Positions 1 through 64,000 of a DNA stretch of 64,000 bases are shown here, in pieces. The translations under genes and the position numbers were made by a program. The stretch is from Bacteriovorax sp. Seq25_V. GTDB lineage: Bacteria > Bdellovibrionota > Bacteriovoracia > Bacteriovoracales > Bacteriovoracaceae. The notes beneath the pieces are model-generated. The model did not search any database, was not told the origin of the DNA, and saw only the letters and a list, made by a program, of their open reading frames with translations. Each line of letters opens with the position of its first letter. The first letter of the stretch is position 1. The stretch spans positions 310,001-374,000 of the forward strand of contig NZ_AUNI01000021.1 in assembly GCF_000447795.1 (NCBI RefSeq), read 5' to 3'.

Positions 1-1
1 T

Positions 2-781
2 AGACAGATTCCTAGTATTGTACCGGATTTTAAATCACTAAACCTACCAAAGGTTTTAATGGATATGACAGATGTGTCAAATGGACTTATTCTAGTAACT
101 GGACCAACTGGTTCTGGTAAGTCGACAACTCTGGCAGCGCTGATTGATAGATTAAATGAAATCGAAGCTGGGCATATCATTACTTTAGAGGATCCAATCG
201 AATTCGTTCATCCTCATAAGACTTGTATTATGAACCAAAGAGAGATTGGGAGGGATTCACTATCTTTCAAAAATGCACTTAAAGGTCTTTTACGTCAGGA
301 TCCCGATATTGTTCTCGTTGGTGAGATGAGGGACGCCGAAACGATTGAAGCGGCACTTACTATTGCTGAAACTGGCCACTTAGTTTTTGGAACCCTTCAC
401 ACAAACTCATGTGTTCAGACAATTAATAGAATGGTTAACGTTTTCCCTTCAGAGCAACAGGACCAGATTAGAACACTACTATCGTTTGTTCTACAAGGAG
501 TTGTTTCGCAACAGCTCCTTCCAAAATCTTTTAGTCCAGGGCGTGTACTTGGAATGGAGATTTTAAGAACAAATCCTGCGATCAAAAACTTAATTCGTGA
601 AGATAAAATTCATCAGATATATTCTCAGATGCAAGTAGGACAAGATAAGACTGGAATGGTTACAATGAATCAAAGTATTAAAAGACACTTTGATGCGGGT
701 CTGATCGATGCTGAAACAGCTATGTCATATTCAACAAACCCTGAGGAACTTGCACCGCAACTTGGATTAAAAGAAAGGTAG
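2..781 (+). CDS. pilT: PilT, type IV pilus retraction ATPase (5' end outside window)
   Basis: Hexameric cytoplasmic ATPase that powers pilus retraction. The open frame runs back to base 2 with no start, so the N-terminal PAS-like part is lost to the window edge; 259 residues are visible of the usual 340-370. Visible: Walker A GPTGSGKST, Asp box region LEDPIE, Walker B LVGEMRD, His box TGHLVFGTLHTNS, and the C-terminal AIKNLIRE helix, which is a PilT hallmark (AIRNLIRE) and separates it from PilB. The internal ATG at base 59 lies inside the conserved domain and is not the start. pilC follows after 10 bases, so the two are probably co-transcribed. Confidence 0.95.
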   Translation, partial: RQIPSIVPDFKSLNLPKVLMDMTDVSNGLILVTGPTGSGKSTTLAALIDRLNEIEAGHIITLEDPIEFVHPHKTCIMNQREIGRDSLSFKNALKGLLRQDPDIVLVGEMRDAETIEAALTIAETGHLVFGTLHTNSCVQTINRMVNVFPSEQQDQIRTLLSFVLQGVVSQQLLPKSFSPGRVLGMEILRTNPAIKNLIREDKIHQIYSQMQVGQDKTGMVTMNQSIKRHFDAGLIDAETAMSYSTNPEELAPQLGLKER

Positions 782-791
782 GTCGAGTTAG

Positions 792-2003
792 ATGGGACTT
801 TGGAAATGGGAAGGATTAGATAAAAACGGCAAGAGAGCATCTGGTCAAATTGAAGCAACTACTGAAAAAGAAGTACGAAGACTTCTTAGGGGCCAAGGTA
901 ATCGTCCGAAAAAAATTACTCCGCCATCAATTTTAGAATTTGATCTTGGTCAATGGATGGTTGAACAAGGCTTCGCTAGTGCTTTTGGAACAAAAGAGCT
1001 TTCAAACTTTACTAAGCAGCTTGCGATTATGATTAATGCGGGTGTTCCAATTTTACAGGGACTAGAAATTATTTATAAAACAGAGAAAAATGCTGCTCTT
1101 AAAAACGCAATTCAAAGAATTGCAAAAGATGTTCAGGAAGGAAAAACTCTCGCCGAGAGTATGACCAAACAAAAAGGTTTTGATAAACTATACTGCAATC
1201 TTGTAAAAGCTGGTGAAATCGGAGGGATTCTAGATGTCATCTTGAATAAGCTTTCAATTCACTTAGAGAAACAAGAAAAAACAAAGTCACAGATTAAGTC
1301 AGCTATGACCTATCCTTTTATTGTAACAATGATTGGTATTGGGGTCGTGTGGGGCCTTGTAACTTTCGTTGTTCCTCAATTTGTAGGAATGTTAAAAGAT
1401 ACGGGGAAAGATATCCCTGGTATTACACAATTTGTAATGGATGTCAGTGATCTTTGTGTAAACTACTCTGCATATGCTGTACCTATTGTCATTATTGTCC
1501 TTGTATTGATCTCGAGTTGGATAAAAACACCAGCAGGAAAAATTATTTATGATAAATTTGCCATGAAGATCCCTGGGTTTGGTGTTGTTGTAATTAAAGG
1601 AAATTTAAGTTCATTCACGAGAACTCTTGGGACACTACTTTCTGCAGGGGTTTCATTAATAGATGCATTAGAAATTTGTATTGAGACGATAGATAATGGT
1701 GTTATTTCTCGTGATATTGCCGCAGTTAAAAAATCAGTTATTGAAGGGAAAACTTTAACAGAACCACTTCAGAAAATTGATTATTTTCCCGAAATGGTTG
1801 CACAGATGATTAAAGTTGGTGAGCAGACAGGGTCAATTGACCAGATGCTTGACAAGATTGCTGTCGTTTTTGAAGACGAAGTTAATATGGCCGTTGAGTC
1901 TGCGACAAAGTTAATTGAACCTTTAATCCTTGTCGGCCTCGGTGGAACAATTGCTGTCGTTCTTGTCGCTATTTACCTGCCGATGTTCATGAGTGCAGGT
2001 TAA
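792..2003 (+). CDS. pilC: PilC, type IV pilus inner-membrane platform protein
   Basis: Polytopic inner-membrane protein that couples the PilB/PilT motors to pilin addition and removal. It has 403 residues, the normal family length. The two T2SSF repeats are visible, beginning near residues 68 and 270 with the matching signatures ELSNFTKQLAIMINAGVP and LSSFTRTLGTLLSAGVS. Hydrophobic segments lie near residues 170-195, 220-240 and at the C-terminus (LVGLGGTIAVVLVAIYLPMF). It starts with ATG ten bases after pilT. The pilS/pilR two-component genes that sit between pilC and pilA in Myxococcus are absent here. Confidence 0.96.
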   Translation: MGLWKWEGLDKNGKRASGQIEATTEKEVRRLLRGQGNRPKKITPPSILEFDLGQWMVEQGFASAFGTKELSNFTKQLAIMINAGVPILQGLEIIYKTEKNAALKNAIQRIAKDVQEGKTLAESMTKQKGFDKLYCNLVKAGEIGGILDVILNKLSIHLEKQEKTKSQIKSAMTYPFIVTMIGIGVVWGLVTFVVPQFVGMLKDTGKDIPGITQFVMDVSDLCVNYSAYAVPIVIIVLVLISSWIKTPAGKIIYDKFAMKIPGFGVVVIKGNLSSFTRTLGTLLSAGVSLIDALEICIETIDNGVISRDIAAVKKSVIEGKTLTEPLQKIDYFPEMVAQMIKVGEQTGSIDQMLDKIAVVFEDEVNMAVESATKLIEPLILVGLGGTIAVVLVAIYLPMFMSAG

Positions 2004-2131
2004 ATTAATTTTGCCAATTTTAGATGGCACAATTACGGTAAAAACTTCCTTATCTTGTTGAAATTAGGGGGAGCTTTGTGAAAGTTAAGAAATGTTTTAC
2101 TATATAAGCATGTTTTTCCACTTGAATATTT

Positions 2132-2202
2132 AAAAGGTCTTAATCCTTTTTCATACTTTAAATGGAAATAGTTTTTTACCCAAAGTGATCTTAATTCACT
2201 TT
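2132..2202 (+). promoter_or_regulatory. pilA leader with two hairpins sharing one loop
   Basis: Two perfect hairpins precede the pilA ribosome binding site. The first is AAAAGG at 2132-2137 pairing with CCTTTT at 2145-2150. The second is AAAGTGA at 2182-2188 pairing with TCACTTT at 2196-2202. Both have exactly the same seven-base loop, TCTTAAT. The second ends four bases before the AGAAAGGAGA ribosome site. A TATATA box at 2101-2106 could put both in the transcribed leader, but its -35 is weak. A regulatory role is inference. Confidence 0.5.
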
Positions 2203-2220
2203 GTGAGAAAGGAGATTTTT

Positions 2221-2748
2221 ATGAATAAGTTGAGAAATGAGTCCGGCTTTACGCTCGTTGAGCTTATGGTCGTTGTTGCCATCATTGGTATTTTGTCAGC
2301 GGTAGCAATTCCAAATTTTAAGAAGTATCAGGCAAAGTCTAAAACTTCAGAAGCTAAGTTACAACTATCGTCGATGTATACTGCAGAAACTGCGTTACTT
2401 GCAGATTATGATTCGTTTGGATCATGTCTTGGTTTTGCTGGTTACGTAGCACCAGCTGCTGCTAACTATTATGCAGGTGGTATTGGAAGTGACACTGACG
2501 GTAATGCTACTGTTGTTGCAAATGGTGGAACAGGTTGTACTGCAGCTTATACTTTCAATGCAAGAAAAACTACAGGTTCTTCAACACCAGCTGTTTTTGC
2601 TGATGCTAACACTGCATTTGCAACTGGAGCAACTCCAACTGACTTTACTGCTTCAATGGCGGGGAAAATTGGAAGTACAGGTGTGATCAATGCATGGAGT
2701 ATTGATGAGAATAAGGCTTTATCTACGAATAACGCAGGTATCGATTAA
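2221..2748 (+). CDS. pilA: PilA, type IVa major pilin
   Basis: Pilus subunit of 175 residues. It has a short positively charged leader MNKLRNESG, then the PilD cleavage and methylation site G/FTLVEL with the Glu5 equivalent, followed by the hydrophobic N-terminal helix. Two cysteines (near residues 68 and 102) could form one disulfide. The C-terminal half is rich in Gly, Ala and Thr. The ATG at 2221 is chosen because AGAAAGGAGA at 2206-2215 lies just upstream and the leader then has normal length; an upstream in-frame GTG at 2185 would fall inside the leader hairpin. It is followed directly by a terminator. Confidence 0.96.
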
Positions 2749-2757
2749 TCAAAACTA

Positions 2758-2786
2758 ATAAGAGGGCTCGAAAGGGCCCTTTTTTA
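2758..2786 (+). terminator. Rho-independent terminator of pilA
   Basis: AGGGC pairs with GCCCT around an eight-base loop, extended by weaker A/T and G/T pairs, then a run of six T. It lies ten bases after the pilA stop and just before the end of the convergent gene. Confidence 0.8.
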
Positions 2787-3527
2787 CTTTGAAAAATTAT
2801 ACCTCTTACCGAAAAAATCAAAATCCTCACAAGACGTTTCATTTCCTTTAAAACATTCGTAATCAATTTCTTTTTTTAGTTCATATAAATTTTTTTCAAC
2901 TCTTTCTTTTAACTGACCATCAGGCATTTTCTGGTATGACGTATAGAGAATCATGAAGCCAAGTTTCTTGTTTTCCTCTTTTATGTGAATTTTAGAGAGA
3001 ATACTTGAAGCAATTTTAAATCGCATGTCGGTATCAAGATTGATCAGTTTTGTGAAATAAGGAATGGCTTTTGGGCACTCTTTTAACTCGAAGCAAAGAT
3101 TGAATCCTGCATTCCAAAGTAAATCAAGAGATGAAGGATAAAATTTTAAACCTTCATTATAAATATCTTCAGCCCCCCTTAAGTCGTTTTTAATGATTGA
3201 TAGATATAAACCACCGTAGAGATAATTTTCAAAGAAATAAGGGTCGAGACTCGAAATTGCTTTAAAGCGATAGAACATCCAGCTTCTATCTTCTTTTGTA
3301 TGATCAATGTCTGACTGTAACATAGTCAACATCCATAAATATGATGAAACTAGTTTCGGAGCACCTAGGGAAATAATTCTTGCAATGTTAGGATTTAAAG
3401 TTAAAGGTTTATCTGTTTTAATGACAGTGTTACTTGGTGTATGATTAAGACTATTAAAACATAAGAAGGACAGTAGCAAGAGTGCTAATAAAATGATTTG
3501 GCCTGAATTGTATTTTAGTTTTATCAT
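2784..3527 (-). CDS. TPR-like protein with N-terminal membrane anchor, pilus locus
   Basis: Protein of 247 residues and unknown function. Residues 9-27 are a hydrophobic signal anchor (IILLALLLLSFLCF). The rest is helical with TPR-like repeats, clearest at residues 95-165 (DPYFFENYLYGGLYLSI, then GAEDIYNEGLKFYPSS and AIPYFTKLINLD). It faces away from pilA and from the ABC transporter genes, with only 23 bases between its start and the ATPase start. In Myxococcus the ABC genes pilH and pilI sit beside a gene of unknown function, pilG; this gene occupies a comparable place, but I cannot show homology. Not a recognised family. Confidence 0.8.
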   Translation of the reverse strand: MIKLKYNSGQIILLALLLLSFLCFNSLNHTPSNTVIKTDKPLTLNPNIARIISLGAPKLVSSYLWMLTMLQSDIDHTKEDRSWMFYRFKAISSLDPYFFENYLYGGLYLSIIKNDLRGAEDIYNEGLKFYPSSLDLLWNAGFNLCFELKECPKAIPYFTKLINLDTDMRFKIASSILSKIHIKEENKKLGFMILYTSYQKMPDGQLKERVEKNLYELKKEIDYECFKGNETSCEDFDFFGKRYNFSK

Positions 3528-3550
3528 ATAATTAATTATAGCTTTAATGT

Positions 3551-4474
3551 GTGAAGGTGGAAAGAGTGTTTGAAGTTAGAAATATTTCAAAAAAATTTAA
3601 GCCAGATTTTTGGAAGAGTGATTTTGTTGCCTTAAAGGATGTATCTTTTAAAGTTGAGAAAGGTGATATCGTTGGTTTTTTAGGAGCCAATGGAGCTGGT
3701 AAGACAACACTTCTAAAAATTGTTCTAGGTTTCATTACAGCAAGTGATGGTGAAATTATTTTTCATGAGAATCTTGGTAAGAGGAAAAATCCTTTCGAGA
3801 AAATTGGTTACATGCCTGAACGCCCATATTATTACGGAAATCTTAATGGAAGGGAATTTCTTGAGTATTGTGGTCAACTTAATAACCTTAAAGATAAGGA
3901 ACTTAAAGTTCAAATAGAGAAATGGACCAAAGTTTTAAAAATTGACTATGCCTTAGATAGAAAAATATCATCCTATTCCAAAGGAATGTTGCAGAGGCTT
4001 GGATTTTCATCTGCGCTACTCCATGATCCATTATTAATTATTTTGGATGAACCTCTTTCTGGCCTTGACCCAATTGGGAGAAAAGACTTTAAAGATATTC
4101 TTGTTGAGTTAAATAAAAAGGGAGTAACCGTTTTCTTCAGTTCTCATATTGTTTCTGATGTTGAAGAAGTTTGTAAACATGTTGTTGTTCTTGAGAAGGG
4201 TGAGCTTATCTTCAGTGGAGAAATAAAAAAAATAATCTCTGACAATAGTGAAGATCATATTCTTATTACTCTCGAAGAGAATGAAAAGATTGAAGAAAAA
4301 TATAAGGCTAAAGTCCAACAGCGAAATGCTGAGGGGGTGAGATATGTTATCGAAGCTGAGAGCAAAAAAAGTTTTATTAAAGATGTTGATGCTCTCGGAG
4401 GAGAAATTATATCTCTGGTTAGAGAAAGAAAGACACTTGAAGAAGTGATTTATAAATTGAGAGATGCAAAGTGA
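3551..4474 (+). CDS. ABC transporter ATP-binding protein (PilH-like by position)
   Basis: Cytoplasmic ATPase subunit of an ABC-2 type exporter, 307 residues. Walker A GANGAGKTT lies near residues 44-52, the ABC signature is the divergent SYSKGMLQR, Walker B and D-loop are LLIILDEPLSGLDP, and the H-loop His is in FFSSHI. About 80 C-terminal residues follow the core. Start choice is open: GTG at 3551 has no ribosome site, whereas GTG at 3566 has AAGGTGG five bases upstream and would give the typical beginning VFEVRNISKKF. It overlaps the permease gene by four bases. Order ATPase-permease-pilD-pilMNOPQ matches Myxococcus pilH-pilI-pilD-pilMNOPQ, where the transporter is needed for pilus biogenesis. 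Confidence 0.92.
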   Translation: MKVERVFEVRNISKKFKPDFWKSDFVALKDVSFKVEKGDIVGFLGANGAGKTTLLKIVLGFITASDGEIIFHENLGKRKNPFEKIGYMPERPYYYGNLNGREFLEYCGQLNNLKDKELKVQIEKWTKVLKIDYALDRKISSYSKGMLQRLGFSSALLHDPLLIILDEPLSGLDPIGRKDFKDILVELNKKGVTVFFSSHIVSDVEEVCKHVVVLEKGELIFSGEIKKIISDNSEDHILITLEENEKIEEKYKAKVQQRNAEGVRYVIEAESKKSFIKDVDALGGEIISLVRERKTLEEVIYKLRDAK

Positions 4475-5238
4475 ATAAAATTTTATTAATTGCAAAATAT
4501 TCATTTCGAGACACTTTAAGAAGTAAGTTAATGATTAATGTTCTATGGGTATCCTTAGGAGTTCTTACTCTTACTTATGTTACCTCAGAGTTTTCTTACG
4601 GAAATGTTAGTAAAGTAGCGCTTGATTTTGGCCTGTCTCTATCTGCACTAGCGACAAGCTTTATCGCTATCTTTGTTGGAGCATCTCTGCTATCAAGTGA
4701 GATTGAAAATCGCACTGCTTATATAACATTGTCTCGTCCTGTTACAAGACAATCATTTATTCTGGGGAAAATTTTAGGAACGTCATTCTTTCTTTTGTTA
4801 AATTCATTGATAATTTCTGCAGTCTCTCTCTTGTGTTTTCTTGGAGTCGGAGGAGAGATCAATCTAGCAATATTTTGGGCCGTATTATTCTCTCTTCTTG
4901 AGGCAATAATATTATTGCTTGTTGTCTTAAATTTCTCTCTGATAACAAATAGAGTTATTAGCGTAATTAATACTCTGGCTGTTTTTATTCTTGGTCATGC
5001 AATACCCTCTGCTTTGAAAATGGGGTTTGTCAAAAGTCGCCCTGAACTTGAGACTCTTTTAAATACATCCACTTATTTTATTCCTAATTTAGATAAGCTC
5101 AATATAAAGAATGAAATTGTGCTAAGTGGTTTACTCGAAAGTTCTGTACTTATAAATGGGGCTGGATATGCACTCTTTTATATCTTATTTTTAATTATTC
5201 TAAGTATACTGATTTTTAATAAGAAGGAATTGAATTAA
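4471..5238 (+). CDS. ABC-2 type transporter permease (PilI-like by position)
   Basis: Integral membrane partner of the preceding ATPase, 255 residues with about six hydrophobic segments (near residues 20-40, 55-75, 105-130, 135-165, 170-185 and 230-250). The motif SSEIENRTAYITLSRPVTR, between the second and third segments, is typical of ABC-2 permeases of the NosY/Ycf38 type. GTG start within GTGA that also holds the ATPase stop, and the stop overlaps the pilD start by one base, so all three are translationally coupled. The substrate is unknown; position suggests a role in pilus biogenesis (inference). Confidence 0.88.
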   Translation: MNKILLIAKYSFRDTLRSKLMINVLWVSLGVLTLTYVTSEFSYGNVSKVALDFGLSLSALATSFIAIFVGASLLSSEIENRTAYITLSRPVTRQSFILGKILGTSFFLLLNSLIISAVSLLCFLGVGGEINLAIFWAVLFSLLEAIILLLVVLNFSLITNRVISVINTLAVFILGHAIPSALKMGFVKSRPELETLLNTSTYFIPNLDKLNIKNEIVLSGLLESSVLINGAGYALFYILFLIILSILIFNKKELN

Positions 5239-6011
5239 TGGAAGTCACTTTTTATAAAACATTTACAACAATCTTTGGACTTCTGGTTGGCTCATTTTTA
5301 AATGTTCTAATTCATAGAATACCTTTAAAAGAAAATTTTGTAATTGATAGGTCTAGATGTCCTAAATGTAATTATCAAATTAAGTGGTATGAAAATCTTC
5401 CTGTTATTAGTTATATATTTCTTCTCGGTAAATGTAGAAATTGTAAGACTTCGATAAGCTTTCGTTATCCACTTGTTGAAATGATAACTGGATTTGTAGC
5501 GTTCTTACTTTTTCCAAAAGTATTAAATTACTCACATGCTGCGTCTTCCTTACTATATTTTTCAATTTTTTGTGCATTGCTTGTACATTTCTTTATTGAT
5601 CTTAAACATAAGATTCTACCTGATGGGATAAATATTTACCTAGGTATCTGCTTCTTTGTTTTGGCGGTAACGAAATATCACTATATGCACTGGTTAGTCG
5701 GTGGTCTTATTGGTTTTTTATTCCCTCTTGGTGTTACATATTTATTTTATATCTTAAGAAATCAAGTAGGACTTGGGGGAGGAGATATAAAACTTTTTGG
5801 TGTTCTAGGTTTATTTCTTGGACCTATCGGAATTATCCACAACATTCTCTTTAGTTGTATTCTGGGTTCTGTTATTGGGTTGCCGTTGATGGCCTTTAAA
5901 ATAATTGATCGGAAAACAGCTGTTCCGTTTGGCCCATTTATTATTATCGTCGCCATCGCTCAGATTTACTTTCCTGAATTTTTCAAGTCGTTCGTCTCAT
6001 TAATTTTCTAA
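5238..6011 (+). CDS. pilD: PilD, type IV prepilin peptidase / N-methyltransferase
   Basis: Inner-membrane bifunctional enzyme that cuts prepilins after the conserved Gly and N-methylates the new Phe1. 257 residues. The N-terminal cytoplasmic zinc-binding block is intact: CPKC near residue 38 and CRNC near residue 65. The two catalytic aspartates of the A24 aspartic protease family are present in IDLKHKILPD and GLGGGDIK. Six to eight transmembrane segments. Start codon overlaps the permease stop (TAATG). PilA in this window is the obvious substrate. Confidence 0.95.
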   Translation: MEVTFYKTFTTIFGLLVGSFLNVLIHRIPLKENFVIDRSRCPKCNYQIKWYENLPVISYIFLLGKCRNCKTSISFRYPLVEMITGFVAFLLFPKVLNYSHAASSLLYFSIFCALLVHFFIDLKHKILPDGINIYLGICFFVLAVTKYHYMHWLVGGLIGFLFPLGVTYLFYILRNQVGLGGGDIKLFGVLGLFLGPIGIIHNILFSCILGSVIGLPLMAFKIIDRKTAVPFGPFIIIVAIAQIYFPEFFKSFVSLIF

Positions 6012-6090
6012 ATTTGCATTAACTTCTTGAAAGAAGGAGAGGATGCAAGTTATACTATAATGAGAAGCATCAAGTTCAAGGAAGAGAATA

Positions 6091-7197
6091 TTGGGTATTA
6101 ATTCAATAAAGGGTGATGAAATTATCGAACTAATCAAAGGATTAGTTGGGGTGAAGAATACCCAAGTTTTAGGACTTGATATTGGCCTAAGTCAGGTCAA
6201 GATAGCTAATGTCGTTCCAACAAGTAACGGTTATAAATTGACGCGTTATGTTTCAAAGCTCTTACCAGAGGCAACTTTAATCGAAGATGAAATTCAAAAA
6301 GAAGATGAGCTAAAGAGTACGCTTGCTGATTGTCTTGATGAAATTGATGGAAAAAATAAGCAGGTTTGCCTTGGTTTATTTGGACCGAACTCTGTTGTTA
6401 GAAAGATTCAACTTCCTGGTGGAACTGAAGAAGAAATTGAAGACCAGGTTCTTTGGGAAGCGGAGCAGTATCTTCCATTCCCAGTAGATGAAAGTAATAT
6501 TGATCAATTCATTATTGGTGAAAATGCCGGTGGTGGTGTTGATGTTGTTGTTGGTGCAGCGAGACAGGATTTACTATTAACATATAAAAGCTTAGTGGAA
6601 GAGGTTGGGGCAAAAGTAAAAATTGTCGACCTCTCTGCGATTGCTTTGAGTAATATTTTTGAATTTACAATGGCTGATGAGATTCAAAGTAATGAAAATT
6701 CATCATGGTTAATTTTAGACCTTGGGGCGCAGAAGACAATTTGTATTATCTATAAAGACGGCATGCCAATGTTTATCAAAGAAATTCAAATTGGTGGCGT
6801 GATGATCACTGAGGAAATACAGAGGCAGCTTGGTGTTAACTATCAAGAAGCTGAAGATTTGAAGACGACTGTTGATGAAAACGGTAATCTCCCTGAGGAA
6901 ATAAGTACAATTATTAGTGATCTTTCAACAAAATTTATTAGTGAAATTAAAAAGGTAATCGAGTTTTATGTGAGTTCGACTTCTGATGACTCACTAATTG
7001 GGTGTTATGTTACCGGGGGATCTGTTCAGTTACCAGGTATTCTTGAGGGAATAACAGAGAGTCTTGGTATTGATGTAAGTATATTAAATCCATTTAGGGT
7101 TCTAGAAGTTGATAAGAGTTTTACAGAAGAAGAGTTGAGCGATATTGCATATACTGGTTGTATTGCTATTGGGCTCGGTATGAGGCAGGTGAAGTAA
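6091..7197 (+). CDS. pilM: PilM, actin-like pilus alignment protein
   Basis: FtsA/actin-fold cytoplasmic ATP-binding protein that binds the N-terminus of PilN and links the motor side to the PilNOP complex. 368 residues. Phosphate-1 motif LGLDIGLSQVK near residues 28-38, phosphate-2 motif LILDLGAQKT near residue 208, and the adenosine motif VTGGSVQLPG near residue 309. The start is TTG at 6091, supported by AAGGAAGAG seven bases upstream; no ATG exists in a suitable place. The pilN start overlaps the stop in TAATG. Confidence 0.94.
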   Translation: MGINSIKGDEIIELIKGLVGVKNTQVLGLDIGLSQVKIANVVPTSNGYKLTRYVSKLLPEATLIEDEIQKEDELKSTLADCLDEIDGKNKQVCLGLFGPNSVVRKIQLPGGTEEEIEDQVLWEAEQYLPFPVDESNIDQFIIGENAGGGVDVVVGAARQDLLLTYKSLVEEVGAKVKIVDLSAIALSNIFEFTMADEIQSNENSSWLILDLGAQKTICIIYKDGMPMFIKEIQIGGVMITEEIQRQLGVNYQEAEDLKTTVDENGNLPEEISTIISDLSTKFISEIKKVIEFYVSSTSDDSLIGCYVTGGSVQLPGILEGITESLGIDVSILNPFRVLEVDKSFTEEELSDIAYTGCIAIGLGMRQVK

Positions 7198-7808
7198 TGA
7201 TTGAAATTAACCTCCTCGAGAAAAAGAAACCCTTTAAGCTCCCCGTTGTTTTAGGTGTCGATCTTAATGAAGTTAATATTAAGCCGATTGTCATCGCATA
7301 TATCTTAACAATCATTGTCGATGCGTATGTGAGACCAGCAATTGGGGAAGATGTAACAGACTTAAAGATGCAGCTAGAATCTTTGAATGCAGAAACAAAG
7401 AAAATTAAAACATTTTTAAATAAAAACAAGAGCCTCGCAGATATGCTTACTGAGTTTGGAAAGCAGATTGAAAAACTTAAAGACAGAGAAAAACAAGTAA
7501 AGACAATTATTGATATGAGAACAAACCCAAAAAACATCGTCTCAGCAATAACAAAAATTATTCCTGAAGACATGTGGTTTGATTCATTTGAGATCAACTC
7601 GAAAAATGAAGTTAAGATCGAAGGTGGAGCCATCTCTTATCGTAGTGTCGGTGAGTTTATTACAAAAGCAAATGAGTTAGAGTTCTTTGGTGGATCAATT
7701 CTTATTAGAAATTCGGTTACAAAAGAAATCACAATTAACTCATCAGAGTATCGTGTTCAAAGTTATTCTCTTGAAGGGAAAGTAACTTCATTTGGTGTGT
7801 TAGAATAA
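7197..7808 (+). CDS. pilN: PilN, type IV pilus assembly protein
   Basis: Inner-membrane protein that pairs with PilO and docks on PilM. 203 residues. It begins MIEINLLEKKK, the conserved INLL motif that sits in the PilM groove, followed by a membrane segment near residues 27-43, a coiled coil near 55-105 and a ferredoxin-like periplasmic domain. ATG at 7197 is chosen because it gives the INLL motif at the N-terminus and the TAATG overlap with pilM. Confidence 0.93.
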   Translation: MIEINLLEKKKPFKLPVVLGVDLNEVNIKPIVIAYILTIIVDAYVRPAIGEDVTDLKMQLESLNAETKKIKTFLNKNKSLADMLTEFGKQIEKLKDREKQVKTIIDMRTNPKNIVSAITKIIPEDMWFDSFEINSKNEVKIEGGAISYRSVGEFITKANELEFFGGSILIRNSVTKEITINSSEYRVQSYSLEGKVTSFGVLE

Positions 7809-8464
7809 TGATTAAAATTATTAATAAAGCATATTTAATTATTATTTTTCTTAGCGTTTGGGGCTTATATCAACGCTATGAAGAAGTTGAAACCGAAAAA
7901 GAAAGCTTCAATGGGCAAATTTCTGCAGTTCAGGCACAACTGAATAAAAGTAAAAGAGACAAAAAGAAAATTGAAGATTTTCTAAAAAATATTGAAATTA
8001 AGAAAGCCGAAGTTGAAGAAGTTGCACTTCAGGTTGAAAAGCTACAAGCAAAGCTACCACAAGAACTGTCTGACTCTGAAACAGTAGGGAAAGTGAGAAA
8101 TATTGCTGATAGGCTGAAGATTAGAGATATTAGAGTGAATCCCGCCGAAGAGGCCGATAAAGGTTTTTATTTCGCGAAAAATTATGAAATTGAAGCAACT
8201 GGAACATACCTCCAATTCTTACTACTCTTAGAAGGGCTCTCCGATTCAGAAAGAATCTTAAACGTGAAAAATATCAAGATAGAAAGAAACGCTACACAGA
8301 GTAAGGGGCGTTACGAGATTATCAAAATAACTGCGATTATTGAAAGTTATAGATACAATCCATCATATCGCGAGAATCGTGGTATTGAGGAAATTGAAAA
8401 GAGATTTGAAGAAGAAGCCAAGAAGAAGGCTGCTCCAGCTAGAAAGAAGAGAGGGAAGTCATAA
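7808..8464 (+). CDS. pilO: PilO, type IV pilus assembly protein
   Basis: Inner-membrane partner of PilN, 218 residues. A membrane anchor at residues 6-21 (YLIIIFLSVWGLY) is followed by a long coiled coil to about residue 88 and a periplasmic domain with the PilO-type stretch YEIEATGTYLQFLLLLEGLS. The C-terminal tail is very basic (KKKAAPARKKRGKS). One-base overlaps on both sides (TAATG) place it firmly in the pilMNOPQ operon. Confidence 0.93.
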   Translation: MIKIINKAYLIIIFLSVWGLYQRYEEVETEKESFNGQISAVQAQLNKSKRDKKKIEDFLKNIEIKKAEVEEVALQVEKLQAKLPQELSDSETVGKVRNIADRLKIRDIRVNPAEEADKGFYFAKNYEIEATGTYLQFLLLLEGLSDSERILNVKNIKIERNATQSKGRYEIIKITAIIESYRYNPSYRENRGIEEIEKRFEEEAKKKAAPARKKRGKS

Positions 8465-8889
8465 TGAAATTTTCTCTGATTTTAATTTTATCTCTGAATA
8501 CTTTAGCAATTAGTCCTGTAATTAAATCAAGACTTCAAAATTACAGAGACCCATTTAAAAGAAATGTTTATCGCTCCACGAATAAAGACCAAAAGCGTAA
8601 GGAGCTAAAAACATATTTTTCAAATAGAATTAATCCTCAGAATATTCCGATTGAAAATATTAAAATAACTGGTGTGTTTTTAGGTCAGGAGAGAAGAGCT
8701 CTCGGAGTTGATTCAACAGCTGATGCTCAATCACAGGAACCATTTATTATTAAAGAAGGAATGAAACTTGGGCCAGACGCGATCGAAGTCAAAGCTATTC
8801 TTCCTGGGGGAATTGTTCTGGTTGAAAAAATTCTTAATGTTTACGATGAAGAAGAATACTTGGAAACAATTATTCCAGTATCAGAGTAA
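8464..8889 (+). CDS. pilP: PilP, type IV pilus assembly protein, without lipobox
   Basis: Periplasmic protein linking PilNO to the PilQ secretin. 141 residues. The homology region is recognisable: YRDPFKRN near residue 27, then IPIENIKITGVFLG and the beta-domain end IKEGMKLGPDAIEVKAILPGGIVLVEK. The N-terminus is a short hydrophobic signal or anchor, but there is no cysteine anywhere in the protein, so it cannot be a lipoprotein as PilP usually is. The gene overlaps pilO by one base and pilQ follows after 85 bases. Confidence 0.88.
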   Translation: MKFSLILILSLNTLAISPVIKSRLQNYRDPFKRNVYRSTNKDQKRKELKTYFSNRINPQNIPIENIKITGVFLGQERRALGVDSTADAQSQEPFIIKEGMKLGPDAIEVKAILPGGIVLVEKILNVYDEEEYLETIIPVSE

Positions 8890-8974
8890 ATGCCTCTGTT
8901 ATATATAACTTTGCGAAATTAAAAAGTGTGTTAATATATTCTTAGTAACAATTTTACTTATGGAAGAGTAAATT

Positions 8975-10780
8975 ATGATTAAAGGAATTATTTTATTTGT
9001 ATTCTTGGGTGTGATTTCATTTTCTACATTCGCTACAAATATAGTCGCTATTAACTTTCAACAAAAAGATGAAGTGAGCTATCTTGACTTTGTTTTCGAT
9101 CAAGAGAACGTCAATGTTCGTAAATTTCATGTAACTGATGATAAGCAAATTATTGTTGATATCACAGGTGTTGAAGCATCTCAAAGAGTTCTAAGAGCTT
9201 TTGATACTTCTGAGTTTTCAGGAAGTGTTGTTTTTGTTTCTGCTTATAAAAAGCCAGATGAAAACGATACAATCAGAGTAGTAATTCAATTAAGAGATAA
9301 TGTTAGATCTAAGATTGCAATAAATGGAAAGCGAGCAGTACTACAAATTGAAAATAGATTTGGAGTTTTCGCGCAAAGAGAATTAAAGCAAGGTGAAAAC
9401 TTATCGGCTAAAACAATTCAAGAGGAAAAGGCCGTAAGAGTAAATGTTCCAAAGTCTGAAAGTCTTGAAGATATTTTAGAGAACTTAACTTTATCAGGAA
9501 GAAAGAAATATATTGGAAAGAAAATCACATTAAATGTAAAGAATCTGCCAGTTTCAAGTATTCTCGATATGATTGCTGATGCTTCTGGTTTTAATATTAT
9601 CCAATCAGAAGATGTTACGGCCTTACCGAAGGCGTCACTAAACCTTGTAAAGATTCCTTGGGATCAAGTACTCGATACCGTTTTGAAGTTAAATGATTTA
9701 GTTGCCGAAAAGAATGGATCAATTTTAACGATTAAAACATTAGCTAAGGCGACAGAAGAGAGACTCGCTAAAGAAGCTGCTCAAACAGTTAAAGTTAAGG
9801 CAGAAGTGTTAGTAACAAAAATTTTCCCAATAAGTTATTCAAAAGCAAAAGATGTTGAAAATATTTTCAAGGACTACTTAACTAAAGATAGAGGAACTCT
9901 TTCAATAGATGAAAGAACTAACTCTGTAATTGTGAAAGATACACAATCAAATATTGAAAAGATGTCTAAGGTTCTTGAATTTCTAGATACACAAACACCA
10001 CAGGTTTTAATTGAATCAAAAATCGTTGAAGTTTTTGAAAGTTATGCAAGAGAGATCGGTTTAAAGCAAGGGGTCGGTTTTGGGTATGATCCTGTTGGGC
10101 AAAAGTCTGGAACACCTGCAATTGTAGGAAATACTCCAGGGACAACTGAGGATGGGGGACCAGGCTTTAGTTTTTCAACTGCTCCAACTGCAGCGACGAA
10201 TGCCATGGAGTTAACAATCGGACGTTTTGGAAGATTATTTAACCTCGATTTTAAATTACAACTTTTAGAGTCAGAATCGAAAGGGAAGGTTGTTGCATCT
10301 CCTCGTGTTGTAACTAAACATAATGTTAAAGCACAGTTAATTTCAAAGGAACAAACTTCATATGTTAAGACTGAAGGAACCGGAGACAGTGCGATTTCTT
10401 CATTCGAGCCAATCAGTGCTACCCTTGATCTTACAGTTACTCCACTTGTAACAAATGATGGATCAATTGACTTACAAATTGAGCTTTCAAAAGAGCAGTT
10501 TGGGACACCTCCGCAGGTAGGAGCTCCACCTGATATTACAACAAGAAAGATAAACACGAGTGTTCTTGTTGATAACGGCTCGACAATTGTTCTTGGGGGA
10601 CTATATAATTATTCTCAAAGAGAAAATCATTCAGGAGTACCTTTCTTAAAAGATATTCCATTAATTGGTTGGTTATTTAGAACACCATATAACCCATCGA
10701 CTAGTAAACAAGAGCTTGTGATATTTATCACTCCTAGAATTATAAATCAGGAGAAAGCTGGACTAGTAAACGCAATGTAA
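8975..10780 (+). CDS. pilQ: PilQ, type IV pilus outer-membrane secretin
   Basis: Forms the outer-membrane pore for the pilus. 601 residues. Signal peptide at residues 1-20 (ending SFSTFA), one AMIN domain for peptidoglycan contact about 22-130, an STN/N0 domain about 155-250 (ITLNVKNLPVSSILDMIA), one secretin-N domain about 270-345, and the C-terminal secretin core ending with VDNGSTIVLGGLY, GVPFLKDIPLIGWLF and ELVIFITPRII. The protein is shorter than proteobacterial PilQ because it has only one AMIN domain. Ribosome site GGAAGAG upstream of the ATG. Confidence 0.95.
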   Translation: MIKGIILFVFLGVISFSTFATNIVAINFQQKDEVSYLDFVFDQENVNVRKFHVTDDKQIIVDITGVEASQRVLRAFDTSEFSGSVVFVSAYKKPDENDTIRVVIQLRDNVRSKIAINGKRAVLQIENRFGVFAQRELKQGENLSAKTIQEEKAVRVNVPKSESLEDILENLTLSGRKKYIGKKITLNVKNLPVSSILDMIADASGFNIIQSEDVTALPKASLNLVKIPWDQVLDTVLKLNDLVAEKNGSILTIKTLAKATEERLAKEAAQTVKVKAEVLVTKIFPISYSKAKDVENIFKDYLTKDRGTLSIDERTNSVIVKDTQSNIEKMSKVLEFLDTQTPQVLIESKIVEVFESYAREIGLKQGVGFGYDPVGQKSGTPAIVGNTPGTTEDGGPGFSFSTAPTAATNAMELTIGRFGRLFNLDFKLQLLESESKGKVVASPRVVTKHNVKAQLISKEQTSYVKTEGTGDSAISSFEPISATLDLTVTPLVTNDGSIDLQIELSKEQFGTPPQVGAPPDITTRKINTSVLVDNGSTIVLGGLYNYSQRENHSGVPFLKDIPLIGWLFRTPYNPSTSKQELVIFITPRIINQEKAGLVNAM

Positions 10781-10783
10781 ATT

Positions 10784-11662
10784 ATGTCAGATTACTCAAA
10801 CCTAATTGAAAAATATATTTCAACATTAAAGCAAGACCCGCAATCTCGGGTCTTTGCTCCTTTGGGTGAAATCTACAGAAAACTAGGGTTGATTGATAAG
10901 GCCATTGCAGCCTACGAAGCTGGTTTAAAATTTAATCCAGAGTATAATTTAGGAATAATCGGCTATTCCTCGTGTCTGATAGATATGGGAGACTTCAAAA
11001 AGGCGTATTCTGTTTTACAGCCACTCGTTCGATCGAGTGGGGACAATATCAAGTTTTTGAAAAACATTGCTATCTGTGCTGAAAATGTCGGAGATGTTGA
11101 AAACGCTTTAAAATATTATAAAACAATTCTTTTTTTTAATCCTCGAGATACACACGCCACGGAATTTGTTACGAAATACGAAGACTTGAATACGACGGTT
11201 ATTAAAAAAGATGTTGTTCAATTTGAAGTTGACTCTCTCGAGAGTGATGGTCTTGATGAATGGACTCAGTTAAGTCTTGTTGAGGAGTCCAATGTTTCTG
11301 TAGAGGAAGGCGAGAAAGACGACGAGGATGAAGATGAGTCACGTAAAGCAGATGAGTCACCATTCTTTAGTCATACCCTTGTTGATCTTTATTTAAAGCA
11401 AGGTGCCAAAGATAAGGCCCTTGAAATTTTAGAGAAAGCTCTTGAGCTTAATCCCGAAGATACGAGAGTTGCAGATAGAATAATTGAAATTAAAGCTCAA
11501 CTTACATCCAGTACTGGTCATGACGATCTAATGAGTTTGTTTGATCAGAAAGCTTCAAAAATAGTGGAAGTTGAGGATGATAATTCTGAGAAATTGAAAA
11601 TGGCATATGAGTTATTTCTTGCAAAGATTCATGCTCGAGCAAATGAGATCACATTAAAATGA
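10784..11662 (+). CDS. TPR-repeat protein downstream of pilQ
   Basis: Soluble protein of 292 residues without signal peptide. TPR repeats at about residues 20-120 (FAPLGEIYRKLGLIDKAIAA, then FLKNIAICAENVGDVENALK) and again at 195-235 (LVDLYLKQGAKDKALEILE with ALELNPED). Between them is an acidic linker (GEKDDEDEDES). It starts three bases after the pilQ stop and overlaps aroQ by four bases, so it belongs to the same operon; a cytoplasmic scaffold role in pilus function is possible but unproven. Confidence 0.85.
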   Translation: MSDYSNLIEKYISTLKQDPQSRVFAPLGEIYRKLGLIDKAIAAYEAGLKFNPEYNLGIIGYSSCLIDMGDFKKAYSVLQPLVRSSGDNIKFLKNIAICAENVGDVENALKYYKTILFFNPRDTHATEFVTKYEDLNTTVIKKDVVQFEVDSLESDGLDEWTQLSLVEESNVSVEEGEKDDEDEDESRKADESPFFSHTLVDLYLKQGAKDKALEILEKALELNPEDTRVADRIIEIKAQLTSSTGHDDLMSLFDQKASKIVEVEDDNSEKLKMAYELFLAKIHARANEITLK

Positions 11663-12093
11663 AAAAAATCCTTGTAATAAATGGACCGAATCTTAACATG
11701 TTAGGTAAACGTGAACCTGAGATTTACGGGAAAGATAGCCTTGCAGATATCGAGAAATACACTGAGGAAATGATAGAGAAACATGGATTGCAAGCTGATA
11801 TGAAATGGCAGCAGTCTAATAGTGAAGAAGAGCTAATTAGCATCATTCATGATACTTTTGACAGTGATTTCAATGGTTTAGTTATTAACCCTGGGGCGTT
11901 TTCTCACACAAGTATCGCACTTTTAGATGCTCTAAGTATGTTGAAAATACCCGTTATTGAGGTTCATTTGTCAAATACAAATCGTCGTGAGGACTTCAGA
12001 AAGACAAAAATTACTGCCCAATCCTCAACTGGTGTGATAGAAGGTTTAGGAAAAAAAGTTTATTATCTCGCAGTAATGTCGCTTATTGATTAA
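11659..12093 (+). CDS. aroQ: 3-dehydroquinate dehydratase, type II
   Basis: Shikimate-pathway enzyme that converts 3-dehydroquinate to 3-dehydroshikimate; small dodecameric type II form, 144 residues. Conserved features: NGPNLNMLGKREPEIYG with the catalytic Tyr near residue 23, WQQSNSEEEL, the substrate loop NPGAFSHTSIALLDAL with its catalytic-site His, and EVHLSN with the general-acid His. ATGA overlap with the TPR gene; efp follows after 20 bases. Confidence 0.96.
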   Translation: MKKILVINGPNLNMLGKREPEIYGKDSLADIEKYTEEMIEKHGLQADMKWQQSNSEEELISIIHDTFDSDFNGLVINPGAFSHTSIALLDALSMLKIPVIEVHLSNTNRREDFRKTKITAQSSTGVIEGLGKKVYYLAVMSLID

Positions 12094-12113
12094 ATGATTA
12101 AAAGGAAGATCTC

Positions 12114-12686
12114 ATGGAAATTCAAACAACAGATTTCAGAAAAGGTTTAAAAGTTGAAGTTGATGGTAAACCATACCTAGTTATTAAGTGTGATTTCACT
12201 AACCCAGGTAAAGGATCAGCTTTCTATAAACTAAAAATGAAAAATTTAGAAACAGGTGCAATGCTTGAAAGAACATATAAGTCTGGAGTTGCAACTGGTG
12301 TTATGAAACCAGATCTACTTGAGAGAGAAGTAGAGTATATGTACAATGACCCAGATGGATTCAACTTCATGGATCAGTCAAACTATGAAACTATTCATGT
12401 AGCGACTGATTATGTTGGTGACGCTGCTAACTACCTTCAAGAAGGGATTAAGCTATTTGTACTTTACTATAATGGTAAACCAATCTCGATTGAGCTTCCA
12501 AACTTTGTAGAACTAGAAGTAAAAGAAACAGATCCTGGCCTAAAAGGTGACACTGCACAAGGTGGACTAAAAAAGGCGATTATGGAGACTGGTCTTCAAG
12601 TAAACGTACCACTATTTATTAAAGAAGGTGAGATTCTAAAGATCGATACCCGTACAGGTGATTACGTAGAAAGAGTAAATAAATAA
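12114..12686 (+). CDS. efp: Translation elongation factor P
   Basis: Relieves ribosome stalling at polyproline. 190 residues, full length, with three domains: KOW-like domain at the N-terminus, central OB domain and C-terminal OB domain ending KIDTRTGDYVERV, the family signature. The modification loop is PGKGSA with Lys33 at the tip, the residue that is beta-lysylated in EpmA-containing bacteria; no modification gene is in this window. Ribosome site AAGGAAGAT. A strong terminator follows directly. The window itself contains a polyproline-rich protein, the TadZ-TadA fusion, that would be a plausible client. Confidence 0.97.
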   Translation: MEIQTTDFRKGLKVEVDGKPYLVIKCDFTNPGKGSAFYKLKMKNLETGAMLERTYKSGVATGVMKPDLLEREVEYMYNDPDGFNFMDQSNYETIHVATDYVGDAANYLQEGIKLFVLYYNGKPISIELPNFVELEVKETDPGLKGDTAQGGLKKAIMETGLQVNVPLFIKEGEILKIDTRTGDYVERVNK

Positions 12687-12690
12687 TCTT

Positions 12691-12721
12691 AAGAGGCCTC
12701 ATTCTCGAGGCCTTTTTTTTC
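12691..12721 (+). terminator. Rho-independent terminator after efp
   Basis: AGGCCTC pairs with GAGGCCT around a six-base loop, followed by a run of eight or more T. It closes the pilM-to-efp operon. Confidence 0.92.
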
Positions 12722-12786
12722 CTTTAAAATTTTAGAATTCTCTTAGGAAAGAACTGCTCCACGACAGTATTTATAGGCACTTAGGT

Positions 12787-12792
12787 TATAAT
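12787..12792 (+). promoter_or_regulatory. Possible -10 box for the 12822-tamB-tamA operon
   Basis: A perfect TATAAT lies 30 bases before the TTG start of the next gene. The -35 is poor (CGACAG at 19 bases), so only the -10 is supported. Confidence 0.4.
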
Positions 12793-12821
12793 ATAAGTAT
12801 GAAACTTATGATGGTGATACA

Positions 12822-13763
12822 TTGTCTGCCACTATAGAAACATTCATTGAAACATGGTTTGAAGATGGAAATCTCGAAAGTTCTTTATACAAGAGCGAGG
12901 AAGTCTATTTCCAATTTCTAGAACAATTCAATTCATTATCAGATGAAGAATGTAAAAAACTTCTAACAATAAGAGAGAATTTAAAAAAATCTTATTTTGA
13001 AAATTTAATAACAACACTTTGTTATTTTAGAACAGGAAAAATAAATTTATATAAAACAGAAATAATAAATATCTTCGAGTTTTTGTTAAAAGCCAAACGT
13101 TATCCGCGCATGAAACAATTACTGACGACATTAAAAATGTGTAATGCTCCTTTGAGTAATTTGAAGAAGTATGAGGATATTGTTTTAATTAGATTGGGTG
13201 ATCCTTCTTTAAGTCTTGAGATAGATTTTAATTCGATTACAGATAATGCAAATATCTATTTTAAAAACAAAACTCTTAGAAGAGAGTATTATAAAAGTTC
13301 AGAAGTATATTCGTTAACAAATGTTTTAAGTGCCTTTTTAGCCGGCTTGAGCGAAATTTCATCTAGTGATGAAGTTCTTGATGATCTAGTTGAAATAGCA
13401 AAACACAGTAGGAGTTTTGAACTTAAAGAAATTATAATTTCTATCTATCCAAGCAAAGCTGATGCTATTGGTGAATTGGAACCGATTCAGAGAATTCAAA
13501 GCACTGAAAAAATTAAATACTCTAAGGAGTTGATTAACCAAATAGATGAGTTTTATCAAAATGATAAGAAGGCAATTGTTGGTGAATTGATCAATGCGAA
13601 AGAAGCATTGTATGAAGATGGTATAAAGTCTGACTTGTACTTTTTGCTAATTGATAAAATCTCTAAAAAGTATAAAGAGCTTGGCGAGACTGAAAAGTAC
13701 GAATCTCTTCAAAATAGACTAAGACAAAGAAAGATTAAGTCACACTGGAGTGACTTAAAATGA
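12822..13763 (+). CDS. Protein of unknown function upstream of tamB
   Basis: Predicted soluble, all-helical, charged protein of 313 residues with no signal peptide, no membrane segment and no motif that I recognise. Start is TTG at 12822 with a weak GGTGAT site; no in-frame ATG fits. The stop overlaps the tamB start in ATGA, so it is coupled with tamB and a role near envelope assembly is suggested by context only. Its early codon use (strings of AAA and ATA) is as AT-rich as its neighbours. Confidence 0.75.
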   Translation: MSATIETFIETWFEDGNLESSLYKSEEVYFQFLEQFNSLSDEECKKLLTIRENLKKSYFENLITTLCYFRTGKINLYKTEIINIFEFLLKAKRYPRMKQLLTTLKMCNAPLSNLKKYEDIVLIRLGDPSLSLEIDFNSITDNANIYFKNKTLRREYYKSSEVYSLTNVLSAFLAGLSEISSSDEVLDDLVEIAKHSRSFELKEIIISIYPSKADAIGELEPIQRIQSTEKIKYSKELINQIDEFYQNDKKAIVGELINAKEALYEDGIKSDLYFLLIDKISKKYKELGETEKYESLQNRLRQRKIKSHWSDLK

Positions 13764-16700
13764 GAAATGTAAATAAGTTCTTAGTTCTATTTATAATAGT
13801 AATTCTGGGGCTTTTCGCAGGTATCGTAAATTTTATTCAAAGCTCATACTTTGGAAGTATTATTTCAAATCAAGTCAATAGTCGTATTGCTAGTATGACT
13901 GATGCACAAGTTGATATCGAAAAGATTACTTTTTCTCTGCTACCGCTGCAAACTAATCTCGTTAATGTTAAAGCTGAATTACCAGATAAGGTGGTGGCTC
14001 ACTTAGGAAACCTCGCGGTTGAACTATCGTTCTGGGATCTTTTTAGAAGTGATCTAAGAATTTCAAAAATAATCCTTGATAATGGATACGTTAAGATAAA
14101 TGAAGATTTGAACAAAACTTCAAGAGAAGAGTCCGTTGAGGATGTTATTAATCCTTTCTTAATAATAAACAAAACTATACTGCCTCGTCTCCCATTTGGA
14201 TTGGGGGAGTTCGAGATAACGAATGTCGATATTTTTACTAATAACAGAAAAATTCCAGTGCATGAGTTTAATTTGAAGTTATATCAAAGTTCAATAGACT
14301 ATGAGTTCATTATTTCAAATCTTCATATTGATAATTTTGAAATTGATCAAGTGAAAATACGTGGAGAGTTTTTAGAAGAGAAAATAAGATTAACTGAAGC
14401 TTATATTGCTAAAAATACTGCTGAAATCAAAATGATAGGTGAAGTTCTGCTTCAAAAAAATTATCCTTTGAATATCGAAATCGATTATGGTGGTGACATT
14501 GGGGAGTTTGTTTTCGGAACAGACATACAGCAATATCTTCAGTCTGGGATTGCCTCATGCTTGATTAGTGTTGAGGGGGAAGCAAAGAATCCATCTGTGA
14601 AGTTTCGTGGGAAGTTAGAGAGGTTTAGAAATATTTATGCTGAAGTGGATGAGCTCGATTTTAGAGGCTCATACTTTAAGAATAATATTTTAATCGATAA
14701 ACTTAATGTTCAAAAAGGAAAGGGAACCGCGAGAGTCAATAATAATATTTCTATTGACCTTGCTACTGGGAAAGTAAGTGACATCAATGCTAGCGTGAAA
14801 GAGATGCACTCACATGATCTTTTATATTTTCTAGGTCCTGATTTTAAAGTTTTAAAAACAAATATTAGTTCAGATGTAAATCTTTCAATTGATAAGGATG
14901 TAATAAAGATCACAGCGACATCACCGGTAATTTTAAAAGATGTTCGTGTTGGTGAGAGTGAAGATATTCTTAATATCAAAAAGATTGAACTACCTGAATT
15001 TTTCTTAGAAACAGGTGATAATGTAAAGTTGAAAGCTAGCGGACTTATAAATGCTAGTCCTGTAAGCGTTAAGGGTGAAATCGGTGATTCTCTTTCGATT
15101 AAATTGAGCGCTCAAAACTTGAACCTCTTAGAATTAGGAGGAGAGTTAGGAAGCACTGCTCAGGGGACTGGGGATATTGACGCACTTTTTGAAGGAACTA
15201 GTCCTGATGTAAACCTTTATGTGAAATCAAAGAAAATAAAAGAACTGAGTGTTCTTGGATATCATGTTCCAGATGAAGTCTCTGCCAGCCTAAAATATTC
15301 TTTTGAAAAGGAAGTCATAACTATTTCAAATATTAAGTCACTTAACTCGAATATTTTAGGGATAGTTGGAAGTGTGGATTTGGACAAAGAAGAACTTGAT
15401 GTATTAATTGCATCAAATAAAATTCAAATACAGGGACTTCGAAATATCATTACTCCTGTATGGAATGATGTAAAAGAAGTAACTCAGTACTTTGATGGAT
15501 TAATATCTGGGAAAAGTAGACTGAGTGGAAGTTTTAAAAATTTAAAGATTGATAATAGTTTTAAGTCTGAAAAATTTAGTATTCTAAATGAAACATTGAA
15601 AAGTATATCATTTGATCTCGCGATCGATGAAGATAACTTGAAGCTTAGTAATGTTAGACTACTTAGAGATAATGGGAACCTTAGTGGGAAATTCTTTCTA
15701 AATTTCAAGAAAGGGATTGAGTTAATTGATTTTGATATAGAGGGAATGAACTTAAATGACTTTCTTTTCTACCGTAAATTAGGACTAGGGTATGATGGTA
15801 GTCTCAATGGAGAAATTAAACTAGAAAAGGCTAAGAGCGGTTACCGCGGAGGTGGACAAGTTCTACTTCTAGGTTCTAGTGTTGGCCGCAAAAAAATAAA
15901 GCCCTCAAGTATTATGTTTAGTATTGATAATCATGAGCTTATATCATCCGGAACCTTACTTGGATCGAGAATAAAGTTTGACTCAAAAGTATTCTTTGGT
16001 GAACGTAGTAAAGAATATTCTAAGTTCAATACAACTGCTGATATAACAGATCTTCGTCTGCTCTTAGGTATTCTTTCACTACATAATATTTATGACTCCG
16101 AACTCGCTGGAGAGTTTAAGGGACAACTAACTATTGGTGCTAGGTTAGATAATTTGAAAAATGTTGATGCGAAAGTCTCTCTAAACAAATTCTTTCTTAG
16201 AAAATTTAATAAAGAAATTAAGCTTTCAGAAGATAGTGAAAACATAATTGATATCTCGAAATCTAAAATTGATAAGATGGGGATTCGATTTGAAGGCAAT
16301 GGGGGACATTATCAATTAAATGGTAGTGGAGATTTTAATAAGATTGTTAAGCTTGAGGAAAAGTTTAGGTTCGACTTAACCTTCTTGCATCTTTTAAGCG
16401 ATAAAGTAGAACGAGCTAGTGGTAGCTTGAGTGGTAAGGGTATATTTACTGGAAAGGTCGGTGAGTTTGAGAATTCTCATGAGATAGATGCAAATGATCT
16501 CACTATTTTTATTAAGGATGTACCGGTATCACTAAATAACGTAGAAATGAGATCGATTTTAACTTCTAACTCTTGGGAGTTGAAAGATTTAAATGGATAT
16601 CTCGGTGGTGGAAAGTTGTTTGGTCGAGGACGAGTCGGATTTAAGATTCCTTATCCTGTGCTAAACCTCACAATTAGATTAGATGATGTAACATATCCGT

Positions 16701-17716
16701 TTGCAGAAAATTCTCGAGCAAATATTGGAGGAGTTTTTGATCTTGTTGGTTCACAATTCCCATATTCTTTGCGTGGGAATGCAATCATAAACAGTGGGAT
16801 TGTTGAAGATGAATTTACGGCATTTACAGGGAGCTCTGGTTATTTAAAAAGTATAGATAAATATATTGATATTCAAAAACGAGGTTTGCCGGATATCATT
16901 AAGTTAAATGTCAGCGCATCAACAAAAGATAATATACACGTTAAAAATAGATTATCTGATATATTGCTAAAAGCTAGTGGTACAGTTAAAGGTAATCCTA
17001 TGGCCCCTGATGTGAAAGCAGTATTAAATGTCGTTCCAGCATTTAGTAAATTTAAATTCAAAGGCAATGAATTTATTATTAATGAAGGTGTGGTGACATA
17101 TGATGTTAACAGTAATACAAATCTATTAAATGTTAATTTTACTTCTGAAGCTAAAATTGCACAATATGATATAAAGATGGACGTTGTTGGAAGTGAGGAA
17201 GACCTTAAAATAAATATGGAGTCAAATCCATCCTTATCAAAAGAAGATATTTTTTCCCTACTGGCTCTTGGGGTGACTTCGGATTTTACAAAAAACCTAG
17301 AGGAAAAGGATCGGGCATCATTAACCACTATCGGACTAGGGACATTAATTGTAGATCAACTAAAGATCAATGACGGACTTGATGCAACTCTAGGGTTGAA
17401 GCTTTCTGTTCTCCCGGAGATAAGTGAAAGTGATGATACGCCAATACAAGCGTCTAAGAATGAGTCTGGAACACGAGGAAAGACTGCAACGAAGTTAAAA
17501 ATTCAGAAGAAGGTAACTGAGAATGTAGGAATTACCTTCTCTAATACTTTTGGAAATGAGGAAGGTCAAAAACAAGAAATGAATATTGACCTTAATTTGA
17601 ATGATAACTGGTCCATTCAGGGAGTATTCGAGACAGGGACTGGTACAAGCAATGATAACAAAGAGGGAGATGGCGGTTCAGTAGGTGCCGACGTTAAATA
17701 TAGATGGTCGTATTAA
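13760..17716 (+). CDS. tamB: TamB-family inner-membrane / periplasm-spanning protein
   Basis: AsmA-like protein thought to form a lipid-carrying or protein-assembly bridge across the periplasm. 1318 residues. N-terminal membrane anchor at residues 8-28 (FLVLFIIVILGLFAGIVNFI), then a very long repetitive beta-strand region, and the C-terminal TamB (DUF490) domain from about residue 970, recognisable as NPMAPDVKAVLNVV, a beta-strand block, then NPSLSKEDIFSLLALGV and LTTIGLGTLIVDQ. The extreme C-terminus NDNWSIQGVFETG plus VKYRWSY fits the family end. It overlaps the outer-membrane partner gene by 13 bases. Confidence 0.9.
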   Translation: MRNVNKFLVLFIIVILGLFAGIVNFIQSSYFGSIISNQVNSRIASMTDAQVDIEKITFSLLPLQTNLVNVKAELPDKVVAHLGNLAVELSFWDLFRSDLRISKIILDNGYVKINEDLNKTSREESVEDVINPFLIINKTILPRLPFGLGEFEITNVDIFTNNRKIPVHEFNLKLYQSSIDYEFIISNLHIDNFEIDQVKIRGEFLEEKIRLTEAYIAKNTAEIKMIGEVLLQKNYPLNIEIDYGGDIGEFVFGTDIQQYLQSGIASCLISVEGEAKNPSVKFRGKLERFRNIYAEVDELDFRGSYFKNNILIDKLNVQKGKGTARVNNNISIDLATGKVSDINASVKEMHSHDLLYFLGPDFKVLKTNISSDVNLSIDKDVIKITATSPVILKDVRVGESEDILNIKKIELPEFFLETGDNVKLKASGLINASPVSVKGEIGDSLSIKLSAQNLNLLELGGELGSTAQGTGDIDALFEGTSPDVNLYVKSKKIKELSVLGYHVPDEVSASLKYSFEKEVITISNIKSLNSNILGIVGSVDLDKEELDVLIASNKIQIQGLRNIITPVWNDVKEVTQYFDGLISGKSRLSGSFKNLKIDNSFKSEKFSILNETLKSISFDLAIDEDNLKLSNVRLLRDNGNLSGKFFLNFKKGIELIDFDIEGMNLNDFLFYRKLGLGYDGSLNGEIKLEKAKSGYRGGGQVLLLGSSVGRKKIKPSSIMFSIDNHELISSGTLLGSRIKFDSKVFFGERSKEYSKFNTTADITDLRLLLGILSLHNIYDSELAGEFKGQLTIGARLDNLKNVDAKVSLNKFFLRKFNKEIKLSEDSENIIDISKSKIDKMGIRFEGNGGHYQLNGSGDFNKIVKLEEKFRFDLTFLHLLSDKVERASGSLSGKGIFTGKVGEFENSHEIDANDLTIFIKDVPVSLNNVEMRSILTSNSWELKDLNGYLGGGKLFGRGRVGFKIPYPVLNLTIRLDDVTYPFAENSRANIGGVFDLVGSQFPYSLRGNAIINSGIVEDEFTAFTGSSGYLKSIDKYIDIQKRGLPDIIKLNVSASTKDNIHVKNRLSDILLKASGTVKGNPMAPDVKAVLNVVPAFSKFKFKGNEFIINEGVVTYDVNSNTNLLNVNFTSEAKIAQYDIKMDVVGSEEDLKINMESNPSLSKEDIFSLLALGVTSDFTKNLEEKDRASLTTIGLGTLIVDQLKINDGLDATLGLKLSVLPEISESDDTPIQASKNESGTRGKTATKLKIQKKVTENVGITFSNTFGNEEGQKQEMNIDLNLNDNWSIQGVFETGTGTSNDNKEGDGGSVGADVKYRWSY

Positions 17717-20553
17717 GAATTATACTTACATTTATTATCGCCTTATGTGCTTACTCTTTCGAGGTGAAAGAGGTTGTCGTTAATTGTGGTGATAGTACTG
17801 AATGTGATCAAATTACCCAGAAGTTCAATGAGATAAAGAATAAAAATCTTTCCGAAGAACAACTTTATACTTTCTTTAATTTTGAAGTTGATAAGCAGTA
17901 CTATAAATCATTTTATTTCTCACTAGATAAAACAAAATTAAATGTGGATGTCGAGATTAAGAAAAAGATTGGAGATATTAATTTTGAAGTAGATGATTCT
18001 AGCTTAAGGACACGTCTTTATGAGATCTTTACATTAAGAAAAGGTGATTATTACGATGATAGTAAAATGCAGGAAGGAATTTTAAAGATTCAGCAGCTTT
18101 ACTTCTCTGATATTACAAATGCCATTTCTTATAATATTGAAGAATCAGATGAAGGAATCGAAATTAATGTCTCTGTTAGTGAAGTCGGGATTAGGAAATT
18201 CAAAAAGCTCTATATATCTGGTCTACGCGGGCAAATAGAAAGAGATAGTTTGTCATTTTGGGGCAGAATTCAAGACAGAGCTTGGGACAAGGTAACTTTT
18301 ACAAAACATTTAGATGAATATAGAAATAGACTAGAGCAGCTCGGCTACTGGCAAGCCTCTGTTATAGAAAAAATAGATAACAATGATACAGAAGTAAATG
18401 TAAGCCTGTCTGTAACGTTAGGGCCTCGTTATGGAATCAATTTTTATGGAGTCAATTACTTTGACCACCAGTATTTATTTAGAGAGATCAAGAAGATTGT
18501 TAGAGGGAATAAAGATGTTCTAACTGATTCGCTCATGATTCACACATTGGCTCAGCTTTATAAAAATCGAGGTGTTTTTTATTCAGACTTTGATATTCGT
18601 AAAGAAACTGGTGCTGATGACAAAGGTGATTACTACTTCTTTTTTGTAAATGTTAAAGAAGGTAGAAAAATAAAAATTGATGAGGTTATCTTTTCTGGAA
18701 ATCAAGATATTGATAACTCTATTCTAGAAAAAATTTATGATGAGAAATCTTCTGATCTTTTAAATAAAAAGTATCTTGATGTTCAGGCGCTAGAGAAGAT
18801 TACTAATAATATTCGTGAGTATTACGTATCACATGGGTATGTGTTTTCTTCTGTTGAGCAACCATTAATCGCTTTTTCAGAGGATGAGAAATCAGCATTC
18901 GTAACATATAAGATAAATGAGAATAATCTATATAAAGTTTCAAATGTTAATATTCAAGGAATTGCGGGCCCGGAAGTTAAAGAAAAGATATTGAAAGAGA
19001 TTAGTAATAAAGTTACTACAGCATTTAATGTGACTGAAGTAGATAACGATCTTAAGAAGGCATTAGATATTGTTAAGCAGGAAGGATACTACTTCGCTTC
19101 TTATAAAGTGAAAAATCCTAAAGAGATTGTTGTTATTAATAATGCTGATAAAACAATCACCCTTAATCTAGTTTTTGAATCCGGCAAAAAGTCATATTTT
19201 GGCGATGTGCTTATTACAGGAAATCAGGAAACTAAAGATATTGTTGTTGAAAGAGAACTTCGAATCAAAAAGGGGGAGATTGTAACCCCAACAGCGATGA
19301 ATGACTTTGTTAATCGTCTAAGAGGTTTAGGATTATTTTCTTCCGTTAATATTACACCTTTCGTTGGAAAAAAGCGTGATGACAATTCAGTTGACCTAAA
19401 CTTTATCATTAAAGTAAGAGAAAAAGATTTTGGCCGTGGAGAAGTCGCACCTGGTTATAGGACGGACTTAGGATATAAAGTATCATTTACCACGTCATAC
19501 AATAACTACAAGGGCATGAATAGAAGTTGGATTACGAAGCTTCAAGCTAACTACAGAACATCTTTGTCCGACCTTGATGAAGAGCGACGTCTCCAAGATA
19601 AACATCTACTAGAAGGTATTGCTCAGATTCAGTATATTGAGCCTTATCTTCTATACAGTTTTTTTGGTGGGCCTCTTGAGTGGAGAACGACTGCAAAATT
19701 TCAAAGAAAAAGATATAATTCATTTGATGCAGATATTTTCAGTATCTCTCCAAGTTTGAATAAAACTGTTAATAAATATTTCCAGTATAATGTTAGGTAT
19801 GAATTTGATGTTGTTCGCCAATTTGATGCGACTCTAGATATTGATAATGATCGTTATCGAATTGGAGCAATTACTCCATCCTTCACTTTAGACTTTAGAG
19901 ACAATCCTGGAGTCACTCGCTCTGGTGCATGGTTTAATTTTAGTTGGGAATTTGCAAATCCATACTTTGGCTCACAAAGTGATAAGGACCTTACAATTAA
20001 TTATAATAGAGCAGTGCTTCGTAGTTATTTCTATGTCCCAATTTGGAAAATGACATTGGCTACTTCTTTGACTGTTGGAGCAGAGAAAAACTTTGCAAAT
20101 GAACTAGTATATAATGATGACGGATCACCTTCACTTGATAGTGAGTCCGGGAAACAAAACACACGAGGTTATATCCCAAGCCTCAAGGCGTTTAGACTTT
20201 CCGGAATAGACTTACTTAGAGGATTCTCTGACAACGAGAGTAATAGATTAATTGATGGTACCGACTTATCTGATGTCATTATTAGGGATAGTGCTTACCT
20301 TGTTAACTTCAAGATAGAGAGTCGCTATTACATAGATGATTCTTCAGTTGTTGCTCTATTTTTAGATGCTGGTCGTGTATATCTTGAAAATGTGGATCTT
20401 AAAGAACTGAGAACATCTACGGGCCTTAGTTTTAAGTTGTTGACGCCTGTTGGTTCATTAGATTTTGATTACGGTATTAAGCTAAAGCGCGAAAGGTTAA
20501 GCGGGCATCGCGAAAATTTTGGCAGGTTCCACGTAACTATTGGCCAATTTTAG
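17704..20553 (+). CDS. TamA/BamA-family outer-membrane protein with long POTRA region
   Basis: Omp85 protein that pairs with TamB. 949 residues: signal peptide of about 19 residues, a long periplasmic POTRA array to about residue 590 (each unit recognisable by patterns such as YFGDVLITGNQETKDIVV and KIDEVIFSGNQDIDNSIL), then a 16-strand Omp85 barrel that begins GEVAPGYRTDLGYK and ends with a C-terminal Phe (GRFHVTIGQF), the Bam recognition signal. The periplasmic part is about 570 residues, enough for six or seven POTRA units; TamA normally has three and BamA five. Being in one operon with tamB favours the TamA role, but BamA itself is not excluded. Confidence 0.88.
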   Translation: MVVLRIILTFIIALCAYSFEVKEVVVNCGDSTECDQITQKFNEIKNKNLSEEQLYTFFNFEVDKQYYKSFYFSLDKTKLNVDVEIKKKIGDINFEVDDSSLRTRLYEIFTLRKGDYYDDSKMQEGILKIQQLYFSDITNAISYNIEESDEGIEINVSVSEVGIRKFKKLYISGLRGQIERDSLSFWGRIQDRAWDKVTFTKHLDEYRNRLEQLGYWQASVIEKIDNNDTEVNVSLSVTLGPRYGINFYGVNYFDHQYLFREIKKIVRGNKDVLTDSLMIHTLAQLYKNRGVFYSDFDIRKETGADDKGDYYFFFVNVKEGRKIKIDEVIFSGNQDIDNSILEKIYDEKSSDLLNKKYLDVQALEKITNNIREYYVSHGYVFSSVEQPLIAFSEDEKSAFVTYKINENNLYKVSNVNIQGIAGPEVKEKILKEISNKVTTAFNVTEVDNDLKKALDIVKQEGYYFASYKVKNPKEIVVINNADKTITLNLVFESGKKSYFGDVLITGNQETKDIVVERELRIKKGEIVTPTAMNDFVNRLRGLGLFSSVNITPFVGKKRDDNSVDLNFIIKVREKDFGRGEVAPGYRTDLGYKVSFTTSYNNYKGMNRSWITKLQANYRTSLSDLDEERRLQDKHLLEGIAQIQYIEPYLLYSFFGGPLEWRTTAKFQRKRYNSFDADIFSISPSLNKTVNKYFQYNVRYEFDVVRQFDATLDIDNDRYRIGAITPSFTLDFRDNPGVTRSGAWFNFSWEFANPYFGSQSDKDLTINYNRAVLRSYFYVPIWKMTLATSLTVGAEKNFANELVYNDDGSPSLDSESGKQNTRGYIPSLKAFRLSGIDLLRGFSDNESNRLIDGTDLSDVIIRDSAYLVNFKIESRYYIDDSSVVALFLDAGRVYLENVDLKELRTSTGLSFKLLTPVGSLDFDYGIKLKRERLSGHRENFGRFHVTIGQF

Positions 20554-20676
20554 TAAAAAATTGCCTAGGTCGACCGCGTCAAACACCGATAAATTCATAT
20601 AAATTGCAATTTTTTCACATTAATGTATTAATTTTAAAAGAAATCAAATATTATTACCTTTTAATAAAGATGGCCC

Positions 20677-20704
20677 TTGACGAGAGGCCCAAAAATCCTA
20701 TATA
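20677..20704 (+). promoter_or_regulatory. Sigma-70 promoter of rplM-rpsI
   Basis: TTGACG at 20677-20682, a 16-base spacer, and TATATA at 20699-20704. It stands 66 bases before the rplM start in a 216-base gap that otherwise holds no gene. Confidence 0.75.
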
Positions 20705-20769
20705 AGTTTCGTCATCTGTCTTTATTTGAGACTTACGTTTAATTTTTATTTAGTTGAAGAAGGTTGGTT

Positions 20770-21207
20770 ATGTACACTGAAAAATCTTTTGTTTTAAAAC
20801 CTGCTGAAGCTGCGAAAAAGTGGTACTTGATCGATGCTGAGGATATGGTTGTTGGTAGATTAGCAACAGAAATTGCTAACGTATTAAGAGGAAAAAACAA
20901 TCCAAAATATACTCCGCACACTGATTCTGGTGACTTTGTAGTAGTTGTAAACGCTGACAAAGTTAAATTCACTGGTAACAAGTGGGATCAGAAAGTTTAT
21001 TACAAGCACTCTGGTTATGTTGGTGGGTTAAAAGAAAGAACTGCAAAAGAGCAACTTGCTAAGAGACCAGATTTAATTCTTTTAAATGCTGTTAAAGGTA
21101 TGCTTCCAAAGAACTCTTTAGGAAGAAAGCAATTAACAAAACTAAAAGTATTCGCTGGACCAGAACACGCTCACAGTGCTCAACAACCAGAAGTATATAA
21201 ATTCTAG
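20770..21207 (+). CDS. rplM: 50S ribosomal protein L13
   Basis: Large-subunit ribosomal protein, 145 residues, full length. Typical sequence WYLIDAEDMVVGRLATEIANVLRGK, then the YYKHSGYVGGLKE block and KLKVFAGPEHAHSAQQPE near the end. ATG at 20770 with GAAGAAGG upstream is preferred; an in-frame TTG six bases earlier would only add two residues. Paired with rpsI as in most bacteria. Confidence 0.97.
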   Translation: MYTEKSFVLKPAEAAKKWYLIDAEDMVVGRLATEIANVLRGKNNPKYTPHTDSGDFVVVVNADKVKFTGNKWDQKVYYKHSGYVGGLKERTAKEQLAKRPDLILLNAVKGMLPKNSLGRKQLTKLKVFAGPEHAHSAQQPEVYKF

Positions 21208-21220
21208 GAAGAGGTAGATA

Positions 21221-21625
21221 ATGGCTGCAAAAGGAAAAACTTGGAACTCACACGCTGTAGGAAGAAGAAAGTCTTCTGTTGCTAGAGTGTATGTTGCTGA
21301 AGGTTCAGGTAAAATTACAATCAATAATAGAGATATCAAAGATTACTTCCCAAAGGGAACTGATAGATATGTTGTTAACCAACCACTTAACCTAACTAAG
21401 TTAGCGGATAAGTATGACATTAAAATTAATGTTTGTGGTGGTGGTACAACTGGTCAAGCTGGTGCTTCAAGACTTGGTATTACAAGAGCAATTCTTAAGT
21501 TAGATGCTTCTTTAAGACCAGAACTTAAAGCTGCAGGATTTATCACTCGTGACCCAAGAAAAGTTGAAAGACAAAAATCTGGTCTACGTGGTGCAAGAGC
21601 TAAGTACCAATTCTCAAAAAGATAA
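21221..21625 (+). CDS. rpsI: 30S ribosomal protein S9
   Basis: Small-subunit protein whose C-terminal tail reaches the P-site tRNA. 134 residues. Conserved [12 protein letters not shown], then [20 protein letters not shown] and the C-terminal [13 protein letters not shown] with the invariant final KR. Ribosome site GAAGAGGT. Thirteen bases separate it from rplM. Confidence 0.97.
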
Positions 21626-21654
21626 TATTTATTTTATTTTTGAAGATATTAAAG

Positions 21655-21683
21655 AGGTCCAACTGTGTTGGACCTTTTTTTTT
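21655..21683 (+). terminator. Rho-independent terminator of rplM-rpsI
   Basis: A nine-base perfect stem AGGTCCAAC / GTTGGACCT with a three-base loop, followed by eight T. Confidence 0.95.
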
Positions 21684-21735
21684 ATGTATCGAATTCGTCT
21701 AGTTACATTCTAAAAATATCTGGTATGTTCTATTT

Positions 21736-24300
21736 GTGAAAATAAGTATACGTGGATGCAACACAAATAATCTTAAAAATGTTTCAGTTGATTTTCCTAT
21801 GGAAAAAATCACATGTGTTGTTGGACCTTCAGGTTCAGGAAAGTCGTCACTTGTCTTTCACACATTAGCAAATGAATCGAAAAGAAGATTCCTAAACTCA
21901 CTTCCTTCAAGTGTCACATTCTTTGATCGTGTACCCCAAAGTGCTGATGTCGAATCAATATCACCAGTTTTACCAGTTTGGATTTTACCTCAGCATAATC
22001 CAATAGTCGGGTCTCGACTTAATCTTTCTGATCAATTCGAATTGACGATGGACATCGCTAAGCTTTACTTCGATTCTTATCCTGAGAAGTGTCCAATTCA
22101 TGGGGAAAGTTATAAGAATGGACTAGAGTATTTCACTGAGCAGTGCGCGCATGTTGTTCAAGATGATAATGATATTATTCATGTGCTAATTGATAAGAGC
22201 GTTTATCAAAATAATATAAGTGGTCTACCAATTCGAAGCTATAGCACAGATAACGATGAGGTGACAGAGTTTGTCGAAGCGGATCAGTTTTGGGAGCTCT
22301 TTAGGATAAAGGCAAAGTCAATATCAACTATTGAGAAGAGGTTATTGGACTTTCCATTTCTTCAAAAAACAGGTGCAATGCTTCTTGTGTTTAACCAAAC
22401 ACAAAAAATTTATGACCATATAAATATTGAGTCCGAGCGAGTTTGTCTCCAGTGTAAGTTAGAGGGAGAGGCGCCTATTAGAGAGATAGGAGAGCTATTG
22501 CCTTTTAATGGCGTTGGGGCGTGTCCTGAGTGTAAAGGCTATGGTTCTGTGCTTAATTATAGTAAAGACAAGCTGGTCAAGTTTCCTAACCGCTCGGTAA
22601 AAGATGGGGCTGTTTCGATTCTTTCCTATAGTAAATTTAGTGCTTATGAAAAATCATTTATTGCGGCCTTAAAGAAAAATGGAATTTCTTTAGTGGCTCC
22701 TTTTCATGAAATAGAAAAGGATGCTCTGCCAATATTGATGAATGGTGAAGGAGCATTTCCTGGAGTTCTCGAAATGCTTTCTTGGCTTGAAGAAAAAAGA
22801 TACAAGAGAAGTGTTCGTATTTTTCTTCGTTCAGTCCAGACTGATTCTACTTGTACACTTTGTAATGGTACTAGAATTAGTGAAAAGGCCGCCTTGTACC
22901 GAGGAGATGCTAACCTTCCAAAGTATGGTGAGCTTTTAGAGACAGATATTGAAAGCTTGCATAAGTTAATAAGTGGATTAAAGCTCACAGGAAAAGAAAT
23001 TTTCGTCGAGAGGGTTCTTTCAAAGCTTGGGCTCGCAATCGAGTTTGGGCTAGGATCCTTTAAAATTACTAAAAAAATTAAAGAGCTCGAATCAAATGAA
23101 TATCAAAAATCACTGCTGGTTAGATATTTAAGTTATCAAGGCTCCGGCTCTTTATTTATCTTAGATGAACCAAGTCTTGGGTTGAATGTAAAAGAACAGA
23201 GAATATTAATCGAACATTTGAAGAAGCTTTCTCAGGGAAATACACTGGTTCTCGTGGATCATGCCGAAGAGGTACAAAAGGCATCTGATTGGATTATCGA
23301 AGTTGGTCCAGGTGCTGGTCATCTTGGTGGAGACATTGTTTATCAAGGCCCCTACAAGAAAAAAACTGAAGATAAACTTCCTAAGCTAAAAGTAGTGAAA
23401 GCTTCAAAAGCTTTAAAAGTTTCAAATATTGAATTTGAAGATCACAAAATAAAACAATTAGAGATTCCTTTGGGGGTTGTTTCGACAGTAGCTTCTTTTA
23501 GAGAGTCGTTTTCAAAGCGTTTACTGATCGATGTTATTGCTAATGATCTTTATTCAAAACAATTTGATGAGAAAAAAAATTACGACGTGAAATATCAAGT
23601 CGGAAAATATTCTAAGCATGATCACTTTAACAATATAATTGTTTACGAGACAAATATAGAAAGGGCTTCTGGGCGTTCAACAGTGGGGACGATGCTTGGG
23701 ATTTCTCCATTTGTGAGAAAGCACTATGCCTCACTTCCTGTGTCTAAAAGTTTAGGTCTAAAAGATGGTCACTTCTCCTCAAACTCAGATCTTGGGAAAT
23801 GCCCAACTTGTGAAGGTAAAGGAATTATTGAAATTGATATGCAATTTCTTGAGGATGTGACTTTCCCTTGTGAAGACTGTCAGGGGAAAAAGCTTAATAA
23901 GTTTTATTCAAATATCTCGGATGGAAAATATACTATTGTTGAGGCCTACAACACACCGATCGTCGAGCTTTTTGAGCATATCAAATCAACACCAAAGCTT
24001 AAAAGAATTGTAGAATATTTAAAACTTTTAAACCTTGGTTATCTGACTCTAGATAGAACACTACCTTCCCTGTCGGGAGGGGAGAGATTAAGAGTCAAGT
24101 TTCTTAATACCCTTCAAAAAGATTTAGAGAACTCATTATTGATCTTTACAGATATTTCCTATGGGCTTTCCATTAATGAACTCGTCCGAATTCGTGAATT
24201 AATGGTTGGCTTGACGTCTAAGGGGAATACGTTGGTTGTAATCGATAACCATCCGATATTTAAAGACTTTAATGTAATTAATATAGAAGTCTCCGAGTAA
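21736..24300 (+). CDS. UvrA-like ABC ATPase with one degenerate ATP site
   Basis: Paralogue of the excision-repair damage sensor UvrA, 854 residues against about 940. The first half keeps Walker [10 protein letters not shown] (30-38) and Walker [12 protein letters not shown] (around 477), but its signature is LESNE (451-455) where LSGGE is expected. The second half keeps LSGGE (779-783), but its Walker A region (about 581-593) has no GxxGxGK and its Walker B reads FTDIS (804-808), lacking the catalytic Glu. UvrA-type zinc-module cysteines remain (CLQC/CPEC, CTLC, CPTC/CEDC). Likely start ATG-equivalent GTG at 21736. It stands alone between two transcription units. Function unknown; not a replacement for UvrA on this evidence. 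Confidence 0.85.
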
Positions 24301-24329
24301 AATACTAAAGTATTGTCCCTGAAGTGCCG

Positions 24330-24360
24330 AAGAGCCATTGAATCTATGACTGGGCTCTTT
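24330..24360 (+). terminator. Hairpin between UvrA-like gene and the next start
   Basis: AAGAGCC at 24330-24336 pairs with GGCTCTT at 24353-24359 and is followed by only three T. The hairpin ends two bases before the next ATG, which has no ribosome site. It could be a weak terminator or a leader element. Confidence 0.4.
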
Positions 24361-24361
24361 A

Positions 24362-25045
24362 ATGAAGAAACTTATCTTACTGTTCATATTAAACCTTGCT
24401 ATCTCTGCAACACAGATTTTTCCAATTCCTATGAAGAAGCAGTTAAATGAAGCTGATGGGGTCATCCTTGGAGAATACCTCGGGCAGGTTTATAAAAAGA
24501 ATCATGAGGGAAAGATTCTTACTGAGGCCTCGTTTAAGATCTTGAAAAGTGCAGGTATAGGAAATCGATATCTCGTTAATCGAAATGTTTTCACTGTACA
24601 TTACGAAGGGGGAGAGTGGCAGGAGCTCGTCTACGATAACCCAAATGCTCCTCGTTTTGCGTTGAACTCTCAATATGTAATTCTGGTACAAAGAGATAGT
24701 TTTGGATTCAAGCCTTACTACGACAAGCTTGGAGTATATGATTATGAAGGGAGAGGAGATCAGTATCAGTTGATTTCTATGGCCTTTCCAGATCATCCAA
24801 ATCTGGGAAAGATTCCTTACCGTTCTTTTGACATATGGGTTAGAACTACATTTGGTGACTACTTGGAAGATTATCGTTCTGATAAATATGTCTTTGAGGA
24901 TAGTAAAAAAGAACTTGGTAGAGCAATCGCTTCATACGAAGACGAAAAAGCTTCAGAGAGTTCAAGTGTGAATATCCTTTGGTTCTCGGTTTTATTCGGA
25001 GTAATTGGTGCTATGCGTATGCGTAGAGTTAAAACTTGGAAGTAA
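24362..25045 (+). CDS. Secreted protein with C-terminal membrane segment, unknown function
   Basis: 227 residues. Signal peptide of about 16 residues (LILLFILNLAISA), a predicted mostly beta body in which extracytoplasmic segments such as GNRYLVNRNVFTVHYEGG stand out, and a short C-terminal hydrophobic segment (ILWFSVLFGVIGAM) followed by Arg/Lys, an arrangement like a sorting or anchoring tail. No family recognised. The start is unusual: no Shine-Dalgarno sequence and a hairpin directly before it. Confidence 0.75.
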   Translation: MKKLILLFILNLAISATQIFPIPMKKQLNEADGVILGEYLGQVYKKNHEGKILTEASFKILKSAGIGNRYLVNRNVFTVHYEGGEWQELVYDNPNAPRFALNSQYVILVQRDSFGFKPYYDKLGVYDYEGRGDQYQLISMAFPDHPNLGKIPYRSFDIWVRTTFGDYLEDYRSDKYVFEDSKKELGRAIASYEDEKASESSSVNILWFSVLFGVIGAMRMRRVKTWK

Positions 25046-25114
25046 AATCTTCTTTTTTTGTTAACAATCACGTAAAATAATAAAGATATAATTAATGACC
25101 ATGGAAGGGTTTTA

Positions 25115-25597
25115 ATGTTTAATTCAAAAATACTAGTTTTATTTCTCTCTGTTCTATTCTTACAAGTTTCAAACGCTCAAGATTTAATGAGTGAAAGAAT
25201 TAGAAAAATCAGCGACAAGAAAAGATCAATTTATTTTAAGGGTGGAATTTTTCATAGCACTAATAACGTAAGTGGGGCTGTGCTTAAATCTATTCGCCAT
25301 GGATATCAGCCAGCAAATGGTTATGAAAGACTAGTGTTTGATTTTGATTCTGCAACGACTCCAAGAGTTTATGGATATAAGTCTGAAAAGAATAAAAAAA
25401 TCTTCATTGATTTCTTTAATACGACGATAGGGAACGGAATTGGATCATTCGGAAATTCTAAATATGTTGATAAAGTTGAATTTTATCCAGTAGGTGATGA
25501 ATCTCTATCAACAGAAGTTATACTAAAGTCAGATTATTCAATTGATATTTTCTATTTAACAAATCCTGGTAGATTAGTAATCGATATTAAAAATTAA
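25115..25597 (+). CDS. Secreted AMIN-like domain protein
   Basis: 160 residues. Signal peptide of 21 residues ending SNA, then a single beta domain that resembles AMIN domains: GYERLVFDFDSAT, KKIFIDFFNTTIG, FGNSKYVDKVEFYP, and the end IDIFYLTNPGRLVIDIKN. AMIN domains bind peptidoglycan or guide periplasmic complexes; PilQ in this window carries one. TATAAT at 25087-25092 and GGAAGGG before the ATG. lon follows after 19 bases, so the two may be transcribed together. Role unknown. Confidence 0.78.
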   Translation: MFNSKILVLFLSVLFLQVSNAQDLMSERIRKISDKKRSIYFKGGIFHSTNNVSGAVLKSIRHGYQPANGYERLVFDFDSATTPRVYGYKSEKNKKIFIDFFNTTIGNGIGSFGNSKYVDKVEFYPVGDESLSTEVILKSDYSIDIFYLTNPGRLVIDIKN

Positions 25598-25616
25598 TAA
25601 TAACGAAAGAGGACAA

Positions 25617-28118
25617 ATGAGCGAAATCGAAGAATATAAAGTTCAAATCCAAGAATCGAATGGAGAAGAAAACTTTCCAGAAGAAGTAGTGATTATTCCT
25701 ATTATGAATAGTCCAATCTTTCCTGGAATGATTGCTCCAATCGTTTTAACTGAAGATAAATATACTTCAGACTTAGATCAGTATTTAATTAAAAATGGTT
25801 ATCTAGCACTTAATCTCGTTAAATATGATCTTAAGAATGAAGAGGGAGAGATTGATCCCGAAATTCAAAACGATCTAGAAAACAGAGAAATAAAGCCAGG
25901 CGATATTTATAAAGTTGGTGTTCTTTGTAAGGTTGTAAAACGTCTTAAACTTCCTGATGGATCAGTTAATATTCTAGTACATGGAATTAAAAGATTTAGA
26001 GCCTCTCAAATAATTGAGAGTGCACCGCTTTTAAAAGCTAAGTATGAAGTGTTTGATGACATTCTTGAAGAAGACGAAGAACTAGATGCTTATACAAGAT
26101 CTGTGATCAATCAAGTTAAGAAGCTAAGTGAAATCAACGCATACTTTAATGAGGAAATGAAGCTTGCAATGATTAACTCACCATCTCCGGGGGCTCTTGC
26201 TGACTTAGTTGCTTTTGCACTTTCTCTCGACATTCCTGAGGCTCAAGATTTCCTTGAAACACTTGTGGTAAAAAAGAGATTTGGAAAACTTCTTGTATAC
26301 CTGAGAAGAGAAAAAGATGTAGCAGATATCCAAAAGAAAATCTCAGATGAAGTTAACGACAAAGTTAACAAGTATCAAAGAGAATACTTCCTAAGAGAAC
26401 AACTAAAAGTTATTAGAAGTGAACTTGGAATGGAAGATGATGATAAATCTCGTGATATGAATAAAATCAGAGAGAAAATTGTCGAGGCGAATCTTCCAGA
26501 AGAAGTTATGAAGTCTGTTGAAGATGAACTAGAGCGTCTTGAGGTAATTCCAGACTCTTCTCCTGAGTATAACGTAACTAGAACATACCTCAATTGGATT
26601 CTTGATCTTCCATGGTCAAAATCAACTACTGAATCAGTAGATATGATCAAGGCTAAAAAAATTCTTGAAAAAGAACATTATGGTTTAGAAAAAGCAAAAG
26701 AAAGAATTCTTGAATTCTTAGCTGTTCGCAAGCTAAAGCCAAAGTATGATGGAACAATTCTTTGTCTTTCAGGTCCTCCGGGCGTTGGTAAAACATCAAT
26801 GGGGAAAAGTATTGCTGAAGCACTAGGAAGAAATTTTTATAGATTCTCACTTGGTGGGATGAGAGATGAAGCAGAAATTAAGGGGCACAGAAGAACATAC
26901 GTGGGGGCGATGCCTGGTAGAATTGTTCAAGCCCTTAAGCGTGTTGAAGTTAACAACCCAGTGATTATGCTTGATGAGATCGACAAATTAGGCCAGTCGT
27001 ATCAAGGTGATCCAGCGTCGGCTTTACTTGAAGTTCTTGATCCTGAACAAAACCACAATTTCATTGATCATTATCTCGATGTTCCATTTGATTTATCAAA
27101 GGTTCTTTTTATTGCTACTGCAAACTATTTGGGAGATATTCCAGAAGCTCTTTTAGATAGAATGGAAGTTATTGAGCTTAGTGGTTATACAATGGAAGAA
27201 AAAGTATCAATTGCAAGCAAGTGGGTAATCCCAAAGCAATTAGAGAAACATGGTCTTAAAAAAGAAGATATGTCTCTAGATAATAAACTTCTACATAAGT
27301 TAATTGAAGACTACGCTAGAGAGCCTGGTGTTCGTGTGATGGAGCAAACTATTGCTAAGCTTTGTAGAAGAGCAGCTCTTGAAAAAGTTACAGCGAAGAG
27401 GAAAAAGAAATTTACTCCAACAGTTGCACAACTCGAGGATTACTTAGGGCCGCCAAGATTTACTAGTGAAAAAGCGCTTAAAGAACTTTCTCCAGGTATG
27501 TCGACTGGTCTTGCATGGACTTCTTACGGTGGAGAGATTCTATATATTGAAACTATGCCACTTGTTGGAAAAGGTGGTTTCAAACTCACTGGTCAAATCG
27601 GTGAGGTAATGAGTGAATCTGCTAACATTGCTTATAGCTATGTGAAAAAATTACTTCAAGATGAAATCGAAGAAGAATACTTAGCAAAACAAAAGAAAGT
27701 GAAAAAGGCTAAGAAGAAAGCCGATGAAAGTGAGCAAGAAGAGGAACTTGAAGAAGACTTCCTATCTGATCATGAGATTCATCTTCACTTGCCTGCAGGA
27801 GCAACTCCAAAGGATGGTCCAAGTGCTGGTATTACAATGGCTCTTGCTCTTTACTCTTTAGCAAATGGAATAAAAATTAAGAGTAATCTTGCAATGACTG
27901 GGGAGTTATCATTAACTGGTAAAGTACTTCCTGTCGGTGGGATTAAAGAAAAAGTTTTAGCTGCAAAGAGAGCTGGTATCTCTAATATCATTCTTCCAAA
28001 GGAGAATGAGAAAGATTTAAAAGAGGTTCCAGAGAGACATAGAAAAGGGATGAAGTTTTATCCAGTTGCTCACTTTGATGAAGTTTTAAAATTGGCAATG
28101 CCAAGAAAGAAAAGATAA
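25617..28118 (+). CDS. lon: ATP-dependent protease Lon, first copy
   Basis: Cytoplasmic AAA+ serine protease for unfolded and regulatory proteins. 833 residues. N-terminal substrate domain about 20-215, coiled region to 320, AAA+ module with Walker [10 protein letters not shown] and Walker B VIMLDEIDK, and a protease domain with the Ser-Lys dyad in PKDGPSAGI and GGIKEKVLAAKRAG. Between the Walker part and the catalytic Ser, about residues 682-717 form a very charged insert rich in Lys then Glu, longer than the same stretch in the second Lon of this window. Ribosome site AAAGAGG. Confidence 0.96.
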   Translation: MSEIEEYKVQIQESNGEENFPEEVVIIPIMNSPIFPGMIAPIVLTEDKYTSDLDQYLIKNGYLALNLVKYDLKNEEGEIDPEIQNDLENREIKPGDIYKVGVLCKVVKRLKLPDGSVNILVHGIKRFRASQIIESAPLLKAKYEVFDDILEEDEELDAYTRSVINQVKKLSEINAYFNEEMKLAMINSPSPGALADLVAFALSLDIPEAQDFLETLVVKKRFGKLLVYLRREKDVADIQKKISDEVNDKVNKYQREYFLREQLKVIRSELGMEDDDKSRDMNKIREKIVEANLPEEVMKSVEDELERLEVIPDSSPEYNVTRTYLNWILDLPWSKSTTESVDMIKAKKILEKEHYGLEKAKERILEFLAVRKLKPKYDGTILCLSGPPGVGKTSMGKSIAEALGRNFYRFSLGGMRDEAEIKGHRRTYVGAMPGRIVQALKRVEVNNPVIMLDEIDKLGQSYQGDPASALLEVLDPEQNHNFIDHYLDVPFDLSKVLFIATANYLGDIPEALLDRMEVIELSGYTMEEKVSIASKWVIPKQLEKHGLKKEDMSLDNKLLHKLIEDYAREPGVRVMEQTIAKLCRRAALEKVTAKRKKKFTPTVAQLEDYLGPPRFTSEKALKELSPGMSTGLAWTSYGGEILYIETMPLVGKGGFKLTGQIGEVMSESANIAYSYVKKLLQDEIEEEYLAKQKKVKKAKKKADESEQEEELEEDFLSDHEIHLHLPAGATPKDGPSAGITMALALYSLANGIKIKSNLAMTGELSLTGKVLPVGGIKEKVLAAKRAGISNIILPKENEKDLKEVPERHRKGMKFYPVAHFDEVLKLAMPRKKR

Positions 28119-28123
28119 AAAAG

Positions 28124-28150
28124 AAAAGGACCCGATAGGGTCCTTTTTTT
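28124..28150 (+). terminator. Terminator between lon and rpoZ
   Basis: AAGGACCC / GGGTCCTT with the loop GATA, followed by seven T. The flanking A-rich side lets it serve the convergent rpoZ as well. Confidence 0.9.
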
Positions 28151-28171
28151 ATATATGAATTTTTTAAAAAA

Positions 28172-28384
28172 TTAAAATTCGTCTGAGTCGTATTCACTCA
28201 TTGGAGCATGCTTTACTTTTCCAGCAGCAATTTCTCTAAGTGCAGTAACAACTTCTTTATTCTTACTCTTTACAAGAGGGTCTGCACCTTCTCTAAGTTG
28301 TTTTACTCTTTTAGTACAAAGGTGTACTAATTCGTATCTGTTTTCTACTTTTTCAAGACAATCTTCAATAGTAATTCTTGCCAT
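28172..28384 (-). CDS. rpoZ: RNA polymerase omega subunit
   Basis: Small subunit that promotes RNA polymerase assembly and helps bind ppGpp in proteobacteria. 70 residues. Begins [22 protein letters not shown], the conserved omega start, followed by KRVKQLREG and [15 protein letters not shown]. Ribosome site CGGAG. Its promoter is near consensus. Confidence 0.95.
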
Positions 28385-28425
28385 TATTGCACTCCGTCAT
28401 TTGGACTATGGTGATTCAAAATTAT

Positions 28426-28454
28426 TTTATATTTGAAAATTCATTATATGTCAA
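28426..28454 (-). promoter_or_regulatory. Sigma-70 promoter of rpoZ
   Basis: On the minus strand TTGACA (28454-28449), exactly 17 bases, then TATAAA (28431-28426). This is the closest match to the sigma-70 consensus that I found in the window. Confidence 0.85.
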
Positions 28455-28463
28455 AGAGGCGAG

Positions 28464-28483
28464 TTCAGAAAGTTTATTCTGAA
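28464..28483. repeat. Inverted repeat in the rpoZ / 28564 divergent gap
   Basis: TTCAGAA and TTCTGAA flank AGTTTA. It lies just upstream of the rpoZ -35 and before the divergent small genes, so it may be a regulator site. Confidence 0.4.
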
Positions 28484-28563
28484 ACTATTTGCTCCTGTAA
28501 TAATCATTATTTACAAAGTCTAATGAATTTTCGACTTGCATTGTCTTCCACATGGAGGAATTA

Positions 28564-28809
28564 ATGCAGCCAATCTATTTAATATCGTATCTTGAGCCAA
28601 AAAAAATTAATAGTTCTTATGGGAAAATTGAAATCATCATGGGTTTTAATGGAGTTTACCGTGGTAATATTATTAAAACAGTAAGGTTAAGAACATTTTT
28701 GATGATTAAGAAAGTACAAAAACCAACACCTTGCCTCTGTAAAATAATAATTTCCCAGGTTGAAAAAACAGAAATTATTGGTACATTAGAGTCTATCAAA
28801 TATCTATAA
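28564..28809 (+). CDS. Small protein of unknown function
   Basis: 81 residues, rich in beta-branched and basic residues, without signal peptide. ATG at 28564 is preferred over the ATG at 28552 because GGAGGA at 28554-28559 makes an ideal ribosome site for the later one and overlaps the earlier one. Contains CLC near the centre. No family recognised. Twelve bases before the next small gene, so they probably form one transcript. Confidence 0.6.
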   Translation: MQPIYLISYLEPKKINSSYGKIEIIMGFNGVYRGNIIKTVRLRTFLMIKKVQKPTPCLCKIIISQVEKTEIIGTLESIKYL

Positions 28810-28820
28810 AAGGTTCACAA

Positions 28821-29057
28821 ATGTCTGACGAATTAACTGTTCAAGATCTAGCTTTAGAGGAAAGAAAATTTCTTCATGATATAAGTAATCATATTGTTGT
28901 TGCCCAAGGTATGGTGAATATTGTTTTGAAAAATTTGAAAGAGGTAGAAGGACTTGATTCAAAAGTTATTGAGAGGCAAGAAAAAGCCCTCAATGCACTC
29001 AATAATCAGGTTCAAATGATTAAAGAGCGCAGGACTGTCTTACATCAAAGATCCTAA
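28821..29057 (+). CDS. Small protein resembling an isolated histidine-kinase H-box
   Basis: 78 residues, all helical. The central stretch FLHDISNHIVVAQGMVNIVL resembles the H-box of histidine kinase DHp domains or phosphotransfer proteins, where the phospho-accepting His is followed by Asp/Glu and then Asn and Pro two to four residues later. A second helix follows (IERQEKALNALNNQVQMIKE), so the molecule could form the two-helix hairpin of a DHp dimer. No ATPase domain is encoded. AAAGG precedes the ATG. Function is inference from the motif only. Confidence 0.6.
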   Translation: MSDELTVQDLALEERKFLHDISNHIVVAQGMVNIVLKNLKEVEGLDSKVIERQEKALNALNNQVQMIKERRTVLHQRS

Positions 29058-29453
29058 TTACTGAGCAAGTTTTAACTTAACAGCATCACCGACCATAAAA
29101 TTAGGAACCTCTAAAATTGGTACTCTTTGACCTTCTCTTATGTTTTTTGAAACAGCAATTGAAGCATCTCGATCTTGGTGGATAACTTCGAGTTCTCCAA
29201 CTTTGATGTCATATGAATATCTTTTCTTGGTTTCGTATGGATCATTTTGATTTATAGTTCTAAACACATCGAGTGTCGTTCCAACTGTCACTCCCTGTTT
29301 TTCACCTATATTGATAAAATAATTCTTTCTTAGGACTTCTTCCTCGATCCCCATAGGGAGATCGTGTTCAACACTAAAGATAAAGTATTCTCTGGCGAAT
29401 GAGATATTCGAAAGGAATAAATAAACAAATAGAAATTTCCGTGCAAGAGTCAT
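29058..29453 (-). CDS. Secreted protein with FlgT-C-like domain, unknown function
   Basis: 131 residues. Signal peptide of about 20 residues (LFVYLFLSNISFA). The rest resembles the beta domain found at the end of FlgT and related envelope proteins: NIGEKQGVTVGTTLDVFR, then VGELEVIHQDRDASIAV and GDAVKL. Ribosome site AAAGGA. It abuts the stop of the convergent H-box gene with no gap. Domain assignment is tentative. Confidence 0.65.
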   Translation of the reverse strand: MTLARKFLFVYLFLSNISFAREYFIFSVEHDLPMGIEEEVLRKNYFINIGEKQGVTVGTTLDVFRTINQNDPYETKKRYSYDIKVGELEVIHQDRDASIAVSKNIREGQRVPILEVPNFMVGDAVKLKLAQ

Positions 29454-29578
29454 TTTTTGTCCTTTGTTGCAGTAAGAGCAAGTGCCTCTACAGGTCTTAT
29501 CGACTACTGCGAGAAAAACTTGCCTATAGCTCGGACTGGAGGGGCTTTGGGAAAATTCTGCCCCTCAAAATGATGTGG

Positions 29579-31324
29579 TTAATTGTCTGATGTACTTAAG
29601 TATTTAACTTTATTTGTAATGAGGTCGCTATACCTAAAGTTCTTTAGTCGGTTATGGTAAACAATATAATCACGTGAATAAAATAGAAGTGCCCAAGGTA
29701 AGTCATCAATGACCATCGCCTCCATCTCTTTCATAATTGCAAACTTCTCTGGTCCATTTTGAAGTAGCTTTAGCTTTTCAAATAGCTCGTCAAATTTCTT
29801 ATTATTATAAGTTGTTGCGTTTGGACCCGGAGGATGATTTTTAGAAATTAAAAGCTGGAGCACATTTTCTGCATCTGGATAATCTAGTGACCATCCGTCT
29901 AGCCATATTTGAAGCTGTCCCTCTTTTGCTTTTTTTAGAAATCCTGGAAATGTATTTGTCTGAACTTTGATATTAATACCAATTTTTTGAAGTTCAACTT
30001 TTATAAACTCAGCTCTCTGTCTTTGAGTTGTTGATGAGCCACGAGTGTCATATATAAGTTCTGGAAGGCCTTTCCCGTTTGGGAATCCTGCTTTTGCTAA
30101 ATATTCTTTGGCCTTTTCAACATTATATGAATAGGGAAGTGTTTTCGTTGGATCATATCCTGGAATCCCTGGAGGAAAAATTGAATTCGCTTTAAGGCCA
30201 ATATTATTTGTAAACGTTTGTACATATTTATCAACATTAATAGCGTGAGCAATAGCTTTTCTTAGGTTAATGTTCTTTCCTAGTAGAGAGTCATTCATAT
30301 TAAATGATATCCACCAGAAGGTAAGGGTAGAGAAAATTTCTAAGGTAACGCCTTTTTCTTTGAATTCATCAGTTAGTTCACCACTTGCAGTTACAAGACT
30401 TTGGTAATTATCTTTTGGAACTCTTAAGAAATCTAGATTGCCAGACATGAACTGAAGCCATCTAGTCTGTGATTCTTTGATGACATGAAAATTAATCTTC
30501 TCAATAAATGGTAGTCTCTTCCCTGCATCAACTAAAAGCTTTCTGCTGTGTGCAAGTCTATCTCCTTGTGCTGGATAAAATGAAGTGTGGTACTCGTCAA
30601 ACTTACTCATTGTAACTTTCGAACCTCTCTCCCAAGAATCTAGCTTGTAAGCTCCTGTTCCAATGATGATATTATCTAGCATATTCTTGTGGTAGATAAT
30701 TGCCTCTCGTGGGATTGGGGAAGTGAAGCTCATTGAAAGAGCATTCATCATTTGTGGGTAAGGTTGTTCGAGGTCGATAATAAGAGTATGATCGTCTGGA
30801 GCAGTTAGACCTTCAACTTTATAGTCGAGTAGCTTTTCATAATCATCTTGAACGTCATTTCTAAACTTATTTAAACCTTTAATTCTTCCATCAAATAGCC
30901 ACCAACCATTACTTCTAAGTGGAATGAAGGCAAGTCTTTTAATCTGATTGATAAAGTCTTCAGCTTTTACAAATCGCTTTTGTCCTTGAAAAGACGGGTC
31001 ATCATGATAAGGAATATTTTTTTTGATAGTAATAATATATCTCTTTCCCTGGTTTTCAATTCGCGGCATTTCTGTCGCAAGGAGAGGTGTGATCTTATAA
31101 GGTCTTAGAAGATAATGGTATTCAAAAAGCTGTTCATAGCCTTGGTAGACAACAGATAGTGAAACATTATCATATGAATTTGCGGGATCAAGTGTCGAAA
31201 TTTCACCAGAAAGAGGGAAGCTGAGCACTTTTGAATTTGATGATTTAGATTTAAAACATGAACTAAGGGTTAGTAAAACACTTAGTATAAGAAATATATT
31301 AATTACATTAAAACTCTTCTTCAT
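29579..31324 (-). CDS. Extracellular solute-binding lipoprotein, family 5 (OppA/DppA type)
   Basis: Periplasmic peptide-binding subunit of an ABC importer, 581 residues. Lipoprotein signal with lipobox LSSC (Cys about 23). Family signatures: SGEISTLDPANSYDN near the start, IGTGAYKLDSWERGSKVTM, the NINLRKAIAHAIN block, GLPELIYDTRG, and the C-terminal LPWALLFYSRDYIV. ATG at 31324 is chosen because AGGAGA lies four bases upstream; the TTG one codon earlier is not needed. It overlaps recX by 17 bases. No permease or ATPase genes are nearby, so it may serve a transporter encoded elsewhere. A hairpin GAGGGGC/GCCCCTC at about 29537-29564 follows. Confidence 0.92.
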   Translation of the reverse strand: MKKSFNVINIFLILSVLLTLSSCFKSKSSNSKVLSFPLSGEISTLDPANSYDNVSLSVVYQGYEQLFEYHYLLRPYKITPLLATEMPRIENQGKRYIITIKKNIPYHDDPSFQGQKRFVKAEDFINQIKRLAFIPLRSNGWWLFDGRIKGLNKFRNDVQDDYEKLLDYKVEGLTAPDDHTLIIDLEQPYPQMMNALSMSFTSPIPREAIIYHKNMLDNIIIGTGAYKLDSWERGSKVTMSKFDEYHTSFYPAQGDRLAHSRKLLVDAGKRLPFIEKINFHVIKESQTRWLQFMSGNLDFLRVPKDNYQSLVTASGELTDEFKEKGVTLEIFSTLTFWWISFNMNDSLLGKNINLRKAIAHAINVDKYVQTFTNNIGLKANSIFPPGIPGYDPTKTLPYSYNVEKAKEYLAKAGFPNGKGLPELIYDTRGSSTTQRQRAEFIKVELQKIGINIKVQTNTFPGFLKKAKEGQLQIWLDGWSLDYPDAENVLQLLISKNHPPGPNATTYNNKKFDELFEKLKLLQNGPEKFAIMKEMEAMVIDDLPWALLFYSRDYIVYHNRLKNFRYSDLITNKVKYLSTSDN

Positions 31325-31814
31325 CAAATCTCCTGATGTAACTATCTATAGCTTTTTGGACCATATCGTATGAATGTCCTTTTGACAGTAAATAGCGTAT
31401 CAGCTTTTTCTCAAAATTAAAATCGAACATCTCTCTAGATGAGATTGAACGACACTTTTTCTGGATAAGAGATTCGAGTTGAGAGTCTTCATCTGTTTTA
31501 TATTCATCAAAGACTTGGGAGATAAAATAATTATCGGCAGAGATATTTTCCTGCTCGAGTTTTTGCCTGATATGATCAATCGAGAGGCCTTTCGTCATCC
31601 AATTTTTGATTTTGCTTTCGGCATAATTTTGTTCATTAATAAACTTTTTACTTTCTAAATGATTTAAAATTTCTTCAATGAGTGACTCATCAAACCCTTG
31701 TGACTGTAACTTAATTTTTAATTTATATCTTGAGTAGTCACGCTTCGATAGAATGCGAATAGAGTAGGAGTAGGCTTTTTGGAATTCTTCAGAAGTTAAA
31801 ATATTGTTTATCAT
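31308..31814 (-). CDS. recX: RecX, regulator of RecA
   Basis: Binds RecA filaments and limits their growth. 168 residues, helical three-repeat protein with typical stretches AYSYSIRILSKRDYSRYKLKIKL, FINEQNYAESKIKNWMTKGLS and LIRYLLSKGHSYDMVQKAI. Lies directly downstream of recA, the usual partner, separated by a gap that holds a long hairpin. Confidence 0.92.
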   Translation of the reverse strand: MINNILTSEEFQKAYSYSIRILSKRDYSRYKLKIKLQSQGFDESLIEEILNHLESKKFINEQNYAESKIKNWMTKGLSIDHIRQKLEQENISADNYFISQVFDEYKTDEDSQLESLIQKKCRSISSREMFDFNFEKKLIRYLLSKGHSYDMVQKAIDSYIRRFDEEEF

Positions 31815-31825
31815 GAAGTATGGAA

Positions 31826-31882
31826 GATGCTTTTGGTTCTTTTGGTCCTGATATTCACCAGTGAGCTCAAACCAAAAGCATC
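31826..31882 (-). terminator. Hairpin between recA and recX (attenuator candidate)
   Basis: A perfect 13-base stem GATGCTTTTGGTT / AACCAAAAGCATC closes a 31-base loop. Inside the loop a second CTTTTGGT copy can compete for the same arm, giving two alternative structures. On the minus strand it is not followed by a strong T run, so partial read-through into recX is likely. In E. coli a terminator also sits between recA and recX. Confidence 0.65.
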
Positions 31883-31891
31883 ATTATTTAA

Positions 31892-33022
31892 TTATTGAAC
31901 AGTTTTCTTAGCTTTTTTTGCTTTAGACTTTGTTGCAGTTTCGTCTTCTGTCATTGCGTCTTCAATGATCTCACCTGTTTGTTGATCAACAATAACTTCT
32001 TCAACACCTTCAGCAAGTCCATAAAGACTTAATACTTTAGTTTTGATTTCTTCTGCGATCTCTGGGTTTTCAGTAAGGAAAGTTTTAGAATTTTCTCTAC
32101 CTTGACCAATCTTAGCATCTTTATATGAGAACCAAGCTCCTGCTTTATCAACAATCTTATTATTAACAGCTAGATCAAGTAGGTCACCTTCTTTTGAAAT
32201 TCCTTCTCCGTACATAATATCAAATTCAACTTCTCTAAATGGAGGAGCAACTTTATTCTTAACAACTTTAACTCTTGTTCTGTTACCAACAACTTCATCA
32301 GAGTTTTTAATAGCTCCAATTCTTCTTATATCAAGTCTAACTGAAGAGTAGAACTTAAGAGCATTACCACCTGTCGTAGTTTCTGGGTTACCGAACATAA
32401 CACCAATTTTCATTCTTAATTGGTTGATAAAAATAACTGTACAGTTAGATCTTGAGATTGAACCAGTTAATTTTCTAAGAGCTTGTGACATAAGTCTTGC
32501 TTGTAGACCCATGTGTGAATCACCCATATCTCCTTCAAGTTCTGCTCTTGGAGTAAGAGCTGCTACTGAGTCAACAATAAGTAAATCAACGGCACCAGAA
32601 CGAACAAGCATATCTGTAATTTCTAGAGCCTGCTCACCACTGTCTGGTTGAGAAATAAGAGTATTAGGGATATCTACACCAAGCTTAGCTGCATAAGTAG
32701 TGTCAAGTGCATGTTCAGCATCAACGAATGCTACTGTTCCACCTTGCTTCTGACATTGAGCAGCGATATGAAGAGTAAGAGTTGTTTTACCTGAAGACTC
32801 TGGTCCATAAATTTCAATGATACGACCTTTTGGAATTCCACCAACACCAAGAGCTAAATCTAGTCCTAAACAACCAGTTGAGATAACAGGTGTTTTAACT
32901 TGTGGTTGATCTCCATCAAGTCTCATAATTGCACCTTTTCCAAATTGTTTCTCAATTGTAGAAAGTGCTAGGTCTAATGCCTTTGCTTTGTTTTTCGCAT
33001 CAGTTTGATTAGTGCTAGTCAT
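31892..33022 (-). CDS. recA: RecA recombinase
   Basis: Strand-exchange ATPase and SOS co-protease. 376 residues. Walker [10 protein letters not shown], Walker [11 protein letters not shown], loop L1 [22 protein letters not shown] region, loop L2 [21 protein letters not shown] and the C-terminal domain. The last 40 residues form an acidic then very basic tail ([14 protein letters not shown]), whereas most RecA tails are only acidic. AAAGGGGACACC precedes the ATG. Transcribed toward recX. Confidence 0.98.
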
Positions 33023-33153
33023 TGTGGTGTCCCCTTTGAAATTTTATTTCTCGTTGAAAGTTAGCAAATCTGTTACTCTTCTTCCATTGCAAAATAGTGT
33101 CCAGTTCCTATTTGTCTAACATGTGGAAATGCTTGGACGAATATTTTGCAAAA

Positions 33154-33166
33154 TTCAATTTTTGAA
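33154..33166. repeat. Palindrome in the recA leader
   Basis: TTCAA-TTT-TTGAA, a perfect 5-3-5 palindrome about 135 bases before the recA start. The LexA box described for Bdellovibrio (TTAC-N3-GTAA) has the same arrangement but a different sequence; that box itself is not seen here. Confidence 0.35.
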
Positions 33167-33180
33167 CTTCAGTAGGTATA

Positions 33181-33208
33181 TTTTTAGCGTAAGTTTTGCG
33201 TAAGTCAA
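33181..33208 (-). promoter_or_regulatory. recA promoter with direct repeat in the spacer
   Basis: On the minus strand TTGACT (33208-33203), 16 bases, then TAAAAA (33186-33181). The spacer contains two copies of ACTTACGC (minus strand) exactly 11 bases apart, at plus-strand positions 33187-33194 and 33198-33205. A regulator bound to one face of the helix here would block transcription. The -35 overlaps the pgpA stop. Confidence 0.5.
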
Positions 33209-33696
33209 GATAAAACTTCTAACAATTTAAATGTAAGAAGATATGATGCGCCGCCCATGAGTCCAGCAACAACATCATCGAAAAGAGTACCAAAAGCACT
33301 TTCAAGTTTGTCGAAATAGCTTACTGGCCATGGCTTAAGAATATCGAAGCAGCGAAACCAAATGAAGGCAACGAAGTAGTGAATCGCGCTGTGGGACGTG
33401 AGAAAGAGGCAAGCAATCCACATGCCGACGACTTCATCGATGACAATCCAGCCTGGGTCATGAATCTTATGTTTTTTCTCAACTATATTGATAATGTAAA
33501 TACTCATTAAGGATAAAATTGAGATAAATGGTATAAAGAGGAAAAAAGGGGGGTTCATTTGACCAAGAAAATAAAGGGGAAGTAAAATAGCTAAGCTTCC
33601 CACTGTTCCTGGTGCATATGGTGAGTAACCTGCCCCAAGGCAAGTTAAAAATAATATTGCAGGATCATTAAGTGGTGGTTTATTTTCTTTTAACAT
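33205..33696 (-). CDS. pgpA: Phosphatidylglycerophosphatase A
   Basis: Inner-membrane enzyme that removes the phosphate from phosphatidylglycerophosphate to give phosphatidylglycerol. 163 residues, about four membrane segments. PgpA signatures: GAGYSPYAPGTVGSL near residue 21, VIDEVVGMWIA near 85, RCFDILKPWPVS near 114 and GTLFDDVVAGLMGG near 136. Probably transcribed upstream of recA, since its stop overlaps the recA promoter. Confidence 0.95.
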   Translation of the reverse strand: MLKENKPPLNDPAILFLTCLGAGYSPYAPGTVGSLAILLPLYFLGQMNPPFFLFIPFISILSLMSIYIINIVEKKHKIHDPGWIVIDEVVGMWIACLFLTSHSAIHYFVAFIWFRCFDILKPWPVSYFDKLESAFGTLFDDVVAGLMGGASYLLTFKLLEVLS

Positions 33697-33740
33697 CTTG
33701 TTGAAAATTGTAACGTAATCTTTTTAATTTGGAAAAACAA

Positions 33741-34970
33741 ATGTCGAGACCAGACTACTTAAATAAATATATATTTGATTGGGATTTATTCAACGTCGTT
33801 GTAGGTGGAAAGTCTGCCCTAGACTCAAGGTTCTTAATATCTCAAATTTTCAATGTGGAGCAAGTGAATAGCTTTTTGAAAGGCTATGGGCTTGATCCTA
33901 ATGATCCTGTAAGTCGAGCAGAGCTCTTTGGAAACTTTCAAGAGGCGATGCAGTTTATACGTCGATACTTTTTGAAAGAAGGTGATGCGGAGGGGCTGGA
34001 TTTAAAAATTCCCAATTCACTGTATATGATTACTGATGTTCGAGACTTATTTCTTATGGCCACAGGTAATTCAGAGTCTGATCATGAAGAAAGACTTTGG
34101 GCCGAAATTATTTTGAAGGTAATGCATACAATCTTGCATGCTGATAAAGACCTTCGTTCAAATTACTTTAATATTATTCAAACTCAGATCTTTGATCGTT
34201 TTTATAAATATCTTCATCGCGATAGTGATAATAACTTATTCTTAAAGCGTGGGGAGTATGAAATTCCGTTAATTGATTTTGAAACGAAATCTAAAAAGAC
34301 TAGAGATAGTGTTATTATTAAACTTCTTCATAAAGCAGAAAACGTTGCTGAAGAACTTTTTGATAGAGTTGGAATTCGGTTTGTTACGAAAAGTAAATTT
34401 GATTGTATAAACGTTGTAAAATTTCTAATTGAGAATAATGTTGTCATTCCTCACAATATTAAACCAAGTCGTTCTGTTAATACGATTATAGATTTAGAAA
34501 AATTTAAGAAGAGTTATTCCGGCATTGTTAAAATGGCAATCCGTAATAATTTGTCTGAGGACAGATTTTTAGCTGCAGTAAACAGAGAAATTAATGAGTG
34601 TTATTTCTTTCAAGGCACTGAGAGCGAGAGAAATGCTCATACGTCGAAAAATTATCAGTCTATCCAGTTCACATGTAGACAACTTGTGAAATACAAAAAT
34701 CCTTTCTTGACGGAATTTTTGAGCATTAGGAAAGAAGCGAAGAAAGATGCTGAAAGCCCAATCTCTCAAAGAATTCTGAATCTAGATACTTCATTAATTG
34801 CTAGGGATGTTAGATTCTTCTATCCATATGAAGTTCAGGTTGTTGATGAGCAGTCGCATATTCAAAATACTCAAGGAGAGGCATCTCATATTGAATATAA
34901 AAAAGCACAGAGAAGATCTGCTATGAAAAGAGTCTTTAAAGAACTCTTGGCCTATAAAAATCTAGTTTAA
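33741..34970 (+). CDS. Divergent RelA/SpoT-like protein, unknown function
   Basis: 409 residues, soluble. The second half resembles the RelA/SpoT nucleotidyltransferase fold: LLHKAENVAEELFDRVGIRFV (about 195-215) matches the D-x-x-GIR region with Asp208; KNYQSIQFTC (about 303-312) matches the Y-Q-S-L-H-T strand; YPYEVQVVD (about 361-369) matches the E-x-Q-I-R strand with Glu364; then GEASHIEYKKAQ resembles the following GxAxHxxYK helix. There is no HD hydrolase domain. The N-terminal 190 residues match nothing I know. ATG at 33741 with GGAAAA seven bases upstream is preferred over TTG at 33729. The last nine bases overlap the convergent hydrolase gene. Enzymatic activity not shown. Confidence 0.65.
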   Translation: MSRPDYLNKYIFDWDLFNVVVGGKSALDSRFLISQIFNVEQVNSFLKGYGLDPNDPVSRAELFGNFQEAMQFIRRYFLKEGDAEGLDLKIPNSLYMITDVRDLFLMATGNSESDHEERLWAEIILKVMHTILHADKDLRSNYFNIIQTQIFDRFYKYLHRDSDNNLFLKRGEYEIPLIDFETKSKKTRDSVIIKLLHKAENVAEELFDRVGIRFVTKSKFDCINVVKFLIENNVVIPHNIKPSRSVNTIIDLEKFKKSYSGIVKMAIRNNLSEDRFLAAVNREINECYFFQGTESERNAHTSKNYQSIQFTCRQLVKYKNPFLTEFLSIRKEAKKDAESPISQRILNLDTSLIARDVRFFYPYEVQVVDEQSHIQNTQGEASHIEYKKAQRRSAMKRVFKELLAYKNLV

Positions 34971-35855
34971 ATTCTTATTTGTAAAGTTGAGGCTTCGCTG
35001 ATTAATGTATTCAGGGAAGTCGACTTGCGGTACATGACTTCCATCTTTTACAATGTATAGACTCGAATTTTTAAGGTATTTTTTTAGAACTCGCTGGAGA
35101 TAATTAGGAATAATCTTATCTTTGTCTCCTCCAATAAGTAATGTTGGAGTATCGATAAGTTCAAGCTCGTTAATGATATCATGTTTACGCATTTCATTGA
35201 GAAGATGAAAGAAAAGGTCGGGATGAAGCTCGCCGATTTTTTTCATATAAAACTCAACGAAGTCTATTTTCGTTTTTTTCATATTGAATCCACCTTGCCA
35301 AACGACGAAACGGGCGAGTGGATTTTTATAAGTATTTGCCCAGAGATTGTCATAGATTGGGCCTAGTTGTTTTCGAAGCTCAATAAGAGCTGGTTCAGCG
35401 AGATCTACAATATTTGAATCGAACATAATATCTTGTGGCGGAAAAACTGTTCCTGAAATGAGAACCATACTGCTTAGTTTCTCAGGATAGAGCCTTGCAA
35501 ACTCCAAGGTCACATTTACACCCATACTATGGCCAATCATATGTGCTTTAATAATTCCAAGATGATCCATTAGCTTACTAAGATCATGGCTAATATTTAC
35601 AAAAGTGCATGTTTGAATTCCTGTGTCACAGATTGAATCGAAATGACATCGATAATCGTGGAGAACAATGTTGTATCCTTGCTTATCATAGAATTCAATT
35701 TGGTATTTAAAATGTTCAATATTACAGACTAGGCCGTAGTTAAAAATTATTACAGGCCTATCATTTACATTTTCATCTATTTTAAAATTAGTATGAAAGT
35801 GAATCGTTGTCTCTGCATCAACTTGGAGGAAGTTTGATTTACTTTTCCAGATCAT
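34962..35855 (-). CDS. Alpha/beta hydrolase
   Basis: About 297 residues, no signal peptide. Catalytic triad visible: nucleophile Ser in GHSMG, Asp in GGDKDKIIP and His in DGSHVPQ. Oxyanion region near FNYGLVCN replaces the usual HG motif. The substrate cannot be told. ATG at 35855 is chosen because GAGGG lies five bases upstream; another ATG at 35867 would remove that site. The start overlaps the FHA gene by 17 bases. Confidence 0.86.
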   Translation of the reverse strand: MIWKSKSNFLQVDAETTIHFHTNFKIDENVNDRPVIIFNYGLVCNIEHFKYQIEFYDKQGYNIVLHDYRCHFDSICDTGIQTCTFVNISHDLSKLMDHLGIIKAHMIGHSMGVNVTLEFARLYPEKLSSMVLISGTVFPPQDIMFDSNIVDLAEPALIELRKQLGPIYDNLWANTYKNPLARFVVWQGGFNMKKTKIDFVEFYMKKIGELHPDLFFHLLNEMRKHDIINELELIDTPTLLIGGDKDKIIPNYLQRVLKKYLKNSSLYIVKDGSHVPQVDFPEYINQRSLNFTNKNLN

Positions 35856-36276
35856 CAAAGCCCTCATTTGTTAGATTGATGTAGAATTCTTCAATTTTTT
35901 CAAGAAGCATAGAAAGCTTTGGATCATCATTACCGATTGCTTCAAGTTTATCGTAGTAGGCGTCAGCAAGTATTATATTTGTCGTGTCAAATGAGATAAT
36001 TTTAATCGAAGTATCTCCAATTGTAATAATGTCATTTTCCTTTAACTGAAGTGATCCACTAACTTTTTTAGCATTAAGGTGCAAGTGAGACTGAGATTCA
36101 ACAAGAAGACCGGACTTATTTGTTCTTAAAATAATTGAGTCTCGGCTAGCTATTCTTGGGTCATTTATGGGAATTGTATTTCCTAGATTTCTCCCAATTC
36201 TAATATGATGTAGTTTAAACTCATACTTTCCAATGGCTAGAAGATCTGGTGAATCAATAATACTAAAGTTAATCAT
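35839..36276 (-). CDS. FHA-domain protein
   Basis: 145 residues. One forkhead-associated phosphothreonine-binding domain about residues 20-100: HIRIGRNLGNTIPINDPRIASRDSIIL, then GLLVESQSHLHLNAKKV and LKENDIITIG. The conserved Gly-Arg, Ser and Asn-equivalent positions are present, although S-x-x-H is S-R-D-S. About 45 helical residues follow. No Ser/Thr kinase is encoded in the window. Part of the greA-recG minus-strand run. Confidence 0.82.
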   Translation of the reverse strand: MINFSIIDSPDLLAIGKYEFKLHHIRIGRNLGNTIPINDPRIASRDSIILRTNKSGLLVESQSHLHLNAKKVSGSLQLKENDIITIGDTSIKIISFDTTNIILADAYYDKLEAIGNDDPKLSMLLEKIEEFYINLTNEGFDDLEK

Positions 36277-36301
36277 GAAACTATTTTATATGGAAAAGTA
36301 A

Positions 36302-38386
36302 TTAAATTGTAGAGAGAATCTTTTCATCACTTGATAAGGTGTTCGTCATATCTTGAACTTCTGAAGTGCTCTCAAGTTCTTTGAAGTCTTTGATTACATG
36401 ATAGAAAATATCCTGGTCAATTATAATATTAGCTAGCTTTCGTTGAGTGATAACACCAGATTGTTCTTGACCAAAAAGGTCTCCCTCTCCTCTGATTTTG
36501 AGATCTTCTTCTGCTATATTAAATCCATCAGTATTATTTTCTATAACTTGAAGTCTGTGCATACTTTCTGCTGATAAAGATCTTTCTGTCACGAGAAAGC
36601 AAAAACCAGGCTTCTCTCCACGACCAACTCTACCGCGCATTTGATGAAGAGAGCTCAAACCAAATCTTTCAGGATTAAGAATTGCCATAATAGTTGAATT
36701 TATAACATTAATCCCAACTTCAATGACAGATGTTGCAATTAGAATATCGATTTCGTGATTTCCAAATTGTTCGAATGTTTGGGCCTTGTCATCAGCCTTC
36801 ATTTGCCCATGGAGTTCTTTTATCCTAAAACTAGGAAAGAACTGTTTAAACTTTTCAAAAGTATTATTTAGGTCACGTATATTTTGGTCGGGGGATTCAT
36901 TAATTGCTGGAACAAGGATATACGCCTGTTCTCCCATTTCAACTCTAGTTTTTAAGAAACTTAGAAACTTAGGGAATGTTTCTGGTGTAACGATTCTTGT
37001 CTGGGAACCTTTTCTTCCTGAGGGCATAGTTTTTATGATTGAAATATCAAGATCACCATATTGAGTTAAACTTAATGATCGAGGAATTGGTGTTGCACTC
37101 ATAATAAGACAATGAGAGCCACTTCCTTTTGAGACAAGTTTGAGACGTTGCTCAACTCCAAATTTATGTTGCTCATCTATTATAGAAAGCCCCAGATTTT
37201 TAAACTCAACGCCATCTTGAAATAGAGAATGGGTACCAATAACAAGATCAATAACACCAGATTTTAAATCACCCAGAACAGATATCTTATTTTTAGCTGA
37301 GGTGCTACCAAGAAGTAGTCCTATCTTAATTGAACTTGGAAGAACTTTGAGAAGGCCTGAGTAATGTTGTAGAGCAAGCGCTTCTGTCGGGCACATAAGT
37401 GCTGCCTGATAATTTTCTGAAATTGCCAGTGCTGCTGCAATTACTGCAACAGTTGTTTTCCCACAACCGACATCTCCTTGAACCAATCTCATCATTGGCT
37501 TTCCTGATTTAAAATCATTAATGATGTCATTGACAGAATTTAGTTGGTCCTCTGTGAGAGGGTAGGGGTAAATATTTAAGAGTTCGTCTACTTTAGAAGA
37601 ATTTGGGGAGATGATAATCCCTTCTTGGGTTGAGCGAGATTTTTTTCGTAAACTGACCTTAACTTGGTCTAGAAAAAACTCTTCATATTTTAGACGCTTA
37701 ATTGCAAGTTCAAAATGCTCTTCACTCCATTGCGTAATTTCGACTTTGCCATGGATATACTTGAAGGCATCAGCTCTTGATATAAATGAATTCTTTATTA
37801 CAATTTCCTGTGGGAGTACTTCTGGAATACTGTCCCATATATATTGTGGAACTTTATCAATAACCTTTTTTATATTTGTCGAAGTGATTGTTGAAATAGT
37901 CGGATACTGAATTCTAAAGCCTTCTTGTATAGATGCTTCACCTGCTAAGCTAAATTCTGGATTAGCAATTTGTAGTTGATCATTGAACACGCTGACGACA
38001 CCTAAGAAGTCGATAGATTCACAAGCAGCAATTTTCTTTTGTATAGATGAATAACTATTAAACCATTTTAAAGAGATAATACCAGAGGATATAGAGTCTT
38101 GGACGGTTGCAGTGATATTGTATAACATCGCCTTGCCCTTTCCTTTAGCTTTAAAATTTGGTCGGGCTTGGATCCCAACAACTTTTCCATTTCCACGAAA
38201 ATACTCATCGACTTGTGCATTTTTGAAGCTCGATACAGCTGGTAGCCTGATAGTTTTCCTTGGAAGAACCCAAATTAGGTCTTCCAAGGTGATGATATTT
38301 GCATTTGTTAGTTTTTCTACGGTTGTAGAAGGCTTCTTGTATAAAGAAGAAATTGGAGACTTGAGATTGAGACTATTTGTACTCAA
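36302..38386 (-). CDS. recG: ATP-dependent DNA helicase RecG
   Basis: Branch-migrating helicase for stalled forks and junctions. 694 residues: N-terminal wedge/OB domain (about 50-190), helicase motif I GDVGCGKTT, motif II DEQHKFG, motif III MSATPIPRSL, motif VI MRGRVGRG and the TRG region after it. TTG start at 38386 with GAGG nine bases upstream, overlapping the greA stop by 14 bases. FHA gene follows after 25 bases. Confidence 0.95.
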   Translation of the reverse strand: MSTNSLNLKSPISSLYKKPSTTVEKLTNANIITLEDLIWVLPRKTIRLPAVSSFKNAQVDEYFRGNGKVVGIQARPNFKAKGKGKAMLYNITATVQDSISSGIISLKWFNSYSSIQKKIAACESIDFLGVVSVFNDQLQIANPEFSLAGEASIQEGFRIQYPTISTITSTNIKKVIDKVPQYIWDSIPEVLPQEIVIKNSFISRADAFKYIHGKVEITQWSEEHFELAIKRLKYEEFFLDQVKVSLRKKSRSTQEGIIISPNSSKVDELLNIYPYPLTEDQLNSVNDIINDFKSGKPMMRLVQGDVGCGKTTVAVIAAALAISENYQAALMCPTEALALQHYSGLLKVLPSSIKIGLLLGSTSAKNKISVLGDLKSGVIDLVIGTHSLFQDGVEFKNLGLSIIDEQHKFGVEQRLKLVSKGSGSHCLIMSATPIPRSLSLTQYGDLDISIIKTMPSGRKGSQTRIVTPETFPKFLSFLKTRVEMGEQAYILVPAINESPDQNIRDLNNTFEKFKQFFPSFRIKELHGQMKADDKAQTFEQFGNHEIDILIATSVIEVGINVINSTIMAILNPERFGLSSLHQMRGRVGRGEKPGFCFLVTERSLSAESMHRLQVIENNTDGFNIAEEDLKIRGEGDLFGQEQSGVITQRKLANIIIDQDIFYHVIKDFKELESTSEVQDMTNTLSSDEKILSTI

Positions 38387-38846
38387 TACTTACAACCTCA
38401 TATTCGATATTTCCCTTTGGAGCGCGAACAACAACAGTATCACCCTCTTCTTTTCCGATCAGTGCTTTTCCAAGTGGACTAGCAAAAGAAACTTTTCCTT
38501 CTTTCATGTTTGATTCGGATTCTCCAACAAGCTTGTAAGTAACTTCTTCATCAGTATCGATATTTGTAATCGTGACAGTCGCGCCAAAAACAATCTTATC
38601 ACTGCTTACTTGTGAAATATCGATAACCTTAGATGTCGCGATAATTCCTTGTAGTTGACTAATTCTGCCTTCAACCTGTGATTGTTTTTCTTTTGCTGCG
38701 TGATATTCAGCATTTTCTTTTAGGTCACCAAGTTCACGTGCTTCAGCAATCGTAACACGTAGCTCTTCTCTAACAACTTTGATTAGATGGTTAAGCTCGT
38801 CTTGAACTTTTTCGTAGCCTTCTTTTGTTATTGGATTTTCGTTCAT
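38373..38846 (-). CDS. greA: Transcription elongation factor GreA
   Basis: Rescues backtracked RNA polymerase by stimulating transcript cleavage. 157 residues. N-terminal coiled coil with the acidic tip GDLKENAEYHAAKE, then the C-terminal FKBP-like domain with SPLGKALIGKEEGD. ATG at 38846 is chosen over the upstream ATG at 38912 because AAAGGAAAAG precedes it and the protein then has normal length; the upstream extension would cover the zinc-ribbon gene's end. Confidence 0.95.
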   Translation of the reverse strand: MNENPITKEGYEKVQDELNHLIKVVREELRVTIAEARELGDLKENAEYHAAKEKQSQVEGRISQLQGIIATSKVIDISQVSSDKIVFGATVTITNIDTDEEVTYKLVGESESNMKEGKVSFASPLGKALIGKEEGDTVVVRAPKGNIEYEVVSIEYK

Positions 38847-38856
38847 TTCTTTTCCT

Positions 38857-39156
38857 TTAAAATTTGAATAATGAATTTGCTTGGGCGAGTAAGTCATCTT
38901 TTGATGAACCATTATCTCCGCCGCCTTTAAGTATAAAATAATCGCAAAAGTTATTTGCTTCTTTTTCTACAATTCTATCAGCTGAAGGTTCACGACATTC
39001 ATTATATGATTTCTGATCGTAGAAGTTACACATTTTACAACAATGTAAGCTTGATAGACAGTGTGGGCATTCTTCACTTCGGTGAATGATTGTTCCTGGC
39101 TCAAGGTCAAGTGGTTTAAGGCACTTGAAACAAGTTACTTTTTCTGTCGAGTTCAT
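38857..39156 (-). CDS. Small zinc-ribbon protein
   Basis: 99 residues with nine cysteines in pairs: CFKC, CPHC, CCKMC, C-REP, and a final FCDYF. Two treble-clef or ribbon sites are likely. The stretch NFYDQKSYNECREPSADRIVEKEANNFCDYF has the look of a conserved deltaproteobacterial small protein, function unknown. Its start overlaps the stop of the upstream gene by one base and greA follows after 10 bases, so a link with transcription is possible by context. Confidence 0.8.
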   Translation of the reverse strand: MNSTEKVTCFKCLKPLDLEPGTIIHRSEECPHCLSSLHCCKMCNFYDQKSYNECREPSADRIVEKEANNFCDYFILKGGGDNGSSKDDLLAQANSLFKF

Positions 39157-39662
39157 TAAAAGCTCCAGCTCTTTTCCATCATTATCCCTTGTGATGGATT
39201 AACGTTTTCATTATCTTTGAGATAAATCTTTGGAAACTGTCTTTTGTTATACTCTTCAATTGCTTGAGTAAAATTCTTCTCATTCGAACTATCAATTGTT
39301 TTATCAATTAGGAAGTTGATAAGAATTGTTGCGACACCGGAGAAAAGAAGAACTTTCCTATTCTTATCACTTGCATTTGCAACAAATGCACTAAGGATAA
39401 GTCCGGTTCCTGCTGTTCCAATAATCGCTGGTCTTAAGTTACTCTCAATTGTATTTTGATATTCATCGAGATAACGTTTAGCAATTTCATCCTTTTCAAG
39501 ATGATACCTAAGCCCTTCTCCTTTTCTGTTGCTACTAGGATCAACGAGAACTTCTTGTTGATTGATAATCGCAATTCGACTACATGCTTCATTGGCGAAA
39601 CTTGCGTGAGAGAATAGAATTGTAAGAATTACTAAAAATTTCATAAGCCATATTTTTATCAT
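39156..39662 (-). CDS. Secreted or membrane-anchored protein, unknown function
   Basis: 168 residues. Signal peptide ending SHASFA, followed after a helical stretch by a hydrophobic pair near residues 78-115 (IIGTAGTGLILSAFVA and VLLFSGVATILINFLI) that could form a membrane hairpin. ATG at 39662 has only a weak GGAT site; ATG at 39644 would start right before the signal peptide and is equally possible. First gene of the minus-strand run to 34962. Confidence 0.7.
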   Translation of the reverse strand: MIKIWLMKFLVILTILFSHASFANEACSRIAIINQQEVLVDPSSNRKGEGLRYHLEKDEIAKRYLDEYQNTIESNLRPAIIGTAGTGLILSAFVANASDKNRKVLLFSGVATILINFLIDKTIDSSNEKNFTQAIEEYNKRQFPKIYLKDNENVNPSQGIMMEKSWSF

Positions 39663-39763
39663 TAATATCCATAATTTCCAAATATGAAATCAACTTCTCA
39701 AAAATGTGTTTAGAGGCTGCTTGTTTATGATACACTTTTCATAAATCAACGAATGGACAACGC

Positions 39764-41485
39764 ATGGGACTTATAAGTACAGGATTTAAGGTATCAAGAA
39801 CGATTAAAAATATTGGACGACTAAGAGAGATCGTCACAATTTTTGCTCGTCATGGGTTTGATGAATTTATCCCGCATGGTGTTATCTCTAAGATACCGGG
39901 CTTTGTCCTCCCAAGGGCAACAAAACTTAAAATCAAAGAAGAACTTGGGAAAATTGAAGAGAGTGGTTGGCCAGAAATTATTGGATTAAGGCTTAGACTT
40001 TGTTTCGAGGAACTAGGTCCGGCATTTGTTAAATTTGGACAACTATTTGCATCACGTGAAGACTTATTTGAGGAGGGGTTTATCAATCAGATGAAACTCT
40101 TACGCGACCAAGTAAGCCCACTACCGTTCAGTGTTGTACGGTCTCAAGTTGAACATTCTCTTGGGAGAAAGATTGAAGCGGTGTTTGAATATGTAGATGA
40201 AAAACCCCTTGGAACAGCATCAATTGGACTCGTTTATAAAGCGAAGCTACTTGGTGGAAAAGAAGTAGTATTAAAAGTCAGACGCCCGGGAATTGAAGAT
40301 ATTATCGATACGGATCTTTCTATTTTACTTTTTATTGCTGTGACTGCAGAGAAGGTTGGTAGTGAAGTAAAATTTCTTGGATTATCGAGAGTCATCGAAG
40401 ACTTCGCGCTTTCACTTCAAAACGAATTTAACTTCAACATTGAGGCAATGAACTGTGAAAAACTTCAGAAAATAATATCTGAGTATGACGAGGAAGGTAT
40501 TTTTTACATCCCAAAAATATTTAATGAATTTACTACTGAAAACTTATTAGTGATGGAAATGATTAATGGTATTCCATTTAGTGACAGTTTAGGGATCAAC
40601 TCTAAACTAGCTGAGCTGGAAGACAAACTTAATTATTCAGTAAAAGTCTTTATTCAAACATTTCTAAGTGAAGGTGTATTTCATGCAGATCTTCATGGTG
40701 GAAACTTTTTTTATACAAACAATGGGCAGATTGCACTTATTGATTTCGGTCTTGTTGGAAATCTGTCCAGACAAGGGAGACAGAATTTTGTCGCGATCAT
40801 TTACTCAATCTTAAATAATAACTATGAAACTTTAGTTAATGAATTTTTAGATGTTGCAGAATATGAGCGTATTCCTGATGTTGATAAGCTTGTCATCGAC
40901 ATGCGATATGCACTTGCCCCATTCATTGGATTAACTATTAAACAGACAGATTTTACAGCTGTCTTTAAAATTATCACTAAGACTCTTAGAGAGCATGAAA
41001 TTTATCTGCCACGAGAGTGGTTTGTTGTATTTAGGGCACTGATCACCTTAGATGGTGTTGGTAAATCTTTAGGAATGGACTTTGATTTATTTTCGTTTTT
41101 ACAAGATGACATTGAAGGCATTGTTAAAAAGAATTTTCAAAAAGAATATTTTATTGAAGATGCATTTTGGCTGGGGAAAGATATTTTAAACTCATCGAGA
41201 GTCGTCCCTAGGCATCTTAGGTGGTTCCTCAAAGAATGGTCAAAAAATGGTTATGCATTTGAAGTGAAACATCAAGGTTTTGAAAAATCATTTGATAAAC
41301 TAGCTTCATCTTTAATTTTTTTAGGATTTTGTCTATTTAGTTGTATTCTTTTTATGTCAGGCTTACAGCTTGTAAATATCGACACGTTACAAACGCTTGA
41401 CCTCAGAAGTATTCCAAGTGTTAGTTACTTATTATGGGCAGCCTCTTTGGGAATGTTCTTTTACGGATATACAAAAGCTAGATAG
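39764..41485 (+). CDS. UbiB/AarF/ABC1-family atypical kinase
   Basis: Membrane-associated atypical kinase-fold ATPase linked to quinone biosynthesis. 573 residues. Family signature KFGQLFASR (KxGQ motif) near residue 88, A-rich nucleotide loop GTASIGLVYKAKL, VLKVRRPG with the ATP-binding Lys, FHADLHGGNFF with the catalytic Asp and Asn, and LIDFGLVG. Two C-terminal membrane segments (about 507-528 and 546-570), as in UbiB. No other ubiquinone or menaquinone gene is near. Confidence 0.92.
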   Translation: MGLISTGFKVSRTIKNIGRLREIVTIFARHGFDEFIPHGVISKIPGFVLPRATKLKIKEELGKIEESGWPEIIGLRLRLCFEELGPAFVKFGQLFASREDLFEEGFINQMKLLRDQVSPLPFSVVRSQVEHSLGRKIEAVFEYVDEKPLGTASIGLVYKAKLLGGKEVVLKVRRPGIEDIIDTDLSILLFIAVTAEKVGSEVKFLGLSRVIEDFALSLQNEFNFNIEAMNCEKLQKIISEYDEEGIFYIPKIFNEFTTENLLVMEMINGIPFSDSLGINSKLAELEDKLNYSVKVFIQTFLSEGVFHADLHGGNFFYTNNGQIALIDFGLVGNLSRQGRQNFVAIIYSILNNNYETLVNEFLDVAEYERIPDVDKLVIDMRYALAPFIGLTIKQTDFTAVFKIITKTLREHEIYLPREWFVVFRALITLDGVGKSLGMDFDLFSFLQDDIEGIVKKNFQKEYFIEDAFWLGKDILNSSRVVPRHLRWFLKEWSKNGYAFEVKHQGFEKSFDKLASSLIFLGFCLFSCILFMSGLQLVNIDTLQTLDLRSIPSVSYLLWAASLGMFFYGYTKAR

Positions 41486-41486
41486 A

Positions 41487-42509
41487 TTAAATACTATCTA
41501 GGCCAGGGATATAGAAAAAGTTTGAGTAGGGAAGTAATTCTAATGCAGGTCTTGGGCCGAAGATCATATGAATAAATTCAGTGTAGGTTGTCTTATAGTC
41601 TTTATCTAAAAAGCTAAAATGAATAATGTCATTTTCTAAACTTGAAATCACAATATCTTTTTTGAAAATATCCTCAATAAAATTTTTAAAGAGGTTGTTG
41701 GGATTTATCTTGATAAGGCCAACGTAAATTTCGTGATGACTTTCAATATACTGAATATGTTTTTCAGGAAGCCAGAGACGATAATCTTTGAACGCATTTA
41801 CTAATTCTTCGTCATTGAGAAAACTACATTCGTGAATAATGCCCGGTAAATCAAAACCTTTATTGAGTAAGAAATAATTTTCAATGCGATCATTCTTTCT
41901 CGAAATATATAATGAACTACTAGAGATAGAAGCGATAGTGTCCCAATCTCTAGAGCTTCTTAGTGGGTGAATGTAGTGTTCTAGTCTGTTTGCATAGAGT
42001 TCTTTGATTCTTTTAAAATCTTCTTTCGAAAGTTTTGAGAAACTTTCTTTTCTAAAGCCATTAATCTCATCTGTTAGCTCTTGCATTCCTGTCTGAAGAA
42101 CAGAACCAAATTCGATAAAATTAAATTTGGCGTACATATCATCCTTCTCACTCCAAAGAATAAAAAATGCACAACTCTTTTCATATCTACTTAGAATATC
42201 TGTAAGGAACTCTTTGAATATTCCCTTTCCTCTTAACTCCTTTGAAACAGCTATGCCACCGATGAAAGCAGCTTGTGTTGAAATACTCTTCTTTGCCATT
42301 GTTTTTAAAGCAACTCCAATATGTGCAACAACTTCTTTCTTATCGTTAAGAAGGATGTGGCAATGATCATGATTAATAGGATTCATTAATGTATAGAAAT
42401 CTGTATCAAATGCATGCTTTGAGGGGTAGTTGAATGATTCTTCAATAAGCGTAATAACTTCTTTATAAAGCTCTGGTGATTTTGCGAGTGTTGAATGGAT
42501 TAATTTCAT
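41487..42509 (-). CDS. GNAT-family N-acetyltransferase
   Basis: 340 residues. Acetyl-CoA site (motif A) near residues 84-100: GGIAVSKELRGKGIFKEFL. A second, C-terminal part of about 190 residues follows, so the overall length resembles two-domain GNAT proteins. Substrate unknown. Convergent with the UbiB-like gene with only one base between stops. Confidence 0.85.
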   Translation of the reverse strand: MKLIHSTLAKSPELYKEVITLIEESFNYPSKHAFDTDFYTLMNPINHDHCHILLNDKKEVVAHIGVALKTMAKKSISTQAAFIGGIAVSKELRGKGIFKEFLTDILSRYEKSCAFFILWSEKDDMYAKFNFIEFGSVLQTGMQELTDEINGFRKESFSKLSKEDFKRIKELYANRLEHYIHPLRSSRDWDTIASISSSSLYISRKNDRIENYFLLNKGFDLPGIIHECSFLNDEELVNAFKDYRLWLPEKHIQYIESHHEIYVGLIKINPNNLFKNFIEDIFKKDIVISSLENDIIHFSFLDKDYKTTYTEFIHMIFGPRPALELLPYSNFFYIPGLDSI

Positions 42510-42659
42510 TTTTATCCCTTAAAAGACATTAACTATTTTTACATTCTTTAAAATATTACTTAAGAGAACCCGTGTTATTGCCCTTTAATGCTCGAGAAAT
42601 CAGTGACTTAGATGGCGTTTCGGCAATATTTTCCTCTTCGAAAATAAAATCAAAAAAAA

Positions 42660-42686
42660 TAAAGAAAGAAAAATTGGGGGCGATAA
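42660..42686 (+). promoter_or_regulatory. Sigma-28 (FliA) promoter of the first flagellin
   Basis: TAAA at 42660-42663, exactly 15 bases, then GGCGATAA at 42679-42686, one mismatch from the consensus TAAA-N15-GCCGATAA. It lies 88 bases before the flagellin start. Confidence 0.85.
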
Positions 42687-42773
42687 GTCTCTTGTAACTG
42701 CTATTGATCGGTGTCAGTAGCGTACATCTAGTTAAGAAGGAATCTTACTAGACCCAAGATCAAGGAGGATGAC

Positions 42774-43622
42774 ATGGGATTAAGAATTAACACCAACGTT
42801 GCATCTTTAAATGCTCAGAGAAACCTGAGTACGACAAGAATCGGAATGCAACAATCTCTAGAAAAGCTTTCATCAGGGCAAAGAATTAACAGAGCTGGTG
42901 ATGATGCTGCTGGTTTAGCAATTTCAGAAAATTTAAAAGCACAAATCAGGGGTCTTGGACAAGCTGAAAGAAATGCTGAAGATGGTATCTCTTTAGTTCA
43001 GATTGCTGAAGGTGCATTAGGTGAAGTATCAAATATTATGATTCGCTTAAGAGAACTATCTGTACAGGCTGCTTCTGATACTATCGGAGCAACAGAAAGA
43101 AAGTTTCTTAACGTAGAATTTGAACAATTAACATCAGAAGTCGATCGTATCGCTAACTCGACAGAGTTTAACAGAGTGCCTCTTTTAAATGGTACTGGTG
43201 CGGTTTTTGATATCCAAATTGGGACGAGAAACGATCCTATATCAGACAGATTAACATTTGATGCCTCTTCGGCGGATGTTAACGTTGCTGCACTTGGACT
43301 TAACCTTGCTTCGGTAGCAGACAAAATCTCTGCTCAGAACTCGTTATCTTCAATTGACCAGGCAATTGTATCTGTTTCTGGTATTAGAGCGGACTTTGGT
43401 GCCCTTCAAAACAGACTACAGTCGACGATTAACAATATCTCGACAAGTATTGAAAACCTTTCTGCCGCAAATTCACGTGTTAGAGACACTGATATCGCAG
43501 CAGAGACAGCGAACTTAACGAAACAAAACATTTTAATGACTGCCGGTACTTCGGTTTTAGCGCAAGCGAACTCAAGTACAAAAAATGCCTTAAGTCTCAT
43601 TCAAGCAGCGTCTCAAGGGTAA
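42774..43622 (+). CDS. fliC: Flagellin, copy 1
   Basis: Filament subunit, 282 residues. Only the conserved D0/D1 regions are present, with the variable D2/D3 part almost absent: N-terminal MGLRINTNVASLNAQRNL, SSGQRINRAGDDAAGLAIS, and C-terminal NRLQSTINNIS, ENLSAANSRVRDTDIAAE and NALSLIQAA. AAGGAGGATGAC precedes the ATG. Sigma-28 promoter upstream. About 60% identical by eye to the next flagellin. Confidence 0.96.
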   Translation: MGLRINTNVASLNAQRNLSTTRIGMQQSLEKLSSGQRINRAGDDAAGLAISENLKAQIRGLGQAERNAEDGISLVQIAEGALGEVSNIMIRLRELSVQAASDTIGATERKFLNVEFEQLTSEVDRIANSTEFNRVPLLNGTGAVFDIQIGTRNDPISDRLTFDASSADVNVAALGLNLASVADKISAQNSLSSIDQAIVSVSGIRADFGALQNRLQSTINNISTSIENLSAANSRVRDTDIAAETANLTKQNILMTAGTSVLAQANSSTKNALSLIQAASQG

Positions 43623-43827
43623 TCCCCTTAAGACGTTTGTTTGAAGACTTGAAGAAATTTTTAATAAAAGCATTTTTATAATGGAGCAGTGTATGTTGAT
43701 GACAACAGGATGAATATAAAAACGCAATTATTGGCTGCAATCTTTAATTGCTTATCAATCAAATAATGAGGAAAAAAAGAGATTGATTTGTCCATTGTTA
43801 GTTAGCAAAAATTTTATTAACAAAAAG

Positions 43828-43837
43828 GCAAGCTTGC
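43828..43837. repeat. Ten-base palindrome before flagellin 2
   Basis: GCAAGCTTGC is a perfect palindrome in the 272-base gap between the flagellin genes. The gap has no clear terminator and no sigma-28 box; a second hairpin GCAATTA / TAATTGC lies at about 43721-43750. Confidence 0.35.
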
Positions 43838-43874
43838 GCACGGATGCACAAGTACTTAAACAGGAGGTTTGGAT

Positions 43875-43892
43875 ATGAATGAAGGAGATTAA
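43875..43892 (+). CDS. Possible five-codon leader ORF coupled to flagellin 2
   Basis: ATG AAT GAA GGA GAT TAA follows a perfect AGGAGG with proper spacing. The codons themselves contain the GAAGGAGA that serves as the ribosome site of flagellin 2, whose ATG begins two bases after the stop. The arrangement could give translational coupling. Short motifs of this kind can occur by chance. Confidence 0.35.
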   Translation: MNEGD

Positions 43893-43894
43893 AA

Positions 43895-44731
43895 ATGGGC
43901 TTAAGAGTAAATACGAATGTTATGTCTTTGTCGGCGCAAAGAACATTAGCACAAACAAATAAAAATGTTGGAGATAACCTTAGAAAATTAGCTTCTGGGG
44001 AAAGAATAACTAGGGCAGGGGACGACGCTGCCGGTCTGGCGATCAGTGAAAACTTGAAAGCTCAGATTAGAGGGATGAGACAGGCTAAGAGAAACGCAAA
44101 TGATGCAATCTCTCTCATCCAAACTGCTGAAGGTGGATTAAGTGAAGTATCAAATATCATCATTAGGCTTAGGGAACTCGCAGTACAAACTGCAAACGAC
44201 ACTCTTGGACCACAAGAGAGAAAGTTTACAGACATTGAGTTTCAAAATCTTAAAGAAGAAATTGATAGGATCTCAAGATCTGCTGAATTTAACGGAATCA
44301 AGCTTCTCGATGGAACAGGCGGAAGACTTGAGTTCCAAGTTGGGATCAAGAATGATCCAATTCTGGATAGACTTGTCTATGACGGAACTGGCTCAGATGC
44401 TACGCTTGCAGCACTTGGTCTCTCAGCTGACTCTGTTGCTACAAAAGAAGGTTCTCAAGCCGCTCTTAAAAAACTCGATGATGCGCTCGTGCAAGTCAAC
44501 GGTGTTAGGGCAGGAATGGGTGCTCTTCAAAATAGGCTTCAGTCTACCGTCAACAATCTTGGCGTTAGTGATGAAAACCTATCGGCAGCAAATTCGCGAA
44601 TTAGGGATGTCGACGTTGCAGATGAGACTGCAAAGTTAACTAAAAACAACATCCTAATGCAAGCAGGTGCATCTGTATTATCTCAGGCGAATCAGGCACC
44701 AAATGTAGCGTTATCGCTAATTAAAGGATAA
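43895..44731 (+). CDS. Flagellin, copy 2
   Basis: 278 residues, again a short D0/D1 flagellin: MGLRVNTNVMSLSAQRTL, ASGERITRAGDDAAGLAIS, NRLQSTVNNLG and ENLSAANSRIRDVDVADE, ending NVALSLIKG. Differs from copy 1 mainly in charged residues and lacks a recognisable sigma-28 promoter, so it is either read through from copy 1 or under another sigma factor. A good hairpin terminator follows. Confidence 0.95.
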   Translation: MGLRVNTNVMSLSAQRTLAQTNKNVGDNLRKLASGERITRAGDDAAGLAISENLKAQIRGMRQAKRNANDAISLIQTAEGGLSEVSNIIIRLRELAVQTANDTLGPQERKFTDIEFQNLKEEIDRISRSAEFNGIKLLDGTGGRLEFQVGIKNDPILDRLVYDGTGSDATLAALGLSADSVATKEGSQAALKKLDDALVQVNGVRAGMGALQNRLQSTVNNLGVSDENLSAANSRIRDVDVADETAKLTKNNILMQAGASVLSQANQAPNVALSLIKG

Positions 44732-44743
44732 ATCAATCTCTTG

Positions 44744-44792
44744 GGCGGCTATAGTTTCGAATGAAACATAGCTGCCTTCCTCTATTTTCTTT
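44744..44792 (+). terminator. Terminator after flagellin 2
   Basis: GGCGGCTATAGTTTC pairs with GAAACATAGCTGCC (one bulge, one mismatch) around GAAT, followed by a pyrimidine- and T-rich stretch. Confidence 0.8.
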
Positions 44793-44808
44793 CTGTAAAA
44801 TCAATTAA
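44773..44808 (+). repeat. Short repeat, copy A
   Basis: Begins TGCCTTCCTCT and ends AAAATCAATTAA with 13 pyrimidine-rich bases between. It forms the right arm and tail of the flagellin 2 terminator. Copy B lies at 45650-45682; the ends are identical and only the middle differs. Confidence 0.6.
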
Positions 44809-44899
44809 TTATCAATGATGACTCTGTTGTCACCTAGTAACCATTTAATATCGTTCAAAAATGTTAAAATTTACACAAACTTTTCAATTAAACGATTGT

Positions 44900-44932
44900 T
44901 TGAATTTTGTTGACGTGTTAACTATATTGTTA
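44900..44932 (+). promoter_or_regulatory. marR promoter with operator over the -10 box
   Basis: TTGAAT at 44900-44905, 17 bases, TATATT at 44923-44928. The -10 lies exactly inside the palindrome TAAC-TATATT-GTTA (44919-44932), a placement typical of autorepression by MarR proteins. The start codon is about 30 bases downstream. Confidence 0.65.
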
Positions 44933-44958
44933 GGACATTAACTAATGGAAGGAAATAT

Positions 44959-45417
44959 ATGCAAAGAAAAGAAATTAAACTTCATGAGCTTGATTTAGAC
45001 ATCCTTGCCGCGAATATTAGGACAACTAAGTTATTCGATGATCTTATAACTAAAGGAATCGCACAGTACGGAATTTCAAAACCTCAATTTGATATTATGG
45101 TTTTCATTTATTTTGGTGAGGAAAAGAAAACTACAGTAACAGAAATTGCAATAAATAACTCTGTTTCAAAAGCAAATGTAACTGGCATTATGAATAGAAT
45201 GATCACTCAGGGACTTATTCAGTCTGTCGTTGATCAAAAGGATGCAAGAGTCAAAAATGTTACTCTGACTGAAAAAGGTGAAGAGTTAATGAAAACAACA
45301 GTGCCTGTGTATCAAGATCTGATAAGAAAAACCCTAAGCCCATTTTCTCACGCTGAGAAAGAATTACTTCTGAAGCAATTAAAGCACATTGAAGGCTGTA
45401 TTAGAGAGAAGCTTTAG
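44959..45417 (+). CDS. MarR-family transcriptional regulator
   Basis: Winged-helix dimer, 152 residues. Recognition region TVTEIAINNSVSKANVTGIMNRMITQGLI, the wing VVDQKDARVKNVTLTEKGEEL with the conserved D-x-R, and helical dimer arms at both ends. GGAAGGAA precedes the ATG. No efflux or resistance gene is adjacent; the nearest target is its own promoter. Confidence 0.93.
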   Translation: MQRKEIKLHELDLDILAANIRTTKLFDDLITKGIAQYGISKPQFDIMVFIYFGEEKKTTVTEIAINNSVSKANVTGIMNRMITQGLIQSVVDQKDARVKNVTLTEKGEELMKTTVPVYQDLIRKTLSPFSHAEKELLLKQLKHIEGCIREKL

Positions 45418-45522
45418 AGTTCATTATAAAAAATATGCTTATGGTGGCTTCTTTGCTTGGGCTATATTGGATTTAAAGTCGTGTGGTGGATAAGGGGTGC
45501 AAGGTGGCATAAGTGGAGGAGC

Positions 45523-45540
45523 ATGAGTTCCTATCAGTAA
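45523..45540 (+). CDS. Possible five-codon leader ORF upstream of the RmlD-like gene
   Basis: ATG AGT TCC TAT CAG TAA stands three bases after a strong GGAGGA ribosome site in the 274-base gap after marR. No other coding sequence is seen in this gap. Could be chance. Confidence 0.2.
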   Translation: MSSYQ

Positions 45541-45649
45541 CGCTAAATTTTGAGAGAGGGTTAATTGATTAGGTATGATGAATGCTCAAGTGGAACTCTG
45601 AATTCTAATAATTTTTTTGAAGCTAACTGATTAAGGATAGGGTCATACT

Positions 45650-45682
45650 TGCCTTCCTCTCTTTTTCTCTAAAATCAATTAA
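45650..45682 (+). repeat. Short repeat, copy B
   Basis: TGCCTTCCTCT, ten pyrimidine-rich bases, AAAATCAATTAA. It stands directly before the next gene, which has no ribosome site. Confidence 0.6.
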
Positions 45683-45691
45683 AATATAAGA

Positions 45692-46684
45692 ATGAGTGAA
45701 AACACTGTAGTTCGACGTAAGACTGTATTAATTTTTGGTATCTCTTCATTTGTTGGTTCATCACTAGCAGAATTCTTTAAAAAAGATTACCGAGTGGTTG
45801 GTACGTATAATGATACACCTGTTACAATTCCTGGGGTCATGACAATTCCTTGTAGTGTTCTTTCTAAGGAAGAAGTGCAACTTATTATGTTTTCGACTCG
45901 ACCGGATATTACGATCTATGCGGCAGGGATGTCTTCAATTGTAGACTGTGCACTTGAGGAAGGAAGAGCAGATGCTTTGAATACAAGTGGTCTTTTCAAT
46001 GTTGTTGAGTATTGTCAGCGCTATAAATCACAAATTATTTATATTTCATCTAATTTTGTTTTCGCTGGTGAAGACAAGAGTTATTTGGAAATGGACATTC
46101 CAGATCCCAACACCGTTTACGGTAGAACACAGGCTTCAGCAGAATTTTATATTCAAAAGACATCACTAAACTATTTAGTTTTTAGATCATGTAAACTATA
46201 TGGGAGAAATATCAGTCCAAGAAAGAGTGGATGGTTTGAAAAGTTGCAAGACTATACCCACTTTAGAAAGCAAATGACTGTAGATGATTATGTGAGTGTA
46301 GGCTTCCTTGATGTGAGTTACCTTGGAATGATCATTAAGATGTGTGTCGACAAGGGAATTCAAAATAGATTGTTCCAAATCAGTTCTGCTGATAAAATGA
46401 CTCACTATGAATTTGCCAAAACATATACAAAAGTTTTTGGAGAGACAGACCACAATATCACCAAAGGGAAATGGTCATACCCAGTAATGGCGACAGCACA
46501 TGCCGCCGCTGCATCATCTGATAATAAACTACACTTTAAGCTGGATGTTACAAATGCAGAGGGTTTCTTAAACTTAAAATTTCCAACAATCGAAGAGTCT
46601 CTCGAGTTTACATTTAGAAGATTGAAGGGCGTCAAGAAAGAGAATAAGAAGTCGGATCAAGGACAGGGCATTACTTTTATTTGA
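45692..46684 (+). CDS. RmlD-like extended short-chain dehydrogenase homologue lacking the catalytic lysine
   Basis: Rossmann-fold protein of the dTDP-4-dehydrorhamnose reductase type, 330 residues. Nucleotide-binding motif IFGISSFVGSSLAEF near residues 15-27, then AAGMSSIVDCALE (RmlD-like A-A-x-T-x-V-D-x-C) and ISSNFVFAG. The catalytic Y-x-x-x-K is Y143-G-R-T-Q147, so the active Lys is Gln. Oxidoreductase activity is therefore doubtful; a NAD(P)- or sugar-nucleotide-binding sensor role is possible. No Shine-Dalgarno is visible before the ATG and a TAAAAT box lies seven bases upstream, so the message may be leaderless. Confidence 0.8.
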   Translation: MSENTVVRRKTVLIFGISSFVGSSLAEFFKKDYRVVGTYNDTPVTIPGVMTIPCSVLSKEEVQLIMFSTRPDITIYAAGMSSIVDCALEEGRADALNTSGLFNVVEYCQRYKSQIIYISSNFVFAGEDKSYLEMDIPDPNTVYGRTQASAEFYIQKTSLNYLVFRSCKLYGRNISPRKSGWFEKLQDYTHFRKQMTVDDYVSVGFLDVSYLGMIIKMCVDKGIQNRLFQISSADKMTHYEFAKTYTKVFGETDHNITKGKWSYPVMATAHAAAASSDNKLHFKLDVTNAEGFLNLKFPTIEESLEFTFRRLKGVKKENKKSDQGQGITFI

Positions 46685-46727
46685 TTATATTTTGACAACC
46701 TTCGCGCTATATCGCATCATATAGAGT

Positions 46728-47267
46728 ATGGATATCGTAAAATATAATAAAGACAATAAAGAAGTTTCGACTAAGTGGATCGAAAATCTAGCGCTTGAAG
46801 AAATCAACATGGAAGAGTCTGGTGTCGTGAGTTTTAATGATCACCTCAATCCAGCTTATCTTCTTGAAGAGTCGTCTATTAATTTTATGAATGAACTAAG
46901 AGATCTATTCGAGATCTTCGTTCACCAGTTTAATGAGTTTAGAGGTGGAACACCTGGAAGCGTCATTAAAATCTTTAAAATCGCCAACACTGTAAATGAC
47001 TTTATGCTTTATAGAAATTCTCTTCGCTTAATTTTTGCAAGAAGAGCCGATGATCTTATTTCAATTGGTTTTCTTGCAAATGGAAAAGATGTTTTCTCTG
47101 CAAGGTTAAGCGATAGCCAAGGTTACGGCGAAACAACTGTTCATGAGATTAGAGCTCATATTGGGCCATTTAATCAAATTTCATGGAAGTTTTCTAATGA
47201 GCCGGTAGAGATTGAAGCATTAGCAAGACATTACCTGGCTGAATTTATCAAGTTATCAGCAAGATAA
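46728..47267 (+). CDS. Protein of unknown function
   Basis: 179 residues, soluble, mixed alpha/beta, no signal peptide. Central patterns NFMNELRDLFEIFVHQFNEF and YRNSLRLIFARRADDLIS are followed by VHEIRAHIGPFNQISWKF. No motif known to me. Starts 43 bases after the RmlD-like gene. It may be transcribed with it. Confidence 0.75.
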   Translation: MDIVKYNKDNKEVSTKWIENLALEEINMEESGVVSFNDHLNPAYLLEESSINFMNELRDLFEIFVHQFNEFRGGTPGSVIKIFKIANTVNDFMLYRNSLRLIFARRADDLISIGFLANGKDVFSARLSDSQGYGETTVHEIRAHIGPFNQISWKFSNEPVEIEALARHYLAEFIKLSAR

Positions 47268-47657
47268 TAATAAGAGTCCCATAGTTGGTTTTTCGAAAGT
47301 CTCCGCCCGTCAATCGACAGGTGGATGCAGTATTTAATCATTTTAGGCTTCTCAATTTACATGAGCTTGCTCACCATAATCAGGGACCGCTTCCTTTCAT
47401 ATATTTGTAGGGCAAAGAACTTGTTATTGCCAACTACAGGACCCAAATTCATTATACATCTTCCTCTACATTCTGGACAACAAAGAATCGTGGCACTAAA
47501 TTTTCAATCTTGACACAAGATTTCAACACTTTACCAATATCTTGTTTAAGTTTGCGCTGCAATGTGTTATAATTTTAATAACTAATCTACTAAAGTTTCT
47601 GAAGGAAAGCTTCGATAAGTTTGGAACTTCAGACATAGTTAATTTTAGGAGAAGTAT
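47268..47657 (+). other. 390-base gap before the Tad operon
   Basis: No supported gene. A 62-codon frame at 47325-47513 has no good ribosome site and no family resemblance. The last 110 bases hold the flp promoter and a leader hairpin, TCTGAAG (about 47598) pairing with CTTCAGA (about 47627). Confidence 0.6.
47545..47573 (+). promoter_or_regulatory. Sigma-70 promoter of the Tad operon
   Basis: TTTAAG at 47545-47550, 17 bases, perfect TATAAT at 47568-47573, 85 bases before the flp start. Confidence 0.65.
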
Positions 47658-47840
47658 ATGAAGAAGTTTATGGAATTTCTTAGAGACGAAGAAGGTCAGA
47701 CATCGACAGAGTACATTCTACTCGTTGCCGTTGCGGCCATGTTAGTTTTTAAGTTCAAAAACGCAGCAGCGCCAAAAATTGATGAGTTAACTCAGAAAGT
47801 ATTCGGTGAAGCTATGAATATGGACTTTACAGGAAATTAA
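47658..47840 (+). CDS. flp: Flp-type IVb major pilin
   Basis: 60-residue pilin of the Tad pilus. Leader MKKFMEFLRDEEG, cleavage site G/QTSTEY with the conserved Glu and Tyr, then a hydrophobic helix (ILLVAVAAMLVFKF) and a short tail. AGGAGAAG precedes the ATG. As first gene behind a strong promoter it is expected to be the most abundant product. Confidence 0.95.
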   Translation: MKKFMEFLRDEEGQTSTEYILLVAVAAMLVFKFKNAAAPKIDELTQKVFGEAMNMDFTGN

Positions 47841-47886
47841 GAAGAATTTTCGCTATCTAGATATAAGTTGTAGCTTCTAGTACCCT

Positions 47887-48099
47887 ATGAGTATGTTAAA
47901 ACATGCTCAAGGTCAGGCGCTGCTTGAATATATTTTCGTATTTGCAATATTCTCATTGATTGCCATCAGTGCAGCGAAGGGTATTGCAATATTTTCTGAA
48001 GGATTCTTCAAAAATTTCACTTATCATTTAACTCAAGAACTAACGACTGGTGCATGTGCTCAGGGATGTTGGCATAACGGCTACGAGAACTTGGAGTAG
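47887..48099 (+). CDS. Second Flp-like pilin / pseudopilin
   Basis: 70 residues. Leader MSMLKHAQG, site G/QALLEY, hydrophobic helix IFVFAIFSLIAISAAKGIAIF, then a tail with two Cys (ACAQGC) that could form a small disulfide loop. ATG at 47887 or 47893 is possible; no ribosome site is clear. Two bases before the peptidase gene. Confidence 0.85.
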   Translation: MSMLKHAQGQALLEYIFVFAIFSLIAISAAKGIAIFSEGFFKNFTYHLTQELTTGACAQGCWHNGYENLE

Positions 48100-48101
48100 C
48101 G

Positions 48102-48608
48102 ATGCCATTTGTTGTCTTTGCTTACTTAGCTGTTCAAATTCTTATCGTTGCCTATCATGATTTTCAAACGAAGAAAATTTCTAATAAATGGTCGCTGATC
48201 AATATTGGTTTCTATGTTTTCTTTACATTAATTTTTCCAGAGTATTATACATTCTCTCTAGAAACATTTATTTGGCCATTAGGATTTTTCGTAGCAGGAT
48301 TTATTCTCTTCCTGATGAAGATAATGGGAGGGGGAGATTCAAAGTATCTCGCTTCTTTCTATCTCCTCATTCCTTCTCAGTTTCATGAGCAGGCTTTCTT
48401 TTCTCTCGCAATTGCAACTGTTCTAGTTGGAGGCTCTGTATTCACTAAAAATATCATGAAGAATGCAGACCTTATTATGACTGCTTTTAAGAACAAAGAC
48501 ATTAAGCTCGTGAGAAGTATTTTTGGAAAGAAATTTGCTTTTGCTCCAGTTATTTTTATTTCATGGATATGGTTTGGTTGGATCATTAAGGAGAAGATAT
48601 TATTTTGA
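48102..48608 (+). CDS. cpaA: CpaA/TadV, Tad prepilin peptidase
   Basis: Small A24-type aspartic protease that matures Flp pilins. 168 residues, about six membrane segments. Catalytic Asp in YHDFQTKKISN and in GGGDSKY. It lacks the cytoplasmic zinc/methylase block of PilD, as usual for TadV. Confidence 0.92.
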   Translation: MPFVVFAYLAVQILIVAYHDFQTKKISNKWSLINIGFYVFFTLIFPEYYTFSLETFIWPLGFFVAGFILFLMKIMGGGDSKYLASFYLLIPSQFHEQAFFSLAIATVLVGGSVFTKNIMKNADLIMTAFKNKDIKLVRSIFGKKFAFAPVIFISWIWFGWIIKEKILF

Positions 48609-48889
48609 ATAATCGAGGGCAAGGTACTGTTGAATATATTTTATTGCTTGTTGTTCTAGCAAGCCTTGTGAATTTTATTATCAAATCTTCAGTGATGTCT
48701 AATTTTATTGGAAGTGGTAATGGTCTCTATGACCAAATGGCCAGATCTATTGAGTTCTCATATCGTTACGGTCATAATGGTAGTGTAGATGACTTCTCAA
48801 ATAATTATAACGATATTGAGTTACATAGCTATAGGAATGAAAATGGTAAGTCACGATTCTTCGGTCCCACGTCGACGTATGATCAATAA
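48605..48889 (+). CDS. Class-III pilin-like protein
   Basis: 94 residues. Site G/QGTVEY after a very short leader MNNRG, hydrophobic helix ILLLVVLASLVNFII, then a polar Asn/Ser/Tyr-rich tail. TTG start at 48605, overlapping the cpaA stop by four bases; AAGGAGAAGA lies upstream. Likely a minor pilin or pseudopilin. Confidence 0.82.
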   Translation: MNNRGQGTVEYILLLVVLASLVNFIIKSSVMSNFIGSGNGLYDQMARSIEFSYRYGHNGSVDDFSNNYNDIELHSYRNENGKSRFFGPTSTYDQ

Positions 48890-49391
48890 TAAAGGTCAAT
48901 CGACAGTTGAATTCTTAAGTTGCATCACGATTGCTTTTGCATTTATCTTCTTTTTCATGAAACAGGCATTAAATTATACGAATGGCTATTTAGTTCAATA
49001 TGCAACATTCATGGCTTCAAGAGCTTATTTAGTTGCTGATAATAATAATGCTAATGCTCCTCAGGTATTTAACTTTGCGGAAGTCGTAGGGAAAGAAGTA
49101 TTTAACTCTTATTATCTAACAAAGTTTATGCCCAACTTTGATGGTGAAGTTAAATTTAATAGTCCTGCTGACAATGTAATTAAAGCGTTCGTTGGAGCTT
49201 ATGTAACTTATACAGATAAGTTATCGTTTACAAAAACAGTCGGTGGAAAAATTCCAATGGAATTTAGAAGTGAATCATTTCTTGGAAAAGAACCCACAAG
49301 AACAGAGTGCGCTAAAAGAGTCTGTGATGCATTAAATGTATCAGTGGGATCTTGCCAAACGCATACAACATTATTTGATAATGGATGTTAG
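48879..49391 (+). CDS. TadE/TadF-like pseudopilin
   Basis: 170 residues. Leader MINNKG, site G/QSTVEF, hydrophobic helix SCITIAFAFIFFFM, then a periplasmic domain with four Cys near the C-terminus (CAKRVCDALNVSVGSC and final C). ATG at 48879 is chosen because it gives a normal short leader; the frame extends 30 codons upstream but that part is a shadow of the previous gene. Overlaps its neighbours by 11 and 7 bases. Confidence 0.83.
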   Translation: MINNKGQSTVEFLSCITIAFAFIFFFMKQALNYTNGYLVQYATFMASRAYLVADNNNANAPQVFNFAEVVGKEVFNSYYLTKFMPNFDGEVKFNSPADNVIKAFVGAYVTYTDKLSFTKTVGGKIPMEFRSESFLGKEPTRTECAKRVCDALNVSVGSCQTHTTLFDNGC

Positions 49392-49915
49392 TCGTGAAAG
49401 ATTTTTTTAAAAAAATTAAGGAGAATGAAGAAGGACAGGCTATGTTTGAGCTTGTTCTTTTTGTACCAATAATGGTCTACCTAGGTGGATTGATCATGAA
49501 TTTTGGAAACTCTATTAATGCATCAATAAATCAACAAAAAGCAACAAGAGGTTATTCTTATTATCTTTTAAATGGAAACTCTAATGGGCTAGCAGATCGC
49601 GAACTTAAGCAATTACCAAATCTAAGTATTGTGAGTAACAACATCATTGGTTGGAGATTTCAGGAAGAGGGAAATGGAAGTATTTCCTTTGGTTCTTTTT
49701 ATCGACTACCAAATGTGCCTTTTGCTGGAAGTGATGCGGAAGATTGTCTTGAGAAATATTCAGAAAACCAGACTTCTTGTATCAAGATATTTACTCTCTA
49801 TGGGGTATGCGGAGAGACCTACGCTCGTATGGCCACTGACAACTCATTTTTTCGTGTTGATTACCCTGGTAACTCTGTCGGATATTCATCTAAGTCGATT
49901 TGTGCCTTTAAGTAG
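49385..49915 (+). CDS. TadE-like pseudopilin
   Basis: 176 residues. Cytoplasmic leader of 18 residues ending NEEG, site G/QAMFEL, hydrophobic helix VLFVPIMVYLGGLIM, as in TadE. The periplasmic part has five Cys (DCLEKYSENQTSC, YGVCGE, SICAF). Last of five consecutive proteins with a class-III signal. Confidence 0.86.
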   Translation: MLVVKDFFKKIKENEEGQAMFELVLFVPIMVYLGGLIMNFGNSINASINQQKATRGYSYYLLNGNSNGLADRELKQLPNLSIVSNNIIGWRFQEEGNGSISFGSFYRLPNVPFAGSDAEDCLEKYSENQTSCIKIFTLYGVCGETYARMATDNSFFRVDYPGNSVGYSSKSICAFK

Positions 49916-50005
49916 TAGGTAGCGGCTCTTTTTACCTAGTCATCTAAGCTTCGTTAAAGTTTGATAAAATGCTAATGATAATAACATCTTAAATAAGGTT
50001 TGAAG

Positions 50006-50812
50006 ATGAATACTAGAGCATTTACCTTAGCACTCGTCATCGCAATTTTTGCAATGTTCATGGTCCATACATATGTTGAAGATCAAAAAACTGAATTAGT
50101 AAAAAGATATGGTTCAATGACATCTGTTATTGTAGCCAAAAAAGATATTGGAGAGTTTGAATTAATTGATGATTCAAAAGTGACAATCATTTCTGTTCCG
50201 CAAAGATTTGTATCTCCTGGAAGCTTTAAAACAATGAAGGAAGTAGAGAATACAATTGCAACTGTTCCAATTTTAAAAGATGAGCAAATAACAAAACCAA
50301 GAATTACATATCCAGGTGAGAGTACGGGTCTTTCAAGAGAAGTATCCGTAAATAAACGTGCCGTTTCAATTACTGTTTCGGATCAAACTTCAGTTTCAAA
50401 ACTTATCAAACCAGGGGATAGGGTTGATGTTCTAGCAGCTATTGATTACTCGGGTAGAAGAGATAGACAAAAAATTATGACAATCCTTCAAGACGTTAGA
50501 GTTTTATCAACAGGGAGAAATATATCAAATAATCTTCCGGTAATTGGTGTACAAACTCCTAAAGTAATTAAGCAGATGAAGCTAAACACATATAGTAATT
50601 ACAACTCTGTAACATTAGAGCTAGATCCATTCGAAGTACAAAAGTTAATTTGGTTATATCAATATGGAGAAAGTACTCCTTACTTAATTCTTAGAAATAT
50701 TAATGACAAGGAAAAAGTTCGTATTGAAGGAACTAGACTCTACGACATTCTTGGAGAAAAAGATCAAGTTGAAGCTAAGAAATTCTTCCAAGATAAATAT
50801 GAGAAACGATGA
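50006..50812 (+). CDS. cpaB: CpaB/RcpC, Tad pilus assembly protein
   Basis: Periplasmic, membrane-anchored protein with SAF domain that supports secretin function. 268 residues. Anchor at residues 5-20, SAF-type domain TSVIVAKKDIGEFELIDDSKVTI near 41-70, then PILKDEQITKPRI and the RcpC block INKRAVSITV-like VNKRAVSITVSDQTSVSKLIKPGDRVDVL. ATG at 50006 with AAGG seven bases upstream is preferred over TTG at 50000. Confidence 0.92.
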   Translation: MNTRAFTLALVIAIFAMFMVHTYVEDQKTELVKRYGSMTSVIVAKKDIGEFELIDDSKVTIISVPQRFVSPGSFKTMKEVENTIATVPILKDEQITKPRITYPGESTGLSREVSVNKRAVSITVSDQTSVSKLIKPGDRVDVLAAIDYSGRRDRQKIMTILQDVRVLSTGRNISNNLPVIGVQTPKVIKQMKLNTYSNYNSVTLELDPFEVQKLIWLYQYGESTPYLILRNINDKEKVRIEGTRLYDILGEKDQVEAKKFFQDKYEKR

Positions 50813-52296
50813 TTATAAAAAACTTATTTAAATTATTATTTATGACAATTCTCTGCTTCTCAAGTGTCGCTCAACTGACGCCAAAGGAGGAGAGAATTGA
50901 AATTTTTATGGGAATCGATAAAGTAATCCGTCTGGATTTCGTACCGACAACGATAAAAGAAATTGCCGATAATACAGTTGTTGATATGACGTTTGTTCCT
51001 CAGAAAAGAGAGATTACAATAAAAGGTTTAAAACCCGGAGTCTCTTCAATATCTGTAAGAAATGATGCCACAAAAGATATTGCGATTAGATATTTTGTTA
51101 CTGTAACAGCGACTGAGAAAACAAAAGTTATCAACGAACTTAAAGATTTTTTCAGTGATATTGAAGGGGTTGAGGTTGGAATCAAAGGTGGGAAGGTTTA
51201 TGTCGGTGGTCGCCTAGTTGTTCCAAGTGATATTGGTAAGGTTGTTTTGTTTTTAGATGACTATAAAGATGTGTTGAATCTTCTCGAAGTATCGCCGCAA
51301 ACATACCAGATCATTGCAAAAGAAATGCAAGAAGGTATGAGAAGAAATAATCTTAAAGATGTGACTGTGAGATTTTTTAATAACTCATATATTCTCGAGG
51401 GAATTGTTGGTTCAGAAAAAGAGAAAGAGCTTGCAACAAAGATTGGAATTACTTACTTACCAGATAGAATTGAAAGTTTAGCGAGAAGAACAGATTCTGT
51501 TCAAAAGCTTGAACAAGAAATTATCAAAAACTTCATTGTTGTCAATGAAACGGAACCACCGCCTAAGCCAGTGAAGATGATTAAGTTCACTGCTCAGTTT
51601 GTCGAGTTAACAAAAGACTATAGCAAAGTTTTTGGGTTTAAATGGAATCCAACACTTGGTGGAGAAGGTGGAAGTATTTCTTTTGGTCGTACTTCATCGG
51701 GTGGAGTATCTACAAGTTCAGATGGGACTCTCTCTGGAACTATTTCACAGCTATTCCCAAAATTAAACTCAGCTAAAGCAGCTGGTTATGCCAGAATCGT
51801 TCAGTCAGGGATGATTATTGCAAAAGATAATGAGAATGGAACAATTACAAGAAAGACCAAAAAGAACACAACTCTTGGGACTGGAGAGTTTCAACAACCA
51901 ACATCAATTGATGCCGGGTTTGATTTAAAGCTCAAAGGTACAATCATGCCAGAGGAGAAAGTTAATATCGAAATTTCACTCGGTGTAAGTTTTGGATCAG
52001 GAACAGATGTATTAGAAAATACCATTAACACAATTATTATCGTTAAGACGCGAGAGTCGGCAGTCGTCGGTGGAGTGTCATCGACAAAGTCATCAACACA
52101 ATTTGATAAAGATCCTCCTGGTGGAGCAGATACAGTAGAGGCCGGAACTGGATTCCCGTTATTCTCATTTATTAAGTCGAAATCACTACAAAGAAGTAAG
52201 GAGCAATTCGTTGTCTTTATTACGCCAGAAATTATCGACAGTGCATCACAAGGGTCTGAAGAAATTAAACGAAAGTTTAGAAAGAGGGGACAATAA
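50809..52296 (+). CDS. cpaC: CpaC/RcpA, Tad pilus secretin
   Basis: Outer-membrane secretin of the Tad machine, 495 residues. Signal peptide of about 22 residues (FKLLFMTILCFSSVA), an N-terminal pilus/BON-type region with GRLVVPSDIGKVV, and the secretin core with VNIEISLGVSFGS and the end VGGVSS, GFPLFSFIKSKSL, EQFVVFITPEII. ATGA overlap with cpaB and one-base overlap with the next gene. Confidence 0.93.
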   Translation: MIIKNLFKLLFMTILCFSSVAQLTPKEERIEIFMGIDKVIRLDFVPTTIKEIADNTVVDMTFVPQKREITIKGLKPGVSSISVRNDATKDIAIRYFVTVTATEKTKVINELKDFFSDIEGVEVGIKGGKVYVGGRLVVPSDIGKVVLFLDDYKDVLNLLEVSPQTYQIIAKEMQEGMRRNNLKDVTVRFFNNSYILEGIVGSEKEKELATKIGITYLPDRIESLARRTDSVQKLEQEIIKNFIVVNETEPPPKPVKMIKFTAQFVELTKDYSKVFGFKWNPTLGGEGGSISFGRTSSGGVSTSSDGTLSGTISQLFPKLNSAKAAGYARIVQSGMIIAKDNENGTITRKTKKNTTLGTGEFQQPTSIDAGFDLKLKGTIMPEEKVNIEISLGVSFGSGTDVLENTINTIIIVKTRESAVVGGVSSTKSSTQFDKDPPGGADTVEAGTGFPLFSFIKSKSLQRSKEQFVVFITPEIIDSASQGSEEIKRKFRKRGQ

Positions 52297-54530
52297 TGGC
52301 CGAAGGTCATATCATTACAGTAATTGGTGCTAAAGGCGGGGTTGGTAAATCTCAAGTCGCGGCTAACTTAGCATTTTCCCTTGTGGCGGAGTCGAGAGGT
52401 AAAACGTTACTTTTAGATTTTGACCAACGAGCAAGTGGTGATCAAAATTTAATTACTGGTATTAAAACTAAAAAGAATATGAAAGATCTCTTCACTTTTA
52501 GTGGAAATATTGATCCTCGAACCATTACACCTTTTTTAAATCCACATCCGGCAGGTGTAAATTATATTGGGCTTCCAAACGATCCGACAGCTACAGATGG
52601 TCTTGATTCAGAAGCAGCTGGGAAGTACTTAAAAGCCTTTACTTCGCTTTTCCCGATTACTGTTATCGATGGTGGTAGTGAATTAACTCCATTAACTTTA
52701 AAGGCATTAGAATTCTCAACGATGATCCTCGTTGTTGTTACTCCAGACTTATTGGCTTTAAATCAAACAAAGCGTTTGATGTCTGATTTAGTAACAATGA
52801 TGTTTCCAAAAGAAATGATTCATTTTGTAATGAATCAAGCACAGAAAGGACACCCTGTTACTCCTGATGTTGTTCAAAAAACACTCGGGCGTCCACTTCT
52901 AGGAACGATTATAAAAGATGATCAAACGTGTGCAATGGCGCTTAACCAGAGAAAGCCAGCACTTGTTGCACTAAAGAATAGTAACTTCTCAAAAGGTATT
53001 ACAGAGGTTGCAAGAAAAATTATTCAGTCAAATATTTTAAAACAGCTCGCTACACTTAATAGACCAAGCGGAGTATCTGTTAATAAGGGCGGTGGAGACT
53101 CTGCTGCTGGAGCACCTTCTAAAGGGGCTGCGAATGCGTGGCGTGACCTTAAGATTAGAATTCACAAAAGTCTTGTTGAAGAAATGGACCTTAGTGATGA
53201 TGATAAGAATGATCCGAAAGCAAAAATTATTTTAAAAGAGAAAACTAAGAAGTTAGTTGTCGATCTTCTCGGTAAAGAAGATACAAAAGGAATTCTAAAT
53301 TCTCGTGAAGATATGAATGCGATTGTGAAGGAAATTATCGATGAGGCCCTAGGATTAGGTCCTCTTGAAGATTTACTTGCAGATAGAACTGTTTCTGAAA
53401 TTATGGTTGTTGGACCAGATAAAATCTATTTTGAGAAAAGTGGAAAGATCAAGAAGTCAGAAGTTATTTTTACTAATGATAGGCAAGTTTTAAATGTTAT
53501 TGAAAGAATCGTTGCTCCGATTGGTAGAAGGATTGATGAAAAGACTCCTTACGTAGATGCACGTCTACATGATGGTTCGAGAGTTCATGCAATTATACCT
53601 CCGTCTGCTATTGATGGATGTTGTATTACTATCAGAAAGTTTCCTGAAGATCGATTAACGTATAAAGACCTCGTTAAATTCGGATCAATGACACAAAATA
53701 TGGCTGACTTTCTTCGTATTGCAGTTGAAGGGCATCGAAATATTATCGTTTCAGGGGGAACAGGATCTGGTAAGACAACACTGATTAATGTTCTTGGAAG
53801 TTTTATCCAAGCTAATGAGCGTATTATTACATGTGAAGACTCTGCCGAGCTAAACTTTCCTCAAGATCACGTTGTCCGTTTAGAGACGAGACCTCCTTCA
53901 TTAGAAGGAGATGGTGAAATCGATATTAGGCTTCTTGTTAAGCAGTGTCTTCGTATGAGGCCAGATCGTATCGTTGTCGGTGAGTGTCGTGGTGGTGAAA
54001 CACTTGATATGTTACAGGCGATGGGTACTGGTCACGATGGTTCATTGACAACAGTTCACTCGAATAATCCAAGAGAATGTATCGGTCGTATTGAGACTCT
54101 CGTTCAATATGCAGGTGCTGGACTTACCCCTAAAGCTATTCGTGAGATGATTGCATCGGCTGTTCACCTAATCATTCAGCAGCAAAGACTAGATGACGGT
54201 TCGAGAAGAGTTACTCACATCACAGAAATTGGTGGTATCCAAGGTGAAGTCGTTACACTACAAGATATTTTCCTTTTTGTTCAAAAGGGTATTGATAAGA
54301 ATGGAAAGATTATCGGTGAATTTCAAGCGACAGGATTTATTCCAAAATTTATCGAAACACTTGAAAAGAAAGGTTACAACGTGCCTCGTGGATTATTTAG
54401 TAATTCTTCTCCACCTAACCCTGCCGCAAGACCTGCGGCTCCGCAAGCTGGGGGAGCACCTAAACCTGGACAACCACCTCAAGGTAATCGTCCTCAACGT
54501 CCTCCTGGTAAGCCAGTTAAGAAAGAGTAG
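52296..54530 (+). CDS. TadZ(CpaE)-TadA(CpaF) fusion ATPase
   Basis: One frame of 744 residues that joins two Tad proteins usually encoded by separate genes. Residues 1-250: MinD/ParA-like TadZ with deviant Walker A KGGVGKS (13-19) and FDQRASG, but without the CpaE receiver domain. Residues 255-280: Gly/Ala/Ser linker. Residues 282-700: TadA/CpaF secretion ATPase with GPLEDLLADRTVSEIMV, Walker A GGTGSGKTT (487-495), Asp box CEDSAEL, Walker B RIVVGECRGGE and His box GHDGSLTTVHSN. The last 40 residues are a proline-rich tail (PAARPAAPQAGGAPKPGQPP). No stop or frameshift signal lies between the parts. TadZ places the machine, TadA powers it. Confidence 0.93.
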   Translation: MAEGHIITVIGAKGGVGKSQVAANLAFSLVAESRGKTLLLDFDQRASGDQNLITGIKTKKNMKDLFTFSGNIDPRTITPFLNPHPAGVNYIGLPNDPTATDGLDSEAAGKYLKAFTSLFPITVIDGGSELTPLTLKALEFSTMILVVVTPDLLALNQTKRLMSDLVTMMFPKEMIHFVMNQAQKGHPVTPDVVQKTLGRPLLGTIIKDDQTCAMALNQRKPALVALKNSNFSKGITEVARKIIQSNILKQLATLNRPSGVSVNKGGGDSAAGAPSKGAANAWRDLKIRIHKSLVEEMDLSDDDKNDPKAKIILKEKTKKLVVDLLGKEDTKGILNSREDMNAIVKEIIDEALGLGPLEDLLADRTVSEIMVVGPDKIYFEKSGKIKKSEVIFTNDRQVLNVIERIVAPIGRRIDEKTPYVDARLHDGSRVHAIIPPSAIDGCCITIRKFPEDRLTYKDLVKFGSMTQNMADFLRIAVEGHRNIIVSGGTGSGKTTLINVLGSFIQANERIITCEDSAELNFPQDHVVRLETRPPSLEGDGEIDIRLLVKQCLRMRPDRIVVGECRGGETLDMLQAMGTGHDGSLTTVHSNNPRECIGRIETLVQYAGAGLTPKAIREMIASAVHLIIQQQRLDDGSRRVTHITEIGGIQGEVVTLQDIFLFVQKGIDKNGKIIGEFQATGFIPKFIETLEKKGYNVPRGLFSNSSPPNPAARPAAPQAGGAPKPGQPPQGNRPQRPPGKPVKKE

Positions 54531-54537
54531 GTGATAG

Positions 54538-55428
54538 ATGTCATTTTTTCTAAGTTTAATTGGATTTAAAGGTTTAGTAGCTCTAATCGGAGTTATTCTT
54601 TTTTCATTTTGCTATAAGTATTCCGTGGGTATCTTTGATTTTATCGAAAGACAAACCATGGGGACGCGAACCTATATCTTAGAAAAATTTGATTTACTTT
54701 TTATTGAAGTCCAACCAGAAAAAATAACATACGCATTACTCGCCTTATCCTTAGGTTCAGGGGGAATTGTTATTATTATTTTTGGTATTCTTGGAAAGTG
54801 GGTAATGGGCTTTATTCTAGGGCTTGTTTTCGCCTTTGTTGGATTTAAAATACCTCGTCCTATTATAAATAATCTCGTTTCTAAAAGAGTTAAACAATAT
54901 GAAGCGCAAATGGTTGATGGGCTAACCCTTCTTGCCAATGGCCTTCGTGCGGGACTAAGTGTGCCACAGTCAATTGGCATGGTTGTCGATGAAATGCCGG
55001 CACCGTTATCACAAGAATTTAATGTTATGCTACAGCAAAATAGAATCGGTGTGCCACTAGAAGAATGTTTCGAAAACCTCGCCAAAAGGGTTCCAACCCA
55101 AGATAATGACATGTTTGTGAGCTCTGTAAATATTCTTAGAGAGACCGGTGGTAATCTCGCAGAGGTCTTCGATACTATTGTTGACGTAATTAGAGAACGT
55201 GTACGATTGAAGCAAAAAATTGATACTGCTACTGCTCAAGGGCGTTTTCAGGGTATGATTATGGCAGCTATGCCCTACGGAATTTTAATGATGTATGGAT
55301 CAAGTGATCCTGAGGCCGTTGGAAAAATGTTTAGCCATCCCCTTGGAATCATATTGTTTGTGGTCGCCACAGTACTTGATTTTATTGGAACTATGGTAAT
55401 TTTTAAGATTGTACAGATTAAAGATTAA
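54538..55428 (+). CDS. tadB: TadB, Tad inner-membrane platform protein
   Basis: T2SSF-domain platform subunit, 296 residues. Membrane segments near residues 5-25, 60-100 and 270-293; T2SSF domain begins MVDGLTLLANGLRAGLSVPQSI near residue 122 and includes RETGGNLAEVFDTIVDVIRER. In other Tad clusters a similar tadC follows; here the next gene is unrelated. Starts seven bases after the fusion ATPase gene. Confidence 0.92.
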   Translation: MSFFLSLIGFKGLVALIGVILFSFCYKYSVGIFDFIERQTMGTRTYILEKFDLLFIEVQPEKITYALLALSLGSGGIVIIIFGILGKWVMGFILGLVFAFVGFKIPRPIINNLVSKRVKQYEAQMVDGLTLLANGLRAGLSVPQSIGMVVDEMPAPLSQEFNVMLQQNRIGVPLEECFENLAKRVPTQDNDMFVSSVNILRETGGNLAEVFDTIVDVIRERVRLKQKIDTATAQGRFQGMIMAAMPYGILMMYGSSDPEAVGKMFSHPLGIILFVVATVLDFIGTMVIFKIVQIKD

Positions 55429-55495
55429 GTTTTTTCCGACTACTCCCGATAAGTGAACAGAGAACTCGGAAAGTCATACGAAAGGATTGTGAGTG

Positions 55496-57121
55496 ATGAA
55501 GAATTTTAAATTTTTTGTACTTTTAAGTATTTTTGCAACAAGCGCTCTCGCAGGCGTTAATTTAAAGAATGGTAACTTCCATATCACTTATACTGATATT
55601 GTTGTTCCTGGTGGTGGGCATGACCTCGTTATTGAGAGAACCTACAACTCTAGATCACCAGATAAAGGCTGGTTTGGTTTTGGTTGGGGATCTGACTACG
55701 AAACTTATTTGAATGTATCAGCAGATGGTTCTGTTGTTATTCATGAGAATGGTTCAGGTGCTACAACTAGGTTTGTTCCTAACAAGGCCGTAGATGCTGA
55801 AGCTGCTGCAAAGAAAATTATCGATGCTATGAGAAAGAAAAACTCTATCTCTGAATCAGTGGCAAGCTCTTTAGTAACAAAACTAAAGAATGATGCTGAG
55901 CTTAGACAAGCGTATGCAAAGAGATTTGATGTTTCAGCAAAACTCGCTGTTGGAACTGAGCTTTTCTCAAACGAAAGAGGGCTTCAGAAAGTTGTAAAGA
56001 CTAAAGACGGTTACTCTAGAAAGTATAACGATGGTAAAGAGCACCTTTTCAATGAAGATGGAAAGCTTGTTAAAGTTACTGACAAGAATGGGTATGTTGT
56101 TGATTTAAACTACTCAGGAAAAGAACTTAAATCTATTAAAGATTCAATGGCGAAACAAATTTTCTTCCAGTGGTACCCAGATGGAAAAATCAAGTCTGCT
56201 GAGTCGGGTGCAGGAAAGAAAACAGAATACGTTTATAAAGATGATAATTTAATCGAAGCCAAAGATATTGCTGGTAACGTATTTAAGTATGACTATGACT
56301 ACAATCACAATATGACTTCTATTGGATACAAAGATGGTTCTTCAATGAAGATCAAGTATACAAAGAAGACGCAGTTTGTAGAGGAAGTGACTAAGAAGAA
56401 TGGTGAGACAGTTGCTTATCAATATGAGTCAAACCCTAAGAATCCTGAATTTCACTACTGGACACTTGTTACAAAGAAAAACCCAGGTGGTAAAGATGTA
56501 ACAAATCGTTATGAGTATGAAATTAAAAGAAAGCCAGATGGTTCACACTATACATATAGAATTCTTACTGTTGTAAATAATGTATCGACTGAAACAATCT
56601 ATACAGAGTGTTGTTCTCTTCCAAAACAAATTAAAAGAGGAAACTTCGTAACTAACTTTGAATACAATAGCAAAGGTCTATTAGTTAAGAAAAACTCTTC
56701 TCGTGGTGATTATGTTGAACTCAAGTATCACCCAGAATTTAACAAGATTACAAATGTAACAAATAATAATGGTTGGACTAAGTTTGAGTACGATAAAAAA
56801 GGTAACTTAAAGAGAGCAGAAAACTCTAAGAAAATGTCAGTTCTTTTAACATATGATTCAAAAGGTAGAATCTCTAATATGTATGACATTGATAAGACTA
56901 CTAATAAGAAACGTGAGCTTAGCTTCGTATACAATGCACAAGGTAAGCCAGTAGAAATTAAAATGAGTAATGTTGGGAAAATCAATGTGAAGTATGACAA
57001 CTACGGTGAGATTTTAAAAGTTGAATCTGCAGCTGGGCATAAAATGGCATTACAAGTTACTCAGGCGTTCCAATCATTACTATCAATCGTTAAACCTGCA
57101 GGTGTTAACTTAAATATGTAA
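55496..57121 (+). CDS. Secreted YD-repeat (RHS-like) protein with DUF6531-type N-terminus
   Basis: 541 residues. Signal peptide of 19-20 residues ending ALA. Residues 20-110 match the N-terminal domain of RHS proteins (NLKNGNFHITYTDIVVPGGGHDLVIERTYNSRSP, GFGWGSDYET). From about 155 on, eight or more YD-type repeats, for example HLFNEDGKLVKVTDKNGYVVDLNY, TEYVYKDDNLIEAKDIAGNVFKYDYDYNHN and FEYDKKGNLKRAENS. It ends without the DPxGxxD core motif or any toxin tip. ATG at 55496 is chosen; GTG at 55493 fits AAAGGA slightly better. Follows tadB by 67 bases; a role as surface or pilus-exported protein is speculation. Confidence 0.85.
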   Translation: MKNFKFFVLLSIFATSALAGVNLKNGNFHITYTDIVVPGGGHDLVIERTYNSRSPDKGWFGFGWGSDYETYLNVSADGSVVIHENGSGATTRFVPNKAVDAEAAAKKIIDAMRKKNSISESVASSLVTKLKNDAELRQAYAKRFDVSAKLAVGTELFSNERGLQKVVKTKDGYSRKYNDGKEHLFNEDGKLVKVTDKNGYVVDLNYSGKELKSIKDSMAKQIFFQWYPDGKIKSAESGAGKKTEYVYKDDNLIEAKDIAGNVFKYDYDYNHNMTSIGYKDGSSMKIKYTKKTQFVEEVTKKNGETVAYQYESNPKNPEFHYWTLVTKKNPGGKDVTNRYEYEIKRKPDGSHYTYRILTVVNNVSTETIYTECCSLPKQIKRGNFVTNFEYNSKGLLVKKNSSRGDYVELKYHPEFNKITNVTNNNGWTKFEYDKKGNLKRAENSKKMSVLLTYDSKGRISNMYDIDKTTNKKRELSFVYNAQGKPVEIKMSNVGKINVKYDNYGEILKVESAAGHKMALQVTQAFQSLLSIVKPAGVNLNM

Positions 57122-57134
57122 TGACAATTTATGT

Positions 57135-57151
57135 GGGCACTCTAAGTGCCC
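57135..57151 (+). terminator. Hairpin after the YD-repeat gene
   Basis: GGGCACT / AGTGCCC with a three-base loop, 14 bases after the stop. No T run follows, so termination is uncertain. Confidence 0.5.
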
Positions 57152-57224
57152 GATTGATTGTAAAAAATAACGTTTGTTGGTGATTAAATAATATATGATA
57201 AAATAGCCTCTGAAGGAGATTAAA

Positions 57225-57422
57225 ATGAAAAAGATATTATTAATGATGACTATATTGAGTACTTTAAATATTGTAAATGCTGCAGAAGGCGCTAAGGTTG
57301 GTGAAGGTGCTGGAAGTTGTGATGATGTTGTAAACTGCGCCAGTGGTAACTGTAAATCTACTACAGCTTCAGATAGTTCGGAGAAAAAGGATGAAGCGAC
57401 GTCTAAAGGTAAATCAAAATAA
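57225..57422 (+). CDS. Small secreted cysteine-containing protein 1
   Basis: 65 residues. Signal peptide of about 19 residues (ILLMMTILSTLNIVNA) then a small mature part with three Cys (SCDDVVNCASGNC) and a Lys/Ser/Glu tail. GAAGGAGA precedes the ATG; TTGGTG and TAAAAT 16 bases apart (about 57178-57204) fit a sigma-70 promoter. Own terminator. Unknown function; similar in plan to the small secreted proteins at 57674 and 61306. Confidence 0.72.
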   Translation: MKKILLMMTILSTLNIVNAAEGAKVGEGAGSCDDVVNCASGNCKSTTASDSSEKKDEATSKGKSK

Positions 57423-57448
57423 AGTTTCATGTGAAAAAGATAAATGAA

Positions 57449-57479
57449 GAAAGCCTGGTTTAAAGCCAGGCTTTTTTTA
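57449..57479 (+). terminator. Terminator after small secreted protein 1
   Basis: AAAGCCTGG / CCAGGCTTT with a seven-base loop and a run of seven T. Confidence 0.93.
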
Positions 57480-57523
57480 TTTCAGAATGCCTAAAATAAA
57501 ATCAATCAGCCGTTTCTGTACAT

Positions 57524-57553
57524 TTTATACACACTGTCGAATATTTATACACA
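57524..57553 (+). repeat. Tandem TTTATACACA sites upstream of sigma-54 promoter
   Basis: Two exact copies of TTTATACACA, at 57524-57533 and 57544-57553, 20 bases apart (about two helical turns), 60-90 bases upstream of the -24 element. The placement is typical of binding sites for a sigma-54 activator. The core TTATACAC occurs inverted at 61200-61207 before the second sigma-54 promoter. Confidence 0.55.
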
Positions 57554-57613
57554 ATAGTAATAACTAAAAGGCTTTAAGTTGTTAATAAGAGGTGGAGTAC
57601 CTTAACTCCAAAT

Positions 57614-57629
57614 TGGCACGTGCTGTGCA
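57614..57629 (+). promoter_or_regulatory. Sigma-54 promoter of small secreted protein 2
   Basis: TGGCAC at 57614-57619, five bases, GTGCA at 57625-57629. The GG and GC pairs have exact -24/-12 spacing; only one base differs from TGGCAC-N5-TTGCA. It lies 45 bases before the gene. Confidence 0.85.
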
Positions 57630-57673
57630 ATATATAAAACAAACAACTAACCATTAATATCTAGGGGGATATG

Positions 57674-57856
57674 ATGAAAGCTTTAATTTTAACAGTATTA
57701 GTATTAGGAAGTGTATCAAACGTATTTGCAATGTCAGAAGAGTCTGAAACAAGTTGTGAGAAGACAGTTCACGTGAGCGCTTATCAAGAAAGTGTTCCTG
57801 CTGGTGAAGTAAGAAAAGAAGCTGAAGCAGGCAAGAAAGAAGCAACAAGAAAATAG
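57674..57856 (+). CDS. Small secreted protein 2, sigma-54 controlled
   Basis: 60 residues. Signal peptide of about 19 residues ending NVFA, mature part of about 41 residues with one Cys (ETSCEKT) and a Glu/Lys-rich tail ending RK. AGGGGG lies five bases before ATG 57674, so the ATG at 57671 is less likely. A sigma-54 promoter and tandem activator-type sites precede it and a strong terminator follows, so it is a monocistronic regulated unit. The NVFA-M/I-SE junction resembles the protein at 61306. Function unknown. Confidence 0.75.
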   Translation: MKALILTVLVLGSVSNVFAMSEESETSCEKTVHVSAYQESVPAGEVRKEAEAGKKEATRK

Positions 57857-57866
57857 AATTAATATC

Positions 57867-57893
57867 GAGGGCCACACTAGTGGCCCTTTTTTA
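57867..57893 (+). terminator. Terminator after small secreted protein 2
   Basis: GGGCCAC / GTGGCCC with a four-base loop and a run of six T. Confidence 0.94.
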
Positions 57894-57916
57894 TTTCCTG
57901 TAAATTACATATACCC

Positions 57917-57922
57917 TATAAT
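57917..57922 (+). promoter_or_regulatory. -10 box of the aldehyde dehydrogenase gene
   Basis: TATAAT overlapping the first in-frame ATG (57921). If it is the -10, that ATG cannot be in the message, which favours the next ATG at 57948. The -35 (TTTCCT, 17 bases upstream) is weak. Confidence 0.55.
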
Positions 57923-57947
57923 GAAAGAAAACTTAGGGGTATATTTC

Positions 57948-59309
57948 ATGCAAGATATCAATCAGTACTATCAAGACGTCACAGCTACGCAGAATAACTT
58001 TAAAGACATTTCAAAGCGCTTGGTAGCTCTAGAAAAGCTTAAAAGCTCAATAACTGAAATGAGTAGTGAAATTGCAGATGCTCTTAGAAAAGATCTTGGG
58101 AAGTGTGAGTTTGAATCTTATCTTTCGGAGATCGATTTTGTTCTACATGAGATTGATGTTGCTAAGAAAAATATTAAAAAGTGGTCAAAACCTAAGAGGG
58201 TTAGTTCTTCTTTAGCCTTCTTCCCTGTGAAAAGTTATATTGTTCCTGAGCCTTATGGAACAGTTCTCATTATTGGCCCATGGAATTATCCATTTCAGTT
58301 GGTTCTTGCCCCTTTGGTTGGTGCAATCGCAGCTGGAAATACCTCCATTATAAAGCCATCTGAAATGGCGCCACAGACCTCGAAAGTTATAACAGAGCTT
58401 ATTAATAAAACATTTAGCAAAGAAGTAAAGTGTGTTGAAGGAGGTGTCCCGGAGACTACTGAACTTCTAGATTTAAAATTCGATTATATTTTCTATACTG
58501 GTAATGGTGTGGTTGCGAGAATCATAATGGAGAAGGCCTCGAAATTTCTTACACCTTTAACCCTTGAGTTAGGAGGGAAAAGTCCATGTATGATTTTTAC
58601 TGCAAATCTAAACCTCGCTGCAAAGAGAGTTGTGTGGGGGAAGTTCTTCAATGCGGGACAAACCTGTGTAGCTCCTGATTATATTATGATTCAGGAAAAA
58701 GATAAAAATTCATTTATTAATGAGATGAAGAAATGGATTGAGTTTTTCTATACAAGTGAAGTTAAGTCTAGTCCGAATTATGGGCGAATAATCAATGAGA
58801 GACACTTTGATCGCTTAACTAAATATTTAAGCGAGGCGAAGGTACTTCTTGGTGGGGGGCATGAGAGAGAGTCTTTGTTTCTTGAGCCAACGGTTGTAGA
58901 GGGTGATTTAAATCACGCAATTATGAAAGAAGAAATATTCGGACCGATACTGCCAATAGTAATCGTAAAAGACTATGAAGAGGCGCGTGATTACGTCCTT
59001 AAGAATGATAAGCCGCTTGCTAGCTATGGCTTCTTTGATCGTGAAGAAGATAAATCTAAATTTGTTAAAGAAATTTCATCTGGTGGGATGGTAATTAATG
59101 ATACATTGATTCACCTGTCTAATGAAAAACTTCCGTTTGGTGGTGTTGGCGAAAGTGGGATGGGGGCTTATCATGGAGCTTACTCATTTGATATTTTTAG
59201 CCATAAAAAAGCATTGATGAAGAGAAGTTTTATGTTTGAAAACTCTTTGCGTTATCCTCCTTATGAAGGAAAACTTAATCTTATTAGAAATATTATGAAG
59301 TACCTTTAA
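57948..59309 (+). CDS. NAD(P)-dependent aldehyde dehydrogenase, class-3 type
   Basis: Oxidises aldehydes to acids. 453 residues, the length of class-3 / fatty-aldehyde enzymes. IIGPWNYPFQL with the catalytic Asn, IKPSEMAPQTS with the cofactor Lys, YTGNGVVARIIM, LELGGKSPC with the general-base Glu, NAGQTCVAPDY with the catalytic Cys, EEIFGPILPIV. C-terminal residues are basic and hydrophobic as in membrane-associated class-3 enzymes. ATG at 57948 is chosen because AGGGG lies eight bases upstream and the earlier ATG overlaps a TATAAT. The stop overlaps the next start in TAATG. Confidence 0.93.
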   Translation: MQDINQYYQDVTATQNNFKDISKRLVALEKLKSSITEMSSEIADALRKDLGKCEFESYLSEIDFVLHEIDVAKKNIKKWSKPKRVSSSLAFFPVKSYIVPEPYGTVLIIGPWNYPFQLVLAPLVGAIAAGNTSIIKPSEMAPQTSKVITELINKTFSKEVKCVEGGVPETTELLDLKFDYIFYTGNGVVARIIMEKASKFLTPLTLELGGKSPCMIFTANLNLAAKRVVWGKFFNAGQTCVAPDYIMIQEKDKNSFINEMKKWIEFFYTSEVKSSPNYGRIINERHFDRLTKYLSEAKVLLGGGHERESLFLEPTVVEGDLNHAIMKEEIFGPILPIVIVKDYEEARDYVLKNDKPLASYGFFDREEDKSKFVKEISSGGMVINDTLIHLSNEKLPFGGVGESGMGAYHGAYSFDIFSHKKALMKRSFMFENSLRYPPYEGKLNLIRNIMKYL

Positions 59310-60148
59310 TGCCGAAAATCAGTGTTATCATACCTACTTATAATCGCTCGTTGTTCTTAGCTCGAGCGATTGATTCTGTTTTAAGTCAAACCTATAAAGA
59401 CTATGAACTTATTATTGTTGATGATGGCTCAACTGATAATACTGAGTTCGTTGTACAACCATACTTAGAGGCTAATGAGAAGATAAAATTCTTGAAGACT
59501 GATAACAATGGGGTAAGTCATGCTCGAAATTATGGATTTAAGAATTCTCTTGGTGAATGGGTTGCATTTCTCGACTCTGATGATCAATGGTTACCAAATA
59601 AATTAGAGAAACAAATCCAAAAAGCTAATGATTTACCAGAGTCACTTATTATCTACACTGATGAGAAGTGGATAAGAAATGGAAAATTCGTAAATAAGAA
59701 AAAGTATCATCAGAAGTATGGGGGAAATGTTTTTGCCGAATGCCTGAAGTCATGCTTTATTGGACCTAGTACGGTGTTACTAAAGAGAGAGTTATTAGAA
59801 CAGTATGCTGGATTTGATGAAAATTTTCCTGTTTGTGAGGATTACGATCTTTGGTTAAAAGTATCCCTACATCATGATGTTGTATTAATTCCAGAGGAAC
59901 TGGTAGAGAAATATGGTGGGCATGATGATCAACTATCTACAACAACTCTTGCCATGGATTTTTGGCGAGTTAAGGCGATTTGCAATTTGATGGATAATTA
60001 TGAGCTTGATAGTGAGCAATCAAGGAAAGCAATTGAAGTACTAAAAGTGAAGAGTGATATTCTTTTAAATGGTTATAGGAAACATGGAAATATAAAAGAT
60101 TATAATGAACTAAATGATCTGATTAAGAGTAAAATTAAAGGCCCATAA
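59309..60148 (+). CDS. Glycosyltransferase, family 2
   Basis: 279 residues, GT-A fold. SVIIPTYNRSLFLARAIDSVLSQTY at the N-terminus, nucleotide-sugar motif VDDGSTDNTE, metal-binding DSDDQW and acceptor-side GFDENFPVCEDYDLWLK with the ED base. Acceptor and donor unknown; no polysaccharide cluster is near. Coupled to the aldehyde dehydrogenase gene by a one-base overlap. The stop codon lies in the loop of the terminator. Confidence 0.93.
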   Translation: MPKISVIIPTYNRSLFLARAIDSVLSQTYKDYELIIVDDGSTDNTEFVVQPYLEANEKIKFLKTDNNGVSHARNYGFKNSLGEWVAFLDSDDQWLPNKLEKQIQKANDLPESLIIYTDEKWIRNGKFVNKKKYHQKYGGNVFAECLKSCFIGPSTVLLKRELLEQYAGFDENFPVCEDYDLWLKVSLHHDVVLIPEELVEKYGGHDDQLSTTTLAMDFWRVKAICNLMDNYELDSEQSRKAIEVLKVKSDILLNGYRKHGNIKDYNELNDLIKSKIKGP

Positions 60149-60160
60149 GGGCCTTTGTTA
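60137..60160. terminator. Bidirectional terminator
   Basis: AAAGGCCC / GGGCCTTT with the loop ATAA. The loop contains the glycosyltransferase stop codon; the T-rich sides serve both convergent genes. Confidence 0.8.
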
Positions 60161-61105
60161 TTTTACACAGTAATATGAATACTCTTTTGCGTTGATAGAG
60201 CGAGGAGATCTTACTGGACTTGGGTTCATTAAACCTGGGTGATAAACCATTCCACCACTGATTGCCCAAACTCGACGTCCAATTGACACACCACCATTCC
60301 AATCTCCAAAAGCATCTATTGCTTCAAGTTCATCTGCACTTGGTAATCTTGCTCCTCTATTTTTACATGCGCTCTCAGCTTGTCTCATGCTAGTTGCTTT
60401 ACCTATAGTGCCATTGTGAGTCCCTACGAGTTGTAGACTTCTCCCATTGATAAAAAGAGTGTTTGGAAATTTAGTTCCTTGAAAGTCTTCGAAGATTCGT
60501 GATGCGATTTGTGACATTACTACGCTTGGGGAACCTATGGCTTGATATGAAGACGTGTTTCCATTGTTATCAACCATAGTTAAAGTAACTTGAATATTTC
60601 CTTTGCAGTTCGGTGCAAATGAATATGTTCCGTAAGCAATATAATCAACAAGAGAATAAGAGTCAGCTGGGACATAACCAGTTCTTCTATCATTGCTGGC
60701 ATTATTGATAATTGTTCTAATATCATTCATATGACGAAATTGAAATTTACGATCAGAGACGGGGTAGCTTCTATAGTAACCATCAAGATAACCTTTAAGA
60801 GAATTCTCCAGTGTTACGTCGAGATACTTATGTTGAGTTGCAAGATAAAGATTTTTATCATACATGGCATCGAAGGTTTGAAGCATTTGTAGAGCTTCTT
60901 TTCCTTTGGCCCCTGCCTGCATAAGATCAGAGGCAAGCCCAACCATATCTTGCATATATTCATAACGAGTTTGTGAATATGCTTGTTTATAAGCGCAAAG
61001 ATCAGCCCCTCGAATAAATGGGATTGAGGCCCACATTGTTTGAGATTTTGCTTGAACTACAGATGTTAGTGCAAGAATTGCGACAAGATACTTAATTAGT
61101 TTCAT
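60158..61105 (-). CDS. Secreted protein with DUF1566-like C-terminus
   Basis: 315 residues. Signal peptide of 19 residues ending VVQA. C-terminal 80 residues resemble Lcl/DUF1566 and sulfatase-modifying-like domains: ACKNRGARLPSADELEAIDAFG, VWAISGGMVYHP and the final YSYYCVK, with Cys residues probably paired. The N-terminal 200 residues are unassigned. ATG at 61105 is chosen because AGGAG lies eight bases upstream and the signal peptide then starts properly; the frame extends 23 codons further. Confidence 0.78.
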   Translation of the reverse strand: MKLIKYLVAILALTSVVQAKSQTMWASIPFIRGADLCAYKQAYSQTRYEYMQDMVGLASDLMQAGAKGKEALQMLQTFDAMYDKNLYLATQHKYLDVTLENSLKGYLDGYYRSYPVSDRKFQFRHMNDIRTIINNASNDRRTGYVPADSYSLVDYIAYGTYSFAPNCKGNIQVTLTMVDNNGNTSSYQAIGSPSVVMSQIASRIFEDFQGTKFPNTLFINGRSLQLVGTHNGTIGKATSMRQAESACKNRGARLPSADELEAIDAFGDWNGGVSIGRRVWAISGGMVYHPGLMNPSPVRSPRSINAKEYSYYCVK

Positions 61106-61257
61106 AGATAAACTCCTAATAGATATTTCTACTGTAGCTGAAATAAGATTAAGGACTATGAAAGGTGTAAACAATACAGAGGTGTCAAAAGATTAGACAG
61201 TGTATAAGAAGCAATCAGTAATAGGGAGGTAAGTAATTGATTTAATGAAGTATGAGT

Positions 61258-61273
61258 TGGCATGACCTGTGCA
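61258..61273 (+). promoter_or_regulatory. Sigma-54 promoter of small secreted protein 3
   Basis: TGGCAT at 61258-61263, five bases, GTGCA at 61269-61273, same spacing and same GTGCA -12 form as the promoter at 57614. GTGTATAA at 61200-61207 upstream is the inverted core of the 57524 repeats. Confidence 0.82.
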
Positions 61274-61305
61274 TTAATTTTAGTAATACTAATTGGGGGT
61301 TTAAA

Positions 61306-61500
61306 ATGAAAAAATTATTACTAGTTCTACTATTAACAACTAATGTTTTCGCAATCAGTGAATCAAACACAGATCAGGGTACAGACACACAATGTCTACA
61401 TAAAGGCTATTATAAAGAAATGGCAGAGATTGATCAGATGCTTGCTAATAGTAATAAAGAAGAATCTAAGGCCGTTGAACCAACGACATTAAGGCGTTAA
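61306..61500 (+). CDS. Small secreted protein 3, sigma-54 controlled
   Basis: 64 residues. Signal peptide of about 16 residues (LLLVLLLTTNVFA), mature part of 48 residues with a single Cys (TQCLHKG) and a charged tail ending RR. TTGGGGG lies six bases before the ATG. The frame could open at 61252, but that ATG lies just before the sigma-54 -24 element and cannot be transcribed from it. Plan, single Cys and promoter are like the protein at 57674. The stop overlaps the convergent gene by four bases. Confidence 0.75.
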   Translation: MKKLLLVLLLTTNVFAISESNTDQGTDTQCLHKGYYKEMAEIDQMLANSNKEESKAVEPTTLRR

Positions 61501-61835
61501 TTAGACTCTTGCTTAAGAACGTTTAAAATAGCTTCTTTCTCTTCTTTTGTGTAATTGTCTTTTGGCAGTTTTGCTTCGATAGACTTCTTTACGCTAGAGA
61601 GATTGGTGAGAATTTTATCTTGCTTAGCAGAAGTATTATTAAACATCTTTGATGTGACTTCTTTAGTTTCTTTTAGACCATTAGTAAAAACCCCTTTTAC
61701 GGTGCTAAATACTTTAGAAGTCATTGGTTTTGCAATTTGATCCATATAGCTGAATACAACTTTATCTTCTCCTACTGGGATACTTAGGATTAAGAAAGAT
61801 AAACAAAAATAAAAAGCAAATTTAATAACGAACAT
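61497..61835 (-). CDS. Small membrane-anchored or secreted protein, unknown function
   Basis: 112 residues. Hydrophobic N-terminus FVIKFAFYFCLSFLILSIPVG, then a helical, Lys- and Ser/Thr-rich region (KGVFTNGLKETKEVTSKMF, LTNLSSVKKSIEAKL). Its start overlaps the stop of the receiver gene by one base, so the two are coupled and may work together. No family recognised. Confidence 0.7.
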   Translation of the reverse strand: MFVIKFAFYFCLSFLILSIPVGEDKVVFSYMDQIAKPMTSKVFSTVKGVFTNGLKETKEVTSKMFNNTSAKQDKILTNLSSVKKSIEAKLPKDNYTKEEKEAILNVLKQESN

Positions 61836-62254
61836 TAACTATTCTCTTTGATAATATCAGCTTCAATTTTTTCCACTGATTTAATTAGATCTTGCTCTGT
61901 AAAAGGCTTTGATAGGTAATCTACCGCACCATTTGAAATTGATTCGATAACAACACTTTCCATATCAAGAGTAGACATCATAATGATCTTTGGCTCTTTA
62001 ATATTATCTCTAATGTGGTTAGCAAGCTCAATTCCACTAATCTCAGGCATCACGACATCAAGAAGAAAGACATTTGCTTTAGTATTGAAAGCCTGTTGCA
62101 TGGCATTTTCCGCAGATGATGATTCACCAACAACATTGAATCCATGAGTTTCTAAAATAGAAACGATTGTTCTTCTTGATAAGTCAGAATCATCAACAAC
62201 TAGAATCCTGACTAAATCACTACGCTTTGCTTTATTTATATTTTCTACAGTCAT
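61835..62254 (-). CDS. CheY-like single-domain response regulator
   Basis: 139 residues, one receiver domain without output domain. Acidic pair VVDDSD (Asp21, Asp22), phosphoacceptor Asp66 in FLLDVVMPE, Thr-equivalent MMSTL and Lys in LSKPF. A 13-residue N-terminal extension precedes the fold. No kinase gene is adjacent. No clear ribosome site is seen at the ATG. Confidence 0.92.
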   Translation of the reverse strand: MTVENINKAKRSDLVRILVVDDSDLSRRTIVSILETHGFNVVGESSSAENAMQQAFNTKANVFLLDVVMPEISGIELANHIRDNIKEPKIIMMSTLDMESVVIESISNGAVDYLSKPFTEQDLIKSVEKIEADIIKENS

Positions 62255-62286
62255 GAATTAATTGTAATCTTAAAAGGGACAAAAAA

Positions 62287-62310
62287 AAAGGGGTCTTTAA
62301 AGACCCCTTT
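62287..62310. terminator. Terminator after the second lon
   Basis: AAAGGGGTCTTT / AAAGACCCCTTT, a perfect 24-base palindrome with a T run on the minus-strand side. It separates lon from the receiver gene. Confidence 0.92.
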
Positions 62311-62315
62311 CTTTT

Positions 62316-64000
62316 TTATGCTGCCACAGGTGGCAAATCTGAATCTTTTTTTACTGGCTTTTGAGCAACATAATCTCTCTTATGTTGTTCCTTCTTGTAT
62401 TCTTTCCAGTCAACAAGAGCGATATCTAAAACTTCATCGATAGTTTTTACTGCAATAAAGTTTAGTTTCTTTCTAAATTCTGCTGGAATGTCTTCAAGGT
62501 CTTTCTTGTTCTTCCATGGAATTACAATCGTTCCAATTCCCATCCTCATCGCAGCAAGTGCTTTTTCTTTTAATCCACCAATTGGAAGAACTTTTCCTGT
62601 TAGTGTGATTTCTCCAGTCATTGCAACATCTTTACTTACTGGAACACCAGTGCAAAGTGATACAAGAGCTGTTGCTAGAGTGATACCTGCACTTGGTCCA
62701 TCTTTAGGAGTTGCTCCAGCTGGTAAGTGAACGTGAAATTCTTGAGTTTCAAACATTGCTTCGTCGATACCAAGATATTCAGCTCTACTTCTAATATAAC
62801 CAATCGCTGTTTGAGCAGATTCTTTCATTACGTCACCAAGTTGACCAGTAAGAGTTAAACCTCTTCCTTTCATCTTAGTTGTTTCGATATAAAGAACTTC
62901 TCCACCATGTGATGTCCATGCAAGACCTGTTGAAACTCCAACTTCGTCTGCTTCTTTATGGTCATCTCTTGTATAAATAGGTGGCCCTAGATATTTGAAT
63001 ACAGTGTCTTTAACGATATGAGTTTTAGACATGTCGCCTTTTGCAATTTTCATTGCTACTTTTCTACAAAGTGCACCGATTCTTCTTTCTAGATTTCTAA
63101 GTCCAGCTTCTGATGTGTAGTGTTCGATAACACTTGCTACACCTTCGTCTGTGAATTCAACATGATCATTAGTGATTCCATTCTCATCCATTTGTTTTGG
63201 AATAATGTATCTCTTACTGATCTCAACCTTTTCTTCTCTTGTATATCCAGAGAGGTTGATGATTTCCATACGATCTCTTAGTGGACCCGGAATATTTTCT
63301 AACATATTAGATGTTGCAATAAACATAACGTTTGATAAATCAAATGGTACATTTAAGTAATGATCTCTAAATTCTACGTTTTGTTCTGGATCTAGAACTT
63401 CAAGTAGAGCTGCAGATGGATCACCTTTATAGTCACTTGATAATTTATCAATCTCATCAAGAAGAACAACTGGATTATTTGTTTTTGCTTGTTTCATTGC
63501 CTGAATAAATCTTCCTGGCATCGCTCCAACATATGTTCTTCTGTGTCCTCTGATTTCAGCTTCGTCTTTTAGACCACCAAGAGAAATTCTAACAAACTCT
63601 CTTCCTGTTGCTCTTGCAATAGACTTTCCTAGAGAAGTTTTTCCAACTCCTGGAGGTCCTTGAAAACAAAGGATTGGGCCTTTCATATTTTTACCTTTAA
63701 GCTGTCTAACGGCAAGGTGCTCAAGAATTCTTTCTTTGATTTTCATAAGATCAAAGTGATCTTCATCAAGAATTTCTAGAGATGCATCAAGATCAATATG
63801 TTCTTCTGATGAAACTCCCCATGGTAGGTCGCTCATCCATTCAAGGTATGTTCTTGTGATCGTAGACTCAGAAGAATCTGGGTGCATTTTCTCTAGACGA
63901 GTAAGTTGTTTAAGAGTTTCTTTCTCAACTTCCTCTGGCATATGTGCTTCTTTAATTTTCTTTCTAAACTCTGCAAATTCATCTTCTGGTTCAGATGAAC
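62316..64000 (-). CDS. lon: ATP-dependent protease Lon, second copy (5' end outside window)
   Basis: 560 residues are visible; the frame stays open to the window edge, so the internal ATG at 63941 is not the start. Visible: end of the coiled region, AAA+ module with Walker [10 protein letters not shown] and Walker [10 protein letters not shown], and the protease domain with PKDGPSAGI and [14 protein letters not shown]. The pre-catalytic region is of ordinary length ([14 protein letters not shown]), unlike the first copy. It is clearly a distinct paralogue from the lon at 25617. Confidence 0.95.

Follow-up and report, generated by a model that had tools for sequence, protein, structure and literature searches.

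Exported single-cysteine peptides with predicted sigma-54 promoters beside a counterpart of the Bdellovibrio hit locus

Gene content of the locus

The window considered here is a 64-kb stretch of DNA from Bacteriovorax sp. Seq25_V, and the locus of interest lies towards its end, where the genes discussed below are on the forward (+) strand. It opens with the end part of a Tad/Flp (type IVb) pilus cluster (50000-55428), recognised from its ORFs, whose products comprise CpaB/RcpC-like and TadB-like proteins, an RcpA/CpaC-like secretin and a fused ParA-TadA ATPase, and relatives keep this order ahead of their RHS gene. The RHS gene itself (55493-57121) encodes an exported RHS/YD-repeat protein (Pfam RHS_repeat and DUF6531), the counterpart of Bd0109, and is followed by pep0 (57225-57422), which encodes a small exported peptide of 65 aa, occupies the position of Bd0108 and is without a sigma-54 element. 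A terminator-like stem-loop (57450-57479) separates pep0 from the promoter of pep1 (57674-57856), the gene for an exported single-Cys peptide of 60 aa, which has a terminator of its own (57867-57892, + strand) predicting a monocistronic transcript. Further downstream pep2 (61306-61500) encodes an exported single-Cys peptide of 64 aa, and between the two lies an aldehyde dehydrogenase gene (57921-59309), a conserved neighbour.

In the preliminary description of this DNA the 60-aa and 64-aa products had been noted as small exported peptides, each having a single Cys and a signal peptide that ends in NVFA, which we can confirm, but the third small secreted peptide, pep0, had been overlooked; in almost every genome inspected a counterpart of pep0 immediately follows the RHS gene, likewise without a sigma-54 element. 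The aldehyde dehydrogenase probably lies outside the system, and we have discarded it as a partner, since other species carry tandem peptides without an aldehyde dehydrogenase between them.

Relation to the Bdellovibrio hit locus

Judged by gene order, the window locus corresponds to the Bdellovibrio hit locus: the Tad operon, the Bd0109-type RHS/YD protein and a small peptide placed like Bd0108 are followed by the sigma-54 peptides, and in B. bacteriovorus HD100 the Tad operon bd0110-bd0119 is in the same position (PMC5430801). The RHS/YD protein has a single-copy match in 221 of 241 genomes of the phylum, including G102, which carries Bd0108. In G102, taken as B. bacteriovorus HD100, the RHS/YD gene is followed by a 101-aa protein ending in residues 73-101 of Bd0108 as published (PMC3818213), and c.127 of Bd0108 falls at 97052, as against 97049-97051 in PMC11323537. 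pep0 and Bd0108 share their position and are both small exported peptides; significant sequence similarity between the two was not shown. The flanks are conserved as well, with the Tad genes and the RHS/YD gene upstream and a 112-aa protein, a CheY-like protein and Lon downstream, also in Halobacteriovorax sp. SP2999. A scan of named genomes with the aldehyde dehydrogenase alignment returned, apart from this SP2999 as the one close record, mainly unrelated bacteria.

The likeness to the hit locus of Bd0108 and Bd0109 (PMC3818213, PMC4267844) thus consists in the order of Tad operon, RHS/YD protein and small exported peptide, whereas the one to three extra single-Cys peptides with their own predicted sigma-54 promoters are undescribed as genes there. 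In Halobacteriovorax marinus SJ two small neighbours with signal peptides, BMS_0183 and BMS_0184, stand beside the Bd0109 homologue (PMC4267844), and these are most likely pep0 and pep1 of G007, a genome that we take to be this strain. The same paper found no homology to Bd0108 in H. marinus, these two proteins included, makes no mention of a promoter, an operator or a further copy, and did not follow up the neighbours. The link to the predatory cycle that had been proposed for the peptides gains from the correspondence with the hit locus, although the neighbouring lifestyle-switch module of the Bd0109/Bd0108 type had gone unrecognised. Another system of global control over predation-stage genes, with the Tad operon among them, is the FliA attack-phase regulon (PMC3627812, PMC5430801), but its sigma factor differs and attack-phase levels of the HD100 peptide transcript are low.

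Sigma-54 promoters

Putative sigma-54 elements precede pep1 (TGGCACGTGCTGTGCA, 57614-57629, + strand) and pep2 (TGGCATGACCTGTGCA, 61258-61273, + strand), and at 57614 and 61258 alike a GG at -24 and a GC at -12 are separated by 10 bases, in agreement with the canonical -24/-12 spacing and the common GTGCA form that had been reported for both. The pattern TGGCAN6KTGCA occurs twice in the 64-kb window, where 0.12 occurrences are expected, and the genome-wide scan that had been suggested finds it only 10 times in 3.45 Mb. Promoters and orthologues are furthermore conserved in related genomes: both elements are kept before the orthologues, every same-genus genome in which an orthologue was found has a sigma-54 element 48-60 bp before the start codon, and the order pep0 (no sigma-54), pep1 (sigma-54), aldehyde dehydrogenase, pep2 (sigma-54) recurs in other genera of the family. 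The refuting outcome named beforehand, with promoter elements not conserved and orthologues lacking, did not occur. The GTGCA form of the -12 box is shared by pep1 and pep2 but is not a conserved trait, as TTGC, CTGC, ATGC and TCGC occur too. A search for rpoN gave one match per genome in six genomes, and the window genome has one; the RpoN of HD100 is bd0843 (PMC3464611). Sigma-54 control of pep1 and pep2 is supported by these promoter predictions.

A palindromic operator

The repeat TTATACAC had been put forward as a shared activator site, and we reject it because it occurs at chance frequency, with three copies in the window against 1.8 expected and 24 of 100 shuffles reaching three, and because it is not conserved. 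The notion of a common site 60-100 bp upstream nevertheless survives, but the sequence in question is a 17-bp palindrome, TGTC-N9-GACA, and the copies of TTATACAC sit inside or at the edge of such palindromes. Upstream of pep1 two of them lie in tandem, a weak upstream one (TGTACATTTTATACACA, 57517-57533, score 4.9) containing the first TTATACAC and a stronger one (TGTCGAATATTTATACA, 57535-57551). Upstream of pep2 the palindrome TGTCAAAAGATTAGACA (61183-61199) is followed by TGTATAAGAAGCAATCA (61201-61217), which contains most of the inverted TTATACAC and is a weak second operator by alignment position only, its score of -0.3 not being significant. The sequence TTATACACA resembles a DnaA box, and DnaA boxes were dropped because the copies fall inside the palindromes.

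When 19 promoters are aligned at the -24 box, the palindrome emerges, in many cases as tandem copies, and its left edge precedes the TGGC by about 57 or about 75 bp. In 18 related genomes it stands 32-62 bp before TGGC-N8-TGC at 73 places, as compared with a single place for the reversed pattern. The gap between operator and promoter falls into three groups (37-42, 45-51 and 56-61, with zero cases at 43-44 and 52-55), which suggests helical phasing, yet the best-fitting period is 9-9.5 rather than 10.5 bp. To limit circularity an operator matrix was built from 57 sites, all of them before genes other than the peptides, and it is thereby held out in sites, though not in idea, because the seed pattern was taken from the peptide promoters. 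This matrix scores at least 6 in 47 of the 53 sigma-54 peptide promoters of the window's family, where 0.8 are expected from shuffles, and in the whole window it places 61183 first (21.4) and 57535 second (16.1), the third-best site reaching 10.0. A role of TGTC-N9-GACA as an activator site upstream of sigma-54 promoters is accordingly a supported prediction.

Signal peptides, as called by a simple rule, are found in 41 of 52 targets of the operator-promoter pattern as against 17 of the 58 window genes that served as background (P=2e-7). The earlier idea of a small family of exported peptides under one activator therefore holds as regards the peptide family, but the regulon is not limited to tiny peptides: in the window's family it would be wider, since most of its targets are larger exported proteins. 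A large regulon of the same layout was not seen in Bdellovibrio, the pattern matching the hit-locus promoter and one other place in HD100. A predominance of exported products is likewise the theme of PMC3162934, in which sigma-54 is seen as a controller of the bacterial exterior; the Bdellovibrionota case differs in having a single putative operator and a candidate activator, and Bdellovibrio is absent from that study.

The peptide family

Orthologues of pep1 and pep2 were found in the same genus, and as peptide searches by sequence are too weak across genera, synteny was used instead, first with the aldehyde dehydrogenase and then with the RHS gene. Within the window's family, sigma-54 peptides follow the RHS gene at 35 of 38 loci, and one of the three misses, L307, reflects a short locus only, since its genome does have the peptides. 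All 17 Bdellovibrio genomes examined have one or two such peptides, and in other groups a strict rule finds a sigma-54 peptide at 5 of 9, 3 of 10 and 9 of 15 loci, about half or fewer overall. Some further loci show the TCGC variant of the -12 box.

Although the peptides were collected by signal peptide and sigma-54 element, with Cys not required, exactly one Cys after residue 18 is present in 53 of 53 sigma-54 peptides of the family and in 27 of 29 from other families. The 53 family members are 53-79 aa long with a net charge of -11 to +7, and the peptides are low in sequence complexity and otherwise variable, many having GE-x-C followed by S-x-R and tails rich in disorder-promoting residues. 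A charged tail ending in two basic residues, noted earlier, is indeed a feature of the window pair, but among 53 relatives just 2 share it. Some genomes carry paralogues that differ in the signal peptide yet closely resemble one another in the mature part. The window peptides do not qualify as lipoproteins, for their Cys lies about 9 and about 13 residues past the NVFA cleavage site and there is no lipobox Cys, and Pfam and NCBIfam gave no family match above the curated cut-off, a weak match to Cor falling below it. Between family f1 and the Bdellovibrio peptides the sequence similarity is too weak to prove homology.

The HD100 gene and a published RNA

In HD100 Bd0108 is followed by an ORF, complement(96483-96683), for a 66-aa exported single-Cys peptide. 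Its predicted promoter comprises a sigma-54 element, TGGCACACGCGATGCA, which begins at 96758 and implies a transcript start near 96732 on the minus strand, and a palindrome, CGTCTCATCCTGAGACA, immediately upstream. The clearest palindrome here is only 8 bp before the -24 box, which is unusual for an activator, and it could consequently be a repressor site in this species.

At the same position a 261-bp small non-coding RNA (96455-96716) has been described, whose level is raised in every bd0108 mutant and low during attack phase (PMC3818213). Its extent encloses the peptide ORF and both RT-PCR primers lie inside the ORF, the strand of the transcript being left unsettled by the RT-PCR as described. 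The HD100 hit-locus RNA is not among the attack-phase small RNAs consulted from the table of PMC3627812. In contrast to the non-coding interpretation, we believe that the HD100 hit-locus transcript is most likely the mRNA of the 66-aa exported peptide, which is under protein-level selection: the ORF differs from that of G080 by 15 synonymous and 3 nonsynonymous changes (dN 0.02, dS 0.47) and from that of G099 by 12 and 1, and the signal peptide, ribosome site and single Cys are conserved in 17 of 17 Bdellovibrio genomes. Furthermore, the predicted fold of the transcript is no better than that of shuffles (z +0.40) and the transcript matches no Rfam family at the cut-off.

A candidate activator

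The window genome encodes at least five activators bearing the GAFTGA motif. One of them, E3, has 523 aa, no receiver domain and a weak PocR-like sensor, the PocR-domain match being below the curated cut-off (17.8 bits vs 23.9). Its gene lies near 15510 of C10 in the window genome, and the HD100 counterpart at complement(141140-142690). The activators were compared by upstream operator in a systematic test of E1-E4 orthologues, and an operator-like site (TGCCGAAAAGTTNRACA or similar) was found upstream of E3 orthologues in 7 of 8 relatives, as it was in front of E3 in the window genome itself. No operator precedes the orthologues of E1, E2 and E4, and these three were set aside as the activator for that reason; one other high score lies 348 bp upstream of an E2 gene. 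A full-length E3 orthologue is present in 20 of 20 genomes across the phylum, usually with a palindrome-like sequence upstream, and its DNA-binding helix is nearly invariant. The upstream operator, the phylum-wide orthologues and the near-invariant helix make E3 the best candidate, although not a proven one, and most likely the activator that binds the operator. Its own upstream site overlaps a possible -35 box, which makes self-repression plausible, and E3 is probably autoregulated.

Possible function and alternative explanations

The genes, promoters and operators, their conservation, the protein-level selection in Bdellovibrio, the association with the Bd0109 module and the coincidence with the published transcript were all computed here, and together they fit a reading that we hold to be fairly probable, namely that an old set of exported single-Cys peptides beside the Bd0109/Bd0108 module is driven by sigma-54 and E3 and adjusts the pilus and the growth-mode signal. 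E3 would sense a signal and bind TGTC-N9-GACA 60-100 bp upstream, sigma-54 polymerase would transcribe each peptide from its own promoter, and in the window's family E3 would drive a wider set of exported proteins. Once exported, the peptides most likely act together with the RHS/YD protein and a Bd0108-type partner, either in the periplasm or on the cell surface, to adjust the pilus and the growth-mode signal, a link that we infer from the neighbourhood and from the rise of the HD100 transcript in bd0108 mutants. A role in the Bd0108/Bd0109 complex is favoured over that of a free signal on account of what is published on Bd0108, a disordered protein that binds weakly to Bd0109 and influences both piliation and growth mode (PMC3818213, PMC4267844).

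The peptides could instead be released signals or weapons, be it a contact cue or something directed at prey or kin, that are independent of RHS protein and Bd0108 and found nearby only by way of expression at a surface-contact stage. Their export, small size and variability, the alike mature parts of recent paralogues and the co-regulation with many other exported proteins in the window's family would agree with this, but the strict adjacency to the Bd0109-type gene across families and the response of the HD100 transcript to bd0108 genotype (PMC3818213) do not, and we find it unlikely. Likewise rather doubtful is that another activator (E1, E2, E4, E5 or an undetected EBP) binds the operator and that the palindrome of E3 is a separate matter; the genome does hold several EBPs and the connection of E3 to the operator is predicted from sequence, yet operator-like sites precede E3 but are missing before E1, E2 and E4 orthologues, and E3 is present in all genomes of the phylum tested.

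That the Bdellovibrio transcript is a regulatory RNA, its ORF being incidental or secondary as in a dual-function RNA, is the published interpretation from RNA-seq and RT-PCR (PMC3818213), but the purifying selection at the protein level, the invariable presence of signal peptide, ribosome site and Cys and the unremarkable fold without an Rfam family render it very improbable. The chance frequency of TTATACAC itself might finally be taken to mean that the shared promoter features are a coincidence in an A+T-rich genome, a view which is contradicted by conservation and by the held-out matrix tests and which we consider negligible.

In the open-access literature we found no account of hit-locus peptides being controlled by sigma-54. 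Among genetic switches that separate predatory from prey-independent life the hit locus is the best known. Beside its lifestyle-controlling gene pair, Bdellovibrio-like bacteria carry between one and three overlooked genes per locus, each encoding a tiny exported single-Cys peptide, and across the phylum the locus is thus extended by additional exported peptides, a promoter dedicated to them, an operator and a candidate activator. With the published RNA reread as mRNA for a peptide that increases on loss of Bd0108, the question of how Bd0108/Bd0109 signalling reaches growth becomes directly testable in a tractable strain. More tentatively, and short of calling it probable, a phylum-wide peptide switch can be envisaged in which the peptides under E3 and sigma-54 act on the periplasmic RHS/YD protein, in competition or in concert with the Bd0108-type peptide, report the state of the pilus or surface and set predatory versus growth mode. 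If so, part of the phenotype of bd0108 mutants would stem from an excess of the sigma-54 peptide being made.

A disulfide, either to a partner or between two copies of the peptide, is the probable role of the conserved Cys. Residues 373-374 of the RHS protein, a CC pair, were considered as such a partner and rejected as not general, because HD100 is without this pair and it is present in 37 of 51 sequences.

Promoter variation and a possible additional promoter element

At eight loci belonging to other families than that of the window, the sigma-54 promoters of the exported peptides carry a -12 box of the form TCGC, not TTGC, and most of these TCGC-type promoters retain the upstream TGTC-N9-GACA palindrome. 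An additional conserved stretch of the type CTAAGTGCTTNNAATTT is found between the -24 box and the operator in promoters of the 40-bp-gap class (four loci), and it may represent an IHF-like bend or a site for a third protein. Three further activator-like proteins encoded in the genome of the window (L187, L188 and L189) lack the GAFTGA motif and are probably not sigma-54 dependent.

Peptide paralogues and neighbouring genes

Peptide paralogues within a single genome have closely similar mature parts and differing signal peptides (L324 in G203, L091 in G012 and L353 in G018), a pattern suggestive of recent duplication or gene conversion; the L324 pair is separated by 3 synonymous and 9 nonsynonymous differences. 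In several Bdellovibrio species two sigma-54 peptides follow Bd0108 in tandem (six loci), the second being of a separate type, SCPRSNNGLFKNTAATSSN... Among the other regulon members, proteins of about 157 aa (MK..ATTGSLTLEG...; L112, L163) are common to two genera, as are proteins of 110-114 aa (L150, L167).

In the window, the RHS/YD protein (55493-57121) has a CC pair at residues 373-374 that is conserved in the window's family and absent from its HD100 counterpart Bd0109. The exported 315-aa protein adjoining pep2 (60158-61105, minus strand) has orthologues in about one quarter of the 58 relatives compared, where they are found elsewhere in the genome, and it lies next to pep2 in the window genome only.
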